A stretch of DNA of 64,000 nucleotides from an uncultured Eudoraea sp. (GTDB lineage: Bacteria; Bacteroidota; Bacteroidia; Flavobacteriales; Flavobacteriaceae): assembly GCF_947490415.1 (NCBI RefSeq), contig NZ_CANLGX010000002.1:620001-684000 (forward strand), in the 5' to 3' direction. The notes beneath the pieces are model-generated. The model worked only from the letters and a program-made list of their open reading frames with translations. It had not been told where the DNA came from and made no database searches. The translations under genes were made by a program, and so were the position numbers. Shown here piece by piece: positions 1-64,000 of the stretch; the first letter of the stretch is position 1; each line of letters opens with the position of its first letter.

Positions 1-852
1 TGTAGTATCTGAAGTGTCATAAATATGGCTGGTCACGGCTGAAGTAGTATAGATCCACATAGCAAATAATGCAAACCAGGAAAAAAATTGAACAAATGCC
101 AGCTGAACCATGGTTTTGGGCATTTTAAAAATTCCCATAAAGGATTCTTTGAGTCCGGTGAATACTCCTTTTTCTGCATTTTCACTTTTAAGCTTTTCAA
201 TATCATCGGGTGGATATTCTTCGGTGTTAAAAACAGTCCACATTACAGCGGCGAAATAGGCTATTCCCCCCAGGTAAAAAGACCATTTTACCGAATCGGG
301 GATCCCGCCACCGGCCGCTATATTCTCTACGCCAAACCAGTTAGTCATAATATAGGGCAGGGCAGAGGCAATAATAGCTCCTAAACCAATAAAAAAACTC
401 TGCATTGCAAATCCGCTCGTCCGCTGTTCATTAGGCAACATGTCACCCACAAACGCCCTGAACGGTTCCATACTTATGTTAATTGATGCGTCCATCAGCC
501 ACAGCATAATTACTGCCATCCAAAGTGCTGTTGAGTTTGGCATTGCAAATAAGGCGATAGTGGCAAGAATTGCTCCAATCGCGAAAAAAGGCCTGCGCCT
601 TCCCCATTTACGGTGCCAGGTTCTATCGCTGTAGTAACCAATAATGGGCTGTACCAAAAGGCCTGTCACCGGTGCTGCCAGCCATAGAATTGGTAATTCA
701 TCCTTAGACGCCCCCAGGGTTTCAAAAATCCTGCTTACGTTGGCATTTTGCAGCGCGAACCCAAATTGAATTCCCAGGAAACCGAAACTCATATTCCAGA
801 TTTGCCAGAAAGTTAATCTTGGTTTGACTGAGCTTATAGAAATTTGAGACAT
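1..852 (-). CDS. SLC45/GPH-like MFS sugar transporter, partial (C-terminus beyond window)
   Basis: The ATG at 852 opens a reading frame that runs off the left edge, so 284 residues are visible. It contains several hydrophobic helices and, after the second, the loop KWGRRRPF, which is the typical cytoplasmic loop 2-3 signature of SLC45 and plant sucrose transporters. The later helix FFSWFALFAMWIYTT also fits that family. From family knowledge this is an inner-membrane importer of alpha-glucosides (maltose, sucrose or trehalose), probably proton-coupled; the exact substrate cannot be read from the sequence. In flavobacteria such transporters often sit in maltose or trehalose utilisation loci, and the rest of such a locus would lie left of the window. 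The start is supported by the family-like N-terminus (KPRLTFWQIWNMSFGFLGIQ). Confidence 0.85.
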   Translation of the reverse strand, partial: MSQISISSVKPRLTFWQIWNMSFGFLGIQFGFALQNANVSRIFETLGASKDELPILWLAAPVTGLLVQPIIGYYSDRTWHRKWGRRRPFFAIGAILATIALFAMPNSTALWMAVIMLWLMDASINISMEPFRAFVGDMLPNEQRTSGFAMQSFFIGLGAIIASALPYIMTNWFGVENIAAGGGIPDSVKWSFYLGGIAYFAAVMWTVFNTEEYPPDDIEKLKSENAEKGVFTGLKESFMGIFKMPKTMVQLAFVQFFSWFALFAMWIYTTSAVTSHIYDTSDTT

Positions 853-973
853 ATTAATTGGTTTGGTTTGGATCTGTTTAGTTAGGTATTAAAAATAGAA
901 TATTTTTGTGAACCTACCGGATTTCAATCTTTATTGATAAATATGTCTTCGATGAACGATAAAAGGGTGAAAT

Positions 974-990
974 AAACAGCACTACTGTTT
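974..990 (-). terminator. weak stem-loop downstream of the sugar isomerase-like gene
   Basis: Six-bp arms (AAACAG / CTGTTT) around the 5-nt loop CACTA, with T-rich flanks on both sides. It lies 30 bp past the stop codon of the gene that ends at 1020 (minus strand) and before the transporter start at 852, so it would separate the two units. The stem is short and the role is inferred. Confidence 0.4.
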
Positions 991-1019
991 TTTGGACTAA
1001 TGGAGGGCCATGGCATGAT

Positions 1020-1964
1020 TTAATCCAAATTTTTGAATACTTTTTCAATCAGGGCTTTGGTGGCTTTTATACCTTCTGGTTCACTTAGTTTTTCACCCTC
1101 GTATTCTATGCCTATATAACCGACAAATCCAGAATCTTTTACCGTTTTAAGCAATCTTCCGTAATCCAGAAAAGTTTCATTGCCATTCGCGTCAAAATTG
1201 TAAGATTTTGCACTTACGCCTTTTGCATATGGTAAAAAATCGGCTAGACCCTGATAGGGATCATACATATCTGTGCATTTGTCATTTTGCGTGCTTCCCC
1301 ATTTGACATTTAGGCACCAGTTACCAAAGTCTGGTAAAGTTCCCAAATGCTTATTGTTAACTTCTTTTATTATTGAAGTCATAAACTTACCATCTGAAGT
1401 ATGCAAGCCATGATTTTCAATCAATACATTAATATTTTCTTTAGCACCGTAATCACTTAGCCTTCCCAAACCATCCACTAAGGAATTCTTTAATTCAATC
1501 CTATTTCCCTGTCCGAAAGCATTAACCCGGATGGAGTGACACCCTAATAGTTTTGCCGCGTTGATCCATTTGTAATGATTTTCAATAGCCTGGCTGCGTT
1601 CTTTATTATTGGGGTTTCCCAGTTCTCCTTCATCATCTACCATAATCAGTAGATTTTTAACCCCTGCCGCATTCGCTTTACCTTTGAGTTGATTCCAATA
1701 CTTTTCACTTTTTACGTATTCCTTATAAAATGCATTTACATATTCAACTGCATTAAGGCCAAATGAGTTTTTTGCAATATCCGGAAAGTCAATTGCGTTT
1801 AATTCACCTTTGAAAAAAGCCCTGTTTAATGACCACTGTGCAAGTGATAGTTTTGGTGCTGTAGAGTTCAGTGCTAATTTTGAAGCAAATACATCAATAT
1901 AAGGTGCCGAAAGCGCTACACCACCGAGGACGGTTTTTTTAATAAAGGATCTTCTGGGTTCCAT
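1020..1964 (-). CDS. Tat-exported sugar phosphate isomerase/epimerase-like TIM-barrel protein
   Basis: A 314-residue protein. The N-terminus MEPRRSFIKKTVLGG has a twin-arginine (RRSFIKK) motif followed by a short hydrophobic stretch, so export folded through Tat is likely. The remainder matches the xylose isomerase-like TIM-barrel superfamily (AP endonuclease 2 fold): candidate metal ligands are E183 (IENHG), D212 (LPDFGNW) and E287 (GIEYEGE). Family members isomerise or epimerise sugars or act on 3-keto sugars; the substrate here is unknown. It starts 8 bp after the stop of a small membrane protein gene (1973-2353) and may be co-transcribed with it. The neighbouring MFS sugar transporter is consistent with sugar metabolism but is set off by a possible stem-loop at 974-990. 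Confidence 0.8.
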   Translation of the reverse strand: MEPRRSFIKKTVLGGVALSAPYIDVFASKLALNSTAPKLSLAQWSLNRAFFKGELNAIDFPDIAKNSFGLNAVEYVNAFYKEYVKSEKYWNQLKGKANAAGVKNLLIMVDDEGELGNPNNKERSQAIENHYKWINAAKLLGCHSIRVNAFGQGNRIELKNSLVDGLGRLSDYGAKENINVLIENHGLHTSDGKFMTSIIKEVNNKHLGTLPDFGNWCLNVKWGSTQNDKCTDMYDPYQGLADFLPYAKGVSAKSYNFDANGNETFLDYGRLLKTVKDSGFVGYIGIEYEGEKLSEPEGIKATKALIEKVFKNLD

Positions 1965-1972
1965 TGGATAGA

Positions 1973-2353
1973 CTATTCTAATTGATCGTTTTCGCTTCTC
2001 TTCGATACAATTTCAACCAGCCAATAAATCAATTCTCCCAATCCGCCCACAAAAATGAACAATAAGATCCATAATAGCAGCATATTCCCCTGCTTGAGGT
2101 TTGGATTCTGAACGGCATGTACGATAAAGAATACCAAACTTGCAACAGAAAGCAAAATCACTAAAAAAATCACAATAAAGAAAGAGCCTATCCATTGCAC
2201 AAAAAGCTCCGGGGGTTCATTACGGGCTTGCTCCAATTCGGGGATGTTGCTAAGAACAGAAAAAAGAAAAACAAAATACCCAAGCATCATAATAAATAAA
2301 ATAATTATGGGCGATAGGGCGAAAAAGGCCTGCCAATATTTATTGTGTATCAT
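1973..2353 (-). CDS. small membrane protein, unknown function
   Basis: A 126-residue protein with three predicted membrane helices: about residues 9-33, 51-80 and 89-115. The C-terminus (about 117-126) is charged. The layout resembles small PLDc_N-type or YHYH-less membrane anchors, but no named motif is clear and no function is offered. It lies immediately upstream of the Tat-exported TIM-barrel gene with an 8-bp gap, so the two probably share a transcript. An alternative frame within this region (2013-2195) is a shadow and was discarded because the chosen frame gives coherent membrane helices. Confidence 0.65.
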   Translation of the reverse strand: MIHNKYWQAFFALSPIIILFIMMLGYFVFLFSVLSNIPELEQARNEPPELFVQWIGSFFIVIFLVILLSVASLVFFIVHAVQNPNLKQGNMLLLWILLFIFVGGLGELIYWLVEIVSKRSENDQLE

Positions 2354-2430
2354 GAGTATGTCTTTTAGTTCTATAAGTTAGTTATAATTTCATACAATTT
2401 GGTGAAATGAAGAACAGAATATCTGTGACA

Positions 2431-4458
2431 TTAGTCTTTTTTATATTTTTCAAACCAGGCCAGTACACTAGCTATCTTTGCAATCAGGTTACTGGGTTTG
2501 TTGGCAATACCATGTGATGCTCCCGGAATTCGAACCATTGCGGTTTCTACTTTTTCCAGTTTAAGCGCGGCGTAAAACTGCTCAGATTCAGCTATCGGAG
2601 TTCGGTAATCTTCTTCTCCGGTTAACAGCATTGTAGGTGTTGAAATATTCCCTACATATGAAAGTGGTGATCTCTTTAGATAGCTGCTTGGATCTTCCCA
2701 GGGCTTATTGGGAAACCAGTATTTATAGAAAAATCCGACCCCATCTGCATAAAGCACAAAACTATACCAGTTAATGACGGGTTTGGCGACAACAGCCGCG
2801 GCAAATCTATCGGTTTTACCGACAATCCAAGCCGAGAGTACTCCTCCGCCACTACCCCCTGTAACAAACATGTTTTCTTCATCAACGTTACCTTTTTTTA
2901 TTACTTCATCAACACCGGACATTAGGTCATCATAGTCATGGTTCGGGTAGTCATGATGAATTAGATTCCCAAACTCTTCACCATAACTGGTACTTCCTCT
3001 GGGATTTGTATATAATACCATATAGCCTTGAGCTGCGTATAACTGGATTTCGGCAGAAAATACTGAGCCATAACTGGTAAAAGGTCCGCCATGAATTTCC
3101 AGTATTAGCGGGTATTTTTTGGAAGGATCAAAATTAGGGGGTTTTACCAGCCAACCTTGTATCTTTCTTTGATCAAAAGAAGATTCCCACCAAAGTTCTT
3201 CAACCCCGGCAATATTTCTAAAGGAGAACAGGTCGTCATTAAGTTTCGTAACTCTTTGATTATTACCTTTATAATACGCGCCTAGATCGGCAGGATGATC
3301 TGTGCCTCCCAAAGTATATGCGAATTTGTTGTTTTTTGAGACGGTGAAAGAAGCAGCATTATAGGGTCTTCCTAAGGAGAGACCTCCCAGATTTTCTAAG
3401 ATTGGAGTTACTTTACCCGCGTTAGAAATAAAACCAACTTTCGTATCTCCTTTGTCATCATATTGAAAGTACAATCCCTTACCATCTCCGGCCCAACTTA
3501 TATTTTGAATATCTCTGTCAAAGTTCGCAGATAGTAGTCTGGAATTTGTTCCGTCTGCATTCATAAGGTACAATTGAGTGATCTGATATCCCTGATATTT
3601 GTCATCAAATCCGGTATAGGCAAGATACTTCCCATCTGGTGATAATGCAGGCCCATTATCTGGTCCAAGACGATCTGTAAGGGCTTTTATAGAATAATCG
3701 GCTAAATTAAGTTCCTGAATTTCACTATTTCGGGGTTCAAATTCATGATTTTCATGAAGGTTTGCCGTGAAATACAGCCTCCGGTTGTCCTTTGACCAGA
3801 TTGGAGCACCATGATCATATTCTGAAAAAGTGAGTTGCCGAGGTGTACCTCCATCAGCAGATAATACAAAAAGTTGTTCATTACCACTTTTATAATATCC
3901 TTTACCATCACCACGGTAGTTTAGTTCATCTATATATACAGGAGGTTTATTCCATTTGGCACCCTCTGGTTTAGTTGGTAATTTAATGATAGACTCAGAT
4001 TTTTTTGGTACAAACATCGTAAATGCCACATGTGAATCATCATGAGACCAGCTGACACCTCCCGGGGCTGAGATTGTGTTTGTAAGGGCAACATATTCTT
4101 TTGTGTCCATCCACATCATAAAAAGTTTCATTTTATCATCCTGCATGTTTGATTTAAACACAATTTTATTACTATCATGCGACCAGCGTGGAGCAAGATC
4201 ATTTTGGTTTCCATTCGTTAGGGGTCGGTTTTGGGAGCCGTCAAAATTTACTATCCACAAATTTGACAGATTCTTGTCGGTCATGATATCCTTAAAATTC
4301 CTTACATAAATTATTTTGGTTCCATCCGGCGATATTTGCGGATCGGAAACAAATTCCATGTTAAAAATATCTGCGAGTTCAAGATTGGTTTTTTGCTGTC
4401 CGAAAGCAGTGGCGCCTATAAGGAATACAATGAATAGAAATGAATTAATTTTTTGCAT
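2431..4458 (-). CDS. exported S9 family prolyl oligopeptidase-like peptidase
   Basis: A 675-residue protein with a signal peptide (MQKINSFLFIVFLIGATAFG). Residues about 25-400 form a TolB/DPP-type beta-propeller with repeated SPDG/SHD motifs, and the C-terminal about 250 residues form an alpha/beta hydrolase. The catalytic triad can be placed: Ser536 in GGSGGG, Asp617 in GEEDYRTP and His649 in GASHGI. Family members (S9C acylaminoacyl peptidase and DPP-like enzymes) release short peptides or N-terminal units from peptides; this one should act in the periplasm or at the surface. It is a single-gene unit, separated from the gene at 4694 by a strong stem-loop at 4601-4626. A second S9 enzyme lies at 20480-22423, with only family-level similarity. 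Confidence 0.9.
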   Translation of the reverse strand: MQKINSFLFIVFLIGATAFGQQKTNLELADIFNMEFVSDPQISPDGTKIIYVRNFKDIMTDKNLSNLWIVNFDGSQNRPLTNGNQNDLAPRWSHDSNKIVFKSNMQDDKMKLFMMWMDTKEYVALTNTISAPGGVSWSHDDSHVAFTMFVPKKSESIIKLPTKPEGAKWNKPPVYIDELNYRGDGKGYYKSGNEQLFVLSADGGTPRQLTFSEYDHGAPIWSKDNRRLYFTANLHENHEFEPRNSEIQELNLADYSIKALTDRLGPDNGPALSPDGKYLAYTGFDDKYQGYQITQLYLMNADGTNSRLLSANFDRDIQNISWAGDGKGLYFQYDDKGDTKVGFISNAGKVTPILENLGGLSLGRPYNAASFTVSKNNKFAYTLGGTDHPADLGAYYKGNNQRVTKLNDDLFSFRNIAGVEELWWESSFDQRKIQGWLVKPPNFDPSKKYPLILEIHGGPFTSYGSVFSAEIQLYAAQGYMVLYTNPRGSTSYGEEFGNLIHHDYPNHDYDDLMSGVDEVIKKGNVDEENMFVTGGSGGGVLSAWIVGKTDRFAAAVVAKPVINWYSFVLYADGVGFFYKYWFPNKPWEDPSSYLKRSPLSYVGNISTPTMLLTGEEDYRTPIAESEQFYAALKLEKVETAMVRIPGASHGIANKPSNLIAKIASVLAWFEKYKKD

Positions 4459-4600
4459 GATTTGTATTTTGGATTTGAGGGTAAATTAATAAAGATTGTT
4501 GTAATGCACTAATTATGGTTTTAAACAATTTTTTTCTTACCCGGAAAGGCAAATATTAATGATAAAAAAATGCTATTTCATTACAGATTAAGGGCAAAAA

Positions 4601-4626
4601 CAAAACCCGGTATTTACCGGGTTTTG
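4601..4626 (-). terminator. intrinsic terminator of the SnoaL/barrel cluster
   Basis: Perfect 11-bp inverted repeat (CAAAACCCGGT and its complement) around the 4-nt loop ATTT. Read on the minus strand the stem is followed by a run of T (complement of the A-run at 4596-4600). It lies 67 bp after the stop codon of the gene ending at 4694, and closes the cluster transcribed from 8371 to 4694. Confidence 0.85.
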
Positions 4627-4693
4627 AATGGTTGGTACGTTTAAAATCTATATCATTTTAAACTACAGTATTGGTTTTTATTTAGACTAACGG

Positions 4694-5461
4694 TTATTCC
4701 TGTCTGTTTTGAGCATTGACAGTACCGCTCAGTCCGCTTAGGTCTTCTCTAAATGTCCATAATTCTGAACGCTCTCCATTCGTAGCTGCTTCTACGTCTT
4801 TAAGAAATTTCATAAAACTTCCTTCTCCATGTACTTCGTCAAACTTTTTTGGAAAAGTATCTTCACGACCCATCCATCCTGAATTACTAAAGAAATTTAC
4901 AAAAGCCATATCTCGCCCATCCTGGCTATCGGGCATTTCATTGGTATAAACACCATAGGCCTCATCAGGATTTTTTTCCGCATTTACTTTTTTTACTCTT
5001 TCCAGAATACTTATCATTTCAGGGTATTTAAACCGTTTAAAATCTACCATAAACACTGACAAATACTTCAAGTTAAAATCGGCAGAAAAATTGGAGAATT
5101 GTGGATGAAACCTCCAGTAAGTGACGTCGCTCTCGGCTGTTGTATAAGGAACTACATTTTTGCTCCAATCTTCATCATGACCTTCAGCTGCGGGCCTGCT
5201 ATCCATTGCACTCCAGGGCAAAGGTCCCATTGCCCATATATATTTCCCGGCATTTTTCCCATTCGAAATCCAATAAACACGAGCACCATGTGTGCCTTCT
5301 GCATGGTATTTTTTATTGTGTGCCGCTAAACCTGCTTCTAATTCCATGGTTTTTGCAGGAATAGCGGTAAGCATGACATTTTCCATGACCATGTATTCTT
5401 GTTCGCCTTGAGATATTACTAAAAAGGGTAAAAGTAACATCAGATAAAGAAATTTTCTCAT
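4694..5461 (-). CDS. exported ferredoxin-like (alpha/beta barrel) protein, unknown function
   Basis: A 255-residue protein with a signal peptide (MRKFLYLMLLLPFLVISQG). No catalytic family is recognised. The sequence shows two similar halves, each with a beta strand, an amphipathic helix and a Y-W/F rich strand, which suggests a tandem ferredoxin-like (dimeric alpha/beta barrel, NIPSNAP/EthD-like) fold. It resembles the 256-residue product at 7040-7810 in length, signal peptide, and in the pattern KK-H ... KYIWxxxP ... DxxP near residues 45-85. It is the last gene of a five-gene minus-strand cluster of exported proteins. Binding of a small hydrophobic ligand is a possibility drawn only from the fold. 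Sure that it is a real gene, unsure of its role. Confidence 0.75.
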   Translation of the reverse strand: MRKFLYLMLLLPFLVISQGEQEYMVMENVMLTAIPAKTMELEAGLAAHNKKYHAEGTHGARVYWISNGKNAGKYIWAMGPLPWSAMDSRPAAEGHDEDWSKNVVPYTTAESDVTYWRFHPQFSNFSADFNLKYLSVFMVDFKRFKYPEMISILERVKKVNAEKNPDEAYGVYTNEMPDSQDGRDMAFVNFFSNSGWMGREDTFPKKFDEVHGEGSFMKFLKDVEAATNGERSELWTFREDLSGLSGTVNAQNRQE

Positions 5462-5506
5462 TTTGATTATAATTAAAGGTTAGAAATTTATTTTACATTT
5501 TCACTA

Positions 5507-6433
5507 TTAGTTAGCCTTCGGTGGTGTAACTGTGTATCCTAATTGACTCAACATGTCCATATTGTCAAAAAAGGCATCCTCCTGGACTGCTAGTCCGTTA
5601 CTATCAAATGCCCAAACACTGTATCCATGGATCTCCATTTTTTTACCGGTTGGAGGATTGTCCATAAATGGCCCCGTATTAGTTCCAGTACAGGTCCAGT
5701 TTATATAGGACTTTCCGTCTTTTAGAAAATAACTATCCAGGCTTACTTTGAAATCGGGGAATCCGGTATGGAATTGATTCATCATTTCTGTATATTCAGA
5801 CTGATTGTTGGTTTGTCGTGTACCATTCGAATTTCTAATAATGCTAACCGAAGAAAGCGCTTTAAAGGCTTCAGCATCATTATTGTTCCAGGCTTCAATC
5901 ATTTTATCATGATTGGCCATAATGGTTTTTTCGATTTCAGGTGCATTTTTCATCTCTTCAATTTCTTCAAGAGCGTTTTGCATAATGGAGTTATCCCAAA
6001 AACCATTCTCTTGTACTATTTTCCCATTTAAAACATGGACGGAAAGATGCACAGGTAATACAACTACTTTATTATTTTCTTTAAGTGTGCCTTCCCATCT
6101 TCCCCATAAATTAACCCATGTATTCCCTTTATCGCTTAATATTTTTTCATAAATCACATTGTCACCAAATCCGTATGAACTTAATAGCGCAATAGTACTT
6201 TTATGCCCTTCCATAGATTGGGCTACTGTTATACTGTCATCCCATTGGTTGTAGTAGACTTTTGCGGTATCTGCATATTTTTCCTTCCAGCTGTCCCAAT
6301 CCCCATTTTGGTAATCGGCCAGCAAGCCTTTTACTAAATCCACTTCAGGTCCGGAGGTGCTATACCTTTCCGCTTTTTGTTCACAAGCCATAAAAAAGAT
6401 AACGGCAAGTCCTATCAAAAGTATTTTTTTCAT
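5507..6433 (-). CDS. lipoprotein with two SnoaL/NTF2-like domains
   Basis: A 308-residue protein with a lipobox (FFMAC, Cys17). Residues about 25-160 are an NTF2-like domain closely similar to the whole product of 6460-6972 (shared GDWxxW..YADTAKV, SSYGF, KW/TWVNxWGxWEGT, LPVHL/IPVHL, NGKIVxE). Residues about 170-305 are a SnoaL/ester-cyclase-like domain similar to the product of 7856-8371 (FPDxK, NWxCTGxNTG, TGKKxxIxG, LxQLGYTxT). It therefore looks like a fusion of its two relatives in the cluster. SnoaL-like proteins are cyclases, isomerases or ligand binders; no substrate is evident. It should sit on the periplasmic side of a membrane. It lies 26 bp downstream of 6460-6972 on the same strand. 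Confidence 0.8.
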   Translation of the reverse strand: MKKILLIGLAVIFFMACEQKAERYSTSGPEVDLVKGLLADYQNGDWDSWKEKYADTAKVYYNQWDDSITVAQSMEGHKSTIALLSSYGFGDNVIYEKILSDKGNTWVNLWGRWEGTLKENNKVVVLPVHLSVHVLNGKIVQENGFWDNSIMQNALEEIEEMKNAPEIEKTIMANHDKMIEAWNNNDAEAFKALSSVSIIRNSNGTRQTNNQSEYTEMMNQFHTGFPDFKVSLDSYFLKDGKSYINWTCTGTNTGPFMDNPPTGKKMEIHGYSVWAFDSNGLAVQEDAFFDNMDMLSQLGYTVTPPKAN

Positions 6434-6459
6434 TTATTTTAAATTTTAGTTTATGATTA

Positions 6460-6972
6460 TTATTCCATCACATCTTCTTCCTCTGCCATTTCTGATTCAA
6501 TTTTTTGCATTACTGCCATGTATTCCGATAAATCATAGTAGCCATGTTCTTCCACTATTTTACCATTGACAAACTGTAAGGTAAGATGAACCGGTATTAT
6601 GAGTTTTTGATTATTGGCTGCGATAGTTCCTTCCCAGGTTCCCCAAAAATTTACCCACTTCTCTCCTTTATCATCAATCACCATTTCATAGAATATATCC
6701 TTGTCTGTAAATCCATAACTAGATGCACCTGCGAGTAATCCTTTGAGACCTTCTAATAATTCAGCAGGTGTAGAATCTTCGAGCGTGTTATGATGAACTT
6801 TGGCGGTATCTGCGTAATGAGTCATCCAGGCGTTCCAGTCTCCTGCGTTATAATCCTTTACCAGAGCCTTAACTTCATCTATTTCCGGAGATGAGGAGAA
6901 ATATTTTTGTTCCGCATTTTTACAGCTTATAAAAAAGACTGTTGCAACACATAATAAGAGAATTTTTTTCAT
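6460..6972 (-). CDS. SnoaL/NTF2-like lipoprotein (single domain)
   Basis: A 170-residue lipoprotein (signal MKKILLLCVATVFFISC, Cys17) with one NTF2-like domain. It is a paralogue of the N-terminal half of the neighbouring 308-residue protein: signal peptides, the GDWxxWxxxYADTAKV block and the VNFWGTWEGT / NGKIVEEHG blocks line up without large gaps. The C-terminus is acidic (EMAEEEDVME). Function unknown; the fold usually encloses a hydrophobic pocket. The gene is followed after 26 bp by the 308-residue gene and preceded by a stem-loop at 7002-7032 that may set its expression apart from the two upstream genes. Confidence 0.75.
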   Translation of the reverse strand: MKKILLLCVATVFFISCKNAEQKYFSSSPEIDEVKALVKDYNAGDWNAWMTHYADTAKVHHNTLEDSTPAELLEGLKGLLAGASSYGFTDKDIFYEMVIDDKGEKWVNFWGTWEGTIAANNQKLIIPVHLTLQFVNGKIVEEHGYYDLSEYMAVMQKIESEMAEEEDVME

Positions 6973-7001
6973 ATTTTAATTTTTGTGGTTAGTGAAGAGT
7001 A

Positions 7002-7032
7002 AACCCCCAATAATCAAAAATTATTGGGGGTT
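7002..7032 (-). promoter_or_regulatory. strong stem-loop inside the exported-protein cluster
   Basis: Perfect 13-bp arms (AACCCCCAATAAT and complement) around the 5-nt loop CAAAA, starting 7 bp after the stop codon of the gene ending at 7040 and ending 29 bp before the start at 6972. On the minus strand it lacks a good T-run, so it may act as a partial terminator or as an mRNA-stabilising element that tunes the ratio between upstream and downstream genes. The structure is seen; the role is inferred. Confidence 0.55.
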
Positions 7033-7039
7033 ATAGTTT

Positions 7040-7810
7040 TTATTTTGACGGACTGTAGGCCATGTCCGGTCTCATTCTTCCTGAAAATACTTCATATTTT
7101 AACAAATTACTTCTTAGTTCGTTGTATAATTTAGGCCACTCATCACCCAAGAGTTCATTGTTTGAATCTACTTTTGCACTATAGTCTGCTGCGTTTTTTG
7201 CAGCTACCGCTACCATATAAAATTCACCTCTGTTACCGAAACCACTTTTGTAAACCCTGTAATATAATTTTGAGCCTTTACTCGCAAATAAATTTGTTAT
7301 CGCTTCCATATTCTTTTTTACCATAACCCGATTTCCAGGAGTAATATGAAAATAGAAGAATTTACGATAATCTTCGCCTTCAGGTGTTTGAGTTATACCC
7401 TCTGGCATATAAGACAATGCCTTGTCTAAATGTATTATGTAATCCTGTTCAATATCATAACATTCATCCATTCTGTTAAACAAATTGGAAAAGGCCTCTG
7501 AACCCATTTTTTCCATCAGGGTTTTGAATATCGGCTTATCAATATCTGCCATATTTGCAATAGGGGATATCCATAGATACCGGTCATCTTCTGTATTGGT
7601 TACAATGGCATTAAGTTCCTGAATGTTGTGTTTTTTTAGGTTATCCGTTAATTCTTTGCAAATAGACTCGTAATCGGCCACCTTAGAAGGTTTTACTACA
7701 TCCTCATGTATCCAATATGACTGGGAATTACTATCTTCCTGGGCCAGACCTATCGCTCCGGTAAGTAATAGTAAAAATAAACTTGTTAATCCTGTCTTTA
7801 ATGTTCTCAT
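7040..7810 (-). CDS. exported ferredoxin-like (alpha/beta barrel) protein, unknown function
   Basis: A 256-residue protein with a signal peptide (residues 1-23, ending GLAQ). Like the 255-residue product at 4694-5461 it appears to be a tandem ferredoxin-like protein: first half about residues 30-125 (SYWIHEDVVKPSKVADYESI, then RYLWISPI), second half about 145-245 (FYFHITPGNRVMVKKNMEAI, then FYMVAVAA). The 'HxxPG' like start of the second half is typical of small ligand-binding or ABM-type folds, but no enzyme motif is visible. It lies 45-60 bp downstream of the SnoaL-like gene at 7856 and upstream of a strong stem-loop. Function unknown. Confidence 0.75.
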   Translation of the reverse strand: MRTLKTGLTSLFLLLLTGAIGLAQEDSNSQSYWIHEDVVKPSKVADYESICKELTDNLKKHNIQELNAIVTNTEDDRYLWISPIANMADIDKPIFKTLMEKMGSEAFSNLFNRMDECYDIEQDYIIHLDKALSYMPEGITQTPEGEDYRKFFYFHITPGNRVMVKKNMEAITNLFASKGSKLYYRVYKSGFGNRGEFYMVAVAAKNAADYSAKVDSNNELLGDEWPKLYNELRSNLLKYEVFSGRMRPDMAYSPSK

Positions 7811-7855
7811 TGTTAATTCAATTTTAGTTAAACTTATTAAAATATAGTGTTCAAA

Positions 7856-8371
7856 TTATTCAAGTACCGGCGATGTAAGGGTATAGCCCAGTTGTTGCAG
7901 CAGATCCAGTTCGTTATAATAGACGTCTTCCTTATATAATTTTCCTTCTTCATTGAAATAAAGGTGCGAAAGTCCCTGAATCTTAATTTTTTTACCCGTG
8001 GCCCGCATCTCGCCAAACTCTCCGGTATTACTTCCGGTACATTCCCAATTCATAAATATGTTGTTACCTTCAATATACGCATCACTATATTGAATTTTTA
8101 GATCGGGAAAACCTGTAAAATAAACATTCATGTGAGCCGCCATTTCATTTTCATTCCCTGCGACATAAATGCCATTAAGAATTCTGGTAAAATTCTTATC
8201 TACCAATTCATTTAATTTAGAGACATTTTGATCATTCCAGCAAGAATCAATAAACACATTTAAATTATTGGCAAGTTGATCGTTTATAGACAATTCCGAA
8301 TTTTTGTTCACTGGTTTACATGCTGCAATTACAACAAATAAAATTAAAATTTGAATGATAGATTTGGACAT
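7856..8371 (-). CDS. SnoaL/ester-cyclase-like lipoprotein
   Basis: The ATG at 8371 gives a 171-residue lipoprotein (signal MSKSIIQILILFVVIAAC). A GTG at 8383 would add four residues before the signal and is less likely. The domain matches the SnoaL-like polyketide cyclase (ester cyclase) family: FTGFPDLKI, NWECTGSNTGEF, ATGKKIKIQG and the C-terminal DLLQQLGYTLTSP. The same blocks are found in the C-terminal half of the 308-residue protein at 5507-6433. It is the first gene of the five-gene cluster, transcribed away from the TPR-kinase gene at 8578. Chemistry is unknown. Confidence 0.75.
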   Translation of the reverse strand: MSKSIIQILILFVVIAACKPVNKNSELSINDQLANNLNVFIDSCWNDQNVSKLNELVDKNFTRILNGIYVAGNENEMAAHMNVYFTGFPDLKIQYSDAYIEGNNIFMNWECTGSNTGEFGEMRATGKKIKIQGLSHLYFNEEGKLYKEDVYYNELDLLQQLGYTLTSPVLE

Positions 8372-8460
8372 GGTTTTCCACACAAATTAACCGATAAGCG
8401 TTCATTATACCTATGCGGTATGCTAAAGAAGCAAAATATTGGTAAAAATAAAAGTATGTA

Positions 8461-8490
8461 TGGACGAATAGCCCTATTTACTGTCCGAAT
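8461..8490. promoter_or_regulatory. candidate LytTR-type direct repeat in the divergent promoter region
   Basis: TGGACGAAT (8461-8469) and TGTCCGAAT (8482-8490) are imperfect direct repeats (7 of 9 identical) with a 21-bp period, the geometry known for LytTR response-regulator sites (two 9-bp elements about 12 bp apart). They lie between the exported-protein cluster and the kinase/LytTR pair. A separate 15-bp dyad (ATACC-5-GGTAT, 8407-8421) lies closer to the cluster start. Binding is inferred, not shown. Confidence 0.35.
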
Positions 8491-8577
8491 GTCTATTTTC
8501 ACTTAACAAAGCAATTATTATGTTAAAATTTGTATATTTAAAGAATTACATGCCCCCTCGATTATTTCTAAATTAAT

Positions 8578-10539
8578 ATGGTGAACCGATTTTTAACGGT
8601 TTTGGTTTTCTTCATATGTTCATTTTTGAGCCCTAAAATTCTGCAGTCCCAGATTGTAGACTTTCAAAGTGAAAATTCCTACAAAAGAGTATTTGTTGAT
8701 ACGGACAATTTTGGCAGCTCCTATCTCGACATCCTGGAAAAAAGCTACCCATTAATTAAAATTGATACTATCCAATTCAGTATTCTCAATGACCTTGCTT
8801 ATTACTGGCATACAAGGAATTTAACAAAAGCCTTAAGTTTTGCAAAGGAAGGCTTACAAATAACCCGCGAAAAGAATGATAGCCTATGGGAAGGCAGGTT
8901 TCAAATTACGGAGGGTGCTATTCTTTTAAGGATGGAAAAACTAGATAGCGCAAGATTTACCTTAGAATCTGCAATGAAAAAAGTTTTGAAGAAAGACCTG
9001 CCACTGATCTATACTCAGTTGGGATATGTATATGAAAGACAGGGAAAACTGGATAAGGCCGCCGATATTGCTATGGAAACCCTGCTTTTAGGGGATGAAT
9101 TAAAGGATAAAAGAGCAATGGCCGTTGCTTTTAGTGATTTGAGTAATTTATTTTGGAAACAAGCACGCTATGAAAAGGCTTTGGAATATGGATTAAAGTC
9201 CTTAGTTCTTTTTGAAGAAAGAGGAATTAACGACCTGGATTATGATTTTACCCTATATGTGGTTGGGAATTGCTATCTGGCACTGGATAAACATGAAGAA
9301 GCTCTTAATTATTACGAACATTCTACAGCCATTGGTGAGCGATATGGATTTTTTAATAATCTATGCGACGTATATATTTCTATGGTATATCTAAAGGCTT
9401 ACCTGAACGATTTTGATGCAGCAGATCTGGCAGGTGAAAATGCCGTAAAATATGGACAATTATTGGATAATAACTTTATGTTAATGCGCTCATGGTTGTC
9501 CATAGGTAAGCTACAAAACCTACAGGGAAAATACATTTCCGCAATTGAGAGTCTTGAGAGAAGTATTGACATAGCCACAGATAATTTTGGAGATGATTTT
9601 TATCTTAGCCAGGCTTATGAGGCATTGGGTAAAGCCTATGCAGGCAATCACAATTACCGGGAAGCATATCAGGCGTATGCAGAGTACGATAAACTAAAAA
9701 AGGAGATATTTACTGCCGAGGCAGATAAGCATATTTCATTATTACTTACAGAGTTTGATGTAGCTCAAAAAGAGAGTACCATAATGGTCCAGGAAAATCA
9801 AATTAAAAAGCAAAGATCAAGACAGACGCTAATGATTCTTATTGGAGCGCTATTGCTAATGATTTTATTACTCCTGTACAATACCGTACAAACCAATAAG
9901 AAGAAAAACAGATTGCTTAAAAAGCAAAATGACGAAAAAGAATTTTTGCTAAAAGAAATACACCATCGTGTAAAAAATAATTTGGAAATTGTATCAAGTT
10001 TATTATCCCTGCAATCCGAACAGATAGGGGATTCAAAGGTTGCCGACGCTATGCAGAAAAGTCAATATCGAGTTCATAGCATGAGCATGATTCACCAAAA
10101 ACTATATCAGGGTAAAAGTTTTTCATCTATTGAAATGAAAGAATATTTCATGAACCTGGGGAATTATATCATAGATATTTTTGGGGCTTCAGACAGAGTG
10201 CGTATTGTATGTGAGATGGCGGAATTGGAATTGGATGTGGATACTGCTATTCCAATAGGGCTAATAGTAAATGAGTTGCTTACGAATTCTTTAAAATATG
10301 CTTTTCCAGAAAATCGTAATGGGCTCATAAAAATTAGTCTAATAGAATTAGGGAATCATTTGCAGCTTGAGGTGTCAGATGACGGCATAGGAAAAAACTA
10401 TCACGAAAAAATTGAAGGTACGGGCTTTGGTACACAATTAATAGAATTACTAACCAGACAATTAGAAGGTAAAATGTCTTTAAGTATTAAAAAAGGCACA
10501 GCAGTTTCTTTTGAATTTCAAAACCATAAAGCAGCTTAA
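8578..10539 (+). CDS. TPR-containing HisKA_2 sensor histidine kinase
   Basis: A 653-residue protein. It has a signal peptide or N-terminal helix (about 1-25), a periplasmic region of TPR repeats (about 60-380; for example YTQLGYVYERQGKLDKAADIA, written here in part), one membrane helix near 414-436 (MILIGALLLMILLLL), then a HisKA_2 dimerisation domain with HHRVKNN at 462-468 and an HATPase domain (N-box VNELLTNSLKYAF, G-box DDGIG and GTGFG). It should sense an extracytoplasmic signal through the TPRs and phosphorylate the LytTR regulator encoded 2 bp downstream. It is divergent from the SnoaL/barrel cluster, which makes that cluster a plausible target. All catalytic boxes look intact. Confidence 0.9.
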   Translation: MVNRFLTVLVFFICSFLSPKILQSQIVDFQSENSYKRVFVDTDNFGSSYLDILEKSYPLIKIDTIQFSILNDLAYYWHTRNLTKALSFAKEGLQITREKNDSLWEGRFQITEGAILLRMEKLDSARFTLESAMKKVLKKDLPLIYTQLGYVYERQGKLDKAADIAMETLLLGDELKDKRAMAVAFSDLSNLFWKQARYEKALEYGLKSLVLFEERGINDLDYDFTLYVVGNCYLALDKHEEALNYYEHSTAIGERYGFFNNLCDVYISMVYLKAYLNDFDAADLAGENAVKYGQLLDNNFMLMRSWLSIGKLQNLQGKYISAIESLERSIDIATDNFGDDFYLSQAYEALGKAYAGNHNYREAYQAYAEYDKLKKEIFTAEADKHISLLLTEFDVAQKESTIMVQENQIKKQRSRQTLMILIGALLLMILLLLYNTVQTNKKKNRLLKKQNDEKEFLLKEIHHRVKNNLEIVSSLLSLQSEQIGDSKVADAMQKSQYRVHSMSMIHQKLYQGKSFSSIEMKEYFMNLGNYIIDIFGASDRVRIVCEMAELELDVDTAIPIGLIVNELLTNSLKYAFPENRNGLIKISLIELGNHLQLEVSDDGIGKNYHEKIEGTGFGTQLIELLTRQLEGKMSLSIKKGTAVSFEFQNHKAA

Positions 10540-10541
10540 AT

Positions 10542-11279
10542 ATGGATAAGTTAATTAGAATATTAATAGTCGAAGATGATATGATTATTGCGGCTAATCT
10601 TTCATTACAATTAACAAAGTTAGGTTATGAAGTTATTGGTATAGTGTCCAGGGGTGAAGACGCAATTAGTAATGCAAACCAAAATAAACCTGATATTATT
10701 TTGATGGATATAAACCTTAAGGGTCCTATAGATGGAATAGATGCAGCTATTGCTATTCATTTGCAAAATGAAATACCCATAATTTATTTAACTGCTAACA
10801 ATGATGATGGTACTTTTTCCAGGGCAAAGGAAACCCAACCTTATGCTTTTATTTCCAAACCGTTTAACAAATTAAATCTTCAGCGAACTATAGCATTAGT
10901 TGTTGAGCAATTAAAGGATAACGGAAGTTTAAAACAAAATCAGGTCCAAAGTAATTTACAGGTTTTACCAGATCGAATTTTTGTTAGACATAATGGGAGA
11001 ATGGTTAAAATATTATTAGATCATATTCTTTATATTGAGGCAGAACGTAACTATTGCAATATCACAACAGCATTAGGTAAGTATTTGGTTGTAAGCACTT
11101 TAAAAACAATTGAAAATGAATTAAAAGATAGTTGTTTTATACGCGTACACAGGTCATTTATAGTTAACATATGTAAGTTGGATGTTGTAGCCGATAGTCA
11201 TCTCGAGATAGACAGAAAGGTTATTCCTATAAGCAAGTCCTATAAGGAATTTTTACTGGGAAGACTGCACACTATTTAG
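10542..11279 (+). CDS. LytTR-family response regulator
   Basis: A 245-residue protein: receiver domain at about 4-120 with the acidic pair in VEDD, phospho-acceptor Asp56 (ILMDINLKG), Thr in YLTAN and Lys in SKPF, then a LytTR DNA-binding domain at about 143-243 (ILYIEAERNYCNI, FIRVHRSFIVN). The ATG is 2 bp after the kinase stop, so the pair is translationally linked. It should act as a transcription factor binding paired direct repeats. Receiver regulators paired with HisKA_2 kinases and carrying a LytTR domain are common in Bacteroidota. Confidence 0.92.
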   Translation: MDKLIRILIVEDDMIIAANLSLQLTKLGYEVIGIVSRGEDAISNANQNKPDIILMDINLKGPIDGIDAAIAIHLQNEIPIIYLTANNDDGTFSRAKETQPYAFISKPFNKLNLQRTIALVVEQLKDNGSLKQNQVQSNLQVLPDRIFVRHNGRMVKILLDHILYIEAERNYCNITTALGKYLVVSTLKTIENELKDSCFIRVHRSFIVNICKLDVVADSHLEIDRKVIPISKSYKEFLLGRLHTI

Positions 11280-11320
11280 CGTTTAATAGAAGGACTTTCC
11301 TTAACCATAAATTTACTTAT

Positions 11321-11941
11321 TTAATTTTTTTTGCTTTTGCTTTTTTTCATGGCTTCTGCAATGCCGTGCCCACCGCCGGTATTTCGTTTTTCTAGCTCCT
11401 TGATTATTTTGGGATGATCGTGTTCCCGTCCTTGCGACAGCTTATAAGCCGCCTGTATTTCCTTGATATGAATCTCAAAACCTATTACACCTTTCACTTG
11501 CCTGAGTGTGTTTTTTGATAAATTGTTTAGGGAGATTGGTTTTTCGGATTGACGCTCGTATTTGTCAACCAGTTTATGAAGAGAAGCCATCAGCGCCTGC
11601 TCGTCCTGTATTTTTAATTTTCCGTAAATATGCACTGCAATATAATTCCAGGTAGGAACTTCTTCTTCTGCGTACCATGATGAAGAAACATAAGTGTGTG
11701 GCCCGTTAAATATACAAAGTACTTCGGTGTCTTCAACAAAATATTTCCATTGCGGATTTGCTTTTGCGATATGACCTACCAGGATATCATTGCCATTACG
11801 ATCCTTATCTAATTCCAATGGGATATGAGTGGCCCAAGGTTTACCACCTACATAATTAATTAAAATACCAAAGGAATTATTAATAATGAACTCCTTAACT
11901 TCTTTAAGGTTTTCATTTATATAGTGCTGCGGGATATACAT
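11321..11941 (-). CDS. PaiB-like FMN-binding protein
   Basis: A 206-residue protein beginning MYIPQHY, the usual opening of the PaiB family (FMN-binding split-barrel; called negative transcriptional regulator after Bacillus subtilis PaiB). Recognisable blocks are HIPLELD, GHIAKANPQWK, FNGPHTYVSSSWY, VPTWNYIAVHIYGK and GFEIHIKEIQAAYKLSQ. The family binds flavin; several members are now thought to be oxidoreductases or haem-related enzymes rather than repressors. The C-terminus ends in a lysine-rich tail. It is convergent with the LytTR regulator gene and appears monocistronic. The ATG at 11941 is the natural start. Confidence 0.9.
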   Translation of the reverse strand: MYIPQHYINENLKEVKEFIINNSFGILINYVGGKPWATHIPLELDKDRNGNDILVGHIAKANPQWKYFVEDTEVLCIFNGPHTYVSSSWYAEEEVPTWNYIAVHIYGKLKIQDEQALMASLHKLVDKYERQSEKPISLNNLSKNTLRQVKGVIGFEIHIKEIQAAYKLSQGREHDHPKIIKELEKRNTGGGHGIAEAMKKSKSKKN

Positions 11942-12285
11942 ACGTTTACCATTACTTATTCTCCGCCAAAGGAGGGTCTAAATTACAACTAGTCATGGAA
12001 AAACAACAATTGGGAAGATCTTTTTTATATGCGAAGATATTTATAGACATATTTGAACATATTCAATCGTATAAAGCCGGAAAGATGAAAAACATATTCT
12101 TAATTATACCCTTTCTTAGTGTCGTTTCAGTAATGACCTATAATTTTCCAAGGAACTTTTTGCTAACTTTAATCCAAGAGGAGTAATTTATCTTAAGAAT
12201 AGAATAGAAGGCATTCCAGAGATTTTAAATACCGGCGATACAATTGAATTTAAATGAATAGAAATTTCATTATTACTTTTTAAAT
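11942..12285. other. 344-bp gap between divergent genes; no confident gene
   Basis: This stretch lies between the divergently read paiB-like gene and the 2TM-kinase gene. It contains a 63-codon frame at 11995-12186 (plus) whose second half has a hydrophobic stretch (MKNIFLIIPFLSVVSVMTYNF), but the first half has no recognisable composition and there is no family match I can name. It probably carries the promoters of both flanking genes. No RNA gene or repeat was seen. Confidence 0.4.
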
Positions 12286-13617
12286 ATGAGATATTTGGTT
12301 AAGGTTTTTAGAATAGGCCTTTTGGTGGGTTTTGTTTTGTCCGTCATTTTTATCAGCATTGAATTCTTTGCAAACGGGACCGTTGAATTTGATAAGAATT
12401 TATGGGTAGGAGTTGGTTACAATTTTCTCTATTCAATAGTTCTAACGCTAATCAATACTTCTTTTTTTGAGTATTTAAATAAGCGGGTTATTTGGAAAAA
12501 ATACGGCAAATATAGATTGGCAATAGGAGCTGCAGGCAGTGTTGTTTTAACTATGATCGGAATTCTGTGGATACGCATAGTAATTCGAATGGGTTTTGAG
12601 GGAGCGGATTGGGAGGGGTTTCTCTCGGGTGAAAGGGCCATCAATTACTTTATTGCCCTAATAATCACCCTGGTTATAACCATTCTTTTCCACGCCATTT
12701 ATTTTTACAGGTCTTTACAAGACAGGAAAGTAAAGGAACAAAAGATTATTGCAGGAACCGCCTCGGCAAAATTCGATGCTTTAAAGAATCAATTGGATCC
12801 TCATTTTTTGTTTAATAGCCTTAATGTACTTACAAGTTTAATTGAAGAAGATCCTGATCAGGCTCAAAAATTTACAACATCACTATCCAAAGTTTACAGG
12901 TATGTTCTGGAGCAAAAAAATAAGGACCTGGTGACTGTAGACGAGGAACTTCAGTTTGCAAGAACATATATACGGTTACTCAAAATGCGTTTTGAAGACA
13001 GTATTCTGTTTGATATCCCGGACAAATGCAGTAATCCTGAAGCTAAAATAGTCCCCCTTTCTTTGCAATTATTGCTTGAGAATGCAGTAAAACACAATGT
13101 AGTTAGCAGTTCAAGGCCTTTAAACATTAAAGTCTATGAAGAAAATGACGTTTTGGTTATTCAGAATAATTTTCAGGAAAAACAGGTGGTTAAGAAAAGC
13201 AGTGGCGTGGGATTGAGAAATATTCAGCAACGATATTCTATTTTGTCAAATAGGGAAGTCCATATAGATAAAACTGCTGCTTATTTTAAGGTCTCTTTAC
13301 CTATGCTTTCCAAAAAGGTGAGCCTAACCGCCTCACAAGAAACTTATATAAGCGATAAAAGATATCAGAAGGCCAAAGAACGCGTAGAAGCTATTAAGGG
13401 CTTCTATGGGAATTTAACAGCTTACTGTATTGTAATTCCTTTATTGATATGGTTGAATTTAAGGTCGAGCAGTTTTCCATGGGCCATCTTTCCTGCACTG
13501 GGATGGGGTTTTGGTCTCACGATACACGGGATGGAGGCTTTTGGCTATAATCCTTTATGGGGAAAAAGTTGGGAAGAAAAAAAGATAAAGGAGCTCATGG
13601 ATGATGATAAATTTTAA
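12286..13617 (+). CDS. LytS/YehU-type sensor histidine kinase with C-terminal 2TM domain
   Basis: A 443-residue membrane kinase. Four helices lie at about 8-28, 43-65, 78-100 and 120-147, followed by a His_kinase domain with the phospho-acceptor His173 in LDPHFLFNSLN, and an HATPase with ENAVKHNV and the glycine motif SSGVGLRNI. After about residue 345 a second module begins, with RYQKAKERVEAIKGFYGNLTAY... and NPLWGKSWEEKKIKELM: this is a 2TM domain, the same domain as in the three small genes that follow. The kinase presumably phosphorylates the LytTR regulator at 14829-15584. Fusion of 2TM to such a kinase is seen in Bacteroidota, and its role is not established. Confidence 0.9.
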   Translation: MRYLVKVFRIGLLVGFVLSVIFISIEFFANGTVEFDKNLWVGVGYNFLYSIVLTLINTSFFEYLNKRVIWKKYGKYRLAIGAAGSVVLTMIGILWIRIVIRMGFEGADWEGFLSGERAINYFIALIITLVITILFHAIYFYRSLQDRKVKEQKIIAGTASAKFDALKNQLDPHFLFNSLNVLTSLIEEDPDQAQKFTTSLSKVYRYVLEQKNKDLVTVDEELQFARTYIRLLKMRFEDSILFDIPDKCSNPEAKIVPLSLQLLLENAVKHNVVSSSRPLNIKVYEENDVLVIQNNFQEKQVVKKSSGVGLRNIQQRYSILSNREVHIDKTAAYFKVSLPMLSKKVSLTASQETYISDKRYQKAKERVEAIKGFYGNLTAYCIVIPLLIWLNLRSSSFPWAIFPALGWGFGLTIHGMEAFGYNPLWGKSWEEKKIKELMDDDKF

Positions 13618-13754
13618 TCAATGATGCCTCCAAGATTTTAAACAACAATTCGTCATCAAAATATTACAGTTGAGACTAATAATTTTAGAATTTTTGCCAA
13701 CATTTCGGAATTTTAAACTGTATTTAATATAACGACATGTATAAAATTGAAATC

Positions 13755-14036
13755 ATGAATAATAGTAGTAAAGAAGCAAGTTTTTTAAGAGCAAAACAAC
13801 AGGTAACGGCAATAAAACATTTCTATTTAAGCCTGGTTTTATACTGTATTGTAATCCCAATACTAATTTGGATAAATTATCAGACGACCAGTTTTCCCTG
13901 GGCCGTATTTCCTGCCCTAGGTTGGGGTTTTGGACTGGTGGCAAAAGGTTTAGCTGTCCATGGAATTAATCCTTTGTGGGGTAAGGTGTGGGAACAGAGG
14001 AAAATACAGGAATTAATGAGGAAAGAGGATTTTTAG
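13755..14036 (+). CDS. 2TM domain-containing small membrane protein
   Basis: The ATG at 13755 gives a 93-residue protein (MNNSSKEASFLRAKQQV...); an ATG at 13737 would add six residues and is less like its paralogues. Two membrane helices (about 25-45 and 52-75) lie between a basic N-terminal helix (RAKQQVTAIKHFYL) and a C-terminal motif NPLWGKVWEQRKIQELM. It is especially close to the 2TM domain at the end of the kinase (YCIVIP, SSFPWA/TTSFPWA, FPALGWGFGL), suggesting a recent duplication. Topology and function in signalling are inferred from location only. Confidence 0.8.
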   Translation: MNNSSKEASFLRAKQQVTAIKHFYLSLVLYCIVIPILIWINYQTTSFPWAVFPALGWGFGLVAKGLAVHGINPLWGKVWEQRKIQELMRKEDF

Positions 14037-14117
14037 CCTTTTTCCATTGATAAGTTTATGATTTATATAAATTAAATAATATGGAAAGGATAATTACTAA
14101 CCAAAAATATAAGTGTC

Positions 14118-14420
14118 ATGGAAAATTTTAATAAAGAAACAAAATATCTGAGAGCCAAAGAACGCGTGGAAAAACTTAAAAAATTCTACGGAAATCTCTT
14201 ATCATATGTACTCGTAATAGCTCTTTTGGCTGGGATTAATTATTGGACTAATGAATGGCGGTATATGTGGTTTTTATGGGCTGCCTTTGGATGGGGAATC
14301 GGAATTGTTTTTCAGGCCATTCAGATTTTTAATATAAATCCTTTTTTTGGGAGGGATTGGGAAGAGCGCAAGATAAAGGAGATAATGCGCGATGAAGAAC
14401 AGCAAAACAGATGGGAGTAA
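14118..14420 (+). CDS. 2TM domain-containing small membrane protein
   Basis: A 100-residue protein with the same plan as its neighbours: RAKERVEKLKKFYGNLLSY at the N-terminus, two helices (about 27-45 and 52-75), and NPFFGRDWEERKIKEIM near the C-terminus. It lies 81 bp after the previous 2TM gene and 30 bp before the next. The conserved basic N-terminal helix and acidic/basic C-terminal helix would both face the cytoplasm. No enzymatic motif is present. Confidence 0.8.
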   Translation: MENFNKETKYLRAKERVEKLKKFYGNLLSYVLVIALLAGINYWTNEWRYMWFLWAAFGWGIGIVFQAIQIFNINPFFGRDWEERKIKEIMRDEEQQNRWE

Positions 14421-14450
14421 AAATTAGTAGAATATTAAATAATAAAAGAA

Positions 14451-14762
14451 ATGGAGAATGACAACAAGTTAAACAGAGCTAAAAAGAAAGTAGAAGAGAT
14501 GAAAGGGTTTTACATTCATCTTGCAGTTTATATTGTGATTAATGCTTTTATTCTCGCTAATGTTTATATGAGGACTCTTGGAGATGGGGAGAGTTTTTGG
14601 AAATTTTCCACTTTTTTCACCCCCATATTCTGGGGAATTGGAGTAGTGTTTCATGCAGCTCATGTATTTAATTATAATCCTTTCTTTGGCAAAAGTTGGG
14701 AAGAACGGCAGATTCAAAAATACATTGACAAAGACAAACGTGAAGCAGAAAAGTTTAAATAA
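14451..14762 (+). CDS. 2TM domain-containing small membrane protein
   Basis: A 103-residue protein, third stand-alone 2TM copy. N-terminal RAKKKVEEMKGFYIHLAVYI, helices at about 20-40 and 55-78, then HAAHVFNYNPFFGKSWEERQIQKYI. It differs more from the kinase-attached copy than the first does. The order kinase-2TM, 2TM, 2TM, 2TM, LytTR regulator on one strand with short gaps suggests one regulon or transcript. Confidence 0.8.
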   Translation: MENDNKLNRAKKKVEEMKGFYIHLAVYIVINAFILANVYMRTLGDGESFWKFSTFFTPIFWGIGVVFHAAHVFNYNPFFGKSWEERQIQKYIDKDKREAEKFK

Positions 14763-14816
14763 TAATCAGCTCTAATTATATATGCGAGTTAAAATGAATA
14801 GAAATCATAGCTTAAT

Positions 14817-14824
14817 TAAATTTG
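14817..14824 (+). promoter_or_regulatory. candidate promoter -7 box of the LytTR regulator gene
   Basis: TAAATTTG fits the Bacteroidota -7 consensus TAnnTTTG and ends 4 bp before the ATG at 14829, so transcripts would begin at or within a few bases of the start codon. No clear TTG is seen at the -33 distance. Suggests a leaderless or near-leaderless mRNA; inferred. Confidence 0.35.
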
Positions 14825-14828
14825 CGGT

Positions 14829-15584
14829 ATGAACGTATTAATTATTGAGGATGAAAAACCTGCGGCAAGACGTTTAGCCCGATTGTTAAATGAACTGGAT
14901 GTTCAGGTAGCTACCATGCTTCATTCAGTTGAAGAATCTGTTGAATGGTTTCAGAACAATGATCATCCTGATTTGATTTTCCTCGATATTCAGCTTTCCG
15001 ATGGTTTGTCTTTTGAAATTTTTGATTTGGTTGAGGTAAAAAGCGCTATCATTTTTACCACAGCTTATGATGAATATGCTCTTCAGGCTTTTAAACTTAA
15101 CAGTATTGATTATCTTCTAAAACCCATTGACGATGAAGAGTTAGAAAGTGCGGTTATAAAATATCAAAATCTGAAACCGGACCATAATCAATTAAGCCTG
15201 GATTTTGAGGATATTAAAAAATTACTTGTCAACCCACTTGAAAGAGAATACAAAAAAAGATTCACTATTCGACTTGGACAGCATTTGAAAATTATCAATG
15301 CCGATGAAATTGAATGTTTCTATAGCGAAAATAAAGGTACGTATGCATCAACTACAGAAGGAAGAAACTATCTTTTGGATACTACATTAGAAAACCTTGA
15401 GAATGAATTATCACCTCAAATATTCTTTAGAGTGAGCAGAAAATTCTATATCAATATCAATCACATAAAAGACATTGTTTCTTACACCAATTCTCGCCTG
15501 ATAATCAAGTTGAATCGCTATAATGAGCAGGAAATAATAGTAAGTAGGGAAAGGGTAAAAGATTTTAAGTTATGGTTAGAATAA
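14829..15584 (+). CDS. LytTR-family response regulator
   Basis: A 251-residue regulator: receiver domain at about 1-118 (acidic EDEK, phospho-acceptor Asp53 in IFLDIQLSDG, TTAYDEYALQAFKLNSIDYLLKP), then a LytTR domain at about 145-250 (RLGQHLKIINADEIECFYSENKGTY in part, FFRVSRKFYININHIKDI). This is the standard AlgR/LytR-like architecture that pairs with LytS/YehU kinases such as the product of 12286-13617. It is 66 bp downstream of the last 2TM gene on the same strand. Not the same subtype as the regulator at 10542, which pairs with a HisKA_2 kinase. Confidence 0.92.
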   Translation: MNVLIIEDEKPAARRLARLLNELDVQVATMLHSVEESVEWFQNNDHPDLIFLDIQLSDGLSFEIFDLVEVKSAIIFTTAYDEYALQAFKLNSIDYLLKPIDDEELESAVIKYQNLKPDHNQLSLDFEDIKKLLVNPLEREYKKRFTIRLGQHLKIINADEIECFYSENKGTYASTTEGRNYLLDTTLENLENELSPQIFFRVSRKFYININHIKDIVSYTNSRLIIKLNRYNEQEIIVSRERVKDFKLWLE

Positions 15585-15591
15585 CTATGAT

Positions 15592-15616
15592 TAAGTATCT
15601 GATATAAAAATACTTA
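15592..15616. terminator. AT-rich stem-loop between convergent genes
   Basis: Seven-bp arms (TAAGTAT / ATACTTA) around an 11-nt loop, lying between the stop of the LytTR regulator gene (15584) and the stop of the convergent gene (15661). A second small dyad (CTATA/TATAG, 15624-15642) follows. Both are weak; a bidirectional terminator role is inferred from position. Confidence 0.35.
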
Positions 15617-15660
15617 GAATTAACTATAGATATTTCTTATAGTAGCTTTTTAACAATATT

Positions 15661-16854
15661 TCAGGACTTTTCATCTACTCTGTTGTCATCAAAAGCAGAA
15701 GGCAGTAATTTAGGAATTAATTTTATAAAAATTGGCAATAAAACTGCTCCTCCGGGTAATAAAAATATAGCCAGGGATGGTATGCTTTTAAAAATATCTA
15801 TAAGGTGATTTTGGACTTTTTTCTTTTCCTCTGAACTGAGGTCCTTAACCGTGGACTTAGAAAGTAGCTGCATCAATTCTTTGCTCTCTGATAATTCTTT
15901 TTGAAGTCTTTTATTATTTCTTAGAATTAGTTTATTGACCACTTTGGACATGCTATCGTAAAATTGAATTGCCATGTTGGGGTCCTTCAGAAAAGGAATA
16001 TTCGCAGAATTTTTCTCAAAGAAAGAAGTAATTTCTTCCAGTGATCGGGAAATCTCTTTTCTCTCAAAACCAAGATTCTTACCTATACCAAAAATAAATT
16101 CAGATTCCTGATATTCCAGTGTTTTATCTTCCCAAACAGTAAGACATGCCACATCCAGAAAATAATGATTTTCCCAGATAACTGAGTTATTCAATAGTTG
16201 GGCTCTGTATGAACCGTCAAATTCTTGTTTTTCACCATCAATAAAGGTCATGGAAGAAGCAAAAAGTTGGGCTAAACGTTCATCCGTTTTGTTTTTCTCT
16301 TTAGAGTTTAGTGCATGTGCGGTAACATTTATGGTAAGGTATTCTAAGGTTTGAGCGTGTTCCCTAATATTTTTGCCTCCGTTCAAGTAGTATTTGAATG
16401 TAAGAACATCAATAAATAATAATGAGTTTGTGATAATTCTGTTAAAGGTTTTACTAAATACATTATCACCTAGATAAACCCTGGAATCAATAAGTTTTTC
16501 AAGTTGCTTAGAGGTTTTACTACCGGCAAGGATTTTATTAAGAAAGGAAATGTTACTAACATTCAGTTCCTGATAAAATTGAAAAATTGTGTGAACAAAA
16601 TCATCAAAATTAGAATTGTTATGTTCTAATTTAAAGGTAAAGAATAAGGCCGTAAGCAGGTTAATTTTTGCCTTTTCATCCTCTGACAAAGTGTGTTCAG
16701 GTTTAATAAAACCCGGAATCTTGATATTTAATCCATAGACAAAACCAGATGTTTTAAGCCCTCCGTAAAGATTCCTGAAATCGTTAAAAACTTCAAGATT
16801 ATCTTTTACATCGTGCCCGAATTTGTCAATCCAACCGGATGCGGATGGGTTCAT
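15661..16854 (-). CDS. LETM1-related biofilm-associated-type protein
   Basis: A 397-residue protein without a signal peptide. Most of the chain is helical and charged; the C-terminal part (about 330-390) carries the LETM1-like signature: a helix after SSEEKKKVQNHLIDIFKSIPS, then FLLPGGAVLLPIFIKLIPKLLPSAF. LETM1 in mitochondria is an inner-membrane protein in cation/proton exchange. Bacteroidota homologues of this length are named LETM1-related biofilm-associated proteins; the biochemical role is not settled. It is convergent with the LytTR regulator gene and stands alone. The ATG at 16854 is the natural start. Confidence 0.75.
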   Translation of the reverse strand: MNPSASGWIDKFGHDVKDNLEVFNDFRNLYGGLKTSGFVYGLNIKIPGFIKPEHTLSEDEKAKINLLTALFFTFKLEHNNSNFDDFVHTIFQFYQELNVSNISFLNKILAGSKTSKQLEKLIDSRVYLGDNVFSKTFNRIITNSLLFIDVLTFKYYLNGGKNIREHAQTLEYLTINVTAHALNSKEKNKTDERLAQLFASSMTFIDGEKQEFDGSYRAQLLNNSVIWENHYFLDVACLTVWEDKTLEYQESEFIFGIGKNLGFERKEISRSLEEITSFFEKNSANIPFLKDPNMAIQFYDSMSKVVNKLILRNNKRLQKELSESKELMQLLSKSTVKDLSSEEKKKVQNHLIDIFKSIPSLAIFLLPGGAVLLPIFIKLIPKLLPSAFDDNRVDEKS

Positions 16855-17193
16855 TGGCTTGATCTTTTAAAAAGTCAAAGTAAAACAAAATATGGGACAT
16901 TCCCTTTGTTGTCTCTCTTATTAAAATGGAAAATTGGTATGTTGTAACTGTTATCAACTTAATTTTATTTTTATATCAACCGTAATTTGGAATTGAAAAA
17001 TTTAAAATTAATCAGTGTTCAATTCATTTGATATTTTGTTTTTTTTAACTTTTTCTTAGGAAATTATGGATGAAATGCTTATGTTTAACGTTCAAATGCT
17101 ATCAGAGCATTTCTGCAATGCCCCAAGTATTACAGAAATCTGAATTTATTTATTAGTACGTTTTCGAGAATATTAACCCAAATCAACCTCGTT

Positions 17194-17286
17194 ATGGAAT
17201 ATTATATTTTCTCTGTTTGGTTTATAGTTATGTCGTTTCTTCTATTTAAAGTTTTTAAAGCCCATTATTCCTTGAGAAAAAAATAG
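17194..17286 (+). CDS. possible 30-residue single-helix membrane peptide
   Basis: ATG at 17194, stop at 17284-17286. The peptide starts MEYY, has a hydrophobic core (IFSVWFIVMSFLLF) and ends with a basic tail (SLRKK), the usual layout of a small inward-anchored membrane peptide. There is no clear ribosome binding site, which is normal in this group. It lies alone in a 553-bp gap. Chance frames of this length are common in AT-rich DNA, so this is only a candidate. Confidence 0.25.
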   Translation: MEYYIFSVWFIVMSFLLFKVFKAHYSLRKK

Positions 17287-17361
17287 GGCAAAAAAAATAT
17301 TTACATATTGATCGACTTTTACTGAAAAGACCATAAACAAATAGGCCTCTTAAAACTTAAA

Positions 17362-17384
17362 ATGGCCGCTAATTTAGCAGCCAT
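17362..17384 (-). terminator. terminator stem-loop of sodC
   Basis: ATGGC (17362-17366) pairs with GCCAT (17380-17384) and GCTA (17368-17371) with TAGC (17375-17378), giving a stem with one C/A mismatch and a 3-nt loop. On the minus strand it lies 24 bp past the sodC stop at 17408 and is followed by TAAGTTTT. Confidence 0.6.
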
Positions 17385-17407
17385 ATTTTAATAAAATTAT
17401 AGGTTTT

Positions 17408-17995
17408 CTATTGAATAATACCGGTGCAACTTACTCTGGCACCTGCGGCACCACTGGGTTGCGATGTAAAATCATCAACTCCCTGATGTACAATTACAGC
17501 TTTGCCTAAAATGTTCATATTTTCATCTTCGCAGCCTATACACCACTGATCGGTACTAAATTCAACAACGGCATTACCCTCTGCATCTGCCGTAAAATTA
17601 CCGATATCTCCTTTATGGTAACCCTCGGCCATACCCCATTTTCCATGTGGCTCATGGGTAGGGTTCCAATGCCCTCCGGAGGACGTGCCATCATCAGAAG
17701 AACAATCTGCCTTTTCGTGAATATGAATTGCATGTTCTCCGGGGCTAAGTCCACTTAAGGTGGCTTTCATCATTACCATTCCGTTTTCTTCTGTAAAGAC
17801 CACTTCACCCTGCACATTGCTATCACTTTTGGGTTCCATAGAAAATTTTATAACTTCTACTTTAGCTTCCTCCGCTGTTTTTTCCACAGCTTCGTCCGTA
17901 GCCGCATTACTTTCTTTTTCAGTCTTTTTACCATCTTTACAATTATATGCCAGTACAAGAATCATACTTAGTACGATGATGTGTATTTTCTTCAT
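17408..17995 (-). CDS. sodC: Cu/Zn superoxide dismutase, lipoprotein
   Basis: A 195-residue protein with a lipobox (LAYNC, about residue 19), a Lys/Glu-rich linker and a Cu/Zn SOD domain from about residue 48. The metal ligands of the family are all visible: HIH, GGHWNP, the bridging His region THEPHGKW, YHKGDIGN (His and Asp) and VIVHQGVDD. The active-site Arg lies in GARVSC and pairs of Cys for the disulfide are present. An extra CxxC-type pair (WCIGC) sits before the last His. It dismutates superoxide to hydrogen peroxide and oxygen in the periplasm, membrane-anchored. Monocistronic, with its own terminator. Confidence 0.93.
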   Translation of the reverse strand: MKKIHIIVLSMILVLAYNCKDGKKTEKESNAATDEAVEKTAEEAKVEVIKFSMEPKSDSNVQGEVVFTEENGMVMMKATLSGLSPGEHAIHIHEKADCSSDDGTSSGGHWNPTHEPHGKWGMAEGYHKGDIGNFTADAEGNAVVEFSTDQWCIGCEDENMNILGKAVIVHQGVDDFTSQPSGAAGARVSCTGIIQ

Positions 17996-18224
17996 TTGTT
18001 TTTCGTTTTATGTTACTGACGAAAGTTACGCAATATTCGCTGGTAAGTCAACACAATATTTACAATCATTTGAATAAAACCCTCGGATAGCAGTCTTAAT
18101 TTAAGGCGATTACGCGGTTAAACGGATTCTTCATAGTATAGTTCAGACTTTTAATTTCTCCTTAACTTATAAATTATACTTCTTTTATAACATCGGTAAA
18201 TATTTCAAAAAGGATTGTTTAGAA

Positions 18225-19439
18225 TTAGTCAATGATTTTTGTGATGACCTGTATCTCGCTGTGCAAAGTTTTATGAACCGGACATTTATTTGCTATATCC
18301 AGGATGCGTTGAGTCTGTTTCTCATCAACACTACCAGTTAGTTTTAGTTCCCTGTGAAATGTATCTATTTTTGCCCCGGGGGACTCACAATCCTGGCAAT
18401 CCTCAGCATGTGATTTACTAAATGAGGAGTGTACTTCAACGTTTTTCAGGTCCCATCCTTTGCGTTTTACGTACATCTGAATAGTCATGGCCGTACAAGC
18501 CGCCAAACCTGCAGAGACCAACTCATATGGAGAAGGTCCAAAATCATTACCGCCAAATTCTTCCGGTTCATCCGCTATCATATAATGATTTCCTACTTTC
18601 ATTGAAGTTGAAAACCCTTCATCCGCATCCAGGCTTGCCACCGCCTGGTGTTCGGAGTTAATACTTTTATCCTGAGGAATATCGAGGTAACGTTGCGCCC
18701 AACCCGAAATAACATTACCTGCATAGGTTGAATCTTTTTTATCTGAAAGGAGATGATCTGCCCCATCTAAAGAAATAAAGCTCTTTGGGTGATGTGCAGC
18801 GATATAAATTTCTTCTGCATTTTTAATAGCCACCGTTTGATCTTGTGGAGAATGCAATATCAAAATTGGTTTGCGTAATTCTTTGACTGTTTGTGAAATC
18901 GTTCTATTTTCCAAATCCTCAAGAAATTGTTTTTTAATGGTAAAATCGCGTCCGCCTATATTAACCAGGGCCTTCCCATTTAAGTTTATTTCCTCGATAT
19001 TACTCTTAAGTAAACGTTTTACATGCACAGGATTAGAGGGAGCAGCAATCGTCGCTATAGCTTTTATCGATGCTATTTCTGCTGCTGCCAGGAGTACTGC
19101 CGCGCCCCCAAGAGAATGTCCTATTAAAAGGGTTGGTGCTTTGTGAGTGTTACTCAGATGTTCTGCTGCAGCTATCAAATCTTCAACGTTCCCCGAAAAA
19201 TTGGTGTCTGCAAAATCTCCCTCGCTCTCACCCAGACCAGTGAAATCAAAACGTAAAACACCAAAACCACTGGAAGTAAGTGATTTACTAATATTTTTAA
19301 TGGATAACAGATTTTTATTACAAGTAAAACAATGTGCAAATAACACGTAGTTATGCGGTAGTTGATTTGCAGGTAGCTCTAACCTACCCACCAGTTTCTG
19401 CCCCGACTTGTTTTGAAATAGTACTTTTTGAAGACTCAT
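18225..19439 (-). CDS. alpha/beta hydrolase-OsmC fusion protein
   Basis: A 404-residue two-domain protein. Residues about 5-250 are an alpha/beta hydrolase with the nucleophile elbow IGHSLGG and a likely His in GADHLLSDK. Residues about 270-404 are an OsmC/Ohr domain with the two reactive cysteines in LAACTAMT and NKCPVHKTL. OsmC/Ohr proteins reduce organic peroxides; hydrolase-OsmC fusions are known in Bacteroidota and proteobacteria, and the hydrolase part may release acyl peroxides or handle lipid products. The chain is cytoplasmic (no signal). Next to sodC it fits an oxidative-stress theme, though the two are separate units. Confidence 0.9.
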   Translation of the reverse strand: MSLQKVLFQNKSGQKLVGRLELPANQLPHNYVLFAHCFTCNKNLLSIKNISKSLTSSGFGVLRFDFTGLGESEGDFADTNFSGNVEDLIAAAEHLSNTHKAPTLLIGHSLGGAAVLLAAAEIASIKAIATIAAPSNPVHVKRLLKSNIEEINLNGKALVNIGGRDFTIKKQFLEDLENRTISQTVKELRKPILILHSPQDQTVAIKNAEEIYIAAHHPKSFISLDGADHLLSDKKDSTYAGNVISGWAQRYLDIPQDKSINSEHQAVASLDADEGFSTSMKVGNHYMIADEPEEFGGNDFGPSPYELVSAGLAACTAMTIQMYVKRKGWDLKNVEVHSSFSKSHAEDCQDCESPGAKIDTFHRELKLTGSVDEKQTQRILDIANKCPVHKTLHSEIQVITKIID

Positions 19440-19670
19440 ATTGCTTTTTAATTAATTGGTAGTCGAATGAAAGGTACTAAACTTTCTTACAGATCGAAAT
19501 TGACACTAATGGACAGATTTATAAAAAAATATGGAAATAACTCTATGAGGCTGAGTGATTTGGATATACTTAAGTTTAGGTCTTAAACGGGTATTAACAG
19601 TAATCCCTACCTCTAAGTTTTTTATATTTTTGGTAGGTAACTATACCATTTTAGCATTGGTAGGAATAGG

Positions 19671-20357
19671 TTATTTTACTTCATTCTTTTTTCGGCGTAA
19701 ATCCGGGTTGTAGAAAACGGCTAATTGCAATCGATCGTAATTAGCTGTATTAAAATGGTTTTTCAAATACCCTAACTGCAAACTTAAATTTTCAACAATA
19801 TTTATCCCCAGAGCAGCATACAGTCTGTTCTGCCCAAAAATTTCATCCTGAAGATTCAAAAATATCTCATCATAGAAGTTGAGGAAAAAGGTATTGGTAA
19901 GTGGAAGTGTGATTTGTAATCTATACCGTGCTCTATGTTGGGTGTCAGAAAACGTTCCTGAATTCAAAAAACGCTGTTCAAAGCGAAAACGATGTTCAAA
20001 TAATAATTCCCAAACCTTGTTTTTGAGGATAAATTGTTCAAAAATTCTGTTTTCCAGCAGCTTATTTTCGTTAGGGATATCTTCAAAACTTGTATCGGTA
20101 TCAATATAGCCATAACCTATAGTAGCAATGGCTTCAGAACTAATATGGTAATTCAGTCCGGTTCTGAGCAGTAATTGATTAAAATTACTTGTGGTTTCAT
20201 AATATCTAAATTGAGCTTCTGTATGAATACTAAATCGCTCAGAGACTTTATTGGTACCAAAGTACATGTACCATGCGCCTAATTTGTCTTCTCCTGTTTC
20301 CTGAGCTTGATTATTTGTTGCAATAAGTAATGTAAGAATGGCTAGTAATTTTCTCAT
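19671..20357 (-). CDS. DUF2490 family outer-membrane-like protein
   Basis: From the ATG at 20357 the protein has 228 residues and a signal peptide (MRKLLAILTLLIATNNQA). An ATG at 20417 would put 20 non-signal residues in front and would overlap the terminator of the upstream gene and a promoter box, so it was rejected. The body is a run of alternating beta strands (RFSIHTEAQFRYYE, LLLRTGLNYHI, YRLQITLPLT, LYAALGINI) with W/Y/F girdles, typical of the DUF2490 beta-barrel family. Function of the family is unknown. Monocistronic. Confidence 0.8.
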   Translation of the reverse strand: MRKLLAILTLLIATNNQAQETGEDKLGAWYMYFGTNKVSERFSIHTEAQFRYYETTSNFNQLLLRTGLNYHISSEAIATIGYGYIDTDTSFEDIPNENKLLENRIFEQFILKNKVWELLFEHRFRFEQRFLNSGTFSDTQHRARYRLQITLPLTNTFFLNFYDEIFLNLQDEIFGQNRLYAALGINIVENLSLQLGYLKNHFNTANYDRLQLAVFYNPDLRRKKNEVK

Positions 20358-20381
20358 AAGGTAACATCTTTTATAAAAGTG

Positions 20382-20389
20382 CAAAATTA
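20382..20389 (-). promoter_or_regulatory. candidate promoter -7 box of the DUF2490 gene
   Basis: The plus strand reads CAAAATTA, which is TAATTTTG on the minus strand and fits TAnnTTTG. It lies 25 bp upstream of the ATG at 20357 and immediately after the upstream gene's terminator. A TTG lies about 25 bp further upstream, slightly beyond the usual spacing. Confidence 0.45.
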
Positions 20390-20390
20390 C

Positions 20391-20429
20391 AAGCTCGCTT
20401 GAATTAACTTTTGACAAACAAGCGAGCTT
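20391..20429 (-). terminator. terminator stem-loop of the S9 peptidase gene
   Basis: Perfect 10-bp arms AAGCTCGCTT and AAGCGAGCTT around a 19-nt loop, 51 bp after the stop of the gene ending at 20480. On the minus strand it is followed by GTAATTTTG, so termination and the next promoter are back to back. Confidence 0.65.
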
Positions 20430-20479
20430 CTATATTTAATTTAACTATCTAAAATCAATAAATTTAGATTTTGTTAAAC

Positions 20480-22423
20480 TTAATCAGAATTCATTTCAAT
20501 AGTTTCACCATCCTTAATTGGAGTACCTTTGTCCTGCTTTAGATATACATCCAAAAATTCGAGGACTTTACTATAAGCTTCAATTTGATTTTCCTTTTTA
20601 ACAAAACCATGACCTTCATCTTCAAATAAAACATATTCCACTGGAACCCCATTTTTTCTAACCCCGGCAACAATCTCATCAGATTCTACCTGTAAAACCC
20701 TGGGATCCTGAGAGCCTTGAAGGACAATCAATGGTTTAGTTACTTTATCAGTATGGAATAATGGGGATATTTTTTTAAGACGAACGGAGTCTGCGCTATT
20801 TGGGTCTCCTAATTCTTTATAAAGCGCATCTTTAAACGATTCCCACCATGGTGGAATACTTCTAAGGGTTCTTATCCAGTTGGTAACCCCAAATAAATTT
20901 ACGCCTACAGCAAATTCTTCAGGGGTATAAGTAAGGGCAGCCATGGTCATATAGCCTCCATATGAGCCCCCTATAATACCAATCTTTTCTGCATCAATTT
21001 CGCCTTGTTGCGTGAGCCAATTTTTTCCTTCTACACAATCTTTTAGATCTTTATCCCCATGATTTAAGTCATCCATCTGATAAAAAGTCTTGCCATATCC
21101 GCTACTTCCTCTGTTGTTTACCGCCAGGATAGCATAGCCATGGTTTACCAAATATTGTATTATGGAACTAAAATTTTGTCTCGATTGTCCTCCGGGACCA
21201 CCATGTACCCAAACCAGAGCAGGCACCTTATTTTCAGCACTGGCCTGATGGGGTTTGTAATAAATAGCTGGTATTTCAAGACCATCAAAAGAATTAAAAC
21301 GTACAACTTCTGCAGTGACCAGATGCTCACCTTTTATTTCCCGGTTTAAAACGTTTGTAATTTGATTCTGCTGCTTGGTTTCCAAATCATATACAAATAA
21401 ATTAGATGGAGTATTTGAACCACCGGCATAAAACCTCATGGTCTTTTCATCATCTGAAAAACCGACATTAGTAATACTCGTATTTTCAAATTTGGGAAGT
21501 TCAATATTTTCACCCGAAGCCATGTCTTTTACTTCAATAACATTTTTTGCATCTTCATTTATATAAGTCACCTGATATGTTCCATTTTCAGTAAAATAAC
21601 TACCAACAATATCCCAATCGCGTTCCATAACTTTTTCACGTGTGCCATCGGCAATATTATATTTCATGAGGTAAGCAAATTCAGCACCATCGTCTGTAGT
21701 ATAATATAGCGATGAACCGTCTATGGCAAAGTCTTCACTGCTATTGGCGCTTTGATTTAGATTTATTTTTGTTGTAGACTTATCTTTAAAACTATAAAGG
21801 AATAAATCACTGTCATTGGTGTTAATAGATTTGCTTAATGGCAGGTATTGCTTATCATGTGAGATTCCGCCAACGTTATATCCTTCATCATTTTGGTAGA
21901 GCAGGGTAGGTGTAAAATTCTCTAAATCCATCTCATACAGATCCATATACCTCTTATCTCTTTTGTTGGAAGTAAAGTAAAAGCTTTTGTCATCCTTGGC
22001 CCACCCGTAGAAAACCGTTCTGGCACCTTCAAAAGGAGTAATATCTTTTTGTTTTCCCTCTTCGTCCCTTAAAAAGATATGATAAATTTCATCCCCATTG
22101 TTATCCATCCGGAATAACATACGCTCGTCTTGAGGAAAATAGGAAATTGAGAAAACGGAGGAACTATCGGAAGCTGTTACGGGAATAAAATCGCCTCCTG
22201 ACGAAGGAACCGTATACATGTTATAAATACCCGAGCGGTTACTGGACACTAATAATTTTGATTTATCCGGAGAAAAACTTCCCCCAAATACGCTCTCATT
22301 GTCCATCATTTGCTCTATGGTGTAAGTCTCCAGAGTTTCTGCAATGCTTGGTTTTACTTCCGTTTTTTCTTGCTTGCAACTCCATATCATTGTGATTGCC
22401 AGCATTAAGATCAGTTTTCTCAT
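20480..22423 (-). CDS. S9 family peptidase lipoprotein
   Basis: A 647-residue protein with a lipobox (MIWSC, Cys16). Residues about 30-380 form a TolB-like beta-propeller and the C-terminal about 260 residues an alpha/beta hydrolase with Ser487 in GGSYGGYM, a likely Asp in GSQDPRV and His in DEGHGF. These are the features of S9C acylaminoacyl-peptidase-like enzymes acting on small peptides. It should be anchored on the periplasmic face or exposed on the surface. Single transcription unit with a downstream terminator. Confidence 0.9.
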   Translation of the reverse strand: MRKLILMLAITMIWSCKQEKTEVKPSIAETLETYTIEQMMDNESVFGGSFSPDKSKLLVSSNRSGIYNMYTVPSSGGDFIPVTASDSSSVFSISYFPQDERMLFRMDNNGDEIYHIFLRDEEGKQKDITPFEGARTVFYGWAKDDKSFYFTSNKRDKRYMDLYEMDLENFTPTLLYQNDEGYNVGGISHDKQYLPLSKSINTNDSDLFLYSFKDKSTTKINLNQSANSSEDFAIDGSSLYYTTDDGAEFAYLMKYNIADGTREKVMERDWDIVGSYFTENGTYQVTYINEDAKNVIEVKDMASGENIELPKFENTSITNVGFSDDEKTMRFYAGGSNTPSNLFVYDLETKQQNQITNVLNREIKGEHLVTAEVVRFNSFDGLEIPAIYYKPHQASAENKVPALVWVHGGPGGQSRQNFSSIIQYLVNHGYAILAVNNRGSSGYGKTFYQMDDLNHGDKDLKDCVEGKNWLTQQGEIDAEKIGIIGGSYGGYMTMAALTYTPEEFAVGVNLFGVTNWIRTLRSIPPWWESFKDALYKELGDPNSADSVRLKKISPLFHTDKVTKPLIVLQGSQDPRVLQVESDEIVAGVRKNGVPVEYVLFEDEGHGFVKKENQIEAYSKVLEFLDVYLKQDKGTPIKDGETIEMNSD

Positions 22424-22699
22424 GTTTACTATGGTTTTAAGATTGATGTTTAAGTAGTTATTACCCTAATAAATAAAGAAGTATGAGCATTAATTCCGGC
22501 TGGAAAGAATGGCCATTTTTACATTAAACAAGGGTGCTTTTATTTAATTGTTAAATATACCAAAAAGTTGAACTATAAATCTTAAAGGCTTGTTAATGGC
22601 AGATTCTCATTTATTATACGAAATGTTTAAAAGAGGAAAATTCGAATTTTAGTTTTCGATACTTATTTAAATTGTAAAATTTGCATCAATTTTTCAGCC

Positions 22700-23953
22700 T
22701 TACTTGTCTCCTAGGTAGACTTCTCCATCTTTCATTACAAATTTTACCGATTTTATAGCCGAAATATTCTTAGTAGGGTCACCTTGGACGGCTATAATAT
22801 CTGCCAATAACCCCTTCCTGATACGGCCTAGTCTGTCAAGGTGAAATACCCGGGCATTTACAGAAGTTGCAGATTGCAATACAGCTAATGGGGTCATCCC
22901 GTATTCTACCATTAATTCCATTTTCCGATAATTTTCTCCATGGCTAAAAACACCTACATCTCCACCAAATACGATCTCAACCCCCGATTTTAGTGCTTCT
23001 TCAAATGAAGCTTTTTTTAGAATAATTCTCATTGGTACAGGGTCCTTGCCTTTTATCCATCCGCCATATTGCTCAACGGCTTCTCCTGCGGCAAGGGTAG
23101 GACAAAAGGCAACATCGTTTTCTTTCATTAAAGTAAACTCCTTTATCGTTCCCAAATCCCCGTGCTCTATGGTTTCTACACCTGCAAGTACTGCCCTGCG
23201 TATTCCCTCCGGAGTGCTGGCATGAGCTACTACGTATCTTCCTGTACTTTCAGCTGTAGCCACCATAGCTTCAATTTCATTCTGCAAAAAAGTGGGTTGT
23301 GCTGGCTCACCCGGATTCCATCTGTAGTCTGCATATACTTTAATAAAGTCGGATCCATTGCCAATCTGCCTGCGCACTGTTTTAATGGCTTCATCAATTC
23401 CACTTACAGTTTCAGCTCCCAGTGGGACTACTACCCCGTCATGAAACCCTTTTGGGCCATAAGCCCCGGTAGCTACAATTGCCGGGCCGGCAACCAATAG
23501 ACGGGGTCCTGGAATAATACCTTCATCAATAGTCTTTTTTAGATAAACATCGGTATATCCGGCTCCTTCAGCACCCAAATCCCGCATTGTTGTAATTCCT
23601 GCCAAAAGTGACCTTCTTGCATAAACAGTGCCTCGGATTGCCCTTTCTGCAGGAGATTCTTGAAGTACCTGATCATTCCAACTGGTTTCATTATACGGAT
23701 GGAGCAGCAGATGTGAATGGCCTTCTATAATTCCTGGTAAAAGTGTCATCCCTTTTAGCAAAACGGTGTCTTTTATAATTTTTATCGGACATTTATCAAG
23801 AGGACCACTGTATTCAATTTGATTGCCATCCACAATAACGATCCAATTAGTAAATAAAGTTTCTCCATCAAATACTCTATCAGGAATCAATAGTGATTGA
23901 CTTTGCATTCCGGCACTTAATAGTAAAAAGAATAGGATAAAAAGCTTTTTCAT
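22700..23953 (-). CDS. exported amidohydrolase (imidazolonepropionase-like)
   Basis: A 417-residue protein with a signal peptide (MKKLFILFFLLLSAGMQS). It belongs to the amidohydrolase superfamily: metal ligands HxH in EGHSH, the likely carbamylated Lys in DFIKVYADY, His in VVAHAST and IEHGD, and Asp in GGDVGV. Members of this subgroup remove or hydrolyse cyclic or N-acyl amide bonds, for example in dipeptides or prolidase-like substrates; the substrate is open. Lies 44 bp upstream of nothing on its strand except the CDP-alcohol transferase gene (23998-24765), which is read first, so they may share a transcript. Confidence 0.85.
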   Translation of the reverse strand: MKKLFILFFLLLSAGMQSQSLLIPDRVFDGETLFTNWIVIVDGNQIEYSGPLDKCPIKIIKDTVLLKGMTLLPGIIEGHSHLLLHPYNETSWNDQVLQESPAERAIRGTVYARRSLLAGITTMRDLGAEGAGYTDVYLKKTIDEGIIPGPRLLVAGPAIVATGAYGPKGFHDGVVVPLGAETVSGIDEAIKTVRRQIGNGSDFIKVYADYRWNPGEPAQPTFLQNEIEAMVATAESTGRYVVAHASTPEGIRRAVLAGVETIEHGDLGTIKEFTLMKENDVAFCPTLAAGEAVEQYGGWIKGKDPVPMRIILKKASFEEALKSGVEIVFGGDVGVFSHGENYRKMELMVEYGMTPLAVLQSATSVNARVFHLDRLGRIRKGLLADIIAVQGDPTKNISAIKSVKFVMKDGEVYLGDK

Positions 23954-23997
23954 TTCCGGTTAAATTTATGAAGATTGAATGTTGAAAATAAAGATAA

Positions 23998-24765
23998 TTA
24001 CCGATTTAGTATCCTTCGAATTGCAATAAATAAAAAAATAAACAGTGAATAACCAATAAAAAAGGGAATTATATAGGATTCCAGATTACACATAAGCATT
24101 ATACCTATTATTAAAAGTTGAAACCCTAGTCCAAAAGTAGAAACAGCAGTCATAAACCAATTGGGAAGATTTTGACTTGCTACAGCCTTTCTGTCCAAGA
24201 CATAAATTATCCTGTCAAATAGTCCATATAAGATACTGTAAAGTCCAAAAAGGAAATTAACCGTACTCTGTTTCTCTCCGCTCATGGCTTTTGGTGCTTT
24301 GCGTTCAAAGACCCGGCTGGTAGTATCACCATTGTATTTATTCCTCAGAATTACATAATAGTAATTATAAAGGGTTCCCTGCAACTGAAGTCCAATAAAA
24401 GCCAGGATGGTATACCCTATTGATCCGTCAGTAACATACCATATCGTAATCAGGATCATTAGATTGAGAATAATGTCTGAAACAGAATCTAAATACCTTC
24501 CCGTATAAGAGGGCTGATTTTTAATACGGGCTAATTCTCCATCTGCTGCATCCAAAATTGATTTTAATATTAGGAAGAACGCAGAGGCCCAATAATAATG
24601 ATTAAAAATACACAGGATAGCAATAAGACCCGAAATTACAAACCCGATAGTTAGATGGACCGGCGTAAAAGCCGTATTTTTTAAAGAATTTGCGATGATT
24701 CGTGCAATGGGCCTGCCATAGTCTGAAAGGTCTATAAATTGATGTTCTTTGGGCAATTTGGACAT
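23998..24765 (-). CDS. CDP-alcohol phosphatidyltransferase family membrane protein
   Basis: The ATG at 24765 gives a 255-residue protein; a GTG at 24810 would add 15 residues and is less likely. It carries the full CDP-alcohol phosphotransferase motif D-x2-DG-x2-AR-x8-G-x3-D-x3-D (DAADGELARI ... GRYLDSVSD) and about six membrane helices. Such enzymes move a phospho-alcohol or phosphatidyl group from a CDP-linked donor to an acceptor alcohol in the inner membrane; donor and acceptor here are unknown. It sits between secreted amidohydrolase genes and has its own candidate promoter at 24841. The link to those neighbours is positional only. Confidence 0.85.
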   Translation of the reverse strand: MSKLPKEHQFIDLSDYGRPIARIIANSLKNTAFTPVHLTIGFVISGLIAILCIFNHYYWASAFFLILKSILDAADGELARIKNQPSYTGRYLDSVSDIILNLMILITIWYVTDGSIGYTILAFIGLQLQGTLYNYYYVILRNKYNGDTTSRVFERKAPKAMSGEKQSTVNFLFGLYSILYGLFDRIIYVLDRKAVASQNLPNWFMTAVSTFGLGFQLLIIGIMLMCNLESYIIPFFIGYSLFIFLFIAIRRILNR

Positions 24766-24840
24766 TATATCTATGCCTGCTACCTCTGTAGATATTAATA
24801 ACGATTGCACGCTGGCTTAATATGAAGTAAAGGCTTGCGG

Positions 24841-24848
24841 CAAAAATA
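24841..24848 (-). promoter_or_regulatory. candidate promoter -7 box of the CDP-alcohol transferase gene
   Basis: CAAAAATA on the plus strand reads TATTTTTG on the minus strand (fits TAnnTTTG). It lies 76 bp upstream of the ATG at 24765 and 41 bp past the stop of the upstream amidohydrolase gene, so the transferase can be read independently. No strong -33 TTG seen. Confidence 0.35.
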
Positions 24849-24888
24849 ACATTAAATCTACTATTACGTCCTCTAAATATTAGTATTA

Positions 24889-26265
24889 CTAGTTAGCGGA
24901 AGCATTTTTTGCTATTTGTTGAAGTTTTTGATCAATATCGGCCTTGCTTATCCATTTCCCTTTGACCATTACCCCGGACAAGTCTTTTAATGCACTAATG
25001 TCTTCAACGGGATTAGAATTAACAAGCAGAATATCTGCGGCCATTCCTTCCTTTAATTGGCCGAAAACAGATTCCATATTAAAAAAGAGAGCTGGGTTAA
25101 TTGTTCCGGTTTGTAGTATTTCAAGTGGAGATAAGCCCGACTTTAACATTCCCTCAATTTCGTGATGGATGGAAAATCCTGGAACATTGAATAATTGTGG
25201 GGCATCTGACCCCAATAGCAGGCCATGCCCTGTTTTATTTAGTGCATAGATTAGTTTTCTTCTTAAGTCTATAAAGGTTTCCCATTGTGTTTTATCAAAA
25301 TTTGTGCCCGGGCCTGTTGATGCCTCCTTACGTTTTCTCCATTCTAACAGGGTTGATGCAGGCATGTATTTCATCTCGGGCTGCTGAAGAAGTATTTCTC
25401 CATCTACCGGTGCAAACCATCGTTCAAAAAGGCTTTGTGTAGGTACTATCCAGACTTTGTTGTTTTTTGAAAGTTCAACTAGTTCATCAATCATCGTAGT
25501 ATCAGCCAGTTTTGTGAAATTGTAGCCAAAAAATCCGTTTTCATTTGGATCAACTTTTTCTGAATTAGGCACTAAACCTTCTAAAAACCCATCTACATGG
25601 TCTATGGAGGCATATTTACTCTCTAAGGCGTGTTCAATACCAACATCAACAGGCACATGTCCGGAAAATGAAATCCCCGATTCATTGGCGGTTTTGACTA
25701 ATTCGTCAAACACATCGCGCTTAATTCCGGGGTGGATTTTTAAAAAATCATAACCGTCGTTTTTGTAAGCTATTACCTTCTCCCTGGCTTCTTCAGTTGA
25801 CGTAACCGAATTTCCATTTAAGGAAGGACTGGAAGTAAAAATTCTTGGGCTAAGGAGTTCCCCTCGTTCTGCCGCTATTCGCAACTCTAAATGTGACGGA
25901 TGACCTAACATTCCTCTTATGGTTGTGATACCATTGGATAGATAGAGAAAAAGGATTTCTTCCGTTTGTTCTTTAGACGTAGGTGGCGAAGGAATATGAG
26001 CGTGCATTTCGGCCAGGCCGGGTAAGGCATATTTTCCCTGCCCATCTATGATGTTTTTATAAACCTCTTCATTTTCTATACTGACTGCTATTTTCTTGAT
26101 TTTCCCAGAGTCTATAACCATTTGCCGGTCCGAGAGAAGCTCTCCAGTAATTACATCAATGACCGTAACATTGGAGATTAAAATGGCCGTATCACTTACT
26201 TTTTCCTGTGCCTGATTACATGAAATAAAGATTAAGATAGCACCTGCAATAAATAGTTTTTTCAT
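24889..26265 (-). CDS. amidohydrolase lipoprotein
   Basis: A 458-residue lipoprotein (signal MKKLFIAGAILIFISC, Cys16) of the amidohydrolase superfamily, imidazolonepropionase-like. Ligand positions present: HxH in EMHAHIP, Lys in DFLKIHPG, His in SGHVPVD and IDHVDG, and Asp in LLGSDAPQ. It overlaps the upstream amidohydrolase by 4 bp (ATGA), so translation is coupled. It is a tandem relative of that gene, but the two share only blocks around the ligands, so duplication is old or they have different substrates. Confidence 0.87.
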   Translation of the reverse strand: MKKLFIAGAILIFISCNQAQEKVSDTAILISNVTVIDVITGELLSDRQMVIDSGKIKKIAVSIENEEVYKNIIDGQGKYALPGLAEMHAHIPSPPTSKEQTEEILFLYLSNGITTIRGMLGHPSHLELRIAAERGELLSPRIFTSSPSLNGNSVTSTEEAREKVIAYKNDGYDFLKIHPGIKRDVFDELVKTANESGISFSGHVPVDVGIEHALESKYASIDHVDGFLEGLVPNSEKVDPNENGFFGYNFTKLADTTMIDELVELSKNNKVWIVPTQSLFERWFAPVDGEILLQQPEMKYMPASTLLEWRKRKEASTGPGTNFDKTQWETFIDLRRKLIYALNKTGHGLLLGSDAPQLFNVPGFSIHHEIEGMLKSGLSPLEILQTGTINPALFFNMESVFGQLKEGMAADILLVNSNPVEDISALKDLSGVMVKGKWISKADIDQKLQQIAKNASAN

Positions 26266-27701
26266 GGGTTTATATTTTTTTCAATTTCAGCTTCTTTCAT
26301 TAATTCTCGCAACTCTTTGGAGTAAAAAACCTTGTCTCCTTTTATTACGAAATCAATTTTTTGTGTATTTGAGATATTCTCCAGCGGATTTTCAGCCAAT
26401 AAGACCAGGTCGGAAATTTTGCCTTTAGTTACCGATCCAAAGTCATTATTTTTATTTAAGAAAACAGAACCGTTATATGCCGAAGTTCGCAGTGCTTCGA
26501 TGGGCGGAATACCTACCCTCACCATAGCTTCCAGCTCTTTATGCAAAGAAATCCCCGGATAGACATATGAATTATATGCCCCACAATCTGAACCTGCAAG
26601 AAGACCAACACCGGCCTTATTTAGATCATGGGTTAATTTACCAAAAAAGGCATTTAATTCTTTCCTGTCTCTTCGGCGTTCGGCACTGGCCTTAAGAGCT
26701 CCGTTAATTCTCCCTTCATAGCTTTTAATAAAGGCATCTTGCAAATATTTTAAATAGGAATCCTCGCTGTGGTTTACTTCATCTAAATAGCTTAAAACTT
26801 CTCCAATATGAAGTGTTGGTACTACAAATATGTTGTTGGTTTTTAATGATGCAAATGTCTTTTCTGCAGTACCTTCTTCATAGCTCTCCTGTAACAAAGG
26901 CATGGCCTCCCAAAATCCAATGGTTTTATCCTGAAGTTGTTTTGTAAGGGTATTTTCAAGGTAAGAACATCCCTTCATTACGTAATACAAATGCTCAATG
27001 GCATCTATACCGGCCTCTACTGTTTCATTTAAATTTACGGTAAAAGGCATGTGACCCGAGGTAATTAAACCCCGGTTTTCCGCCTCTATAATAGTTTTCA
27101 GATATAATTCGCCGCTAATCTTACTATCATATAATTTAACAAAATCCGTTTTCAAATTTGTCAGGGAATCAAGTGCTTTTTTAATATCCAGTTCATTTTC
27201 AACTTCAAGTGAACCGGCCCAGGTTGCTCCGGGGCCATCAATTTTAGGACCTGAGGTATATATATCCGGACCTGTTAAAGTTCCTTCGGAAATACCTTTT
27301 CTCCATTGCATTACATTTGGAGTGAGATCGCCACCAGCGTCTCGGACTGTAGTTATTCCGTTGGCTAAAAACACTTTTAAAAAGTTTTTGTTATTCGAAA
27401 TCAGGTCTTTGCCACCTCTGAAATGTACGTGATTGTCCCAAAACCCCGGCAGGATATATTTGCCTTTTGCGTTTATAAGTTTATTTCCTTTATATAGGGG
27501 GATTTCATCAGAATTACCCAGTTCTTTGATTCGGCCATTGGAAATATAAATATCCTTTTGTTCAATTTTGCCGGTTTCCAAATTAATGATATTCCCGTTC
27601 TGAATGATAAGATCAACCATTTCCTTCGAGTTCTCATTACAGCCTGTAAGAATAAAAAGGGATAGAACTATAATTGATAGGGTTTTTAAGAAAATGGACA
27701 T
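26262..27701 (-). CDS. amidohydrolase lipoprotein
   Basis: A 479-residue lipoprotein (lipobox LTGC, about Cys21). Ligands: HxH in DNHVHFRGG, Lys in DFVKLYDSK, His in TSGHMPFT and IEHLYY, and Asp in LLAGSDCGA. The 4-bp ATGA overlap with the next gene indicates a two-gene operon of exported amidohydrolases. With the enzyme at 22700 this gives three such proteins within 5 kb. The upstream region (27702-27953, shared with the divergent gene at 27954) should hold its promoter; none was clear on this strand. Confidence 0.87.
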   Translation of the reverse strand: MSIFLKTLSIIVLSLFILTGCNENSKEMVDLIIQNGNIINLETGKIEQKDIYISNGRIKELGNSDEIPLYKGNKLINAKGKYILPGFWDNHVHFRGGKDLISNNKNFLKVFLANGITTVRDAGGDLTPNVMQWRKGISEGTLTGPDIYTSGPKIDGPGATWAGSLEVENELDIKKALDSLTNLKTDFVKLYDSKISGELYLKTIIEAENRGLITSGHMPFTVNLNETVEAGIDAIEHLYYVMKGCSYLENTLTKQLQDKTIGFWEAMPLLQESYEEGTAEKTFASLKTNNIFVVPTLHIGEVLSYLDEVNHSEDSYLKYLQDAFIKSYEGRINGALKASAERRRDRKELNAFFGKLTHDLNKAGVGLLAGSDCGAYNSYVYPGISLHKELEAMVRVGIPPIEALRTSAYNGSVFLNKNNDFGSVTKGKISDLVLLAENPLENISNTQKIDFVIKGDKVFYSKELRELMKEAEIEKNINP

Positions 27702-27903
27702 ATAGAAAGTAGAAGTTTAACTCTAAAAGTAAAAATAATTAAGTAGACACCTTTAGAAATGGTGTAATTTTTGGAAATCCAGAGTCACTATTCTTTGGTA
27801 TTCTTAAAACAGATTTCTGGTGATGTCTTATTTTTTTTCACAAATTAATACGAATTAGTTGATTATGAATATCATATTTTGAAAAATTAACAACTACTAT
27901 TCT

Positions 27904-27911
27904 TATATTTG
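27904..27911 (+). promoter_or_regulatory. candidate promoter -7 box of the ThuA-dehydrogenase fusion gene
   Basis: TATATTTG fits TAnnTTTG exactly. A TTTG at 27878-27881 lies 22 bp upstream and could be the -33 element. The ATG is at 27954, leaving a leader of about 35-40 nt. Confidence 0.5.
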
Positions 27912-27953
27912 CTGCTTGCAAAAAATCTACAATAATTTATTACTCACTAAATA

Positions 27954-30900
27954 ATGAAAAATATTTCCCCTTTGGCAATATTCTTTTGCTGCCTTTTACT
28001 TATTGGATGTAGTTCTAAAAAAAGAGAAGGAAACCCAAAAGTATTGGTATTCTCAAAAACCATGGGATTCAAACATGCATCTATTCCTGATGGGATAGCA
28101 GCTATTCAAAAACTGGGAGCTCAGAATAATTTTGAAGTAGATACCACTAAAAATGCAGCCATCTTTGAAGAAGACTCATTACGCCAATACTCAGCGATTA
28201 TATTTATGAGTACTACTGGTAATATTTTGGATCACAAGCAGGAAGCCGGGTTTGAGCGTTACATTCAGGCCGGTGGTGGTTTTGTTGGTGTGCATGCAGC
28301 CACTGATACGGAGTATGATTGGAACTGGTATGGGAAATTAGTTGGTGCCTATTTCCATAGCCACCCTGCAGGTACCCCGGAAGCAGATTTTATAATAAAA
28401 GATCAAAGTTTTGCAGCAACCAGTTTCTTTACAGATACGATCTGGCACAGAACGGACGAGATGTACAACTTCAAGAAGATAAACCCGGATATAAATGTCC
28501 TTATGACCGTTAATGAAAAAACCTACGATGGAGGCATTAACGGGGATAACCACCCTATGAGTTGGTACCATCAATACGATGGAGGAAGGGCATTTTATAC
28601 GGCACTAGGTCATACGTCAGAATCCTTTACAGAAGAACTGTATTTGAAACACTTATTAGGTGGTATACAATATGCAATTGGGGATAATTTAAAACTAGAT
28701 TATTCTAAAGTGAGTTCGCAAATTCCTCCAGAGGTGGATAGATTTTCCAAAGTTTCTCTGGTAGGGGGAGGTGAATTTTTTGAACCTACGGAGATGACGA
28801 TTTTACCAAATAATGATGTCCTTATTGGACAGCGGAGAGGAGAAGTTATGCACTACAATGCAACTACCAAAGAGCTAAATCAAGTGGCTTTACTGGATGT
28901 TTACCACAAATCATTGTTGAACCCGGATGTCAATGCCGAAGAAGGACTTATGGGATTGCAAAAAGATCCTAATTATGCACAGAACAACTGGATATACATT
29001 TATTATGCACCAACGGGGGATGAGTCTGTAAACCGATTGTCAAGATTTAAGTTTAAAGACGGAATTTTTGACATGGATTCCGAACAAAAAATTCTGGACG
29101 TGGACAGTCAGCGTGAGATCTGTTGCCATACAGGAGGGTCTATTGCATTTGGACCCGGCGGACTCTTACATTTATCCACTGGTGACAATTCCACTCCATT
29201 TAATGAAAAAGGGGTAAAATATGTAAATAGTGGCTACGCTCCCTTAAATGATACTCCCGGAAAACAGCAATATGATGCCCGAAGGTCATCTGGTAATACT
29301 AATGACTTAAGAGGAAAAATTTTGCGGATAAAAGTAAATGAAGATGGTTCTTATGATATTCCGGAGGGAAATTTATTCCCGATAGGGACAGAAAAGACAC
29401 GCCCGGAGATTTATACCATGGGTCACCGAAACCCATATAGAATCTCCGTGGACCCTAAAAAAGGATATGTCTATTGGGGCGATGTTGGCCCTGATGCGAG
29501 AGAAGACAGCCTTTTAACAAGAGGTCCCAGGGGTTATGATGAAATGAATCAGGCCAGGGAAGCCGGGAATTTTGGCTGGCCACTATTTGTTGCAGATAAT
29601 AAACCCTACTTCGAATATAACTACGAAACAGGGGTTAGCGGGGAAATATTTGATCCCGAAAGGCCTTTAAATAATTCTAGAAACAATACGGGTTTAAAAG
29701 AACTTCCAAAGGCTATGCCCGCTTATGTTTTTTATCCCTATGTTGAGTCTACAGATTTTCCTCAGGTAAGTACAGGAGGAAGAAATGCAATGGCTGGTCC
29801 GGCGTATTATTCAGATTTGTATAATGGCCCTAACGCCTTGCCTGAATACTATAATGGGAAGGTGATAATTTTTGATTGGATGAGGGGCTGGATGAAGGCG
29901 GTAAGCCTTTTTGAAGACGGCACATTCAATAAAATGGAACCTTTTGCTTCAGATATTGAGGTTAATAACCTGATCGATATGGAAGTTGGCGCAGATGGCA
30001 GAGTGTATCTTCTTGAATACGGTAGCGGGTGGTTCCAAAAAAATGATAATTCCGGATTGAGCTATATTGAGTATAATGGCGGAAACAGGCCCCCGTTAAT
30101 AGACCACCTGATAGTGGATAAGACTTCCGGAATTTTGCCTTTGAGTATTACTGCCGAAGTCGTTGCAACAGATAGAGAGAAAGATCAGATAAGTTATTTA
30201 TGGAATCTTGGAGATGGAACAACCATGGAGTCAACAGAACCTTCAATTAATTATGTTTATGATAAGGCTGGAGAATATATGGTTTCTGTTGAGGTAAAGG
30301 ATGATAAAAATGCTATTGCCACCAGTGAGGTGGTAACTGTTGTAGCTGGAAATTCCAGGCCAATAGTAACCATAGACCTTAGTGGAGGCAACTCATCATT
30401 TTTTATGCCTGGCGTACCTTTAAATTACAAGGTTTCCGTAAATGATCCGGATGGCAATGGGGATATTGATGAAGAAAATATATTTGTGTCATTAGATTAT
30501 ATGGAAGGAATGGATGAGGTAAATCTTTCTTTGGGACATAAGGAAGTATCTGCCGCCGTTGCTGGTAAAGCCCTTACCTTATCTATGGATTGTAGAGCCT
30601 GTCATAAGGAAAGTCAAGCCTCAATTGGGCCAATGTATTCCCAGATTGCTGAAAAATATAAAGATGATGAAAATGTAGTAAGTTATTTACAGGAAAAAAT
30701 AAAATCGGGCGGTAATGGCGTCTGGGGAGAAGTAACTATGCCAGCCCACCCGAACATTAAGAACGAGGAATCCAGGCAAATTGTAATGTATATCCAATCC
30801 TTAAGGGTAGGAAATACTGCAAAAAAATCACTTCCTTCCAAAGGTGCAATAATACCAAAACCAACACCTGGAACTAACGTCTTAGTACTAACAGCCAGCT

Positions 30901-31370
30901 ATACTGATGCCGGAGGAGGTGCAGCCATACCACTTACCGGAATAGAAAAGGTTTACCTAAAAGGGAGTACTGTTCCGTTTTCCGGTAAAACTAAAGTAGA
31001 CGGATTTAATCCCGTTTCGTTTGGTGGAATGGATTTACTCATATTACCTGCTAAAAAGGGTTGGTTTGTCTTGGAAGACATAGATTTAACCGGGGTAAAA
31101 GTGGCACATATTAACACAAGTTGGAGGGAGTTGCCTACTGCTGGTCTCGATTTTGAGATGCGATTAAATGCACCTGATGGCAAATTATTAGGAAAAGGAA
31201 GCATGCCTAAGCCGTTAACAGGAGAAACCAGTAGTGTGGTATCCATTCAGCTTGATTCGGAGACCAATGTCAAAGCAGATGAAATCTATTTTGTATATAT
31301 ACCCAAAGAAGGTGAAGACAGAGGTCCTGGTGCCGTTGTCGCAAGAAATGTAAGGTTTGACAGTAATTAA
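27954..31370 (+). CDS. multidomain lipoprotein: ThuA, PQQ-type sugar dehydrogenase, PKD, cytochrome c, C-terminal beta domain
   Basis: A 1138-residue lipoprotein (LLIGC, Cys19). In order: ThuA trehalose-utilisation-like domain (about 29-240; AATDTEYDW, HPMSWYHQYDGGRAFYTALGH), a six-bladed soluble glucose/sorbosone dehydrogenase domain (about 265-700; EEGLMGLQKDPNY, GNTNDLRGKILRI, GHRNPYRI), a PKD domain (about 715-800), a monohaem cytochrome c with CRACH at 880-884, and a C-terminal beta-rich, CBM6-like region (about 970-1138). The plan suggests oxidation of a sugar with electrons passed to the haem in the periplasm. Similar fusions are found in Bacteroidota and Planctomycetota; the true substrate is unknown. 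Monocistronic with its own promoter and terminator. Confidence 0.9.
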   Translation: MKNISPLAIFFCCLLLIGCSSKKREGNPKVLVFSKTMGFKHASIPDGIAAIQKLGAQNNFEVDTTKNAAIFEEDSLRQYSAIIFMSTTGNILDHKQEAGFERYIQAGGGFVGVHAATDTEYDWNWYGKLVGAYFHSHPAGTPEADFIIKDQSFAATSFFTDTIWHRTDEMYNFKKINPDINVLMTVNEKTYDGGINGDNHPMSWYHQYDGGRAFYTALGHTSESFTEELYLKHLLGGIQYAIGDNLKLDYSKVSSQIPPEVDRFSKVSLVGGGEFFEPTEMTILPNNDVLIGQRRGEVMHYNATTKELNQVALLDVYHKSLLNPDVNAEEGLMGLQKDPNYAQNNWIYIYYAPTGDESVNRLSRFKFKDGIFDMDSEQKILDVDSQREICCHTGGSIAFGPGGLLHLSTGDNSTPFNEKGVKYVNSGYAPLNDTPGKQQYDARRSSGNTNDLRGKILRIKVNEDGSYDIPEGNLFPIGTEKTRPEIYTMGHRNPYRISVDPKKGYVYWGDVGPDAREDSLLTRGPRGYDEMNQAREAGNFGWPLFVADNKPYFEYNYETGVSGEIFDPERPLNNSRNNTGLKELPKAMPAYVFYPYVESTDFPQVSTGGRNAMAGPAYYSDLYNGPNALPEYYNGKVIIFDWMRGWMKAVSLFEDGTFNKMEPFASDIEVNNLIDMEVGADGRVYLLEYGSGWFQKNDNSGLSYIEYNGGNRPPLIDHLIVDKTSGILPLSITAEVVATDREKDQISYLWNLGDGTTMESTEPSINYVYDKAGEYMVSVEVKDDKNAIATSEVVTVVAGNSRPIVTIDLSGGNSSFFMPGVPLNYKVSVNDPDGNGDIDEENIFVSLDYMEGMDEVNLSLGHKEVSAAVAGKALTLSMDCRACHKESQASIGPMYSQIAEKYKDDENVVSYLQEKIKSGGNGVWGEVTMPAHPNIKNEESRQIVMYIQSLRVGNTAKKSLPSKGAIIPKPTPGTNVLVLTASYTDAGGGAAIPLTGIEKVYLKGSTVPFSGKTKVDGFNPVSFGGMDLLILPAKKGWFVLEDIDLTGVKVAHINTSWRELPTAGLDFEMRLNAPDGKLLGKGSMPKPLTGETSSVVSIQLDSETNVKADEIYFVYIPKEGEDRGPGAVVARNVRFDSN

Positions 31371-31397
31371 TTATTTTTAGAATAATATATCAGGTCA

Positions 31398-31442
31398 GAG
31401 TTAAGTTGTACTAAAATTATATTCTTAACTCCGATTTTTTTT
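31398..31442 (+). terminator. terminator of the ThuA-dehydrogenase fusion gene
   Basis: GAGTTAAG (31398-31405) and CTTAACTC (31424-31431) form an 8-bp stem with an 18-nt loop, followed after CGA by eight T (31435-31442). It lies 28 bp after the stop codon, in the gap between convergent genes. Confidence 0.6.
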
Positions 31443-31462
31443 GTACAAGTTTGCCAAAAGAG

Positions 31463-33097
31463 TTATTGAGATAGGTTTTTAACCAAAATATAAAAATTCT
31501 CATCTACCAGAACCTGGGTTGTGTCCTTCGCATTTAAGTTCTCTGTTTTCCATTCAGCCTTGGGGAATAACCATTGCTCCTGATCGTTAACTTTAATTCT
31601 TACAGGCATATCAAAATCCTTGACAATATTTGTGTACCTGTATCTCATTTTATTATCCATAATGCTAAATTCCAAAACCGGAATTTTCGTTGTACGCAGA
31701 TATTGATTGAAAAATGCAGTGAGATCTATATTGGTTTGTTCACTTAGATAGTTTTCAATTTGGTTGGTGGTAACCGTCTGATGATAAAATTCTTTATTTA
31801 AGCCACGAAGAATTTGCCTCCATTTCTCATCATCTTCCAGGAGTTGTCGAAGGGTATGTAGCATATTTGAGCCTTTATAATACATATCCCCGGATCCTTC
31901 ATAATTAACGCCATATACAGCAATAATAGGGCGGTCATTGCGAATTCTGCTTCGGGTACCAATAACATATTCTGCTGAAGCTTCAGGGCCAAAATAATAA
32001 TCCAAATAGAGGTTTTCGGAATAGGCCGTAAAACTTTCATGAATCCACATATCCGCAATATCTTTGTTGGTAATATTATTGGCGAACCATTCATGACCTG
32101 ATTCATGAATAATTATAAAATCGAATTTTAAACCCCAGCCACTGCCCGAAAGGTCCGTACCCAGATAGCCATTTTGATATTTATTCCCATAAGTTACTGA
32201 ACTCTGATGTTCCATTCCCAGATATGGAACTTCTACCAATTTATATCCGTCTTCATAAAAAGGGTAGGGGCCAAACCAATGTTCAAAAGCTTCCATCATC
32301 AGGCCGGCTTGTTTGAACTGTTTTTCTGCTAATTCGAGATTATCTCTTAATACGTAATAGTCCATGCTTAACGATCCATTTTCTCCATCATAGGTTTCTC
32401 CGAAATAGACATAGTCACCTATGTTTACGTTTACACCGTAATTATTAATAGGATTAGCCACAAACCAATGGTAAGTTTTAGAATTCGCACTTTCTTTAAT
32501 TTCTCTTAAACGGCCATTGGAAACATTCATAAGATTTTTTGGTACAGTGACGTTTATGGCCATACTATCCACTTCATCATACATATGGTCCTTGTTAGGC
32601 CACCAGACACTCGCTCCAAGACCCTGACAGGAACTTGCGACAAATGGATTGCCATTTTGATCCGAACTCCAGGAGAAACCCCCATCCCAAGGAGCATTAG
32701 CAGCTTCTTTTGGGTGCCCGGAATAGGATACGACAAGTTCATTGTATTCGCCAATTTTTTGCGGCTTTAAAAGAGTAACCCAGTGCGCATTCCCTATGGA
32801 GTTATAAACAAGATCATTACCGTCCTGAGTAATTTTTGTTATAGTCAGCGGGGATTGCAGGTCTATTTGAATAACCTGATTTTCACTTAATACTTTGTAT
32901 CTGATAGTATTGCTTCCCGAAATATATTTCTCATCCGGATTAACTTCAATGTCCAGATTGTAATAATTCAAATCCCACCATGCCCTTTCAGGAGTAATGC
33001 TTCCTCGAAGGGTGTCTTGAGCTGTAAAAAGTGGAGCCTGGCCGTAAGAAGGTAAAACTATGAGAAGTACGACGGTATGAAGTAAAAATCTGATCAT
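31463..33097 (-). CDS. exported M1 family metallopeptidase
   Basis: A 544-residue protein with a signal peptide (about 1-19). It has the M1 (aminopeptidase N-like) layout: an N-terminal beta domain (about 30-230), the GMEHQS element in place of the classical GAMEN, and the zinc site HESGH at 331-335 with the third ligand Glu354 (HExxH-x18-E). It lacks the long C-terminal helical domain of full-size aminopeptidase N, as do many Bacteroidota M1 enzymes. It should release N-terminal residues from peptides outside the cytoplasm, consistent with neighbouring peptidase genes. Monocistronic by spacing. Confidence 0.92.
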   Translation of the reverse strand: MIRFLLHTVVLLIVLPSYGQAPLFTAQDTLRGSITPERAWWDLNYYNLDIEVNPDEKYISGSNTIRYKVLSENQVIQIDLQSPLTITKITQDGNDLVYNSIGNAHWVTLLKPQKIGEYNELVVSYSGHPKEAANAPWDGGFSWSSDQNGNPFVASSCQGLGASVWWPNKDHMYDEVDSMAINVTVPKNLMNVSNGRLREIKESANSKTYHWFVANPINNYGVNVNIGDYVYFGETYDGENGSLSMDYYVLRDNLELAEKQFKQAGLMMEAFEHWFGPYPFYEDGYKLVEVPYLGMEHQSSVTYGNKYQNGYLGTDLSGSGWGLKFDFIIIHESGHEWFANNITNKDIADMWIHESFTAYSENLYLDYYFGPEASAEYVIGTRSRIRNDRPIIAVYGVNYEGSGDMYYKGSNMLHTLRQLLEDDEKWRQILRGLNKEFYHQTVTTNQIENYLSEQTNIDLTAFFNQYLRTTKIPVLEFSIMDNKMRYRYTNIVKDFDMPVRIKVNDQEQWLFPKAEWKTENLNAKDTTQVLVDENFYILVKNLSQ

Positions 33098-33259
33098 TGT
33101 ATACTATTTATTGGCAACCATTTTCAATAGCTATTTTATAAAAGCCCTTTCCGTGGAAGCGGTTTTAAATCTATTTTCTTCATTTAACTTTTATGAAGTT
33201 ATAAATTAAAAGGAGCATGACACTTAAATGATATTTTTTATAAGATAAGAACTAATAAA

Positions 33260-34588
33260 TTAAAGGTCCTTCTCCAGCAGAAAAGCATAATCACTTGCTT
33301 TAAGTATAGATAAAAAGTCATTTGTATTTAAAAGTTCAAATACAGCCTTCTGCTTATTTAAGGCAAGTTCGTAATATGATTTGGAAATCAGGTATCCCAC
33401 GGTATATCCCAGATCATGAGGCCTGTCATTAATTCCACCTCCATTATAAAGCCATTTGGAATTGTCATCAGAAAATAAATCGTTTTTTAGGTCATTCATT
33501 ATTCTCTGCTCATTTTCTACATCACTAAGATACATAAGATTGGAATTCTGTAATTCTTTCCCCGAACACAATTCCACCAGAAAATCACATACCCCTTCAC
33601 TAATCACTTGAGCAAGCAAGGTTTCGTTATTTTCAATATCCTGATAATTTTGTTGAAAGTGCATTAATTCATGTATAGTAAGTCCCGGTAGGTCTGAAAC
33701 CTTCATAATCGCTTCTTTTTGCCAGTTAGTTAATCCTGCAGTAGGCATTGAGTCAGATCTGCCATACATATCACCTCCAACAAACATTCCCATTTCAGTT
33801 GCTGTTCCACCAGAGTTTAAAATACCGGGTACCACATACACTTTTGGAAAAACGGCTTTAGGGTAAATATTTTTAAAATTACGCATCCATCCGGCAGTTT
33901 TCGATTTTAAAGCGTTAATGCTATCCGGATTAAACTGATTTTTTAAGTAATGGAAGTAATCGGGCGAGGCATTAATCATTTGTCCATACATATTGTTCAA
34001 ATTTATGTAGCGCACCACATAAAAATCACGCAACTCTCTTGGTCCTTTAAAAATAAATTCTTTAAAGATATGTTTGGCATTCGCAGTATCTTTCGCAGCT
34101 TGTTCAAAATAGTCCCAAAAAAGGGTCATTGAACCCATTTCCATACTGTAATTAGAAACATCCTGGAGCTGGAGTTGTATGGAGTCTAATCTCATTTGAA
34201 GATTCCGCCATAGAGGCGTATCCATATTATTTTTTATACCATGTAGTTTAGAGATTATTTTTGGGTTGGCCATGCCATTGTCTATAGCCTTATGCAATAA
34301 AATAGCTACAGAATCTGATTGCCCGGCCTGAGCATATAGCGAGGCCGCTTCTACATATAATTCCGAAGATTTCAGATCTCGATTGGCATTTACCAACTTA
34401 TAGGCAAAAGTATTGTAAGCCCCAGTACTATCCAGTTGCTCATAATCTTCGTAAAGCAGGTTTAAATCGGGCAAATAAAGCTTTTTTATGGCTTCTTTGT
34501 CTGTTTCGTTTCCAGCTTCGCACGAATTCAAAAAAGGGGTGAGCAAAATGATGAAGATAAAGACTGGGGGAAGGTTTCTTCTATTCAT
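33260..34588 (-). CDS. lipoprotein with zincin motif (DUF2268-like)
   Basis: A 442-residue lipoprotein (LNSC, about Cys23). The N-terminal part (about 40-130) is helical with a TPR-like feel; the C-terminal half contains HELMH at 306-310 in LTIHELMHFQQNY and a downstream acidic cluster ISEGVCDFLVEL that could give the third ligand (EGxxDF), which is the pattern of predicted zinc proteases such as DUF2268. Substrate unknown. It is 8 bp upstream of nothing else but follows the M28 gene by 8 bp (34588/34597), so both are probably one transcript. Confidence 0.7.
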   Translation of the reverse strand: MNRRNLPPVFIFIILLTPFLNSCEAGNETDKEAIKKLYLPDLNLLYEDYEQLDSTGAYNTFAYKLVNANRDLKSSELYVEAASLYAQAGQSDSVAILLHKAIDNGMANPKIISKLHGIKNNMDTPLWRNLQMRLDSIQLQLQDVSNYSMEMGSMTLFWDYFEQAAKDTANAKHIFKEFIFKGPRELRDFYVVRYINLNNMYGQMINASPDYFHYLKNQFNPDSINALKSKTAGWMRNFKNIYPKAVFPKVYVVPGILNSGGTATEMGMFVGGDMYGRSDSMPTAGLTNWQKEAIMKVSDLPGLTIHELMHFQQNYQDIENNETLLAQVISEGVCDFLVELCSGKELQNSNLMYLSDVENEQRIMNDLKNDLFSDDNSKWLYNGGGINDRPHDLGYTVGYLISKSYYELALNKQKAVFELLNTNDFLSILKASDYAFLLEKDL

Positions 34589-34596
34589 GATTTTTG

Positions 34597-35931
34597 TTAT
34601 TCTCTAAAAACTCGATTTGGAAATACAATTATACTTTCATGTCCATTTGCTCCTACAGCCGCAACACCAAAAAAGGAATTATCAATGACTATTCCATCTA
34701 ATGTAAAGGAATTAATATCTCCAACATAACGACTGTGATCCCATGTAGGTGATGTGGTATCCCGCCAGTAAATTTTGTAGCCAGTGGCTCCTTCAGACTT
34801 ACTCCATTTTAATTTTACCGAAGCTTGTACTATACCTCCAATTTGTACTTCCTCCGGAGCAGGGGGAGCAGAGGCAATTGATGCTAAATTTATGGCGTTA
34901 ACTGCCGTAAGTTTTTTCGCATACTCAAAATTTACATGTTCCAATACGTCGCCGTAGGCTATTCCATTTTCCATTCTGATATCCTGATGTTGCTGGGTAT
35001 AATTTTCATGTGCTTCCATTATCCGGATACCGGCAAAACCAGCATCATTAAATGGTCTGTGATGTCCTCCTCTTCCAAAACGATCCAGTCTGTAAATTAG
35101 TATCGGATTCATTTCAGGCATGTACTTTTTAGTGGTTTTATAAACATATCTTGCTAATTGCCGTGAAATTCCATCTACTTCTCCACCATAGAATCTTCTT
35201 GCTTTACGCTGTTGTTCAGTTTCGGTGGGCGGAACAGGTTCTGAAAAAATTCTGAAATCGCGATTACTCACTACCCCGTCTACACCACTTATATTTCCAA
35301 TCATATCATTGTTTAATATTCCCAAAATTTCCCATCCTTTTTCTTTGGCATAAGCCGTAAGACCTTTTCCGCCAAATAGTCCTTGCTCTTCACCCGATAG
35401 TCCTACATAAATAATACTGCTCTCAAAATTGTATTTGCTTAATACCCTGGCGGCTTCTATAGTACCAGCCATACCACTGGCATTGTCATTGGCTCCCGGG
35501 GCATCTGAAGTAAAATTAGTTGGATCACTTACCCTGGAATCAATGTCACCGCTCATTATAATAAACTTATTGGGGTATTTAGTACCGCGCTGAATAGCTA
35601 CAACATTAACGACCCAAACGTCGTGAACAATACGTTCGTTTTCACCTTTTTTAACCAAATCTTTTTGGTAAAACACTTCCAGGCAGCTATTACAATTGCT
35701 CGAAATTTTTTCAAATTCACTTTTTATCCAGCGTCTGGCTGCGCCTATTCCCCTAGTCGCTGATGTTGTATCACTTAGGGTGTGCCTGGTTCCGAATTTC
35801 GTCAGGGTTGTCACATCTTTACCTATACGCTCCGACGAAACATCATTAATGATATCGTACAAGCGGGAATCATTTTGGGAATACGTAAAAGTGGATAATA
35901 GTAATAGAAATAGCGTAACATATTTTACCAT
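34597..35931 (-). CDS. exported M28 family metallopeptidase with C-terminal Fn3-like domain
   Basis: A 444-residue protein with a signal peptide (MVKYVTLFLLLLSTFTYS). The M28 zinc-site residues can be seen: IMSGDIDS, GANDNASGMAGTIEAAR, GLSGEEQGLFGG, LNNDMIG and, near the end of the domain, GGHHRPFNDAGFAGIR. The last about 90 residues (PPAPEEVQIGG ... ATGYKIYWR ...) form a fibronectin III-like module. These enzymes are aminopeptidases; here export is expected. It heads a probable two-gene unit with the zincin lipoprotein 8 bp downstream. Confidence 0.92.
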   Translation of the reverse strand: MVKYVTLFLLLLSTFTYSQNDSRLYDIINDVSSERIGKDVTTLTKFGTRHTLSDTTSATRGIGAARRWIKSEFEKISSNCNSCLEVFYQKDLVKKGENERIVHDVWVVNVVAIQRGTKYPNKFIIMSGDIDSRVSDPTNFTSDAPGANDNASGMAGTIEAARVLSKYNFESSIIYVGLSGEEQGLFGGKGLTAYAKEKGWEILGILNNDMIGNISGVDGVVSNRDFRIFSEPVPPTETEQQRKARRFYGGEVDGISRQLARYVYKTTKKYMPEMNPILIYRLDRFGRGGHHRPFNDAGFAGIRIMEAHENYTQQHQDIRMENGIAYGDVLEHVNFEYAKKLTAVNAINLASIASAPPAPEEVQIGGIVQASVKLKWSKSEGATGYKIYWRDTTSPTWDHSRYVGDINSFTLDGIVIDNSFFGVAAVGANGHESIIVFPNRVFRE

Positions 35932-35972
35932 AGCTTATAAAATTTTAAAGGGAATAGTTTTAAATAATTCAA

Positions 35973-35980
35973 CAAAAATA
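35973..35980 (-). promoter_or_regulatory. candidate promoter -7 box of the M28 gene
   Basis: CAAAAATA on the plus strand reads TATTTTTG on the minus strand (TAnnTTTG). It is 42 bp upstream of the ATG; a CAA at 36004-36006 (TTG on the minus strand) lies 23 bp further upstream as a possible -33 box. Confidence 0.45.
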
Positions 35981-36192
35981 CGACTAGGATCGAGAACTTA
36001 GAACAATTCGCTGTCCTATTAAAGCTAAATCTAAAATTGATTCATAAAAGACTTTTGCGTTTTTGTATGAAAATTACCATTAGGATTCGAATAAAGATAG
36101 AAATTGGTTTTATCAAATTATTTAGATATTTGAACGTAAATAGTTAAATGACTGAACGTTAAGTAATCAAAACCGGAAAAAGGAAATTACCG

Positions 36193-38397
36193 CTAAACAA
36201 ATTTTTGAAGTATACCGCGTACACCGGAAACATTTTCAATATAATATTTAGCCTGGGTATTTTGCATCCCTACTTTAACGGTCACTGCCTCTTCAGGAAG
36301 TTCCTGAAACATAAATTCATCTGTCCAGTCATCCCCAATTGCAAAAATAAAGTCATAATCCTCCTTCGCTAACACTCGCATTGCCGCCCTACCTTTATTA
36401 ACATTACTACTCTTTATTTCCATTACTTTGTTGCCATTGAGTACGCTAATATCATCATTGCCAATAAGACTCGTAAGTACTGTATTCAATTCAGTGGCCC
36501 TGTTGGCTCCAAAGTCGGGATCTGTATTTCTATAATGCCAGGCCAGGGAATAATTCTTTTCTTCTATAAAGGAACCAGGAGTTCTGTCTACAAAAGATTC
36601 TAATACCGGATATATTTTTTCCATCCAGTCTTTTTTAACATTTTCCAGCATTTTAAATTCTTCGCCTCGTTCTGAAATCCAAACCCCGTGCTCCACAATC
36701 ATATTGTATTTTTTGGGCAAAAACCAACGCGCAAAAGTTTCTTTATCACGTCCACTTATCAAATAGATATCGTTGCCTTCCTTTTCGCTTAGTTGGTCTA
36801 ATAAATCATACAATTCACTATCCGGACTTGCTTTTTGCGGATCAATTTTAAAACCGGTTAATGTCCCATCATAGTCAATAAAAAAAAGCCTCTTTTTAGC
36901 TTTCTGATAATCTTGAAGCACTCCTTTTAAAAGGGTTTCAGTAAGACGTTTTGAAACATTGGCCGTATCCCGGTCTTTTTGGCCCTGTAATGAGGTCATA
37001 AAATCATTGGCCCATTTCTCAACATTATAACGTTCAAGGCGGGTTTGAAGTATTGCATTTCTTCTTTTTTGCTCTTCCAAAGGCATATTGATAGCTTTAA
37101 ATAATGTATCTGCAATCTGTTCAAAATTATTGGGATTAATAAGCAGAGATTCATTCATCTCATTAGCAGAACCAGCCATTTCACTCAAAATAAGAACCCC
37201 GGTTTTATCTGTTCTTGTCGCAATATATTCTTTGGCAACAAGGTTCATTCCGTCCCTGATAGGGGTCAGCCAGGCAATATCACTCGAAGTGTATAGATCA
37301 ATTAAATTCTCAAAAGGAAGCGATCTGTAAAAATACCAGATGGGTGTCCAGCTAACCGTTGATAATTCACCATTAATTCGCCCTACAAGCTCATCAATCT
37401 CCTTTTTTAGAAGTTGATATTGGGGGACATTGGATCGGGAAGGCACTGCTAAAATTATAAGCCTGATCTTTTCTTTGTATTCGGGATATTTATCCAGAAA
37501 ATATTTGAAAGCATGTAATCGCTTGGCGATACCTTTGCTATAATCCAGACGATCTATTGACAAAATTAATTTAGCATCCGGACTTGATTTTTTATGAAGA
37601 TCGAGCCTGCGTTGTAAATCAGATTGCTGGTCTTCCGTATTCTGCTGATGAGTTTTAGCTGCCTCACTAAATTTTTCATAGTCAATTCCCATGGGAAAAG
37701 AATCGACCTTAACAATCCGGTTGTCCACATAAATATCATTAAAACTTACTTCTGCACCCAACAACCTTCTTACGGAACTCAAAAAGTGTCGTTCATAATC
37801 ATAGGTATGAAAACCTATTAAATCTGAACCTAGTAAGCCTTCCAGAACCTCTTCACGCCATGGTAATGTCCGGAAGATCTCATATGAAGGAAATGGAATA
37901 TGCAGAAAGAAGCCTATGGACAAATTGGGTCGCATTTCCCTTACCATTTTTGGCACCAACATTAATTGATAATCGTGTATCCAGATTGTATCCTCTTCGC
38001 CAGCTTTTTCTATAATGGAGTCGGCAAATTTTTGATTAACCGACTTATATGTCAGCCAGCTATCTAGTTCAAATTCAGCATACTCTAAAAAATAATGGAA
38101 TAAAGGCCAGATTGTTCGATTGCTGAATCCAAAATAAAATCCGTTTACCTCCTCTTCTGTCAGATTAACTTTGGAAGAACCATGTTCTGCAAGTGCTTTA
38201 TCTATTTTAGGTGCCAGTTCCTTTGGAATTTCCTCATCGGTAAGGCCACTCCACCCAATCCAAAGACTGTCTCCCCCCGAATGAACAGATTTCATGCCAG
38301 TGGCCAAACCTCCAACACTTGGTATTGCATGAATGTTCCCATTGCTAATTTGCAATTGAACGGGTAGTCTATTTGAGATTATGATAGTTTTGCTCAT
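36193..38397 (-). CDS. bifunctional trehalose-6-phosphate synthase/phosphatase
   Basis: A 734-residue fusion. Residues about 1-470 are a GT20 trehalose-6-phosphate synthase (VGGLATG, IGWSG, WIHDYQLMLVP, DRLDYSKGI, SRDGMNLVAKEY-like SPIRDGMN element). Residues about 500-734 are a HAD phosphatase with the nucleophile in FIDYDGTLTGF, SGRDKE and GDDWTDEFMF. It makes trehalose from UDP-glucose and glucose-6-phosphate in the cytosol. This fused form is common in Bacteroidota. It faces the GH15 gene across 102 bp, so synthesis and breakdown genes share a control region. Confidence 0.95.
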   Translation of the reverse strand: MSKTIIISNRLPVQLQISNGNIHAIPSVGGLATGMKSVHSGGDSLWIGWSGLTDEEIPKELAPKIDKALAEHGSSKVNLTEEEVNGFYFGFSNRTIWPLFHYFLEYAEFELDSWLTYKSVNQKFADSIIEKAGEEDTIWIHDYQLMLVPKMVREMRPNLSIGFFLHIPFPSYEIFRTLPWREEVLEGLLGSDLIGFHTYDYERHFLSSVRRLLGAEVSFNDIYVDNRIVKVDSFPMGIDYEKFSEAAKTHQQNTEDQQSDLQRRLDLHKKSSPDAKLILSIDRLDYSKGIAKRLHAFKYFLDKYPEYKEKIRLIILAVPSRSNVPQYQLLKKEIDELVGRINGELSTVSWTPIWYFYRSLPFENLIDLYTSSDIAWLTPIRDGMNLVAKEYIATRTDKTGVLILSEMAGSANEMNESLLINPNNFEQIADTLFKAINMPLEEQKRRNAILQTRLERYNVEKWANDFMTSLQGQKDRDTANVSKRLTETLLKGVLQDYQKAKKRLFFIDYDGTLTGFKIDPQKASPDSELYDLLDQLSEKEGNDIYLISGRDKETFARWFLPKKYNMIVEHGVWISERGEEFKMLENVKKDWMEKIYPVLESFVDRTPGSFIEEKNYSLAWHYRNTDPDFGANRATELNTVLTSLIGNDDISVLNGNKVMEIKSSNVNKGRAAMRVLAKEDYDFIFAIGDDWTDEFMFQELPEEAVTVKVGMQNTQAKYYIENVSGVRGILQKFV

Positions 38398-38499
38398 GTA
38401 TTGAATAAAATTACGGGGATTTGATTTTTATTTTTCTAAATTTCGTCAAATTGAAGTGCAATAACAATTATTAAGGAACTTTTAGCGGATAATTCAATT

Positions 38500-40299
38500 A
38501 TGGACAATTTAGATTATGGTATTATCGGAAATTGCAGGAGTGCAGCATTAATTTCCAAAACGGGTTCCCTAGAATGGTGTTGTTTACCTGAATTTGATTC
38601 CTCATCAGTTTTTGCGAAGATACTGGATGATAAAATTGGTGGCAGCTTTGAAATTCATGTTTCTGAAGAGTATTCAATAAGCCAGCGATATAAAAAAAAC
38701 ACAGCTATATTGATTACCAGGTATTCAGATGGAGACAATACGTTTGAACTGCACGATTTTATGCCAAGGTATTATGCAGAAAATGGAAAATATCATGCAC
38801 CCCCCGAGTTAGCTCGGTATGTGAGACACATCAAGGGGAAACCAAGATTTAAAGTACTTTATGACCCAAAACTGGAGTATGCAATAGGGGAGACCCGGTC
38901 TTATGTAAAAAAGAATTTTATTGTAAGCCTTACGGACAATGAAAAATTTGATACAGTCTTTTTATATACCTCATTTAATAAAAATGCCGTACTGGAGGGA
39001 AGGGAGCTTGAGGTCACAAAAAATGGGTACTTTTTATTAACGTATAATGAGAAGATATTACAGCCCGATTCAAGGAAGATTTATTTAGATCTCGAAAACA
39101 CCAAAGTATATTGGCTCAACTGGACCAACAGAACTCCGACGTATAATCAGTATAATAAGGAAATTACAAGAAGCGCAATAACACTTAAACTATTGAGCTA
39201 CGATAAATCAGGGGCAGTACTCGCTGCTGCCACCACATCATTACCAGAAACCATAGGTGAGGTAAGAAATTGGGACTATCGTTTTTGCTGGATAAGGGAT
39301 GCGTCAATGGTTATTAAGGTAATGGCCCAATTAGGTCATAAGAACGTGGCACGGAGATACCTTCAGTTTATTATTGATCTTATTCCTGATAAAGATGAGA
39401 AACTTCAGATAATGTACGGCATAAACAAGGAAAAAAACCTTACTGAAGAGACTCTGGATCACTTAAGTGGATATAAAGGCTCTAAACCCGTGCGCGTTGG
39501 GAATGCTGCCTATAAGCAAAAGCAAAATGACATCTATGGTATTCTTATGGATGTAATTCACGCTCAGTTGGTAAAATTTAGTACCAATATAGAAAACGGG
39601 GAGGAATTATGGGGCATTACCAAAGGTATTGTCTGGATCGTATCGAGACACTGGAAAGAGGCCGATAAAGGAATTTGGGAATTGAGAACGGAAGAAAGAC
39701 ATTTTACTTTTTCTAAAGTGCTATGCTGGGTGGCTATTGACCGGGCTATTAAAGTTGCCAGGATACTTAAAAAAACCCGGAAACTTGAAAAATGGATAAA
39801 ATTAGAACAGGAAATAAAAGAAGATATTTATTCCAATTCCTGGAACAGTGAGGTTAATGCATTTACCCAGTCTTATGGATCCACCCACTTAGATGCCTCT
39901 GTTTTATTGATGGAATCTTATGGATTTATTCATGCTAAGGACCCTAAATATGTAAGCACGGTATTAGCAATAGAAAAAGAGTTAAGTAATGATGGATTAT
40001 TGTATAGATATAAGAATGAGGACGACTTTGGATTACCTTCATCCTCATTTACTATTTGTACGTTCTGGTTTATTAACAGCCTTTTTAAGATAGGAGAAGA
40101 AGAAAGAGCACAAAAGCTTTTCGATAAGATATTGAGCTATAGCAATCATTTAGGGCTTTTTAGTGAAGATATTGATTTCAAAACAAAAAGGTTACTAGGT
40201 AATTTCCCCCAGGCATACTCACATTTGGCCTTAATAGAATGCGCTGTTAATTTTGCCAACAAGGCCAGTGAGGAAAAAGTATTAGAGTCCATGCGCTAA
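38500..40299 (+). CDS. GH15 family glycoside hydrolase (glucoamylase/trehalase type)
   Basis: A 599-residue protein without a signal peptide. Residues about 1-200 are the N-terminal beta domain and about 230-585 the (alpha/alpha)6 barrel, with NWDYRFCWIRDASMV typical for GH15. The catalytic acid is placed at Glu394 (GIWELR) and the base at Glu556 (LFSEDID), 162 residues apart, as in GH15 trehalases. Cytosolic location beside the trehalose synthase gene makes trehalase activity, or alpha-glucan hydrolysis, most likely; which cannot be settled from sequence. Divergent from the TPS/TPP gene. Confidence 0.88.
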   Translation: MDNLDYGIIGNCRSAALISKTGSLEWCCLPEFDSSSVFAKILDDKIGGSFEIHVSEEYSISQRYKKNTAILITRYSDGDNTFELHDFMPRYYAENGKYHAPPELARYVRHIKGKPRFKVLYDPKLEYAIGETRSYVKKNFIVSLTDNEKFDTVFLYTSFNKNAVLEGRELEVTKNGYFLLTYNEKILQPDSRKIYLDLENTKVYWLNWTNRTPTYNQYNKEITRSAITLKLLSYDKSGAVLAAATTSLPETIGEVRNWDYRFCWIRDASMVIKVMAQLGHKNVARRYLQFIIDLIPDKDEKLQIMYGINKEKNLTEETLDHLSGYKGSKPVRVGNAAYKQKQNDIYGILMDVIHAQLVKFSTNIENGEELWGITKGIVWIVSRHWKEADKGIWELRTEERHFTFSKVLCWVAIDRAIKVARILKKTRKLEKWIKLEQEIKEDIYSNSWNSEVNAFTQSYGSTHLDASVLLMESYGFIHAKDPKYVSTVLAIEKELSNDGLLYRYKNEDDFGLPSSSFTICTFWFINSLFKIGEEERAQKLFDKILSYSNHLGLFSEDIDFKTKRLLGNFPQAYSHLALIECAVNFANKASEEKVLESMR

Positions 40300-40346
40300 C
40301 AATTGGCCGGTAATTCAAGTACTATTTTCTTTTTGAGTTAGATGAT

Positions 40347-40595
40347 TTATTTATGAAATAAAGGAATAGCTTTACTTTTTATTTTTTCCATCAATTCTTT
40401 AATGTGCTCTGCATTGGTAAATGGATTCATAATTATAGCCCTTAAGTAAATAATTCCTTTGATTTTTGTTTGCACAAGATAGAAGTTACCTTCTTCAAGT
40501 AAGTCTTGCCGAATTGTTGCATTGATTTTATTAAGACTTGGGAGATCTCTTATTGATAATTCTGAAACAAATGATATTAGGCATTGAAGTTGTCT
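40347..40595 (-). pseudogene. remnant of a PLP-dependent amino-acid decarboxylase (C-terminus only)
   Basis: This gap contains a minus-strand open stretch of 82 codons ending at a stop at 40347-40349, preceded by an in-frame stop at 40596-40598 and without an upstream start. The translation has the C-terminal signature of group II PLP decarboxylases (aromatic L-amino-acid, tyrosine, glutamate or diaminobutyrate type): an IR-QDLLEEGNFYLVQT segment, then YLRAIIMNPFT and a closing helix HIKELMEKI. About 80 residues of a roughly 450-residue enzyme remain. The catalytic Lys domain is gone, so it cannot be active. The reading frame in the remnant is not broken, which suggests recent decay or deletion. 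Confidence 0.75.
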
Positions 40596-40627
40596 CTAAC
40601 AAGCATAACAAATCGGTAATGTTTCTC

Positions 40628-40635
40628 TAAATTTG
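40628..40635 (+). promoter_or_regulatory. candidate promoter -7 box of the M49 peptidase gene
   Basis: TAAATTTG fits TAnnTTTG and lies 26 bp before the ATG at 40662. No clear TTG was seen at -33. It is located at the end of the decarboxylase remnant. Confidence 0.4.
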
Positions 40636-40661
40636 TAGGATCAAATTAAAAGGTAAAAATC

Positions 40662-42692
40662 ATGAAATGGAAACATGTTTTTAGTAGTTTTCTTGTAGTA
40701 TTGCTATTGTGGTCTTGTAAGCAAAAAGTAATGCCTGAAGAGACTGCTTTAGTCACGGAAAAGGAATTTGAATATGTAGTAGATCAGTTTGCAGACCTGA
40801 GAATACTCCGTTATCAGGTTCCTGGCTTTGAGGATCTCACATTAAAAGAAAAACAATTAGTTTATTATTTAACCCAAGCTGGTTTAGCTGGCAGGGATAT
40901 TATATGGGATCAGAATTACAGGCATAATCTAGAAATCAGGACAGCTTTGGAAAACATTTACACCACTTTTGAAGGGGATAAATCGACCTTTGACTGGAAT
41001 TCATTTGATGTGTATTTAAAACGAGTATGGTTCTCTAACGGAATTCATCATCATTATTCCAATGATAAAATAAACCCTGGTTTTTCTAAAGAATATTTAA
41101 ACTATTTACTTGCAGAAACCAATACGAAACTGGAAGGAGAGGCTTTTGACGTTATTTTTAATGAAGTGGATAGTAAAAAAGTGAACAAAAAGAAGGGGGT
41201 TGATAATGTGGCCTCCTCAGCAGTTAATTTTTATTCTCCTGACATCACCGATGCGGATGTGGATACCTTTTATAAAACCGCATATAAAGGCCCGAAGGGC
41301 CGCCCAATAGAAACTGGTTTGAATTCTACGCTAGTGAAAGAGAATGGCAAATTGGTAGAGAAGGTATGGAAATCGGGAGGTTTGTATGGTACAGCTATTG
41401 ACGAGGTAATTAAATGGTTAGAAAAAGCAGTGACTGTAGCTGAAAACGAAAAACAAGCCAAGACTTTGGGGTTACTAATCGAGTATTACAAAACAGGAAG
41501 TCTTGACAAGTGGGATGCATACGCTATAGAATGGGCGACCTCAACTCAGGGTAATATAGATTGGATAAATGGCTTTATAGAAGTTTATAACGACCCCAAG
41601 GGTTACAGGGGATCTTACGAGAGCATAATTGAAATTAACGATTTTGATATGTCAAAAAAAATGGCTGTACTATCGGAAAATGCGCAATGGTTTGAAGATA
41701 ATTCTACCTTAATGGAAGAACATAAAAAGGACAATGTAGTTGGTGTTTCTTATAAGACCGTTAATGTTGCCGGTGAGGCGGGGGATGCCTCTCCAAGTAC
41801 GCCTATTGGCGTAAATCTCCCCAATAATAATTGGATACGCCAAAAACATGGAAGTAAGTCTGTGTCATTAGGAAATATAGTTGATGCGTATAGTAATGCC
41901 GGAGGTAGTGGCAGATTAAAAGAGTTTGCTAATGATGAAGAGGAGATCAGGCTTGAAGAAAAATACGGTAAACTGGCAGATAAATTACATACCGCATTGC
42001 ACGAAGTAATAGGCCATGCTTCGGGACAAATAAACCCGGGGGTAGGACAACCCAAGGAGACCTTAAAAAATTATAGATCAACTATTGAAGAGGGTAGAGC
42101 AGACCTGGTTGGTCTGTATTTTGTTATGGATCCTAAGCTAGAGGAATTAGGTTTGGTAGAAAACTGGGAAGAAACTGCTATGGCCTCATATGATGAGTAT
42201 ATAAGAAATGGTTTGATTACGCAATTGATAAGAATTGAATTAGGAGATGATGTGGAAGAGGATCACATGGTGAACAGACAGTGGGTATCAGCCTGGGTAT
42301 TTGAAAAAGGCAAACCCAACAATGTCATAGAAAAAGTGACAAGAGACGGGAAGACCTATTATAACATCAATGACTACAAAAAACTACGTGAATTATTTGG
42401 AGAATTATTGCGTGAAACTCAAAGGATAAAGTCTGAAGGTGATTTTAAAGCTGCTCAGGAATTGGTAGAAGGTTATGGAGTAAAAGTTGATCAGGCATTA
42501 CATGCAGAAGTGCTGGATAGGAATGCGCAATTTAAGTCTGCACCCTATAGCGGATTTGTTAACCCTGTACTGGTTCCAACGGCTAATGAAGAAGGTGAGA
42601 TTATTGAAGTTGAATTAGTACAGCCTGCAAGTTTCGAGGAACAGATGTTAAACTATTCTGCAAGCTTTGGGTTTTTAATTTCTAAGAATTAA
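40662..42692 (+). CDS. M49 family dipeptidyl peptidase III, lipoprotein
   Basis: A 676-residue lipoprotein (LLLWSC, Cys19 area). It has the M49 zinc motif HEVIGH at 447-452 in place of the usual HELLGH and the second motif EEGRAD at 476-481 (EECRAE in human DPP III). The length and the short spacing between motifs match the DPP III of Bacteroides thetaiotaomicron rather than the longer eukaryotic enzymes. It cleaves dipeptides from the N-terminus of oligopeptides; anchoring outside the cytoplasm is unusual compared with cytosolic eukaryotic relatives but common in this phylum. Monocistronic, closed by a strong terminator. Confidence 0.92.
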   Translation: MKWKHVFSSFLVVLLLWSCKQKVMPEETALVTEKEFEYVVDQFADLRILRYQVPGFEDLTLKEKQLVYYLTQAGLAGRDIIWDQNYRHNLEIRTALENIYTTFEGDKSTFDWNSFDVYLKRVWFSNGIHHHYSNDKINPGFSKEYLNYLLAETNTKLEGEAFDVIFNEVDSKKVNKKKGVDNVASSAVNFYSPDITDADVDTFYKTAYKGPKGRPIETGLNSTLVKENGKLVEKVWKSGGLYGTAIDEVIKWLEKAVTVAENEKQAKTLGLLIEYYKTGSLDKWDAYAIEWATSTQGNIDWINGFIEVYNDPKGYRGSYESIIEINDFDMSKKMAVLSENAQWFEDNSTLMEEHKKDNVVGVSYKTVNVAGEAGDASPSTPIGVNLPNNNWIRQKHGSKSVSLGNIVDAYSNAGGSGRLKEFANDEEEIRLEEKYGKLADKLHTALHEVIGHASGQINPGVGQPKETLKNYRSTIEEGRADLVGLYFVMDPKLEELGLVENWEETAMASYDEYIRNGLITQLIRIELGDDVEEDHMVNRQWVSAWVFEKGKPNNVIEKVTRDGKTYYNINDYKKLRELFGELLRETQRIKSEGDFKAAQELVEGYGVKVDQALHAEVLDRNAQFKSAPYSGFVNPVLVPTANEEGEIIEVELVQPASFEEQMLNYSASFGFLISKN

Positions 42693-42723
42693 AATAATAG
42701 TAATTTTAGGAGTCTCTAATAAA

Positions 42724-42749
42724 AAAAACCGCTCAATTGAGCGGTTTTT
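42724..42749. terminator. bidirectional terminator between convergent genes
   Basis: CCGCTC-AATT-GAGCGG at 42729-42744, flanked by A-run on the left and T-run on the right, giving perfect extended arms 42724-42749. It lies between the M49 stop (42692) and the acyl-CoA dehydrogenase stop (42772) and can serve both strands. Confidence 0.88.
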
Positions 42750-42771
42750 CTATTCCAAATTAAATTGATTG

Positions 42772-44586
42772 CTACTGATCAAAAGTATAGGCATTATCCG
42801 AAGCCACCTTTTCCGCTATTTGCATTCGGAGTGCCGCAACATTAGGTTGATTGGTGTACTTTGTAAAACGCTTTAATCCCATAAGCATCATTCGTTGTTC
42901 ATCACCCTCTGTAAATGAGACTATTGCTTCCTTGCCCTTTTGAATTACTGTATCCACTGCATTGTATAAATACAGCCTGGACATTGCAATTTGTGTAGCT
43001 TGGCTCTCTTCCCCGAATCTTAGGGCATTTTTCTCCGTTCTAAGAATAGTAGATTCGGCCATATATATTTCTATTAATATGTCTGATGCAGCCAATAAGA
43101 CCTGTTGGTGTTTTTCCAGATCAGTACCAAACTTTTGTACGGCACTTCCGGCTACCATCAGAAATACCTTCTTAAGTCGGGCGATGATATCGTTTTCTTC
43201 CGAAAAGAGTTTAGAATAATCAGGGGTGTCAAAAGAAGATATGCCCATAAGTTCTTCGGCCACCTTAGTTGCCGGGCCCAATAAATCTACATGGCCTTTC
43301 ATTGCTTTTTTTACCAGCATACCAACCGCTAACATCCTGTTTATTTCGTTGGTTCCTTCATAAATACGTGCTATACGGGCATCTCTCCAGGCTGATTCCA
43401 TTGGGGTATCTGCGCTAAAACCCATGCCACCAAAGATCTGAATACCTTCGTCTGTCGTCTGTTGAACATCTTCAGATACGGCCACTTTTAGTATAGAACA
43501 TTCTATGGCATATTCTTCAACGCCTTTTAGTTCGGCTTCCTGGTGTGAATTACCTTCAGCAACACGTATGGCTATCCTATCCTCAATATTCTTAGCTGCT
43601 CTATAGCTGGCAGATTCTCCAGCATAGGCATTCGTTGCCATTTGCGCAATTTTTGCTTTAATAGCTCCGAAATTTATGATTGGGGTTTTAAATTGTATCC
43701 TTTCGTTGGCATAATTAACCGCTTCACCAAGCACTCTCCTTTGAGCTTCCAGGCATGCTGCAGCCAACTTAATTCTTCCAATATTCAAGGCATTCATTGC
43801 AATCTTAAATCCATTCCCTCGCTCCGATAGCATATTTTCAACGGGCACTTTAGTGTCGCTAAAAAACACCTGTCGGGTGGAGGAGGAGTGAATACCTAAT
43901 TTTTTTTCTTCATCTCCCATCGTGATTCCATTTGAAGGATCATTTTCAACAATAAACCCTGTAATGTTTTTATCATCTCCTATCCTGGCAAAAACAATAA
44001 ATAATTTACAGAAACCCGCATTGGAAATCCACATTTTTTGACCGCTAATTTGATAATGTTTTCCGTCTTTGGATAATACAGCCTTGGTTTTTCCGGAATT
44101 TGCATCTGATCCTGCACCTGGTTCAGTAAGACAGTAAGCTCCGAACCATTCACCTGATGCCAGTTTGGGTACATATTTCTTTTTTTGCTCTTCTGTGCCG
44201 TAAAGGGTGATTGGCATGGTGCCTATGCCCGTATGCGCTCCAAAGGCCGTACTAAATGAACCTGTAGCGCCGGAAATATAATCACATACCAACATTGTAG
44301 AAACGAATCCCATACCCAGACCGCCATATGCCTCGGGGACAGCAACACTTAAAAGACCCAGTTCACCGGCCTTACGCATACACTCTTCGGTAAAGGCATA
44401 ATCCTTTTTTTCAAATCTTTCCCAATGTGCCCACAATTCACGATCTACAAAATCCTTGGTGCTTTCACGCATCATTTTTTGCTCTTCGGTCAGATCTTCA
44501 AGCGTAAAAATATCTTCGCATTTTGTTTCTTTAACCAAAAACTGACCGCCACGTAAGATGTCTTTGTTAATTGTATCCGTACTCAT
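42772..44586 (-). CDS. fadE: acyl-CoA dehydrogenase
   Basis: A 604-residue FAD enzyme with the long C-terminal extension of VLCAD/FadE-type dehydrogenases. Blocks: GSFSTAFGAHTGIGTMPI, GAYCLTEPGAGSDA, KMWISNAGFCKLFIVFAR and the catalytic-Glu region RIYEGTNEINR. It makes the trans-2-enoyl-CoA in the first step of beta-oxidation, passing electrons to ETF. It is the last gene of the fadN-fadA-fadE operon and starts 20 bp after the thiolase stop. Order and sizes match Bacillus subtilis fadNAE. Confidence 0.94.
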   Translation of the reverse strand: MSTDTINKDILRGGQFLVKETKCEDIFTLEDLTEEQKMMRESTKDFVDRELWAHWERFEKKDYAFTEECMRKAGELGLLSVAVPEAYGGLGMGFVSTMLVCDYISGATGSFSTAFGAHTGIGTMPITLYGTEEQKKKYVPKLASGEWFGAYCLTEPGAGSDANSGKTKAVLSKDGKHYQISGQKMWISNAGFCKLFIVFARIGDDKNITGFIVENDPSNGITMGDEEKKLGIHSSSTRQVFFSDTKVPVENMLSERGNGFKIAMNALNIGRIKLAAACLEAQRRVLGEAVNYANERIQFKTPIINFGAIKAKIAQMATNAYAGESASYRAAKNIEDRIAIRVAEGNSHQEAELKGVEEYAIECSILKVAVSEDVQQTTDEGIQIFGGMGFSADTPMESAWRDARIARIYEGTNEINRMLAVGMLVKKAMKGHVDLLGPATKVAEELMGISSFDTPDYSKLFSEENDIIARLKKVFLMVAGSAVQKFGTDLEKHQQVLLAASDILIEIYMAESTILRTEKNALRFGEESQATQIAMSRLYLYNAVDTVIQKGKEAIVSFTEGDEQRMMLMGLKRFTKYTNQPNVAALRMQIAEKVASDNAYTFDQ

Positions 44587-44606
44587 TTTATTTTTCTTTT
44601 TTGATA

Positions 44607-45797
44607 TTAATTTAAAAATTCATAGATACCAGCTGCACCCTGGCCTGTTCCTACACACATGGTTACCATTCCGTATTTACCTTTCATATCGCGTTTGCGC
44701 ATTTCATCAAATAATTGGACAGAAAGTTTGGCTCCGGTGCAACCCAGCGGATGACCCAGTGCAATGGCACCACCATTTACATTAACCAGATCCTTATTAA
44801 GGTTTAATTCTCTTATAACTGCAAGGGATTGAGAGGCAAAAGCCTCATTGAGCTCTATTAATGAAATAGCATCCTGCTTTAAGCCTGCTTGTTTTAATGC
44901 CTTAGGAATTGCTTTTACAGGACCAATTCCCATGATTCTCGGTTCTACACCGGCCGCCGCATAATTTACCAGACGGGCAATTGGTTCTAACTTTAACTCC
45001 TTGACCATTTCCTCACTCATCACCATTACAAAAGCTGCACCATCACTCATTTGTGAAGAATTACCTGCAGTAACACTGCCGCCTGCTGCAAAAACAGGTC
45101 TTAATTTGGCAAGAACTTCTTTGGAAGTATCTGCTCTTGGGCCTTCATCTTTATTCACGATGTAGGAAGTTGTTTCTTTCTTACCCGCAGAATTAACAAA
45201 GGTGTGTTCTACTTCAATAGGAACAATTTGTTCGTGGAATTTATTTTCCTTTTGTGCTTTTAAGGCTTTCATGTGAGAGTTGTATGCAAAATCATCCTGA
45301 TCTTCCCTCGATACCTTAAATTGTTTTGCAACAGCCTCTGCTGTTAACCCCATACCCCAGTAATAATCTTCATGTCCTTCTTTGGCAATTTCGTAATCGG
45401 GAGTTGGCTTGTATCCCCCCATTGGAATATAACTCATGCTTTCGGCTCCCCCGGCTATGATACAATCAGCCATGCCCGACTGTATCTTCGCGGTGGCGAT
45501 ACCTATGGTTTCCAGTCCAGAGGCACAATATCGGTTTACCGTAACGCCGGGAACATCATCTATTTCTAATCCCATTAAGGATATCAGGCGAGCCATATTA
45601 AGTCCTTGCTCAGCTTCGGGCATTGCATTACCTACAATAACGTCATCGATTCTTTTTTTATCCAGTTGTGGCAACTCCTTCATCATATATGCGATGGTCT
45701 CTGCCGCCAATTCATCAGGTCTTTTAAAACGAAATAATCCTCTTGGTGCTTTGCCAACTGCTGTTCTGTAAGCCTTAACGATATATGCTGTTTTCAT
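44607..45797 (-). CDS. fadA: acetyl-CoA C-acyltransferase (thiolase)
   Basis: A 396-residue thiolase. The reactive Cys lies in NRYCASGLETIG, the second active-site pair in GHPLGCTGA (His) and CVGTGQGAA (Cys), and the NEAFASQ loop is present. It cleaves 3-ketoacyl-CoA with CoA in beta-oxidation. It sits 4 bp downstream of fadN and 20 bp upstream of fadE on the minus strand, in one operon with the MarR regulator. Confidence 0.95.
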   Translation of the reverse strand: MKTAYIVKAYRTAVGKAPRGLFRFKRPDELAAETIAYMMKELPQLDKKRIDDVIVGNAMPEAEQGLNMARLISLMGLEIDDVPGVTVNRYCASGLETIGIATAKIQSGMADCIIAGGAESMSYIPMGGYKPTPDYEIAKEGHEDYYWGMGLTAEAVAKQFKVSREDQDDFAYNSHMKALKAQKENKFHEQIVPIEVEHTFVNSAGKKETTSYIVNKDEGPRADTSKEVLAKLRPVFAAGGSVTAGNSSQMSDGAAFVMVMSEEMVKELKLEPIARLVNYAAAGVEPRIMGIGPVKAIPKALKQAGLKQDAISLIELNEAFASQSLAVIRELNLNKDLVNVNGGAIALGHPLGCTGAKLSVQLFDEMRKRDMKGKYGMVTMCVGTGQGAAGIYEFLN

Positions 45798-45801
45798 TTT
45801 T

Positions 45802-48207
45802 TTAATTTCTAAGTGGTTTACCTGTTTTTAACATATGCTGAATTCGTTCCAATGTCTTTCTCTCGGTACAGAGCGATAAAAAGGCCTCTCTTTCCAAATC
45901 CAATAAGTATTGCTCACTGACAAGAGACGCTTCAGATAAATCTCCTCCGGCCATAACATAAGCTAATTTATCAGCAATTTTTTTATCGTGTTCACTAATA
46001 TAGTGACCTGCTTCCATAGAATCCGTTCCTACAAGGAACATGCCTAAAGCCTGTTTCCCCAATACCTTTACATCTTTTCTTTTAATAGGTTGGGTATAAC
46101 CTCCTTCAGCCAAAAGTTTTGCCTGCGCTTTAGCTGTTGCTATTTGCCGGTCTTTATTTACGACAATGATGTCTTTTCCTTTTTGCAGTATACCTAAGTC
46201 ATATGCTTCATATGCTGAAGTAGAGACTTTGGCCATTCCAATAGTCAGAAAATATTCCTGCAGCACATTTAATTCTACATCATTCTTCTTGAAAGTGTCG
46301 GATGCCCTTAATGCCATTTCTTTAGAACCACCCCCACCCGGTATGACGCCAACTCCAAATTCGACCAATCCAATGTAGGTTTCAGCTGCTGCCACAACTT
46401 TGTCGGCATGCAGTGATAGCTCACATCCCCCGCCCAGGCACATTCCATGAGGCGCTGAGACTGTTGGGATAGCAGAATAGCGCATGCGCATCATTGTATC
46501 CTGAAAGTATTTAATAGCCATGTTCAATTCATCGTACTCCTGTTCTACAGCCATCATGAATATCATTCCTAAATTGGCTCCAACAGAAAAGTTAGCTGCC
46601 TGGTTGCCTATAACAAGTCCTTGAAAATCCTTCTCGGCAAGGTCTACTGCTTTGTTTAAACCAGACAATACATCTCCGCCAATAGTATTCATTTTAGACT
46701 GGAATTCTACATTGAGTATTCCATCACCAAGGTCTTCTATAACAACGCCGCTATTTTTAAATACTTCATTAGATTTTCTTATATTATCTAAAATAATAAA
46801 GGCATCCTGGCCGGGTACCTTAGCCATGGTCTTCTGAGGAATATCATAAAAATAGGTGGCTCCGTCCTTAACACTGTAGAATGAAGAAGCACCTGAGTCC
46901 TTGAGCTCCTTAATCCATTTGGCCGGACTATGTCCCTCTTCTGCAATCATTTTCAAGCCATTTTCCAAACCAATGGCATCCCATATCTGGAAAGGCCCGT
47001 GCTCCCAGCCAAAACCGGCTTTCATAGCATCATCAATTTTGTATAATTCATCCGTTATTTCAGGGATGCGGTGAGAAACATAGGCAAAAAGTGCTGCAAA
47101 GCTTTTGCGGTAAAAGACGCCGGCTTTATCCTTGCCATTTGCCAAAACTTTGAAACGATCAATAACTTTATCTATGGGCTTGGTAAGTTCCAGTGTGGCG
47201 AAATTCGCTCTCTTTTTTGGTCTGTAATCCATAGTATCCAGATCCAGGCCAAGAATGTCACTTTTACCGTCCTTGGTCTTTACCTTTTTATAGAAGCCCT
47301 GACCTGTTTTACTACCCAGCCATTTGTTATCCGACATGGTCTGGATAAATTCCGGTAATTTAAATAATTCATGTTGTTCATCATCTGTACAATTTGCATA
47401 GATACCATTGGCCACATGTACTAAAGTGTCGAGCCCTACAACATCCACTGTTCTGAAAGTTGCAGATTTTGGTCTGCCAATTACAGGCCCGGTTAGCTTA
47501 TCTACTTCTTCTACGGTTAGCCCTAATTCTTTGACCATATGAAATAAGCTCTGAATGCTAAAAATCCCAATTCTGTTACCTATAAAGGCAGGGGTATCCT
47601 TGGCTATTACAGATGTTTTTCCAAGAAATTTTTCACCATAAACATTTAAAAAGTCCAGCACCGATTGTCTGGTTTTCGGCCCAGGAATAATTTCAAAAAG
47701 CTTTAAATAACGAGCAGGATTAAAGAAATGAGTACCACAAAAATGTTCCTGGAAATCATCACTTCTTCCTTCGCTCATGAATTTAATGGGAATACCAGAG
47801 GTGTTAGAGGTTATCAATGTTCCCGGACTTCTGTGTTTTTCGAGCTTCTCAAATACCGTTTTCTTAATATCCAGGCGTTCCACAACCACTTCGATAATCC
47901 AATCTACCTGTCCTACTTGTGCTATGTCATCTTCAAGATTTCCGGTGGTAATTCTACCGGCGAAATCTGAATGATAGATAGGAGATGGCTTTGATTTTAA
48001 TGCCGCGGTTAAGGAATCATTGACAATTCTATTTCTTACGGCTTTATCTTTAAGTGTAAGTCCTTTTGATTTTTCCTTTTCATTAAGTTCCCTGGGAACA
48101 ATATCTAATAATAGGACTTCAACTCCAATATTGGCAAAGTGACAGGCAATTCCGCTACCCATTATACCGGAACCTATAACAGCTACCTTTTTAATATGCT
48201 TATTCAT
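45802..48207 (-). CDS. fadN: 3-hydroxyacyl-CoA dehydrogenase/enoyl-CoA hydratase fusion (FadN-type)
   Basis: An 801-residue two-enzyme protein. The N-terminal about 450 residues are the NAD-dependent 3-hydroxyacyl-CoA dehydrogenase with the Rossmann GSGIMGSGIA and the GTHFFNPARYLKL signature; the C-terminal third (about 510-720) is an enoyl-CoA hydratase with Glu in GGGCELSLHAD and Glu in VEFGVGVIPGGGG. The order dehydrogenase-then-hydratase is that of Bacillus FadN, not of E. coli FadB. It overlaps the upstream marR by 4 bp (ATGA). It performs the middle two steps of beta-oxidation. Confidence 0.93.
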   Translation of the reverse strand: MNKHIKKVAVIGSGIMGSGIACHFANIGVEVLLLDIVPRELNEKEKSKGLTLKDKAVRNRIVNDSLTAALKSKPSPIYHSDFAGRITTGNLEDDIAQVGQVDWIIEVVVERLDIKKTVFEKLEKHRSPGTLITSNTSGIPIKFMSEGRSDDFQEHFCGTHFFNPARYLKLFEIIPGPKTRQSVLDFLNVYGEKFLGKTSVIAKDTPAFIGNRIGIFSIQSLFHMVKELGLTVEEVDKLTGPVIGRPKSATFRTVDVVGLDTLVHVANGIYANCTDDEQHELFKLPEFIQTMSDNKWLGSKTGQGFYKKVKTKDGKSDILGLDLDTMDYRPKKRANFATLELTKPIDKVIDRFKVLANGKDKAGVFYRKSFAALFAYVSHRIPEITDELYKIDDAMKAGFGWEHGPFQIWDAIGLENGLKMIAEEGHSPAKWIKELKDSGASSFYSVKDGATYFYDIPQKTMAKVPGQDAFIILDNIRKSNEVFKNSGVVIEDLGDGILNVEFQSKMNTIGGDVLSGLNKAVDLAEKDFQGLVIGNQAANFSVGANLGMIFMMAVEQEYDELNMAIKYFQDTMMRMRYSAIPTVSAPHGMCLGGGCELSLHADKVVAAAETYIGLVEFGVGVIPGGGGSKEMALRASDTFKKNDVELNVLQEYFLTIGMAKVSTSAYEAYDLGILQKGKDIIVVNKDRQIATAKAQAKLLAEGGYTQPIKRKDVKVLGKQALGMFLVGTDSMEAGHYISEHDKKIADKLAYVMAGGDLSEASLVSEQYLLDLEREAFLSLCTERKTLERIQHMLKTGKPLRN

Positions 48208-48668
48208 TGATGATGATTATTTAATTTGGTATTCCGACTATATATTTTTTTTTCAGTAATAAGACTGTTTATGGTTTCCATAACTTCAAAAAAGTTGTCC
48301 AGCTGTCCTTCACTAACATTTTCCTTAACTACGTCGTTAAACCGTAAAACAACATCTTTGGAATCTTTACGCTTTTCAAGACCAAAAGGGGTAAGATGTA
48401 TTAAAACGCCACGTCCATCATCCGGATTAGGTTTACGGATAATCAGCCCTTTTTCTTCCATGCTTTTTAGTATTCGGGACAAGCTGGTGGCCTCCATTCC
48501 CATTTTAGGACCCAGGGATGTGGATGGTGTACCGGTTTTAGGATCTATGCTTAGCAGCGTAAAGCCAACGGCCATAGTTGTGCCAAAATGTTTGGCTTCT
48601 TCATTATACATTTTAGCAACGGATTGCCAGGTAGCGCGCAGGGCATAATCTATTGTTATATCCTTCAT
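48204..48668 (-). CDS. MarR family transcriptional regulator of the beta-oxidation operon
   Basis: A 154-residue winged-helix regulator with the MarR plan: N-terminal dimerisation helix, GFTLLSIDPKTG turn, recognition helix MEATSLSRILKSMEEKGLI and wing RKPNPDDGRGVLIHLT. It is the first gene of the operon and overlaps fadN by 4 bp. A 28-bp perfect palindrome at 48699-48726 lies 31-58 bp upstream of its start, next to a -7 box, so it is very likely autoregulated. Ligands in this family are often acyl-CoA or aromatic compounds; here a fatty acyl-CoA is a reasonable guess. Confidence 0.92.
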   Translation of the reverse strand: MKDITIDYALRATWQSVAKMYNEEAKHFGTTMAVGFTLLSIDPKTGTPSTSLGPKMGMEATSLSRILKSMEEKGLIIRKPNPDDGRGVLIHLTPFGLEKRKDSKDVVLRFNDVVKENVSEGQLDNFFEVMETINSLITEKKIYSRNTKLNNHHQ

Positions 48669-48687
48669 GAAATCTTCAATTGTACCT

Positions 48688-48695
48688 CAAAGATA
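48688..48695 (-). promoter_or_regulatory. candidate promoter -7 box of the marR-fadNAE operon
   Basis: CAAAGATA on the plus strand reads TATCTTTG on the minus strand and fits TAnnTTTG. It lies 20 bp before the ATG at 48668 and abuts the palindrome at 48699-48726, which would cover the -33 region. A repressor bound there would block RNA polymerase. Confidence 0.55.
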
Positions 48696-48698
48696 TAA

Positions 48699-48726
48699 AA
48701 ATTTATTATGCATGCATAATAAATTT
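48699..48726. promoter_or_regulatory. 28-bp perfect palindrome, candidate MarR operator
   Basis: Left half AAATTTATTATGCA (48699-48712) and its exact reverse complement at 48713-48726. It sits upstream of the -7 box of the marR-fadN-fadA-fadE operon. Perfect inverted repeats of this length are typical of MarR-type operators; binding is inferred from position. No second copy was found elsewhere in the window by eye. Confidence 0.7.
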
Positions 48727-48806
48727 AAAAGAATAGCCTGTTGATTTTAAAAGAAATTTAGGTCAAATTAAGTAGTTCAGATTCCCTTAAGAGAGAGCAT
48801 CTACTC

Positions 48807-50585
48807 TTAATGTCCATATATTTGATTGTAGAGAGCCATATACTTTTCTTTAATAATCTTTCTTCGAAGTTTCATGGTAGGAGTGAGGTGGCCTCCGTCA
48901 ACACTCCATACATCGGGGGTAAGTCTAAACTCCTTAATTTTTTCCCATTTGGCGAATTTTTCATTGGCGTGATCAACTTCCTCCTGAAATCTGGCCAGGA
49001 CTTTCGGATTTATAACACTTTCTGCATTGGTTCCCAGATTAATATTATGTCTTACAGCCCATTCCCCCAAGAATTCAAAATTGGGTTGGATCAGCGCAGC
49101 GGGCATTTTCTCACCTTCTCCAACAACCATAATTTGTTCGATAAATCTGGATTGTTTAAACCGGTTTTCCATTACCTGAGGTGCTATATATTTGCCTCCG
49201 GAAGTTTTAAACATTTCCTTTTTGCGGTCTGTAATTCTGAGGAAACCATCGGCATCAATTTCACCAATATCACCTGTATGAAAAAACCCATCCTTTAATA
49301 CTTCAGCGCTTTTTACCGCATCTCTGTAATAGCCCATCATAACCTGAGGCCCCTTAATGCAAATTTCTCCATCAGCTTCAATTTTTACTTCAGTGCGCCC
49401 TATTGGTTTACCTACGGTTCCTATCTTAAAACCATTATTGCGCATGTCATTTACGGAGATAACCGGAGAGGTTTCTGTTAGTCCGTAACCTTCCATAAGA
49501 CCCATTTCAGCAGCATTAAAAATTCTGGCTAATCTGGGTTGCAAGGCCGCACTACCAGATGCAATAAGACCAAGATTACCCCCAAGTCCGGCTTTCCATT
49601 TGCTGAAAATTAATTTACGTGCCAGTTTGAGTTGTTGCTCATACCACCATCCGTTTTGGCCATATGGTTCATATCTAAGCCCTACTTTTACTGCCCAAAA
49701 AAACAAGAATTTCTTTATGCCTTTTAAGTCAGCGCCCTTTGCTATTATTTTATCATAGACTTTTTCTATAAGTCTGGGAACAGCAGTCATGACATGGGGC
49801 TCAACCTCTTTTAAATTTTCACTAATCGTTTCCAGTGATTCAGCGAAATATATAGAAACACTTCTATACTGATACAAATACATTAGCATCCGTTCATAAA
49901 TGTGGCAAACTGGCAAGAAACTAAGCGCTTTAACTGTACCGTCAGCAATGGGTAATCTGGACGAACTTTCCAAGGTATTACTCACTATGTTATCATGGGA
50001 TAGCATAACCCCTTTTGGCCTTCCCGTGGTGCCGGAAGTATAAATTAATGTGGCCAGGTCTTCGGGTTTTACAGAGGCTTTAAGTTTTTCTACTTCAGTC
50101 TGGTTTGACTCGTCTTTTCCAAGTTGTAACAGTTCCTTCCAGTTCTTACATTCGTCGAGTTCATCAAAAGAGTATATTTCCTTTAAGGAAGGAACTTTAT
50201 CCTTAACCGTCTTGACTTTCTCATAAACCTCACTGCAGGATACAAAACAATAAACACATTCTGCATGGTTAAGGACATAGGCATAATCCTCTTCAGAAAT
50301 CGTGGGATAGATAGGTACATTTTGGGCCCCTAACTGTAAAATACCGATATCCATTATATTCCATTCTGTTCGGTTGGTCATGGATATCAGCGCAATCTTG
50401 TCATTGGGTTTTACACCTAATTTTAGTAAAGCCCTGCTCACTGTATTTGCCTTATTTATATAATCCCTGGTAGAAGTGGCAATCCACTCCCCATTATATT
50501 TTGTAACCAGGGAATTCTTTAGATCAAATTTTTCTAATTGGTAATAAGGAAAATCAAAAAGACGTGTTATATCTTGCATACTCAA
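48807..50585 (-). CDS. long-chain acyl-CoA synthetase (AMP-forming)
   Basis: A 592-residue AMP-binding enzyme. Blocks: the P-loop TLIYTSGTTGRPKG, EGYGLTETSPVI, GDIGEIDADGFLRITDRKKEMFKTSGGKY (written in part) and a C-terminal Lys in LTPTMKLRRKII. It activates long-chain fatty acids for beta-oxidation, and the neighbouring marR-fadNAE operon fits. It is a separate unit, 139 bp upstream of the marR start region; whether the same regulator controls it is unknown. Symbol left open because several acyl-CoA ligases share this architecture. Confidence 0.92.
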   Translation of the reverse strand: MSMQDITRLFDFPYYQLEKFDLKNSLVTKYNGEWIATSTRDYINKANTVSRALLKLGVKPNDKIALISMTNRTEWNIMDIGILQLGAQNVPIYPTISEEDYAYVLNHAECVYCFVSCSEVYEKVKTVKDKVPSLKEIYSFDELDECKNWKELLQLGKDESNQTEVEKLKASVKPEDLATLIYTSGTTGRPKGVMLSHDNIVSNTLESSSRLPIADGTVKALSFLPVCHIYERMLMYLYQYRSVSIYFAESLETISENLKEVEPHVMTAVPRLIEKVYDKIIAKGADLKGIKKFLFFWAVKVGLRYEPYGQNGWWYEQQLKLARKLIFSKWKAGLGGNLGLIASGSAALQPRLARIFNAAEMGLMEGYGLTETSPVISVNDMRNNGFKIGTVGKPIGRTEVKIEADGEICIKGPQVMMGYYRDAVKSAEVLKDGFFHTGDIGEIDADGFLRITDRKKEMFKTSGGKYIAPQVMENRFKQSRFIEQIMVVGEGEKMPAALIQPNFEFLGEWAVRHNINLGTNAESVINPKVLARFQEEVDHANEKFAKWEKIKEFRLTPDVWSVDGGHLTPTMKLRRKIIKEKYMALYNQIYGH

Positions 50586-50724
50586 TTTCTGAATTGTAAT
50601 TGCAAAATAAGAAAAGGTAACGGTATTTAATACGGAATTACTAAAAAAAGACCTTAATTTCTTATAATTTGTTAATAGAATACGATCTGATAATAAATAG
50701 GATCTTAAAAGGTCAATTCATTAT

Positions 50725-51207
50725 TTAGTGCAAATGAAGTTTCATTCCTTCATGGGATGCAATGAACCCTAGTTTTTCATAAAATTGCACGGCCGCATTC
50801 CTTTTTTTATCCGTAGTAAGCTGCACTACATGTGCTTCTTTTTGTTTAGCGCGATCTATGGCCCATTGTATAAGCTTCTTTCCAATTCCTTTATTCCTGT
50901 AATTCTCATGCACCCTCACGGCTTCTATTTGTGCTCTTATGCCTCCCTGATAAGTTAGATATTGAATAAAGCTTAGCTGTAAAGTGCCAATTATATCTCC
51001 GGAGTCGTTTAACATGACCATCAATTCCTGATGTTGATCCGAATTAATTCTGTCAAATGCATTCAAGTACTGCTCAGGTAAAGGTGTTTTGAAGTTTTCT
51101 CTTAACCTGCCTAATTCATCGTTAGCGATGAGTTCTACGATAGCTGATAAGTCCTTTTGTTGGGCCCTGCGAATAATCAAGATACTTCGTTTTGTTTTTC
51201 TATCCAT
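50725..51207 (-). CDS. GNAT family N-acetyltransferase
   Basis: A 160-residue GNAT with the acetyl-CoA motif A (IEAVRVHENYRNKGIGKKLIQWAI in part) and motif B (AVQFYEKLGF). The ATG at 51207 causes a 31-bp overlap with purL. A TTG at 51180 (residue 10, in ILIIRRAQQ) would give the more typical N-terminus and a 4-bp overlap (TTGA) with the purL stop; it may be the true start. The acceptor substrate is unknown. Placed after purL on the same strand, so it is probably co-transcribed with it. Confidence 0.85.
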   Translation of the reverse strand: MDRKTKRSILIIRRAQQKDLSAIVELIANDELGRLRENFKTPLPEQYLNAFDRINSDQHQELMVMLNDSGDIIGTLQLSFIQYLTYQGGIRAQIEAVRVHENYRNKGIGKKLIQWAIDRAKQKEAHVVQLTTDKKRNAAVQFYEKLGFIASHEGMKLHLH

Positions 51208-54200
51208 TTTCTGGCGTTGATAAACGCCTCTAACCAGGGTGATATTTTATCGTTTCTATCCTTGGGATAATATGCCCAGTTCCAAGGAAAAATAGAACGC
51301 TCAATATGTGGCATGGTCACCAAATGCCTTCCTGTTTTATCGCACATCATAGCAGTATTAAAATCACTTCCATTGGGATTAGCGGGATAGTCACTATAAC
51401 CATATTTGGCAACGATATCGTAATTTTCTTCACTCAATGGAAGACTAAATTTCCCTTCACCATGGGATATCCATACTCCAAGAGTTGTTCCCGAAAGAGA
51501 AGCAAGCATTACCGAATGATTGTCTATAACCTTCACGGAGGTAAAACTACTCTCATGCTTGTGCGAATTATTAAAAGTCATTTTACCATGAACTTCATGT
51601 TCAGGATTTACTAATTCTAATTCCATAAAAAGCTGGCATCCGTTACATATTCCTACTGATAAAGTATTCGTTCTGTCAAAAAAGTTTAGAAGTGACTGCC
51701 TTGCCTTTTCATTATATTTAAAAGCACCTGCCCAGCCCTTTGCACTTCCTAAAACATCGGAATTGGAGAATCCGCCTACTGCACCTATAAACTGAATGTC
51801 TTCCAGAGTTTCCCTGCCGGCAATAAGATCGGTCATGTGGACGTCCTTGACATCAAATCCGGCAAGGTACATTGCATTGGCCATTTCACGCTCAGAATTA
51901 CTTCCCTTTTCTCTTAATATTGCTGCCTTTGGCCGCTTTATATTTTCTGTACTTCTTTCAGGATGATGATTTAGAAAATTTTCAGGGAAGATAAAATTCA
52001 GAGGTTGTTTTTTATAATTTCCATACCTTGATTTAGCAAGATTATTGGAGGTTTGCCTTTCATCCAAGAGATAAGACGTTTTATACCAGATATCACGCAA
52101 ACTGTTAATGTTTAAACCTATTTCAGTTTCCTGATTTTTTATGTTCAATTCCGGTTGTTGGATAACTTCCCCTATTTTCTTATAATCTATTCCTGCCTCC
52201 TGCATTTTTAATTCCACTGAATCATCTTTGGCTTGAAAAACCAATCCGGAATTTTCGGCAAAAAGTAATTTGATCGTGTCTTTTTCGGCCAGATTTGTAA
52301 GATCTAAAGATGCTCCCAGATTAATATCTGCAAAACACATTTCCAAAAGTGTGGTTATCAATCCGCCTGAAGAGACATCATGGCCAGCTACAATTAGTCC
52401 ATCTTTTATCAATTCCTGAAGTGCATTAAATACATTAATGACATAATCTGATTCCTTTATTGTAGGGGCTTTATCACCAATTCTATTTAGGATTTGCGCA
52501 AAAGAAGATCCGCCTAACTCATATGTATCCTGTGAGATGTTGATATAATAAATACTTCCCGCAATACTTTGAAATACGGGTTCTATTACACTAGTAATAT
52601 CGGTGCAATTTGCTGCGGCAGAAATTATTACGGTCCCCGGAGATATAACTTCTACATCCTTGTATTTTTGTTTCATGGATAATGAGTCCTTTCCGGTGGG
52701 GACATTGATCCCAAGTTCAATGGCAAAGTCCGATATAGCTTTAACTGCTTCATACAACCTGGCGTCTTCTCCTTCGTTTCTGCAGGGCCACATCCAATTA
52801 GCCGAGAGGGCAACCGATTTTAAGCCGTCTTTTAAAGGTGCCCAGACTATATTTGAAAGGGCTTCTGCAATACTGTTCCTGCTACCTGCGACCGGATCGA
52901 TTAACCCGCTTATTGGGGAATGACCAATAGAAGTCGCAATACCTTCTCTGCCCTTAAAATCCAACGCCATGACACCACAATTATTCAGAGGTAATTGCAA
53001 AGGTCCGGCACACTGTTGTTTGGCAACCTTGCCACCAACACATCGGTCTACTTTATTAGTTAACCAGTCCTTACATGCAACAGCTTCCAGTTGAAGGACT
53101 TGTTCGAGGTAGTCGTGAAAAAATTCTATTTTATAATCTGTTACCTGATATTTCCTGTCGACCGTAATATCATCCATGATGGTTTTTGGAGAGCTGCCAA
53201 ACATGTCGGAAAGTTCAAGGTCCATTGGCTTAGTTCCTTTTGTTTTGGATTCAAAGGTAAATCTATTGTCTCCGGTAACATCCCCTACATCATAGATCGG
53301 AGAGCGTTCCCTATCGGCAATTCTATGTAATAAACCCATATTTTCGGCACCCATTACGAGCCCCATGCGTTCCTGAGATTCATTCCCGATAATTTCCTTG
53401 GCAGAAAGTGTAGGATCTCCAATCGGGAGCATATCCAGATCAATTTTACCTCCTGTCTCTTCCACTAATTCTGATAAACAGTTTAAATGTCCGCCTGCAC
53501 CGTGATCATGAATAGAAACTATGGGATTCTCTTTGCTTTCCACAAGGCCCCGTATTGCATTGGCCGCGCGTTTTTGCATTTCCGGGTTAGACCGTTGTAC
53601 GGCATTTAATTCTATGGATGAACTAAATTCACCGGTATCAGCACTTGAAACGGCAGCGCCACCCATTCCTATGCGGTAATTGTCGCCCCCAAGAATAACT
53701 ATTTTATCTCCTTTTTTTGGAATTCCTTTTAGGGCCTGCTCTGCTTTGCCATAACCAATTCCTCCGGCAAGCATTATAACCTTATCATATCCCAGTTTTC
53801 TGGAATGTTCTTCGTGCTCAAAGGTCAACAAAGATCCTGAAATTAAAGGTTGACCAAATTTGTTACCAAAATCAGAAGCACCATTGGAAGCTTTTATAAG
53901 AATATCCATTGGAGTTTGGTATAACCATGGTCTTTCCTCCATACCATTCTCCCATGACCTGTTTTTTTCCAGGCGTGAATATGAGGTCATATACACGGCG
54001 GTTCCTGCGATGGGTAATGAACCTTTACCTCCTGCTAATCGATCCCGTATTTCACCTCCAGAACCGGTAGCTGCCCCATTAAAAGGCTCTACCGTAGTTG
54101 GAAAGTTGTGGGTCTCGGCTTTTAGTGAAATAACAGATTCAAACTCGCTTTCCTGATAGTAGTCTGGCTTATCTGAAGTTTTTGGAGCGAATTGAACCAC

Positions 54201-54854
54201 CTTAGGACCTTTTACAAAAGCCACATTGTCTTTATATGCGGATACAATTTCATTTGGATTTTCATTAGCTGTTTTTTTTATTAGCTTGAAAAGTGAGGCA
54301 GGCATTTCTTTGCCATCAATAACAAAAGTTCCGTTAAAAATTTTGTGCCTGCAATGTTCAGAATTCACCTGACTGAATCCAAAGACCTCAGAATCTGTTA
54401 ATTTCCGACCTATTTTTTTTGATAACCCTTTAAGATATTCTACTTCATCCGGGCTCAGTGCCAAGCCCTCTTCTTTATTATATTTGGTAATATCATCAAT
54501 TTCCAAAATGGGGTGAGGTGCCACCTCAATACTATAAATCTCCTGATTTAACCCTTGGTACTTTTGCGAGAGCATTGGATCAAAATCTATAAATTTTTCA
54601 TCCACCGGTGTAAACTCTTCAATTCTAAGAATTCCAGAAACACCCATATTCTGTGTTATTTCGGTAGCATTAGTACTCCATGGGGTAATCATGGCAGCCC
54701 TGGGTCCAACAAAAAAGGCGTCTATAGACGCCACATTTATTCTGGATTGATTTCCAAATAACCAACTAAGTTTCTCAATGTCTGTTTCTGTAAGTTCTTG
54801 TTTAGTTTGTACTGCAAAAACTTTAGTGCTGAGGTCTCCAAAGAAATGAATCAT
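51177..54854 (-). CDS. purL: phosphoribosylformylglycinamidine synthase (single-chain PurL)
   Basis: A 1225-residue enzyme of the large, fused type: N-terminal PurS-like domain (about 1-150), linker, FGAM synthase domains with GGKGSLPIAGTAVYM and VSIHDHGAGGHLNCLSEL, and a C-terminal glutamine amidotransferase with Cys in GICNGCQLF and the closing WISHGEGKF. It converts FGAR, ATP and glutamine to FGAM in purine synthesis. The promoter lies at 54887-54894. The downstream gene overlaps by 31 bp or by 4 bp depending on its start. Confidence 0.96.
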   Translation of the reverse strand: MIHFFGDLSTKVFAVQTKQELTETDIEKLSWLFGNQSRINVASIDAFFVGPRAAMITPWSTNATEITQNMGVSGILRIEEFTPVDEKFIDFDPMLSQKYQGLNQEIYSIEVAPHPILEIDDITKYNKEEGLALSPDEVEYLKGLSKKIGRKLTDSEVFGFSQVNSEHCRHKIFNGTFVIDGKEMPASLFKLIKKTANENPNEIVSAYKDNVAFVKGPKVVQFAPKTSDKPDYYQESEFESVISLKAETHNFPTTVEPFNGAATGSGGEIRDRLAGGKGSLPIAGTAVYMTSYSRLEKNRSWENGMEERPWLYQTPMDILIKASNGASDFGNKFGQPLISGSLLTFEHEEHSRKLGYDKVIMLAGGIGYGKAEQALKGIPKKGDKIVILGGDNYRIGMGGAAVSSADTGEFSSSIELNAVQRSNPEMQKRAANAIRGLVESKENPIVSIHDHGAGGHLNCLSELVEETGGKIDLDMLPIGDPTLSAKEIIGNESQERMGLVMGAENMGLLHRIADRERSPIYDVGDVTGDNRFTFESKTKGTKPMDLELSDMFGSSPKTIMDDITVDRKYQVTDYKIEFFHDYLEQVLQLEAVACKDWLTNKVDRCVGGKVAKQQCAGPLQLPLNNCGVMALDFKGREGIATSIGHSPISGLIDPVAGSRNSIAEALSNIVWAPLKDGLKSVALSANWMWPCRNEGEDARLYEAVKAISDFAIELGINVPTGKDSLSMKQKYKDVEVISPGTVIISAAANCTDITSVIEPVFQSIAGSIYYINISQDTYELGGSSFAQILNRIGDKAPTIKESDYVINVFNALQELIKDGLIVAGHDVSSGGLITTLLEMCFADINLGASLDLTNLAEKDTIKLLFAENSGLVFQAKDDSVELKMQEAGIDYKKIGEVIQQPELNIKNQETEIGLNINSLRDIWYKTSYLLDERQTSNNLAKSRYGNYKKQPLNFIFPENFLNHHPERSTENIKRPKAAILREKGSNSEREMANAMYLAGFDVKDVHMTDLIAGRETLEDIQFIGAVGGFSNSDVLGSAKGWAGAFKYNEKARQSLLNFFDRTNTLSVGICNGCQLFMELELVNPEHEVHGKMTFNNSHKHESSFTSVKVIDNHSVMLASLSGTTLGVWISHGEGKFSLPLSEENYDIVAKYGYSDYPANPNGSDFNTAMMCDKTGRHLVTMPHIERSIFPWNWAYYPKDRNDKISPWLEAFINARKWIEKQNEVS

Positions 54855-54886
54855 GGAACTTATTAAAAATTAGGATTACGAAAGCA

Positions 54887-54894
54887 CAAATTTA
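54887..54894 (-). promoter_or_regulatory. candidate promoter -7 box of purL
   Basis: CAAATTTA on the plus strand reads TAAATTTG on the minus strand (exact TAnnTTTG) and lies 33 bp upstream of the ATG at 54854. Confidence 0.5.
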
Positions 54895-54953
54895 CATTAT
54901 TAATATGGGTTTTTTTAAGAGAAAAGTTAACAGTTTTCAAATGCAATTGTTCA

Positions 54954-56165
54954 TTACTTCCTAATCATTCTAGCCATATAGAAACCGTCAAATCCGCTTT
55001 CTGAGGCATAAATGTTCACTTCTTTTTCCATAGAGAATAGTTTTCCTTCATCTGAATCTAAGAATTGTTTCACCTGCTCCGTATTCTCCTGAGGCAGAAT
55101 AGAACAAGTAACATATATAAGTTTACCACCTTCTTTTACCATTTTGCTGTAATTTTTCAGTATTTCCTGCTGTACTTTCATAATCTTGGTCAGAAATTCA
55201 GGCTGTAATTTCCACTTGGCATCCGGGTTGCGTCTTAGTACGCCCAGGCCCGTGCAGGGGGCATCAATAAGCACTCTATCTGCACTTGCATATAATTTTT
55301 TGTATACCTTGCTGCTGCTTATTACCCTGGTTTCGATATTATGGGCCCCGTCTCTTTTCGCTCTTCTTTTAAGTTCTTTTAATTTATTCTCATATATATC
55401 AAGTGCAATAAGTTGTCCTTTGTTTTTCATAAGAGCGGCTAAATGCAAAGTTTTACCGCCGGCTCCGGCGCAGGTATCAATTACCCGTAATCCTGGTTCA
55501 ACCTGTGTAAAATATCCAACCTGTTGTGATGAGGCGTCCTGAACTTCAAAAAAGCCGTCAGTGAATGCCTTCGTTTTAAAAACATTCGTACGCTCTTTTA
55601 ATTTCAAGGCATCAGGATGACCCTCAATAGTTTCGGTCTCAATACCCTCTTCTAACAGAAGGTTTTTTAAGTTACTTTTAGTGGTTTTAAGCGTATTCGT
55701 CCTGAGAATTACCTGTGCCTGCTTGTTTAATGCTGCAATTTCCCTGGTCCATAAGTCTTCTCCCAATGAATCTGCACCCAACTCATCTATCCAGTCCGGA
55801 ATAGATTCTCTGTATTTTCTTATTTTGGAAAGCTCATCGAATTTTCCTTTAATTCGTCTGGTCGGGGTCATTTCTATTTGTTTCCAGTCTGGCAATTGAA
55901 TGCCCCTGAGTACTGCCCAAACGGCAAATAACCGAAATAAGTTAGGTCTGGAATAGGGAGCACCAACTTCAGCAATTTCTGAATAAAGTCGTTTCCAGCG
56001 GACTATATCATAGGTGGTTTCAGCAATAAAACCTCTGTCCCTGGAGCCCCATCGTTTGTCGTGCTTCAAAGTTTTTTCCACTACCTTATCGGCATATTCT
56101 CCTTCGTTAAATATATGGTTGAGTGCATCTACCACTGCAAACACCAAATTTCTATGTAACCGCAT
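54954..56165 (-). CDS. RsmB/NOP-type rRNA (cytosine-C5) methyltransferase
   Basis: Starting at the ATG at 56165 the protein has 403 residues; a TTG at 56171 would add two. It has an N-terminal helical NusB/RsmB-like domain (about 1-130; DKRWGSRDRGFIAE) and a SAM methyltransferase with DTCAGAGGKTLH, DAPCTGLGVLRRNPD and YVTCSILPQEN. The two Cys in DAPCTG and VTCS mark an RNA m5C methyltransferase of the RsmB/RsmF class. It probably modifies 16S rRNA. It is divergent from the Asp-box lipoprotein gene. Confidence 0.93.
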   Translation of the reverse strand: MRLHRNLVFAVVDALNHIFNEGEYADKVVEKTLKHDKRWGSRDRGFIAETTYDIVRWKRLYSEIAEVGAPYSRPNLFRLFAVWAVLRGIQLPDWKQIEMTPTRRIKGKFDELSKIRKYRESIPDWIDELGADSLGEDLWTREIAALNKQAQVILRTNTLKTTKSNLKNLLLEEGIETETIEGHPDALKLKERTNVFKTKAFTDGFFEVQDASSQQVGYFTQVEPGLRVIDTCAGAGGKTLHLAALMKNKGQLIALDIYENKLKELKRRAKRDGAHNIETRVISSSKVYKKLYASADRVLIDAPCTGLGVLRRNPDAKWKLQPEFLTKIMKVQQEILKNYSKMVKEGGKLIYVTCSILPQENTEQVKQFLDSDEGKLFSMEKEVNIYASESGFDGFYMARMIRK

Positions 56166-56182
56166 CTGCAAAATTTAGGAGG

Positions 56183-56211
56183 CAAAGGTATTGCTTTTAA
56201 TTTTTAACCAA
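56183..56211 (-). promoter_or_regulatory. promoter of the rRNA methyltransferase gene
   Basis: On the minus strand TACCTTTG (56190-56183) fits TAnnTTTG and TTG (56211-56209) stands 18 bp upstream, the usual Bacteroidota spacing. The ATG is 18 bp downstream of the -7 box. Confidence 0.55.
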
Positions 56212-56358
56212 TCAATTACACCTCAGCAACTAAACACAGTTTTTTGTTTTTTTTAAATCTGTAAATGCCGTCTCTATTTTTTAGATAGTGACATATAACG
56301 GCAGAATAATCGTTTTTTGCTATCGGCCCAAAATCCGGTTTTATTCCTACATTTACAT

Positions 56359-57387
56359 ATGCGCTATATTATCTTATTCATCACATTGTTTGTAATTCAT
56401 TCCTGCAAGAAGCCTGTTAACAGGCCTTATTTTACAAAGGTTAAGGTTGAAGTACTTTATGAGGATTCATTAAGTATAAGAGCAATTGAATTAATGGGAG
56501 GTAGTTTAGGTTTTGCCGCTAATGAGGGTATTTTTGGTACAATTGATCTGCAGACCAAAACAGTTAGGACCAATAGACAAAAATTCGATAGCATTTTCCC
56601 CGAATTTAGGGCAATAGCGCATACTTCTACCGATTTTTTTATGCTCTCCGTAGCAAATCCTGCCTTGTTATATAAAACTGGCGATAAAGGTAGCATGGAA
56701 TTGGTTTACACAGAAGAAGGGGAGAACGTTTTTTATGATTCTATGGCTTTTTGGAATGATAAGGAGGGTATCGCTATAGGGGATAATGTTGGAGGTTGTC
56801 TGTCTATTATTATAACCCGAGACGGTGGATATAGCTGGACCAAACTCTCTTGCGCCCAATTGCCTGAGGCGCTTGATGGGGAAGGAGCTTTTGCGGCCAG
56901 TAATACGAATATTGTTGTTCAGGGAAATAAAGGCTGGATAGGAACAACTAAAGGACGTGTGTTTTATACTGATGACAAGGGATTATCATGGAGCGCTGTA
57001 CAAACCCCGATCCTTAGAGATAAACCTACTCAAGGTATTTATTCGATTGATTTTTACGATAGCTTACTGGGAATTGCGATTGGAGGAGATTATACAGAGC
57101 CTGATAAACGAAAAGCCAATAAGGCGATCAGCCATGATGGAGGTAAAAGTTGGCAGCTACTTGCCAATAATCAAGAACCCGGCTATAAGAGTTGTATCCG
57201 ATTTGTTCCTGATTCTGAAGGTAATGAGATTGTGGCCATAGGATTTACGGGAATATCATATTCCCATGATATGGGGATGAATTGGAAGGCTATTTCAAAC
57301 GAAGGGTTCTACACCATACGATTCCAGAATGATTCGGTGGCCTATGCTGCAGGAAAAAATCGCATTGCCAGACTTACTTTCAAATAA
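56359..57387 (+). CDS. lipoprotein with Asp-box (BNR/Ycf48-like) repeats
   Basis: The ATG at 56359 gives a 342-residue lipoprotein (LFVIHSC). An ATG at 56317 would add 14 residues before the signal and was rejected. The body carries at least four Asp boxes (DGGYSW, DKGLSW, DGGKSW, DMGMNW), the marks of a BNR/Ycf48-like beta-propeller. Ycf48-like propellers assist assembly or bind partners; they are not themselves enzymes in most cases. It stands alone on this strand. Terminator-like stem follows at 57387. Confidence 0.85.
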   Translation: MRYIILFITLFVIHSCKKPVNRPYFTKVKVEVLYEDSLSIRAIELMGGSLGFAANEGIFGTIDLQTKTVRTNRQKFDSIFPEFRAIAHTSTDFFMLSVANPALLYKTGDKGSMELVYTEEGENVFYDSMAFWNDKEGIAIGDNVGGCLSIIITRDGGYSWTKLSCAQLPEALDGEGAFAASNTNIVVQGNKGWIGTTKGRVFYTDDKGLSWSAVQTPILRDKPTQGIYSIDFYDSLLGIAIGGDYTEPDKRKANKAISHDGGKSWQLLANNQEPGYKSCIRFVPDSEGNEIVAIGFTGISYSHDMGMNWKAISNEGFYTIRFQNDSVAYAAGKNRIARLTFK

Positions 57388-57414
57388 ATAGGGAAGCTTA
57401 AGAACTTCCCTATT
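57387..57414 (+). terminator. stem-loop after the Asp-box lipoprotein gene
   Basis: AATAGGGAAG (57387-57396) pairs with CTTCCCTATT (57405-57414) around an 8-nt loop, directly after the TAA at 57385. It lacks a clear T-run but the stem is 10 bp and the location fits a terminator. Confidence 0.55.
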
Positions 57415-57468
57415 TAATCACCAACAACTTAACCACTTGACGTGGTAACCAAATCAAAACCATCCTAA

Positions 57469-57816
57469 CTATACATTCACTACGATATAGTTACGACCCT
57501 TTTTCTTATAAAAAACTCCATTGTACGTATAATACTCCTTACCACTATATACAACTACCTTATTTCCAACCGGAAGTTTTCTCACCTTAATTCCAACAGG
57601 AGCCGCACACACAACATATTTTCTCCCCCTTGCTTTGTACCAGATACCTTTGGAAAAATGAAAATTTACTCTTTTGTGAACCACAAGTCGTGGTTGGTAT
57701 AATGTTGTAACAACCGTACCATGTTTAGGATATACTTTTATGTTGCGCTGAGCAGTAATAGTTGAAGTTGTACCAACTAATAAAATAATGATTACTAATA
57801 GTTTTAAACTTTTCAT
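57469..57816 (-). CDS. DUF6515-like exported small protein
   Basis: A 115-residue protein with a signal peptide (about 1-22). After processing it shows two related blocks: FSKGIWYKARGRKYVVCAAPVG and YTYNGVFYKKKGRNYIVV (the second just before the end), separated by a KVRKLPVGNKVVVYSG stretch. This fits the small, beta-rich family named DUF6515 in Bacteroidota, whose function is not known. It lies between the convergent lipoprotein gene and the ECF operon; its link to the operon is unproven. Confidence 0.75.
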   Translation of the reverse strand: MKSLKLLVIIILLVGTTSTITAQRNIKVYPKHGTVVTTLYQPRLVVHKRVNFHFSKGIWYKARGRKYVVCAAPVGIKVRKLPVGNKVVVYSGKEYYTYNGVFYKKKGRNYIVVNV

Positions 57817-57951
57817 AACTTCTTTTTTATTGATTATTTAACTAAGACTATAAATTAAAGTAAAGGTTTAATTAAAGCTTAAATTTTATTGATATTAAAG
57901 TAGTTGAATATTATAATTAAAGAGTTTAATTCCTGATTTAACCAACAAAAA

Positions 57952-57971
57952 AGGAAACCAAAAGGTTTCCT
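57952..57971 (-). terminator. terminator of the ECF sigma operon
   Basis: Eight-bp arms AGGAAACC/GGTTTCCT around AAAA, followed on the minus strand by a run of T (complement of the A-run at 57947-57951). It is 26 bp after the stop codon of the last gene at 57997. Confidence 0.8.
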
Positions 57972-57996
57972 AAATTATCCTATATGATCCTATAAT

Positions 57997-58449
57997 TTAT
58001 CCACCTCCTTGACGCCTTTGCTGAATTTGTCGCAACAGACGTTTCCTAAAATCTTCTTCGGCCTTAATTAAAAGAAAGGTTTTCTTAGGAGAAATAACGT
58101 CACGAATATTTGACAAGAATACTATATTAAGCTCTTGTTTCTCCCGTTCAAGCTCAATAAACTGATCTAAGAGTTTACTGGCCTCATTCTCGCTTAAGTT
58201 CTCAAAATCGGCCATTTTACTTCTTATTTCGACGCGTTCCTTTCTGCGAATTTGAGATAGTGCTTCCTCATGCTCATTGTAAACAGGCCAAAACATTGTA
58301 GCCTCTTTACTTGTAAGACCTACCTGTTCTGTTATAAATGCAACCTTCAGGGATTTAATTTTGTCCATTCCGGGCCTGCCTTGCCCCGATACTATAGCAA
58401 CTGTTAAAAATAGCACAGTAAACACCCATATTTTGCCGAAATTATTCAT
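57997..58449 (-). CDS. periplasmic sensor protein of ECF-type sigma factor
   Basis: A 150-residue exported protein (signal about 1-22) whose helical body has the CpxP/Spy-like plan: VGLTSKEATMFWPVYNEHEEAL, then repeated Arg/Glu-rich helices and LLIKAEEDFRKRLLRQIQQRRQ. In flavobacteria this is the third partner of a sigma/anti-sigma operon and is called the sensor of the ECF sigma factor. It probably binds envelope stress signals and relays them to the anti-sigma protein. It overlaps the upstream gene by 8 bp. Confidence 0.8.
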   Translation of the reverse strand: MNNFGKIWVFTVLFLTVAIVSGQGRPGMDKIKSLKVAFITEQVGLTSKEATMFWPVYNEHEEALSQIRRKERVEIRSKMADFENLSENEASKLLDQFIELEREKQELNIVFLSNIRDVISPKKTFLLIKAEEDFRKRLLRQIQQRRQGGG

Positions 58450-58945
58450 CGATCTCTAAATTTAATTCATCAATATTATCCTCAAGGTAATCTATGATGT
58501 TTTCATCATCCAGTTCAATATTCAGAATATCATTTACTTCCATTTCTTCCGTTAGTAATACCTCCGCAAGTTCGTAACTGCTCAATCCCAGGTCATTTTC
58601 TTCGAGGTAAATTTCAATATCTGTTCTGGCTAGATCATCAAAGGTAAAACTACTTTTATCCTTCCATTGCATACTTAGTACTAATAACACAATTGCCGCT
58701 ACTGAGGCTGCCGCATAAAAGTATTTCTTATAGGCTTGAAGACGTATTACTTTTATTTCCTTTTCAGTTACCTTCTCTAGAACTTTTTTATTTAGAGAAT
58801 CAAAATAACCTTCAGGAACTTTAAATCCATCCTTATTAGGAAGACTTGAAGCCTCTTTTGACATTTTGTTCAAAAGATCATCCGTAAAGCCTTCAAAGTA
58901 ACCCTCCGGGGTCTTAAATCCACTATTTTTTCTTTTTTTGCCCAT
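58442..58945 (-). CDS. anti-sigma factor-like membrane protein
   Basis: A 167-residue protein with one membrane helix at about 72-92 (FYAAASVAAIVLLVLSM). The cytoplasmic N-terminus has two copies of an FKxPEGYF motif (FKTPEGYFEGFTDDLL and FKVPEGYFDSLNKKVL), the C-terminus is acidic and should face the periplasm. Position between the ECF sigma gene and the periplasmic sensor gene indicates an anti-sigma role. A cysteine/histidine zinc motif of classical ZAS factors is not present, so it is not of that type. Confidence 0.75.
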   Translation of the reverse strand: MGKKRKNSGFKTPEGYFEGFTDDLLNKMSKEASSLPNKDGFKVPEGYFDSLNKKVLEKVTEKEIKVIRLQAYKKYFYAAASVAAIVLLVLSMQWKDKSSFTFDDLARTDIEIYLEENDLGLSSYELAEVLLTEEMEVNDILNIELDDENIIDYLEDNIDELNLEIDE

Positions 58946-59063
58946 CCTTATGGTTTGACTCTCAATGTCCTAAAAGGTTTAATATTCACAGGTTTTATAT
59001 CATTTTACTTATATATTCTCCATGTACTTTAAACCTAAATATATTAAATAAGCATTACTTCAA

Positions 59064-59606
59064 TTATTCTTCCTTTAAACTTGCTTCAATTTTTTTTACA
59101 GCTAAATGATAGGAAGCTTTCAGACCGCCTACTGAGGTTTCTAATATCTCCGATATTTCCTCGTACTTTAGTTCTTCAAAATACTTCATATTAAAAACCA
59201 ATTTCTGTTTTTCCGGTAATAAAGCAATTGCCTTTTGTAACTTTAATTGTATTTCATCACCTTCAAAGTATACATCTGCCTGTAAATTATTAGCCAATCT
59301 TTCCTGTAGCTCGTCATTGCTGACCCCTAATTTTTTGGACTTTACTTTAAGGAATGAAAGTGCCTCATTAGTAGCAATTCTGTACATCCAGGAATATAAC
59401 TTACTATCTCCTTTAAAGTTATTAATATTTCTAAAGACTTTAATAAATGTATTCTGCAATACATCATCCGTGTCGTCATGATCTATCACAATTCTACGAA
59501 TATGCCAGTACAAGCGTTCTTTGTAAGTATTAATGAGTACCTCAAAGGCTTTGGCCTGGGTATCTTTCTGCTTTAAATTTTCTATTAAGGTTTCTTCGGC
59601 GATCAA
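59064..59606 (-). CDS. ECF RNA polymerase sigma factor
   Basis: A 180-residue sigma-70 ECF factor. Region 2 shows TDDVLQNTFIKVFRNI and FKGDSKLYSWMYRIATNEAL, region 4 shows LPEKQKLVFNMKYFEELKYEEISEIL and SVGGLKASYHLAVKKIE. The likely start is a TTG at 59606, because an in-frame stop lies 12 bp further upstream and no ATG intervenes. It starts the operon with the anti-sigma (118 bp gap) and sensor genes. It should direct an envelope stress regulon. Confidence 0.92.
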   Translation of the reverse strand: MIAEETLIENLKQKDTQAKAFEVLINTYKERLYWHIRRIVIDHDDTDDVLQNTFIKVFRNINNFKGDSKLYSWMYRIATNEALSFLKVKSKKLGVSNDELQERLANNLQADVYFEGDEIQLKLQKAIALLPEKQKLVFNMKYFEELKYEEISEILETSVGGLKASYHLAVKKIEASLKEE

Positions 59607-59666
59607 AGCAAATACTTATTTATTTAAGACTGCATTGAATTTAAAAGGTTTAATTACATTTTAAAT

Positions 59667-61496
59667 TTATATTACGCCCAGTGTTTGCATATCTACCAAG
59701 TTTTTATACATACCACTTGATTTTAGCAGTTCTTTATGAGACCCTTGTTCTACAATCTTTCCTTTCTGTAAAACAACAATGGTATCCGCATTTTGTATGG
59801 TGGATAATCTGTGAGCTATAACAATAGACGTACGGTTACGCATCATTTTTTCGAGTGCATCTTGCACTAGGCGTTCGCTTTCTGTATCTAGTGCAGAGGT
59901 GGCCTCATCCATAATCATAACCGGAGGGTTCTTTAAAACGGCTCTTGCAATAGAAAGACGTTGTTTCTGCCCACCACTTAGCTTATTACCGCTATCCCCA
60001 ATATTTGTGTCATAGCCGTGAGGCAATTCCATTATAAACTCATGAGCGTTCGCAATCTTCGCGGCAGCCGTAATTTCTTCAATACTGGCATTCTCCTTTC
60101 CCAGACCTATATTATTCTTTACAGAATCATTAAAGAGAATTGAGTCTTGTGTAACCAGCCCTATAAGATTTCTTAGCGATTTTTTAGTGAGGTCCTTAAT
60201 ATTCGTATTATCAATTTTTATTGCGCCTTCATTGATATCATAAAATCTGGTAACCAGGTTAGCAATTGTACTTTTACCACTACCGGACTGTCCCACCAAA
60301 GCTACAGTATTACCCTTTGGGACATAAAGATTGAAATTATCCAAAACGTATTCATCCTCGTATCTGAAAGCAATGTTTTCCAGTGTTATCCCGGTATTAA
60401 AATCGGTTTTGACAATAGCATCTTTCTTTTCAGCGATTGGGTTTTTTGTTTCCAGAATTTCTAAAACTCGTTCGGCTGCGGAATTGCCCTTTTTAACTCC
60501 ATATAATGCTTTGCTAATTTGTTTAGCCGGAGTAAGTATGTTGTAGGCCAATCCCATATATGCTATAAATTCGGATGCGCCCAGAGTTTTATCTATAAGC
60601 ACCATTTTTCCTCCAAACCATAGCAGCACACCAATTACAAGTATGCCCAAAAATTCTCCGGTAGGGGATGCGAGATTTTGCCTGTTAAGTAATTTGTTGG
60701 AAAATTTAAAAAAACGTTCTGTAGAATTTTTAAACGTTCCATAAAATTTAGATTCTGCGTTAAATGCTTTAATAACCCTTAGTCCTCCCAAAGTTTCTTC
60801 AACTATAGAAAGGAATTCGCCCTGTTCTTTTTGCACCCTGTCTGAATTCTTTTTAAGGGATTTTCCTATTCTGGAAATTATCATTCCTGCAATTGGAATA
60901 AAAATAAATACAAAGAGGGTGAGCTTTACGCTTATTAAAAACATAATGCTTATTGTAAAAAGTATGGTGAGTGGTTCTCTGATAATCAACTCTAGGATGG
61001 AAAGAAATGAGTATTGAATTTCAAGAACATCGGATGAAATTCTCGCTATAACATCACCTTTTCTTTTCTCAGAATAATAGGCGAGGGGAAGGTCCACAAT
61101 TTTTTGATACATCTTGTTTCTGACATCTTTAAGGACTCCATTCCTTAAAAATGTAATAAAATACATGGCCAAATAATTAAATAAATTCTTAAGAAGAAAG
61201 AGTATCAGTACCAATCCAATGACCAATACCAAACCGCTCATTTCATCATCACCTGAATAATCAGTGACTTTATAATTTACATACTCCTGGAGATAGTCTT
61301 TTAAGTTTACAGAACTGTTATAAACAGGTGCCTGATACACTTTTTTGGTTTTGTCGAAAAGCACATCCAGCATGGGAATAAGGGCGGCAAACGAAAGTGC
61401 ACTAAAAAGTGCATAAAGAATATTAAAAAAAATATTTAAGAATCCGTACCTGCGATACGGGATGGCAAAACGCAGGATTTTTTTAAAATATTCCAT
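59667..61496 (-). CDS. MsbA-like ABC exporter (ATPase and permease in one chain)
   Basis: A 609-residue half-transporter: six membrane helices (about 17-330) and an ABC domain with Walker A GQSGSGKST, signature LSGGQKQR and Walker B VMIMDEATSALD, His loop AHRLSTI. It works as a homodimer. It overlaps the upstream mutase stop by one base (TAATG), so translation is coupled. Lipid A flippase or a glycolipid export role is the common guess for such genes in this phylum; substrate not determined. Confidence 0.93.
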   Translation of the reverse strand: MEYFKKILRFAIPYRRYGFLNIFFNILYALFSALSFAALIPMLDVLFDKTKKVYQAPVYNSSVNLKDYLQEYVNYKVTDYSGDDEMSGLVLVIGLVLILFLLKNLFNYLAMYFITFLRNGVLKDVRNKMYQKIVDLPLAYYSEKRKGDVIARISSDVLEIQYSFLSILELIIREPLTILFTISIMFLISVKLTLFVFIFIPIAGMIISRIGKSLKKNSDRVQKEQGEFLSIVEETLGGLRVIKAFNAESKFYGTFKNSTERFFKFSNKLLNRQNLASPTGEFLGILVIGVLLWFGGKMVLIDKTLGASEFIAYMGLAYNILTPAKQISKALYGVKKGNSAAERVLEILETKNPIAEKKDAIVKTDFNTGITLENIAFRYEDEYVLDNFNLYVPKGNTVALVGQSGSGKSTIANLVTRFYDINEGAIKIDNTNIKDLTKKSLRNLIGLVTQDSILFNDSVKNNIGLGKENASIEEITAAAKIANAHEFIMELPHGYDTNIGDSGNKLSGGQKQRLSIARAVLKNPPVMIMDEATSALDTESERLVQDALEKMMRNRTSIVIAHRLSTIQNADTIVVLQKGKIVEQGSHKELLKSSGMYKNLVDMQTLGVI

Positions 61497-63205
61497 TAAT
61501 GAAGCTTCAGTTCTGTAAGAATCCTTTCAATGCGTGCATCCAATTCCTTATCTACTTTTTTAAAGTTTTCTGCAGAATCGAGTCTGGTATTTATGCTAAA
61601 GTAAAATTTAATTTTTGGTTCTGTACCACTGGGCCTGGCTGCCATTCTGGTTCCATCTTCTGCGGTATAGATTAAAACGTTAGATTTTGGGATATCTATT
61701 TGTTTAACCTCACCGGTTAACAGGTTTTTAGAAGTAGACATGTTATAGTCATCAACAATAACCACATTTGCGCCTCCAATAGATTTTACCGGATTCTCTT
61801 TAAAGTCAATCATCATTTGGCTTATCTCTTCTGCACCGCTCATTCCTTTTTTGGTTATTGATATCAACTTTTCTTTATAGAAACCATAATTGACATAACA
61901 ATCAATAAGCTGTTTATAAAAAGAGCTGCCATTAGCTTTAGCGTCCGAAGCTATTTCACAGGCCAGTAAGGTAGCTGTAACCGCGTCCTTATCTCTTACG
62001 AAATCACCAACCATATAGCCAAAGCTCTCTTCACCGCCTCCTATAAAATACTGTTCGGGAAAATCTTTGATCATCTTCGCAATCCATTTAAATCCGGTCA
62101 AGGATGTTTTGCATTCCACCCCATAGCTTTTGGCCATTTCATCCATCATAGGGGTTGATACTATGGTTGTGGCTATAAACTCATTTCCGGTAAATCCTTG
62201 TTTTGCTCTCTGGTCCAATAAAAATTTAGTCATCAGGAGCATGGTTTGATTTCCATTCAACAATTCCATTTTCCCCTCAAGATTTCGGACTGCTATGCCT
62301 AATCTATCGCTATCCGGATCCGTTCCAACAACCATATCGGCCCCTATTTCTTCGGCCTTTTTCATCGCCAGGGTAAGTGCCTCAGGCTCTTCCGGATTCG
62401 GGGATTTCACTGTGGGAAAATCGCCATCTGGTACAGCCTGTTCTTTTATAATAGTCACATTATTGTAGCCGGCTCGCTTAAGAACTTCTGGGATAACTGT
62501 AATTGAAGTTCCATGCAGAGATGTAAAGACAATTTTAAAATTGTCCTTCTCTTTTGTGCCAAAGCTTCCATTTTCCACAGATGCCTGTATAAAAGCTTCA
62601 TCAACTTCGCTATCTATTAATTCAATCAGGCTCGAATTGGCATTAAAATTAATTTCTTCGTAGTTCAGCCGATTAATTTCTTCAATGATTTCATTATCCT
62701 GAGGAGGGACGATTTGTCCGCCATCTGTCCAATAAACTTTATATCCGTTATATTCGGGAGGATTATGTGATGCTGTCAAAACTATTCCGGCATTGCAGCC
62801 TAAATATCTAACCGCAAAGGAAAGTTCCGGGGTTGTCCGCAATTCGGAGAAAAGAAATACTTTTATTCCGTTCGCTGAAAAAACGTCGGCCACTGTCTTT
62901 GCCAGAGTATCACTGTTATGTCTGCAGTCATAGGCAATCACTACTTTTAAATCTTCACCAGGACAAACTCTTTTCAGATAGTTGCTCAGTCCCTGAGTAC
63001 TTTTGCCTAAAGTATATTTATTTATTCTATTGGTACCAACTCCCATGATACCCCTCATACCTCCGGTACCAAATTCCATGTTTTTATAAAATCTATCCTT
63101 CAGTTCTTCCGGATCATTGGCCATAAGATTCTGAATTTCTTTTTTGACCGAGGGATCAAAAAAGTCGGTTTGCCATGCTTTGGCATTGGAAAGAATGTCG
63201 TCCAT
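61496..63205 (-). CDS. phospho-sugar mutase (alpha-phosphoglucomutase/phosphomannomutase family)
   Basis: A 569-residue alpha-D-phosphohexomutase. The phosphoserine lies in TASHNPPEYNG, the metal loop in GTDPDSDRLG, the sugar loop in GGEESFGY and the C-terminal phosphate site in RPSGTEPK. Length matches Bacillus PgcA-type enzymes. It interconverts glucose-1-phosphate and glucose-6-phosphate, feeding UDP-glucose and cell envelope glycans, including the trehalose synthase substrate. It is coupled to the ABC exporter downstream and follows the glycosyltransferase gene by 49 bp. Confidence 0.95.
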   Translation of the reverse strand: MDDILSNAKAWQTDFFDPSVKKEIQNLMANDPEELKDRFYKNMEFGTGGMRGIMGVGTNRINKYTLGKSTQGLSNYLKRVCPGEDLKVVIAYDCRHNSDTLAKTVADVFSANGIKVFLFSELRTTPELSFAVRYLGCNAGIVLTASHNPPEYNGYKVYWTDGGQIVPPQDNEIIEEINRLNYEEINFNANSSLIELIDSEVDEAFIQASVENGSFGTKEKDNFKIVFTSLHGTSITVIPEVLKRAGYNNVTIIKEQAVPDGDFPTVKSPNPEEPEALTLAMKKAEEIGADMVVGTDPDSDRLGIAVRNLEGKMELLNGNQTMLLMTKFLLDQRAKQGFTGNEFIATTIVSTPMMDEMAKSYGVECKTSLTGFKWIAKMIKDFPEQYFIGGGEESFGYMVGDFVRDKDAVTATLLACEIASDAKANGSSFYKQLIDCYVNYGFYKEKLISITKKGMSGAEEISQMMIDFKENPVKSIGGANVVIVDDYNMSTSKNLLTGEVKQIDIPKSNVLIYTAEDGTRMAARPSGTEPKIKFYFSINTRLDSAENFKKVDKELDARIERILTELKLH

Positions 63206-63254
63206 TTGTATGGAATTTTCGATTGAAAATTTAAAATTACAAAGAATATCTGTT

Positions 63255-64000
63255 TTAAGGCCTTGAAAGATTTAATTCTTCAGAAATCATATAGCGTTGC
63301 ACATTTACCCTTGATCTAACCATTATTTCTCCGAGAAACCCAGCAAGAAAAAATTGTGTTCCAATGATCATTGATGTAAGTGAAACGTAAAATTGTGGCC
63401 GTTCAGATAACAATCGCCCGAAAGGATTAATAAAAAGTTTGTCAATTCCAAGATAAAGGGCAAAACCAAAACCTATAAAAAACATCAGAACACCTAATGC
63501 ACCGAATAAATGCATTGGGCGTTTACCGAACTTGGAAACAAACCAGATAGTAATTAAATCTAATAATCCGTTTATGAAACGTTCCGCCCCGAACTTTGTC
63601 TTACCGTATTTACGAGCCTGATGTTTTACAACTTTTTCACCTATATGGGAATAGCCTGCATTTTTAGCCAGAACAGGTATATATCGATGCATTTCTCCAG
63701 AGACTTCAATATTTTTAACAACATCATTTCTGAAAGCTTTCAGCCCACAATTAAAATCATGTAATTTTACATTGGATGTAATTCTTGCAGCCCAATTAAA
63801 AAGTTTTGAAGGAATGTTCTTGGAGAACAGGGAATCATATCTTATTTTCTTCCAGCCCGAAACCAGATCAAACCCTTCCTTTGTAATTAGGTTATAAAGT
63901 TGTGGTATTTCCTCCGGATTATCCTGTAAATCTGCATCCATGGTGATAATTACATCACCTTGCGCCACTTTGAACCCTGCATGAAGTGCCTGAGATTTTC
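63255..64000 (-). CDS. GtrB/DPM1-like glycosyltransferase, partial (N-terminus beyond window)
   Basis: The frame continues past the right edge, so only the C-terminal part (about 248 residues) is seen. It begins inside the GT2 domain (KSQALHAGFKVAQGDVI, DADLQDNP) with the DxD in MDADLQD, a Lys/Arg-rich KHQARKYGKTKFGAERF segment, and two C-terminal helices (about 155-180 and 200-225 of the visible part). A GTG at 63968 is only an internal codon. The family uses polyprenyl phosphate as acceptor and makes a lipid-linked sugar for wall or O-antigen glycans. Confidence 0.92.
   Translation of the reverse strand, partial: KSQALHAGFKVAQGDVIITMDADLQDNPEEIPQLYNLITKEGFDLVSGWKKIRYDSLFSKNIPSKLFNWAARITSNVKLHDFNCGLKAFRNDVVKNIEVSGEMHRYIPVLAKNAGYSHIGEKVVKHQARKYGKTKFGAERFINGLLDLITIWFVSKFGKRPMHLFGALGVLMFFIGFGFALYLGIDKLFINPFGRLLSERPQFYVSLTSMIIGTQFFLAGFLGEIMVRSRVNVQRYMISEELNLSRP

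Follow-up and report, generated by a model that had tools for sequence, protein, structure and literature searches.

A five-gene cluster of exported proteins in Eudoraea as the probable hub of a LytTR two-component regulon

The five-gene cluster S-B1-N-F-B2 of an uncultured Eudoraea sp. is probably the hub of a LytTR two-component regulon of marine flavobacteria, made up of exported proteins that handle small molecules, a reading in which regulator binding, inducing signal and chemistry are inferred. The cluster lies in a stretch of 64,000 nucleotides (contig NZ_CANLGX010000002.1, positions 620,001 to 684,000), referred to here as the window. The evidence comprises the gene arrangement around a divergent sensor kinase, an operator of three in-phase repeats, and the recurrence of this operator ahead of related exported proteins elsewhere in the source genome and in other Flavobacteriaceae.

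Organization of the five-gene cluster

The initial annotation described five minus-strand open reading frames and took their products to be exported. All five are present (Table 1). For S, the lipoprotein start corresponds to the ATG at 8371, and an alternative GTG start lies upstream at 8383. Export is supported by lipoprotein-type signals at the N-termini of F, N and S and by starts resembling cleavable signals in B1 and B2, both recognized by eye.

Table 1. Features of the five-gene cluster and of the adjoining regulatory region, in window coordinates
Feature	Coordinates	Strand	Remarks
S, free SnoaL-like lipoprotein	7856..8371	-	PF07366, E 1.5e-19
B1, exported barrel-family protein	7040..7810	-	profile kinship with B2; no Pfam family above cut-off
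Terminator-like hairpin, B1/N spacer	7002..7032	-	hairpin also in Eudoraea-type relatives
N, NTF2-like lipoprotein	6460..6972	-	PF12680 (SnoaL_2), E 1.2e-8
F, two-domain lipoprotein, 308 aa	5507..6433	-	N-type half, residues 1-160, followed by SnoaL half
B2, exported protein with two ferredoxin-like repeats	4694..5461	-	from structure model
Terminator-like hairpin 3' of B2	4601..4626	-	similar hairpin in the post-B2 sequences inspected
Sensor kinase	8578..10539	+	export signal (by eye), TPR repeats, HisKA_2, HATPase_c
Response regulator	10542..11279	+	receiver and LytTR DNA-binding domain
Operator, three TTCG half-sites 21 bp apart	8461..8510	-	core 8462-8489, exact match
Promoter-like elements	8423..8456	-	T-rich -33 region; -7-like box TTCTTTAG at 8423-8430; fixed distance below operator

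When related genomes were checked for the gene order, S-B1-N-F-B2 was found again in four further loci (L065 to L068), each from Eudoraea or a close relative. The nearest named loci (L065 to L069 and L074) all belong to this group; L069 is without F, and L074 is without N and F. A genome of the same genus (G104, locus L098) carries S-B1-N at the corresponding place without F and B2. The hairpin between B1 and N is present in all six Eudoraea-type spacers, the window counted, and the G104 spacer has none. Because this terminator-like hairpin separates B1 from N, the five genes may be organized in more than one transcript.

Among 149 genomes searched, 52 strong B1 loci were identified in 50 genomes. 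An N-type or F gene lies within 300 bp of B1 on the same strand in 35 of these loci and within 5 kb in four more, and the remaining 13 have none nearby within the 71 rows used. This adjacency count is a lower bound, since several rows with internal stops, matches to the SnoaL half only and unlisted weak rows were omitted from it.

Domain architecture of the NTF2-like lipoproteins and origin of F

The domain identities proposed earlier agree with Pfam searches, which assign SnoaL (PF07366) to the second half of F (E 1.1e-22) as well as to S, and SnoaL_2 to N. Against the PF07366 cut-off of 28.4 bits, F (80.6 bits) and S (70.5 bits) pass and N (25.8 bits) falls below; N passes SnoaL_2 with 35.9 against a cut-off of 27. 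SnoaL polyketide cyclases carry a catalytic Asp near the last strand. The Asp of the EHWD motif of SnoL (8r2b), which we take to occupy the catalytic Asp column of SnoaL, aligns to Ala in F, so that F lacks this catalytic residue in the alignment to 8r2b.

As the initial annotation had noticed, the first half of F matches N (48% over 160 residues, E 9e-53, BLAST) and the second half matches S (36% over 125 residues, E 5e-30, BLAST); between N and S, BLAST gives no significant match. The description of F as the sum of its neighbours thus holds for domain content and fails for descent, since the trees reject a local origin. Grouping the SnoaL half of Eudoraea F with Eudoraea S was rejected (p 1.9e-121, log-likelihood 103 worse), and grouping its N half with Eudoraea N was rejected more weakly (p 0.024). 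A single clade of all fused N halves was also rejected (p 3.6e-5), and a single clade of all fused SnoaL halves is not rejected by the tree test (p 0.067). Locus L075 was dropped from the trees as a duplicate of L150 with identical proteins.

Of 299 family genomes, 18 contain F-type fusions. We read F as an old fusion that places two cup types on one lipid anchor, and not as a recent product of its neighbours. Its SnoaL half perhaps represents one lineage, and its N half may have been freed or exchanged more than once; the F lineage illustrates the shuffling of NTF2-like cups. The structure model of F contains two NTF2-like domains (pLDDT 89.8, pTM 0.56), the placement of which is not fixed in the model, and its matches in structure searches mostly concern the SnoaL half. 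The model speaks neither for nor against a packing of the two domains as an intramolecular NTF2-like dimer.

The barrel family

BLAST detects no significant similarity between B1 and B2. The first, small profiles of the two proteins matched with a probability of 25.9%, and larger profiles gave 94.9% (E 4.5e-8), with four control families below 1%. Judged by these profiles, B1 and B2 are a single family without a Pfam model; neither protein matched Pfam ABM at E ≤ 1. B2 carries an invariant motif, HNKKYHAE. Iterated profiles fused the B1 and B2 families, and the merged set was not used. The B2 model adopts a tandem ferredoxin-like (dimeric alpha/beta) barrel composed of two beta-alpha-beta-beta-alpha-beta repeats, with which structure matches agree, and B1 is predicted to share this fold through its profile kinship with B2 only. 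Profile searches against solved structures returned nothing for B2 and weak matches for B1 (best E 0.046). A second exported family, with members of 254, 259 and 267 aa, shows a weak link to the barrels, with profile probabilities of 70% for B1 and 83% for B2. NTF2-like cups and tandem ferredoxin-like barrels are both folds characteristic of enzymes that need no cofactor and of proteins that bind small hydrophobic or aromatic molecules, and the small hydrophobic ligand handling suggested for the cluster would be compatible with these folds.

A divergent LytTR two-component system and a triple-repeat operator

The sensor kinase and the response regulator, encoded by adjoining open reading frames, are divergent from the S cluster, with the operator in the spacer that separates the kinase from S. 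HisKA_2 (E 1.7e-26), HATPase_c and TPR were assigned to the kinase, and PF00072 (E 2e-21) and PF04397 (E 5.1e-17) to the regulator. The kinase, the LytTR regulator, the operator and the genome-wide regulon had all been missed by the initial annotation. In 23 of the 27 S loci, S and a kinase of this type are encoded divergently. The four scored as non-divergent are L067 and L075, where the locus ends, L143, where the kinase is on the same strand, and L158, which failed the strict divergence rule because the kinase open reading frame, taken from its first possible start, reaches S.

The pattern TTCGGACA-N13-TTCGTCC occurs with at most one mismatch in 20 of the 23 kinase-S spacers, and weaker versions were recognized by eye in L086, L103 and L163. 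Across 37 anchored sites, a TTCGnTAA block lies exactly 21 bp upstream of the core (TTCG match 0.80; the runner-up among 40 offsets reaches 0.38); this third repeat had no part in site selection. Downstream of the operator anchor, the same sites share a T-rich stretch at +36 to +38 and TTnnTTnG at +59 to +66. The triple in-phase repeat is followed, after a few bases, by a promoter-like pair of boxes, which resembles the flavobacterial pattern with its -7 box TAnnTTTG (PMC9723704). Direct repeats with a 21-bp period upstream of promoter-like boxes are the arrangement expected of a LytTR operator. Known LytTR operators are built from direct repeats of 9 bp, in most cases with 12 bp between them, and in Streptococcus mutans (HdrR, BrsR) they lie 4-11 bp upstream of the -35 element (PMC6193735).

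A scan of the window at up to three mismatches returned one operator match; the chance mean is 1.05, yet this match is exact. As the site is the single one in the window, N-F-B2 has no operator of its own there. None of the viral contigs searched contained an exact match to the triple pattern. Adjacency and co-occurrence make the neighbouring regulator the candidate that would bind the repeats. The source genome has other LytTR-like regulators (15 matches to the regulator, itself included, the next best 34% identical), so a different one could bind the operator.

The predicted regulon in the source genome

In the source genome, the core pattern gave three exact and four one-mismatch matches, against 0.003 and 0.17 expected. 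With two mismatches, nine matches were found against 3.9 expected, chance ones probably among them, and with up to three mismatches the read-backwards control (142 matches) exceeded the pattern (92). Because of this control, the evidence was restricted to exact and one-mismatch matches and to a longer operator model, R1, whose 30 training sites all come from other genomes, six of the sites being from Eudoraea-type loci. R1 identified 13 sites in the source genome at E ≤ 0.021, the next standing at 0.063.

Exported barrel, barrel-like or NTF2-like proteins are encoded by the first genes at eight of the 12 R1 sites outside the window. The eight comprise three B-family proteins, two of them B2 paralogues and the third of 253 aa; the three members of the second exported family; and two NTF2-like proteins, a 167-aa lipoprotein whose SnoaL_2 match stays below the cut-off and an exported tandem protein of 309 aa. 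Of the remaining four first genes, one encodes a methyltransferase and stands before a gene for a small ABM-like protein (recognized by eye; without a Pfam match), two encode short proteins and each precede a TPR-guanylate cyclase gene, and one encodes a membrane-type protein of 205 aa. All three B2-like genes of the genome stand behind an operator, counting the window B2 with the S cluster, and the B1 paralogue at C3:49592 has no R1 site ahead of it. Most R1 targets are not adjacent to the kinase.

Distribution of the operator and its targets across genomes

The operator was found in 34 of 149 family genomes (89 sites) and the kinase in 33, with both in 32 and neither in 114. This co-occurrence gives a Fisher p of 5e-29 with kinship ignored, and such p-values overstate because related genomes are not independent. 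In 29 of the 32 genomes with both, operator site and kinase are no more than 1.5 kb apart, counting one site per genome. The operator-only genomes are G031, which has a relative of the regulator at the site, and G047, which has a weaker kinase and regulator (L143); G111 has the kinase only.

First genes were collected from 57 sites, namely 56 of the 89 family sites and one R1 site, and 56 had an open reading frame; the 33 family sites left out were mostly at the kinase locus. By clustering, 24 of these 56 first genes, all away from the window, group with the B barrels (11), with the second exported family (six), with NTF2-like proteins (six) or with S (one). A direct search for these families found 20 of the 56, compared with 2 of 230 control open reading frames, and signal-like starts, by a simple ad hoc rule, were present in 42 of 56 first genes versus 75 of 230 controls. 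Genome G025 has 18 sites, most with first genes of other kinds; its targets include SDRs, an O-methyltransferase, a cupin-like protein and TPR proteins, some of these names being given by recognition. Across the phylum, 10 of 296 sampled genomes had operator sites, and two of the 10 belong to other families of the class. Sites in G483 lie near a kinase-regulator pair and NTF2-like genes, and one site in G418 precedes a B2 relative.

Relatives of N, F and B1 are also found away from the kinase (L148, L152, L154 to L157, L159, L160 and L161), and are therefore able to work without it. Clusters in other genera contain an O-methyltransferase (PF00891) and, in L149, an exported-looking intradiol dioxygenase (PF00775), as well as SDR, RidA-like and cupin proteins assigned by recognition. 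We lean towards taking these enzymes as a pointer to aromatic chemistry, and not as proof of it.

Proposed mechanism and alternative explanations

In the mechanism that we propose, the TPR part of the kinase would sense an envelope signal, and the phosphorylated LytTR regulator would bind the triple repeat and activate S-B1 together with the unlinked targets. N-F-B2 would be reached by read-through past the hairpin or from another promoter; the lack of an operator of its own and its position 3' of the hairpin suggest reduced read-through or separate control. The products would be either lipid-anchored or exported in soluble form, and would adopt one of two folds, the NTF2-like cup or the tandem ferredoxin-like barrel. 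Their most likely role would be to bind and chemically change a small hydrophobic or aromatic molecule outside the cytoplasm. O-methyltransferases, dehydrogenases, RidA-like and cupin proteins from the same cluster may act as helpers in some genera. A common role, put forward in the initial annotation as a shared pathway, is supported by the one-strand cluster and by the operator common to the regulon. More broadly, and tentatively, a TPR-sensor/LytTR system may use the triple-repeat operator to command a varying set of exported NTF2-like and tandem-barrel proteins that work without cofactors and have repeatedly fused and swapped domains. These proteins would modify small molecules, perhaps aromatic compounds or antibiotics, outside the cytoplasm in about one fifth of the sampled Flavobacteriaceae and in some neighbouring families.

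The exported cups and barrels could instead be ligand carriers or co-sensors, with S presenting a small molecule to the TPR domain of the kinase and the rest of the regulon tuning ligand level or transport. The divergence of S and the kinase in 23 of 27 S loci, the export signals and the missing catalytic Asp in the SnoaL half of F are consistent with such a role, but we consider it rather unlikely in view of the enzymes added to the clusters of other genera (PF00891 and PF00775, with the SDR, RidA-like and cupin proteins assigned by recognition) and of the majority of targets that lie away from the kinase. A further alternative is a mere neighbourhood of small exported genes of recent duplication, placed under one regulator by their closeness and having no pathway in common, with F as one more shuffled NTF2-like protein. 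Against it, targets from different families carry one and the same site, and in 35 of 52 loci B1 adjoins a gene of N type or F, a pairing that occurs at a distance from the kinase as well. Target lists and neighbours that vary among genera, the common domain shuffling in the surveyed loci and the diverse targets in G025 would fit this loose arrangement, which we regard as unlikely.

The conserved element itself might be an ECF sigma factor promoter, with -35/-10-like boxes of the form GGACA-N15-CGTCC, in place of a LytTR operator. ECF-type promoters have 15 bp between their boxes, which is the distance from GGACA to CGTCC here. An ECF-type motif with a CGT box is present in Flavobacterium psychrophilum, according to PMC9723704. 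The co-occurrence of the site with the LytTR two-component system speaks against this promoter reading, which ranks low, as improbable, because of the in-phase third repeat 21 bp upstream and the -7-like box at a fixed distance downstream.

The LytTR two-component regulon would turn a loose set of hypothetical exported proteins into a defined regulon with a candidate sensor and a readable operator that predicts targets for each genome, and would bring in a barrel family missing from Pfam. The inducing signal, once found, would suggest a role for many unannotated flavobacterial exported proteins.

Comparison with known systems

The LytTR system, the SnoaL fold and the tandem barrel are individually known; no description of the cluster, the triple operator or the regulon, and none of their combination, was found in the literature searched. 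LytTR and kinase mutations have been reported in coevolved Flavobacterium johnsoniae (PMC10197871). Unlike the SnoaL-like polyketide cyclases (PF07366; SnoaL, SnoaL2 and AknH), the SnoaL-like proteins of this cluster are exported lipoproteins, and F has Ala at the catalytic Asp column and a second, fused NTF2-like domain. The tandem ferredoxin-like barrels of sulfur oxygenase reductase, the putative monooxygenase 3mcs and PenE differ from the barrel described here, which is exported, shares 6 to 11% sequence identity with them, has no Pfam ABM match and carries its own invariant motif, HNKKYHAE. The polyether epoxide hydrolases MonBI-MonBII resemble F in having two NTF2-like partners, and the 9kw6 alignment spans F residues 26-300; however, superposition of both domains on the F model is poor (rmsd 14.8), the domain placement in that model not being fixed. 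HdrR and BrsR of Streptococcus mutans (PMC6193735) share with the present system a 21-bp repeat period just upstream of the promoter. In contrast to them, the operator described here has three repeats of another sequence with a TTCG core, and would serve a receiver-LytTR two-component pair with mostly exported cup and barrel targets.

Domain exchange and candidate functions of the cluster proteins

The NTF2-like cups of these proteins exchange domains with one another: two loci encode the N domain fused to D3, an NTF2-like domain of a different kind, and another locus has D3 fused to a SnoaL-type domain. The two-domain lipoprotein F also occurs with the barrel protein B1 distant from the kinase, in seven loci (L148, L152, L154 to L157 and L159) where the pair is flanked by housekeeping genes that we take to be rsmD-like and dnaX-like. 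In the G289 cluster (L149), F adjoins an intradiol dioxygenase-family protein with an export-type start, a hint of catechol-type chemistry. In the second barrel protein, B2, the HNKKYHAE motif is unchanged in all 20 aligned proteins, and both B2 paralogues of the Eudoraea sp. genome retain HNxKYHxEG. This motif is a candidate for metal or ligand binding.

Regulatory surroundings

The 206-aa protein, presumably FMN-binding (PaiB-type) from its resemblance to that family, has relatives in 12 of the 39 mapped loci. Farther along the window is a second LytTR-like regulator, 27% alike to the hub LytTR regulator; close to it are a kinase-like protein and several small membrane proteins in a row, each of two segments. 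Since two TPR-guanylate cyclases each lie downstream of a short gene preceded by the operator, a nucleotide signal may belong to the regulon response. Genome G025 (L264 to L277) carries 18 operator sites, the maximum among 149 genomes, and would be well suited for defining the regulon.

Coordinates of the features discussed
Feature	Sequence	Position	Remark
B2 HNKKYHAE motif	window	5297-5320	B2 residues 48-55
206-aa protein	window	11321-11941	past hub LytTR regulator
Membrane-protein row and kinase-like protein, near second LytTR-like regulator	window	12286-14700	plus strand
Second LytTR-like regulator	window	14829-15584	plus strand
D3 fusion protein	L087	6741-7634	
D3 fusion protein	L158	6771-7673	
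D3 fusion protein	L095	10128-11006	
Intradiol dioxygenase-family protein	L149	4622-5515	PF00775, E 3.3e-25
TPR-guanylate cyclase	L134	430-2289	PF00211
TPR-guanylate cyclase	L232	3455-5281	PF00211
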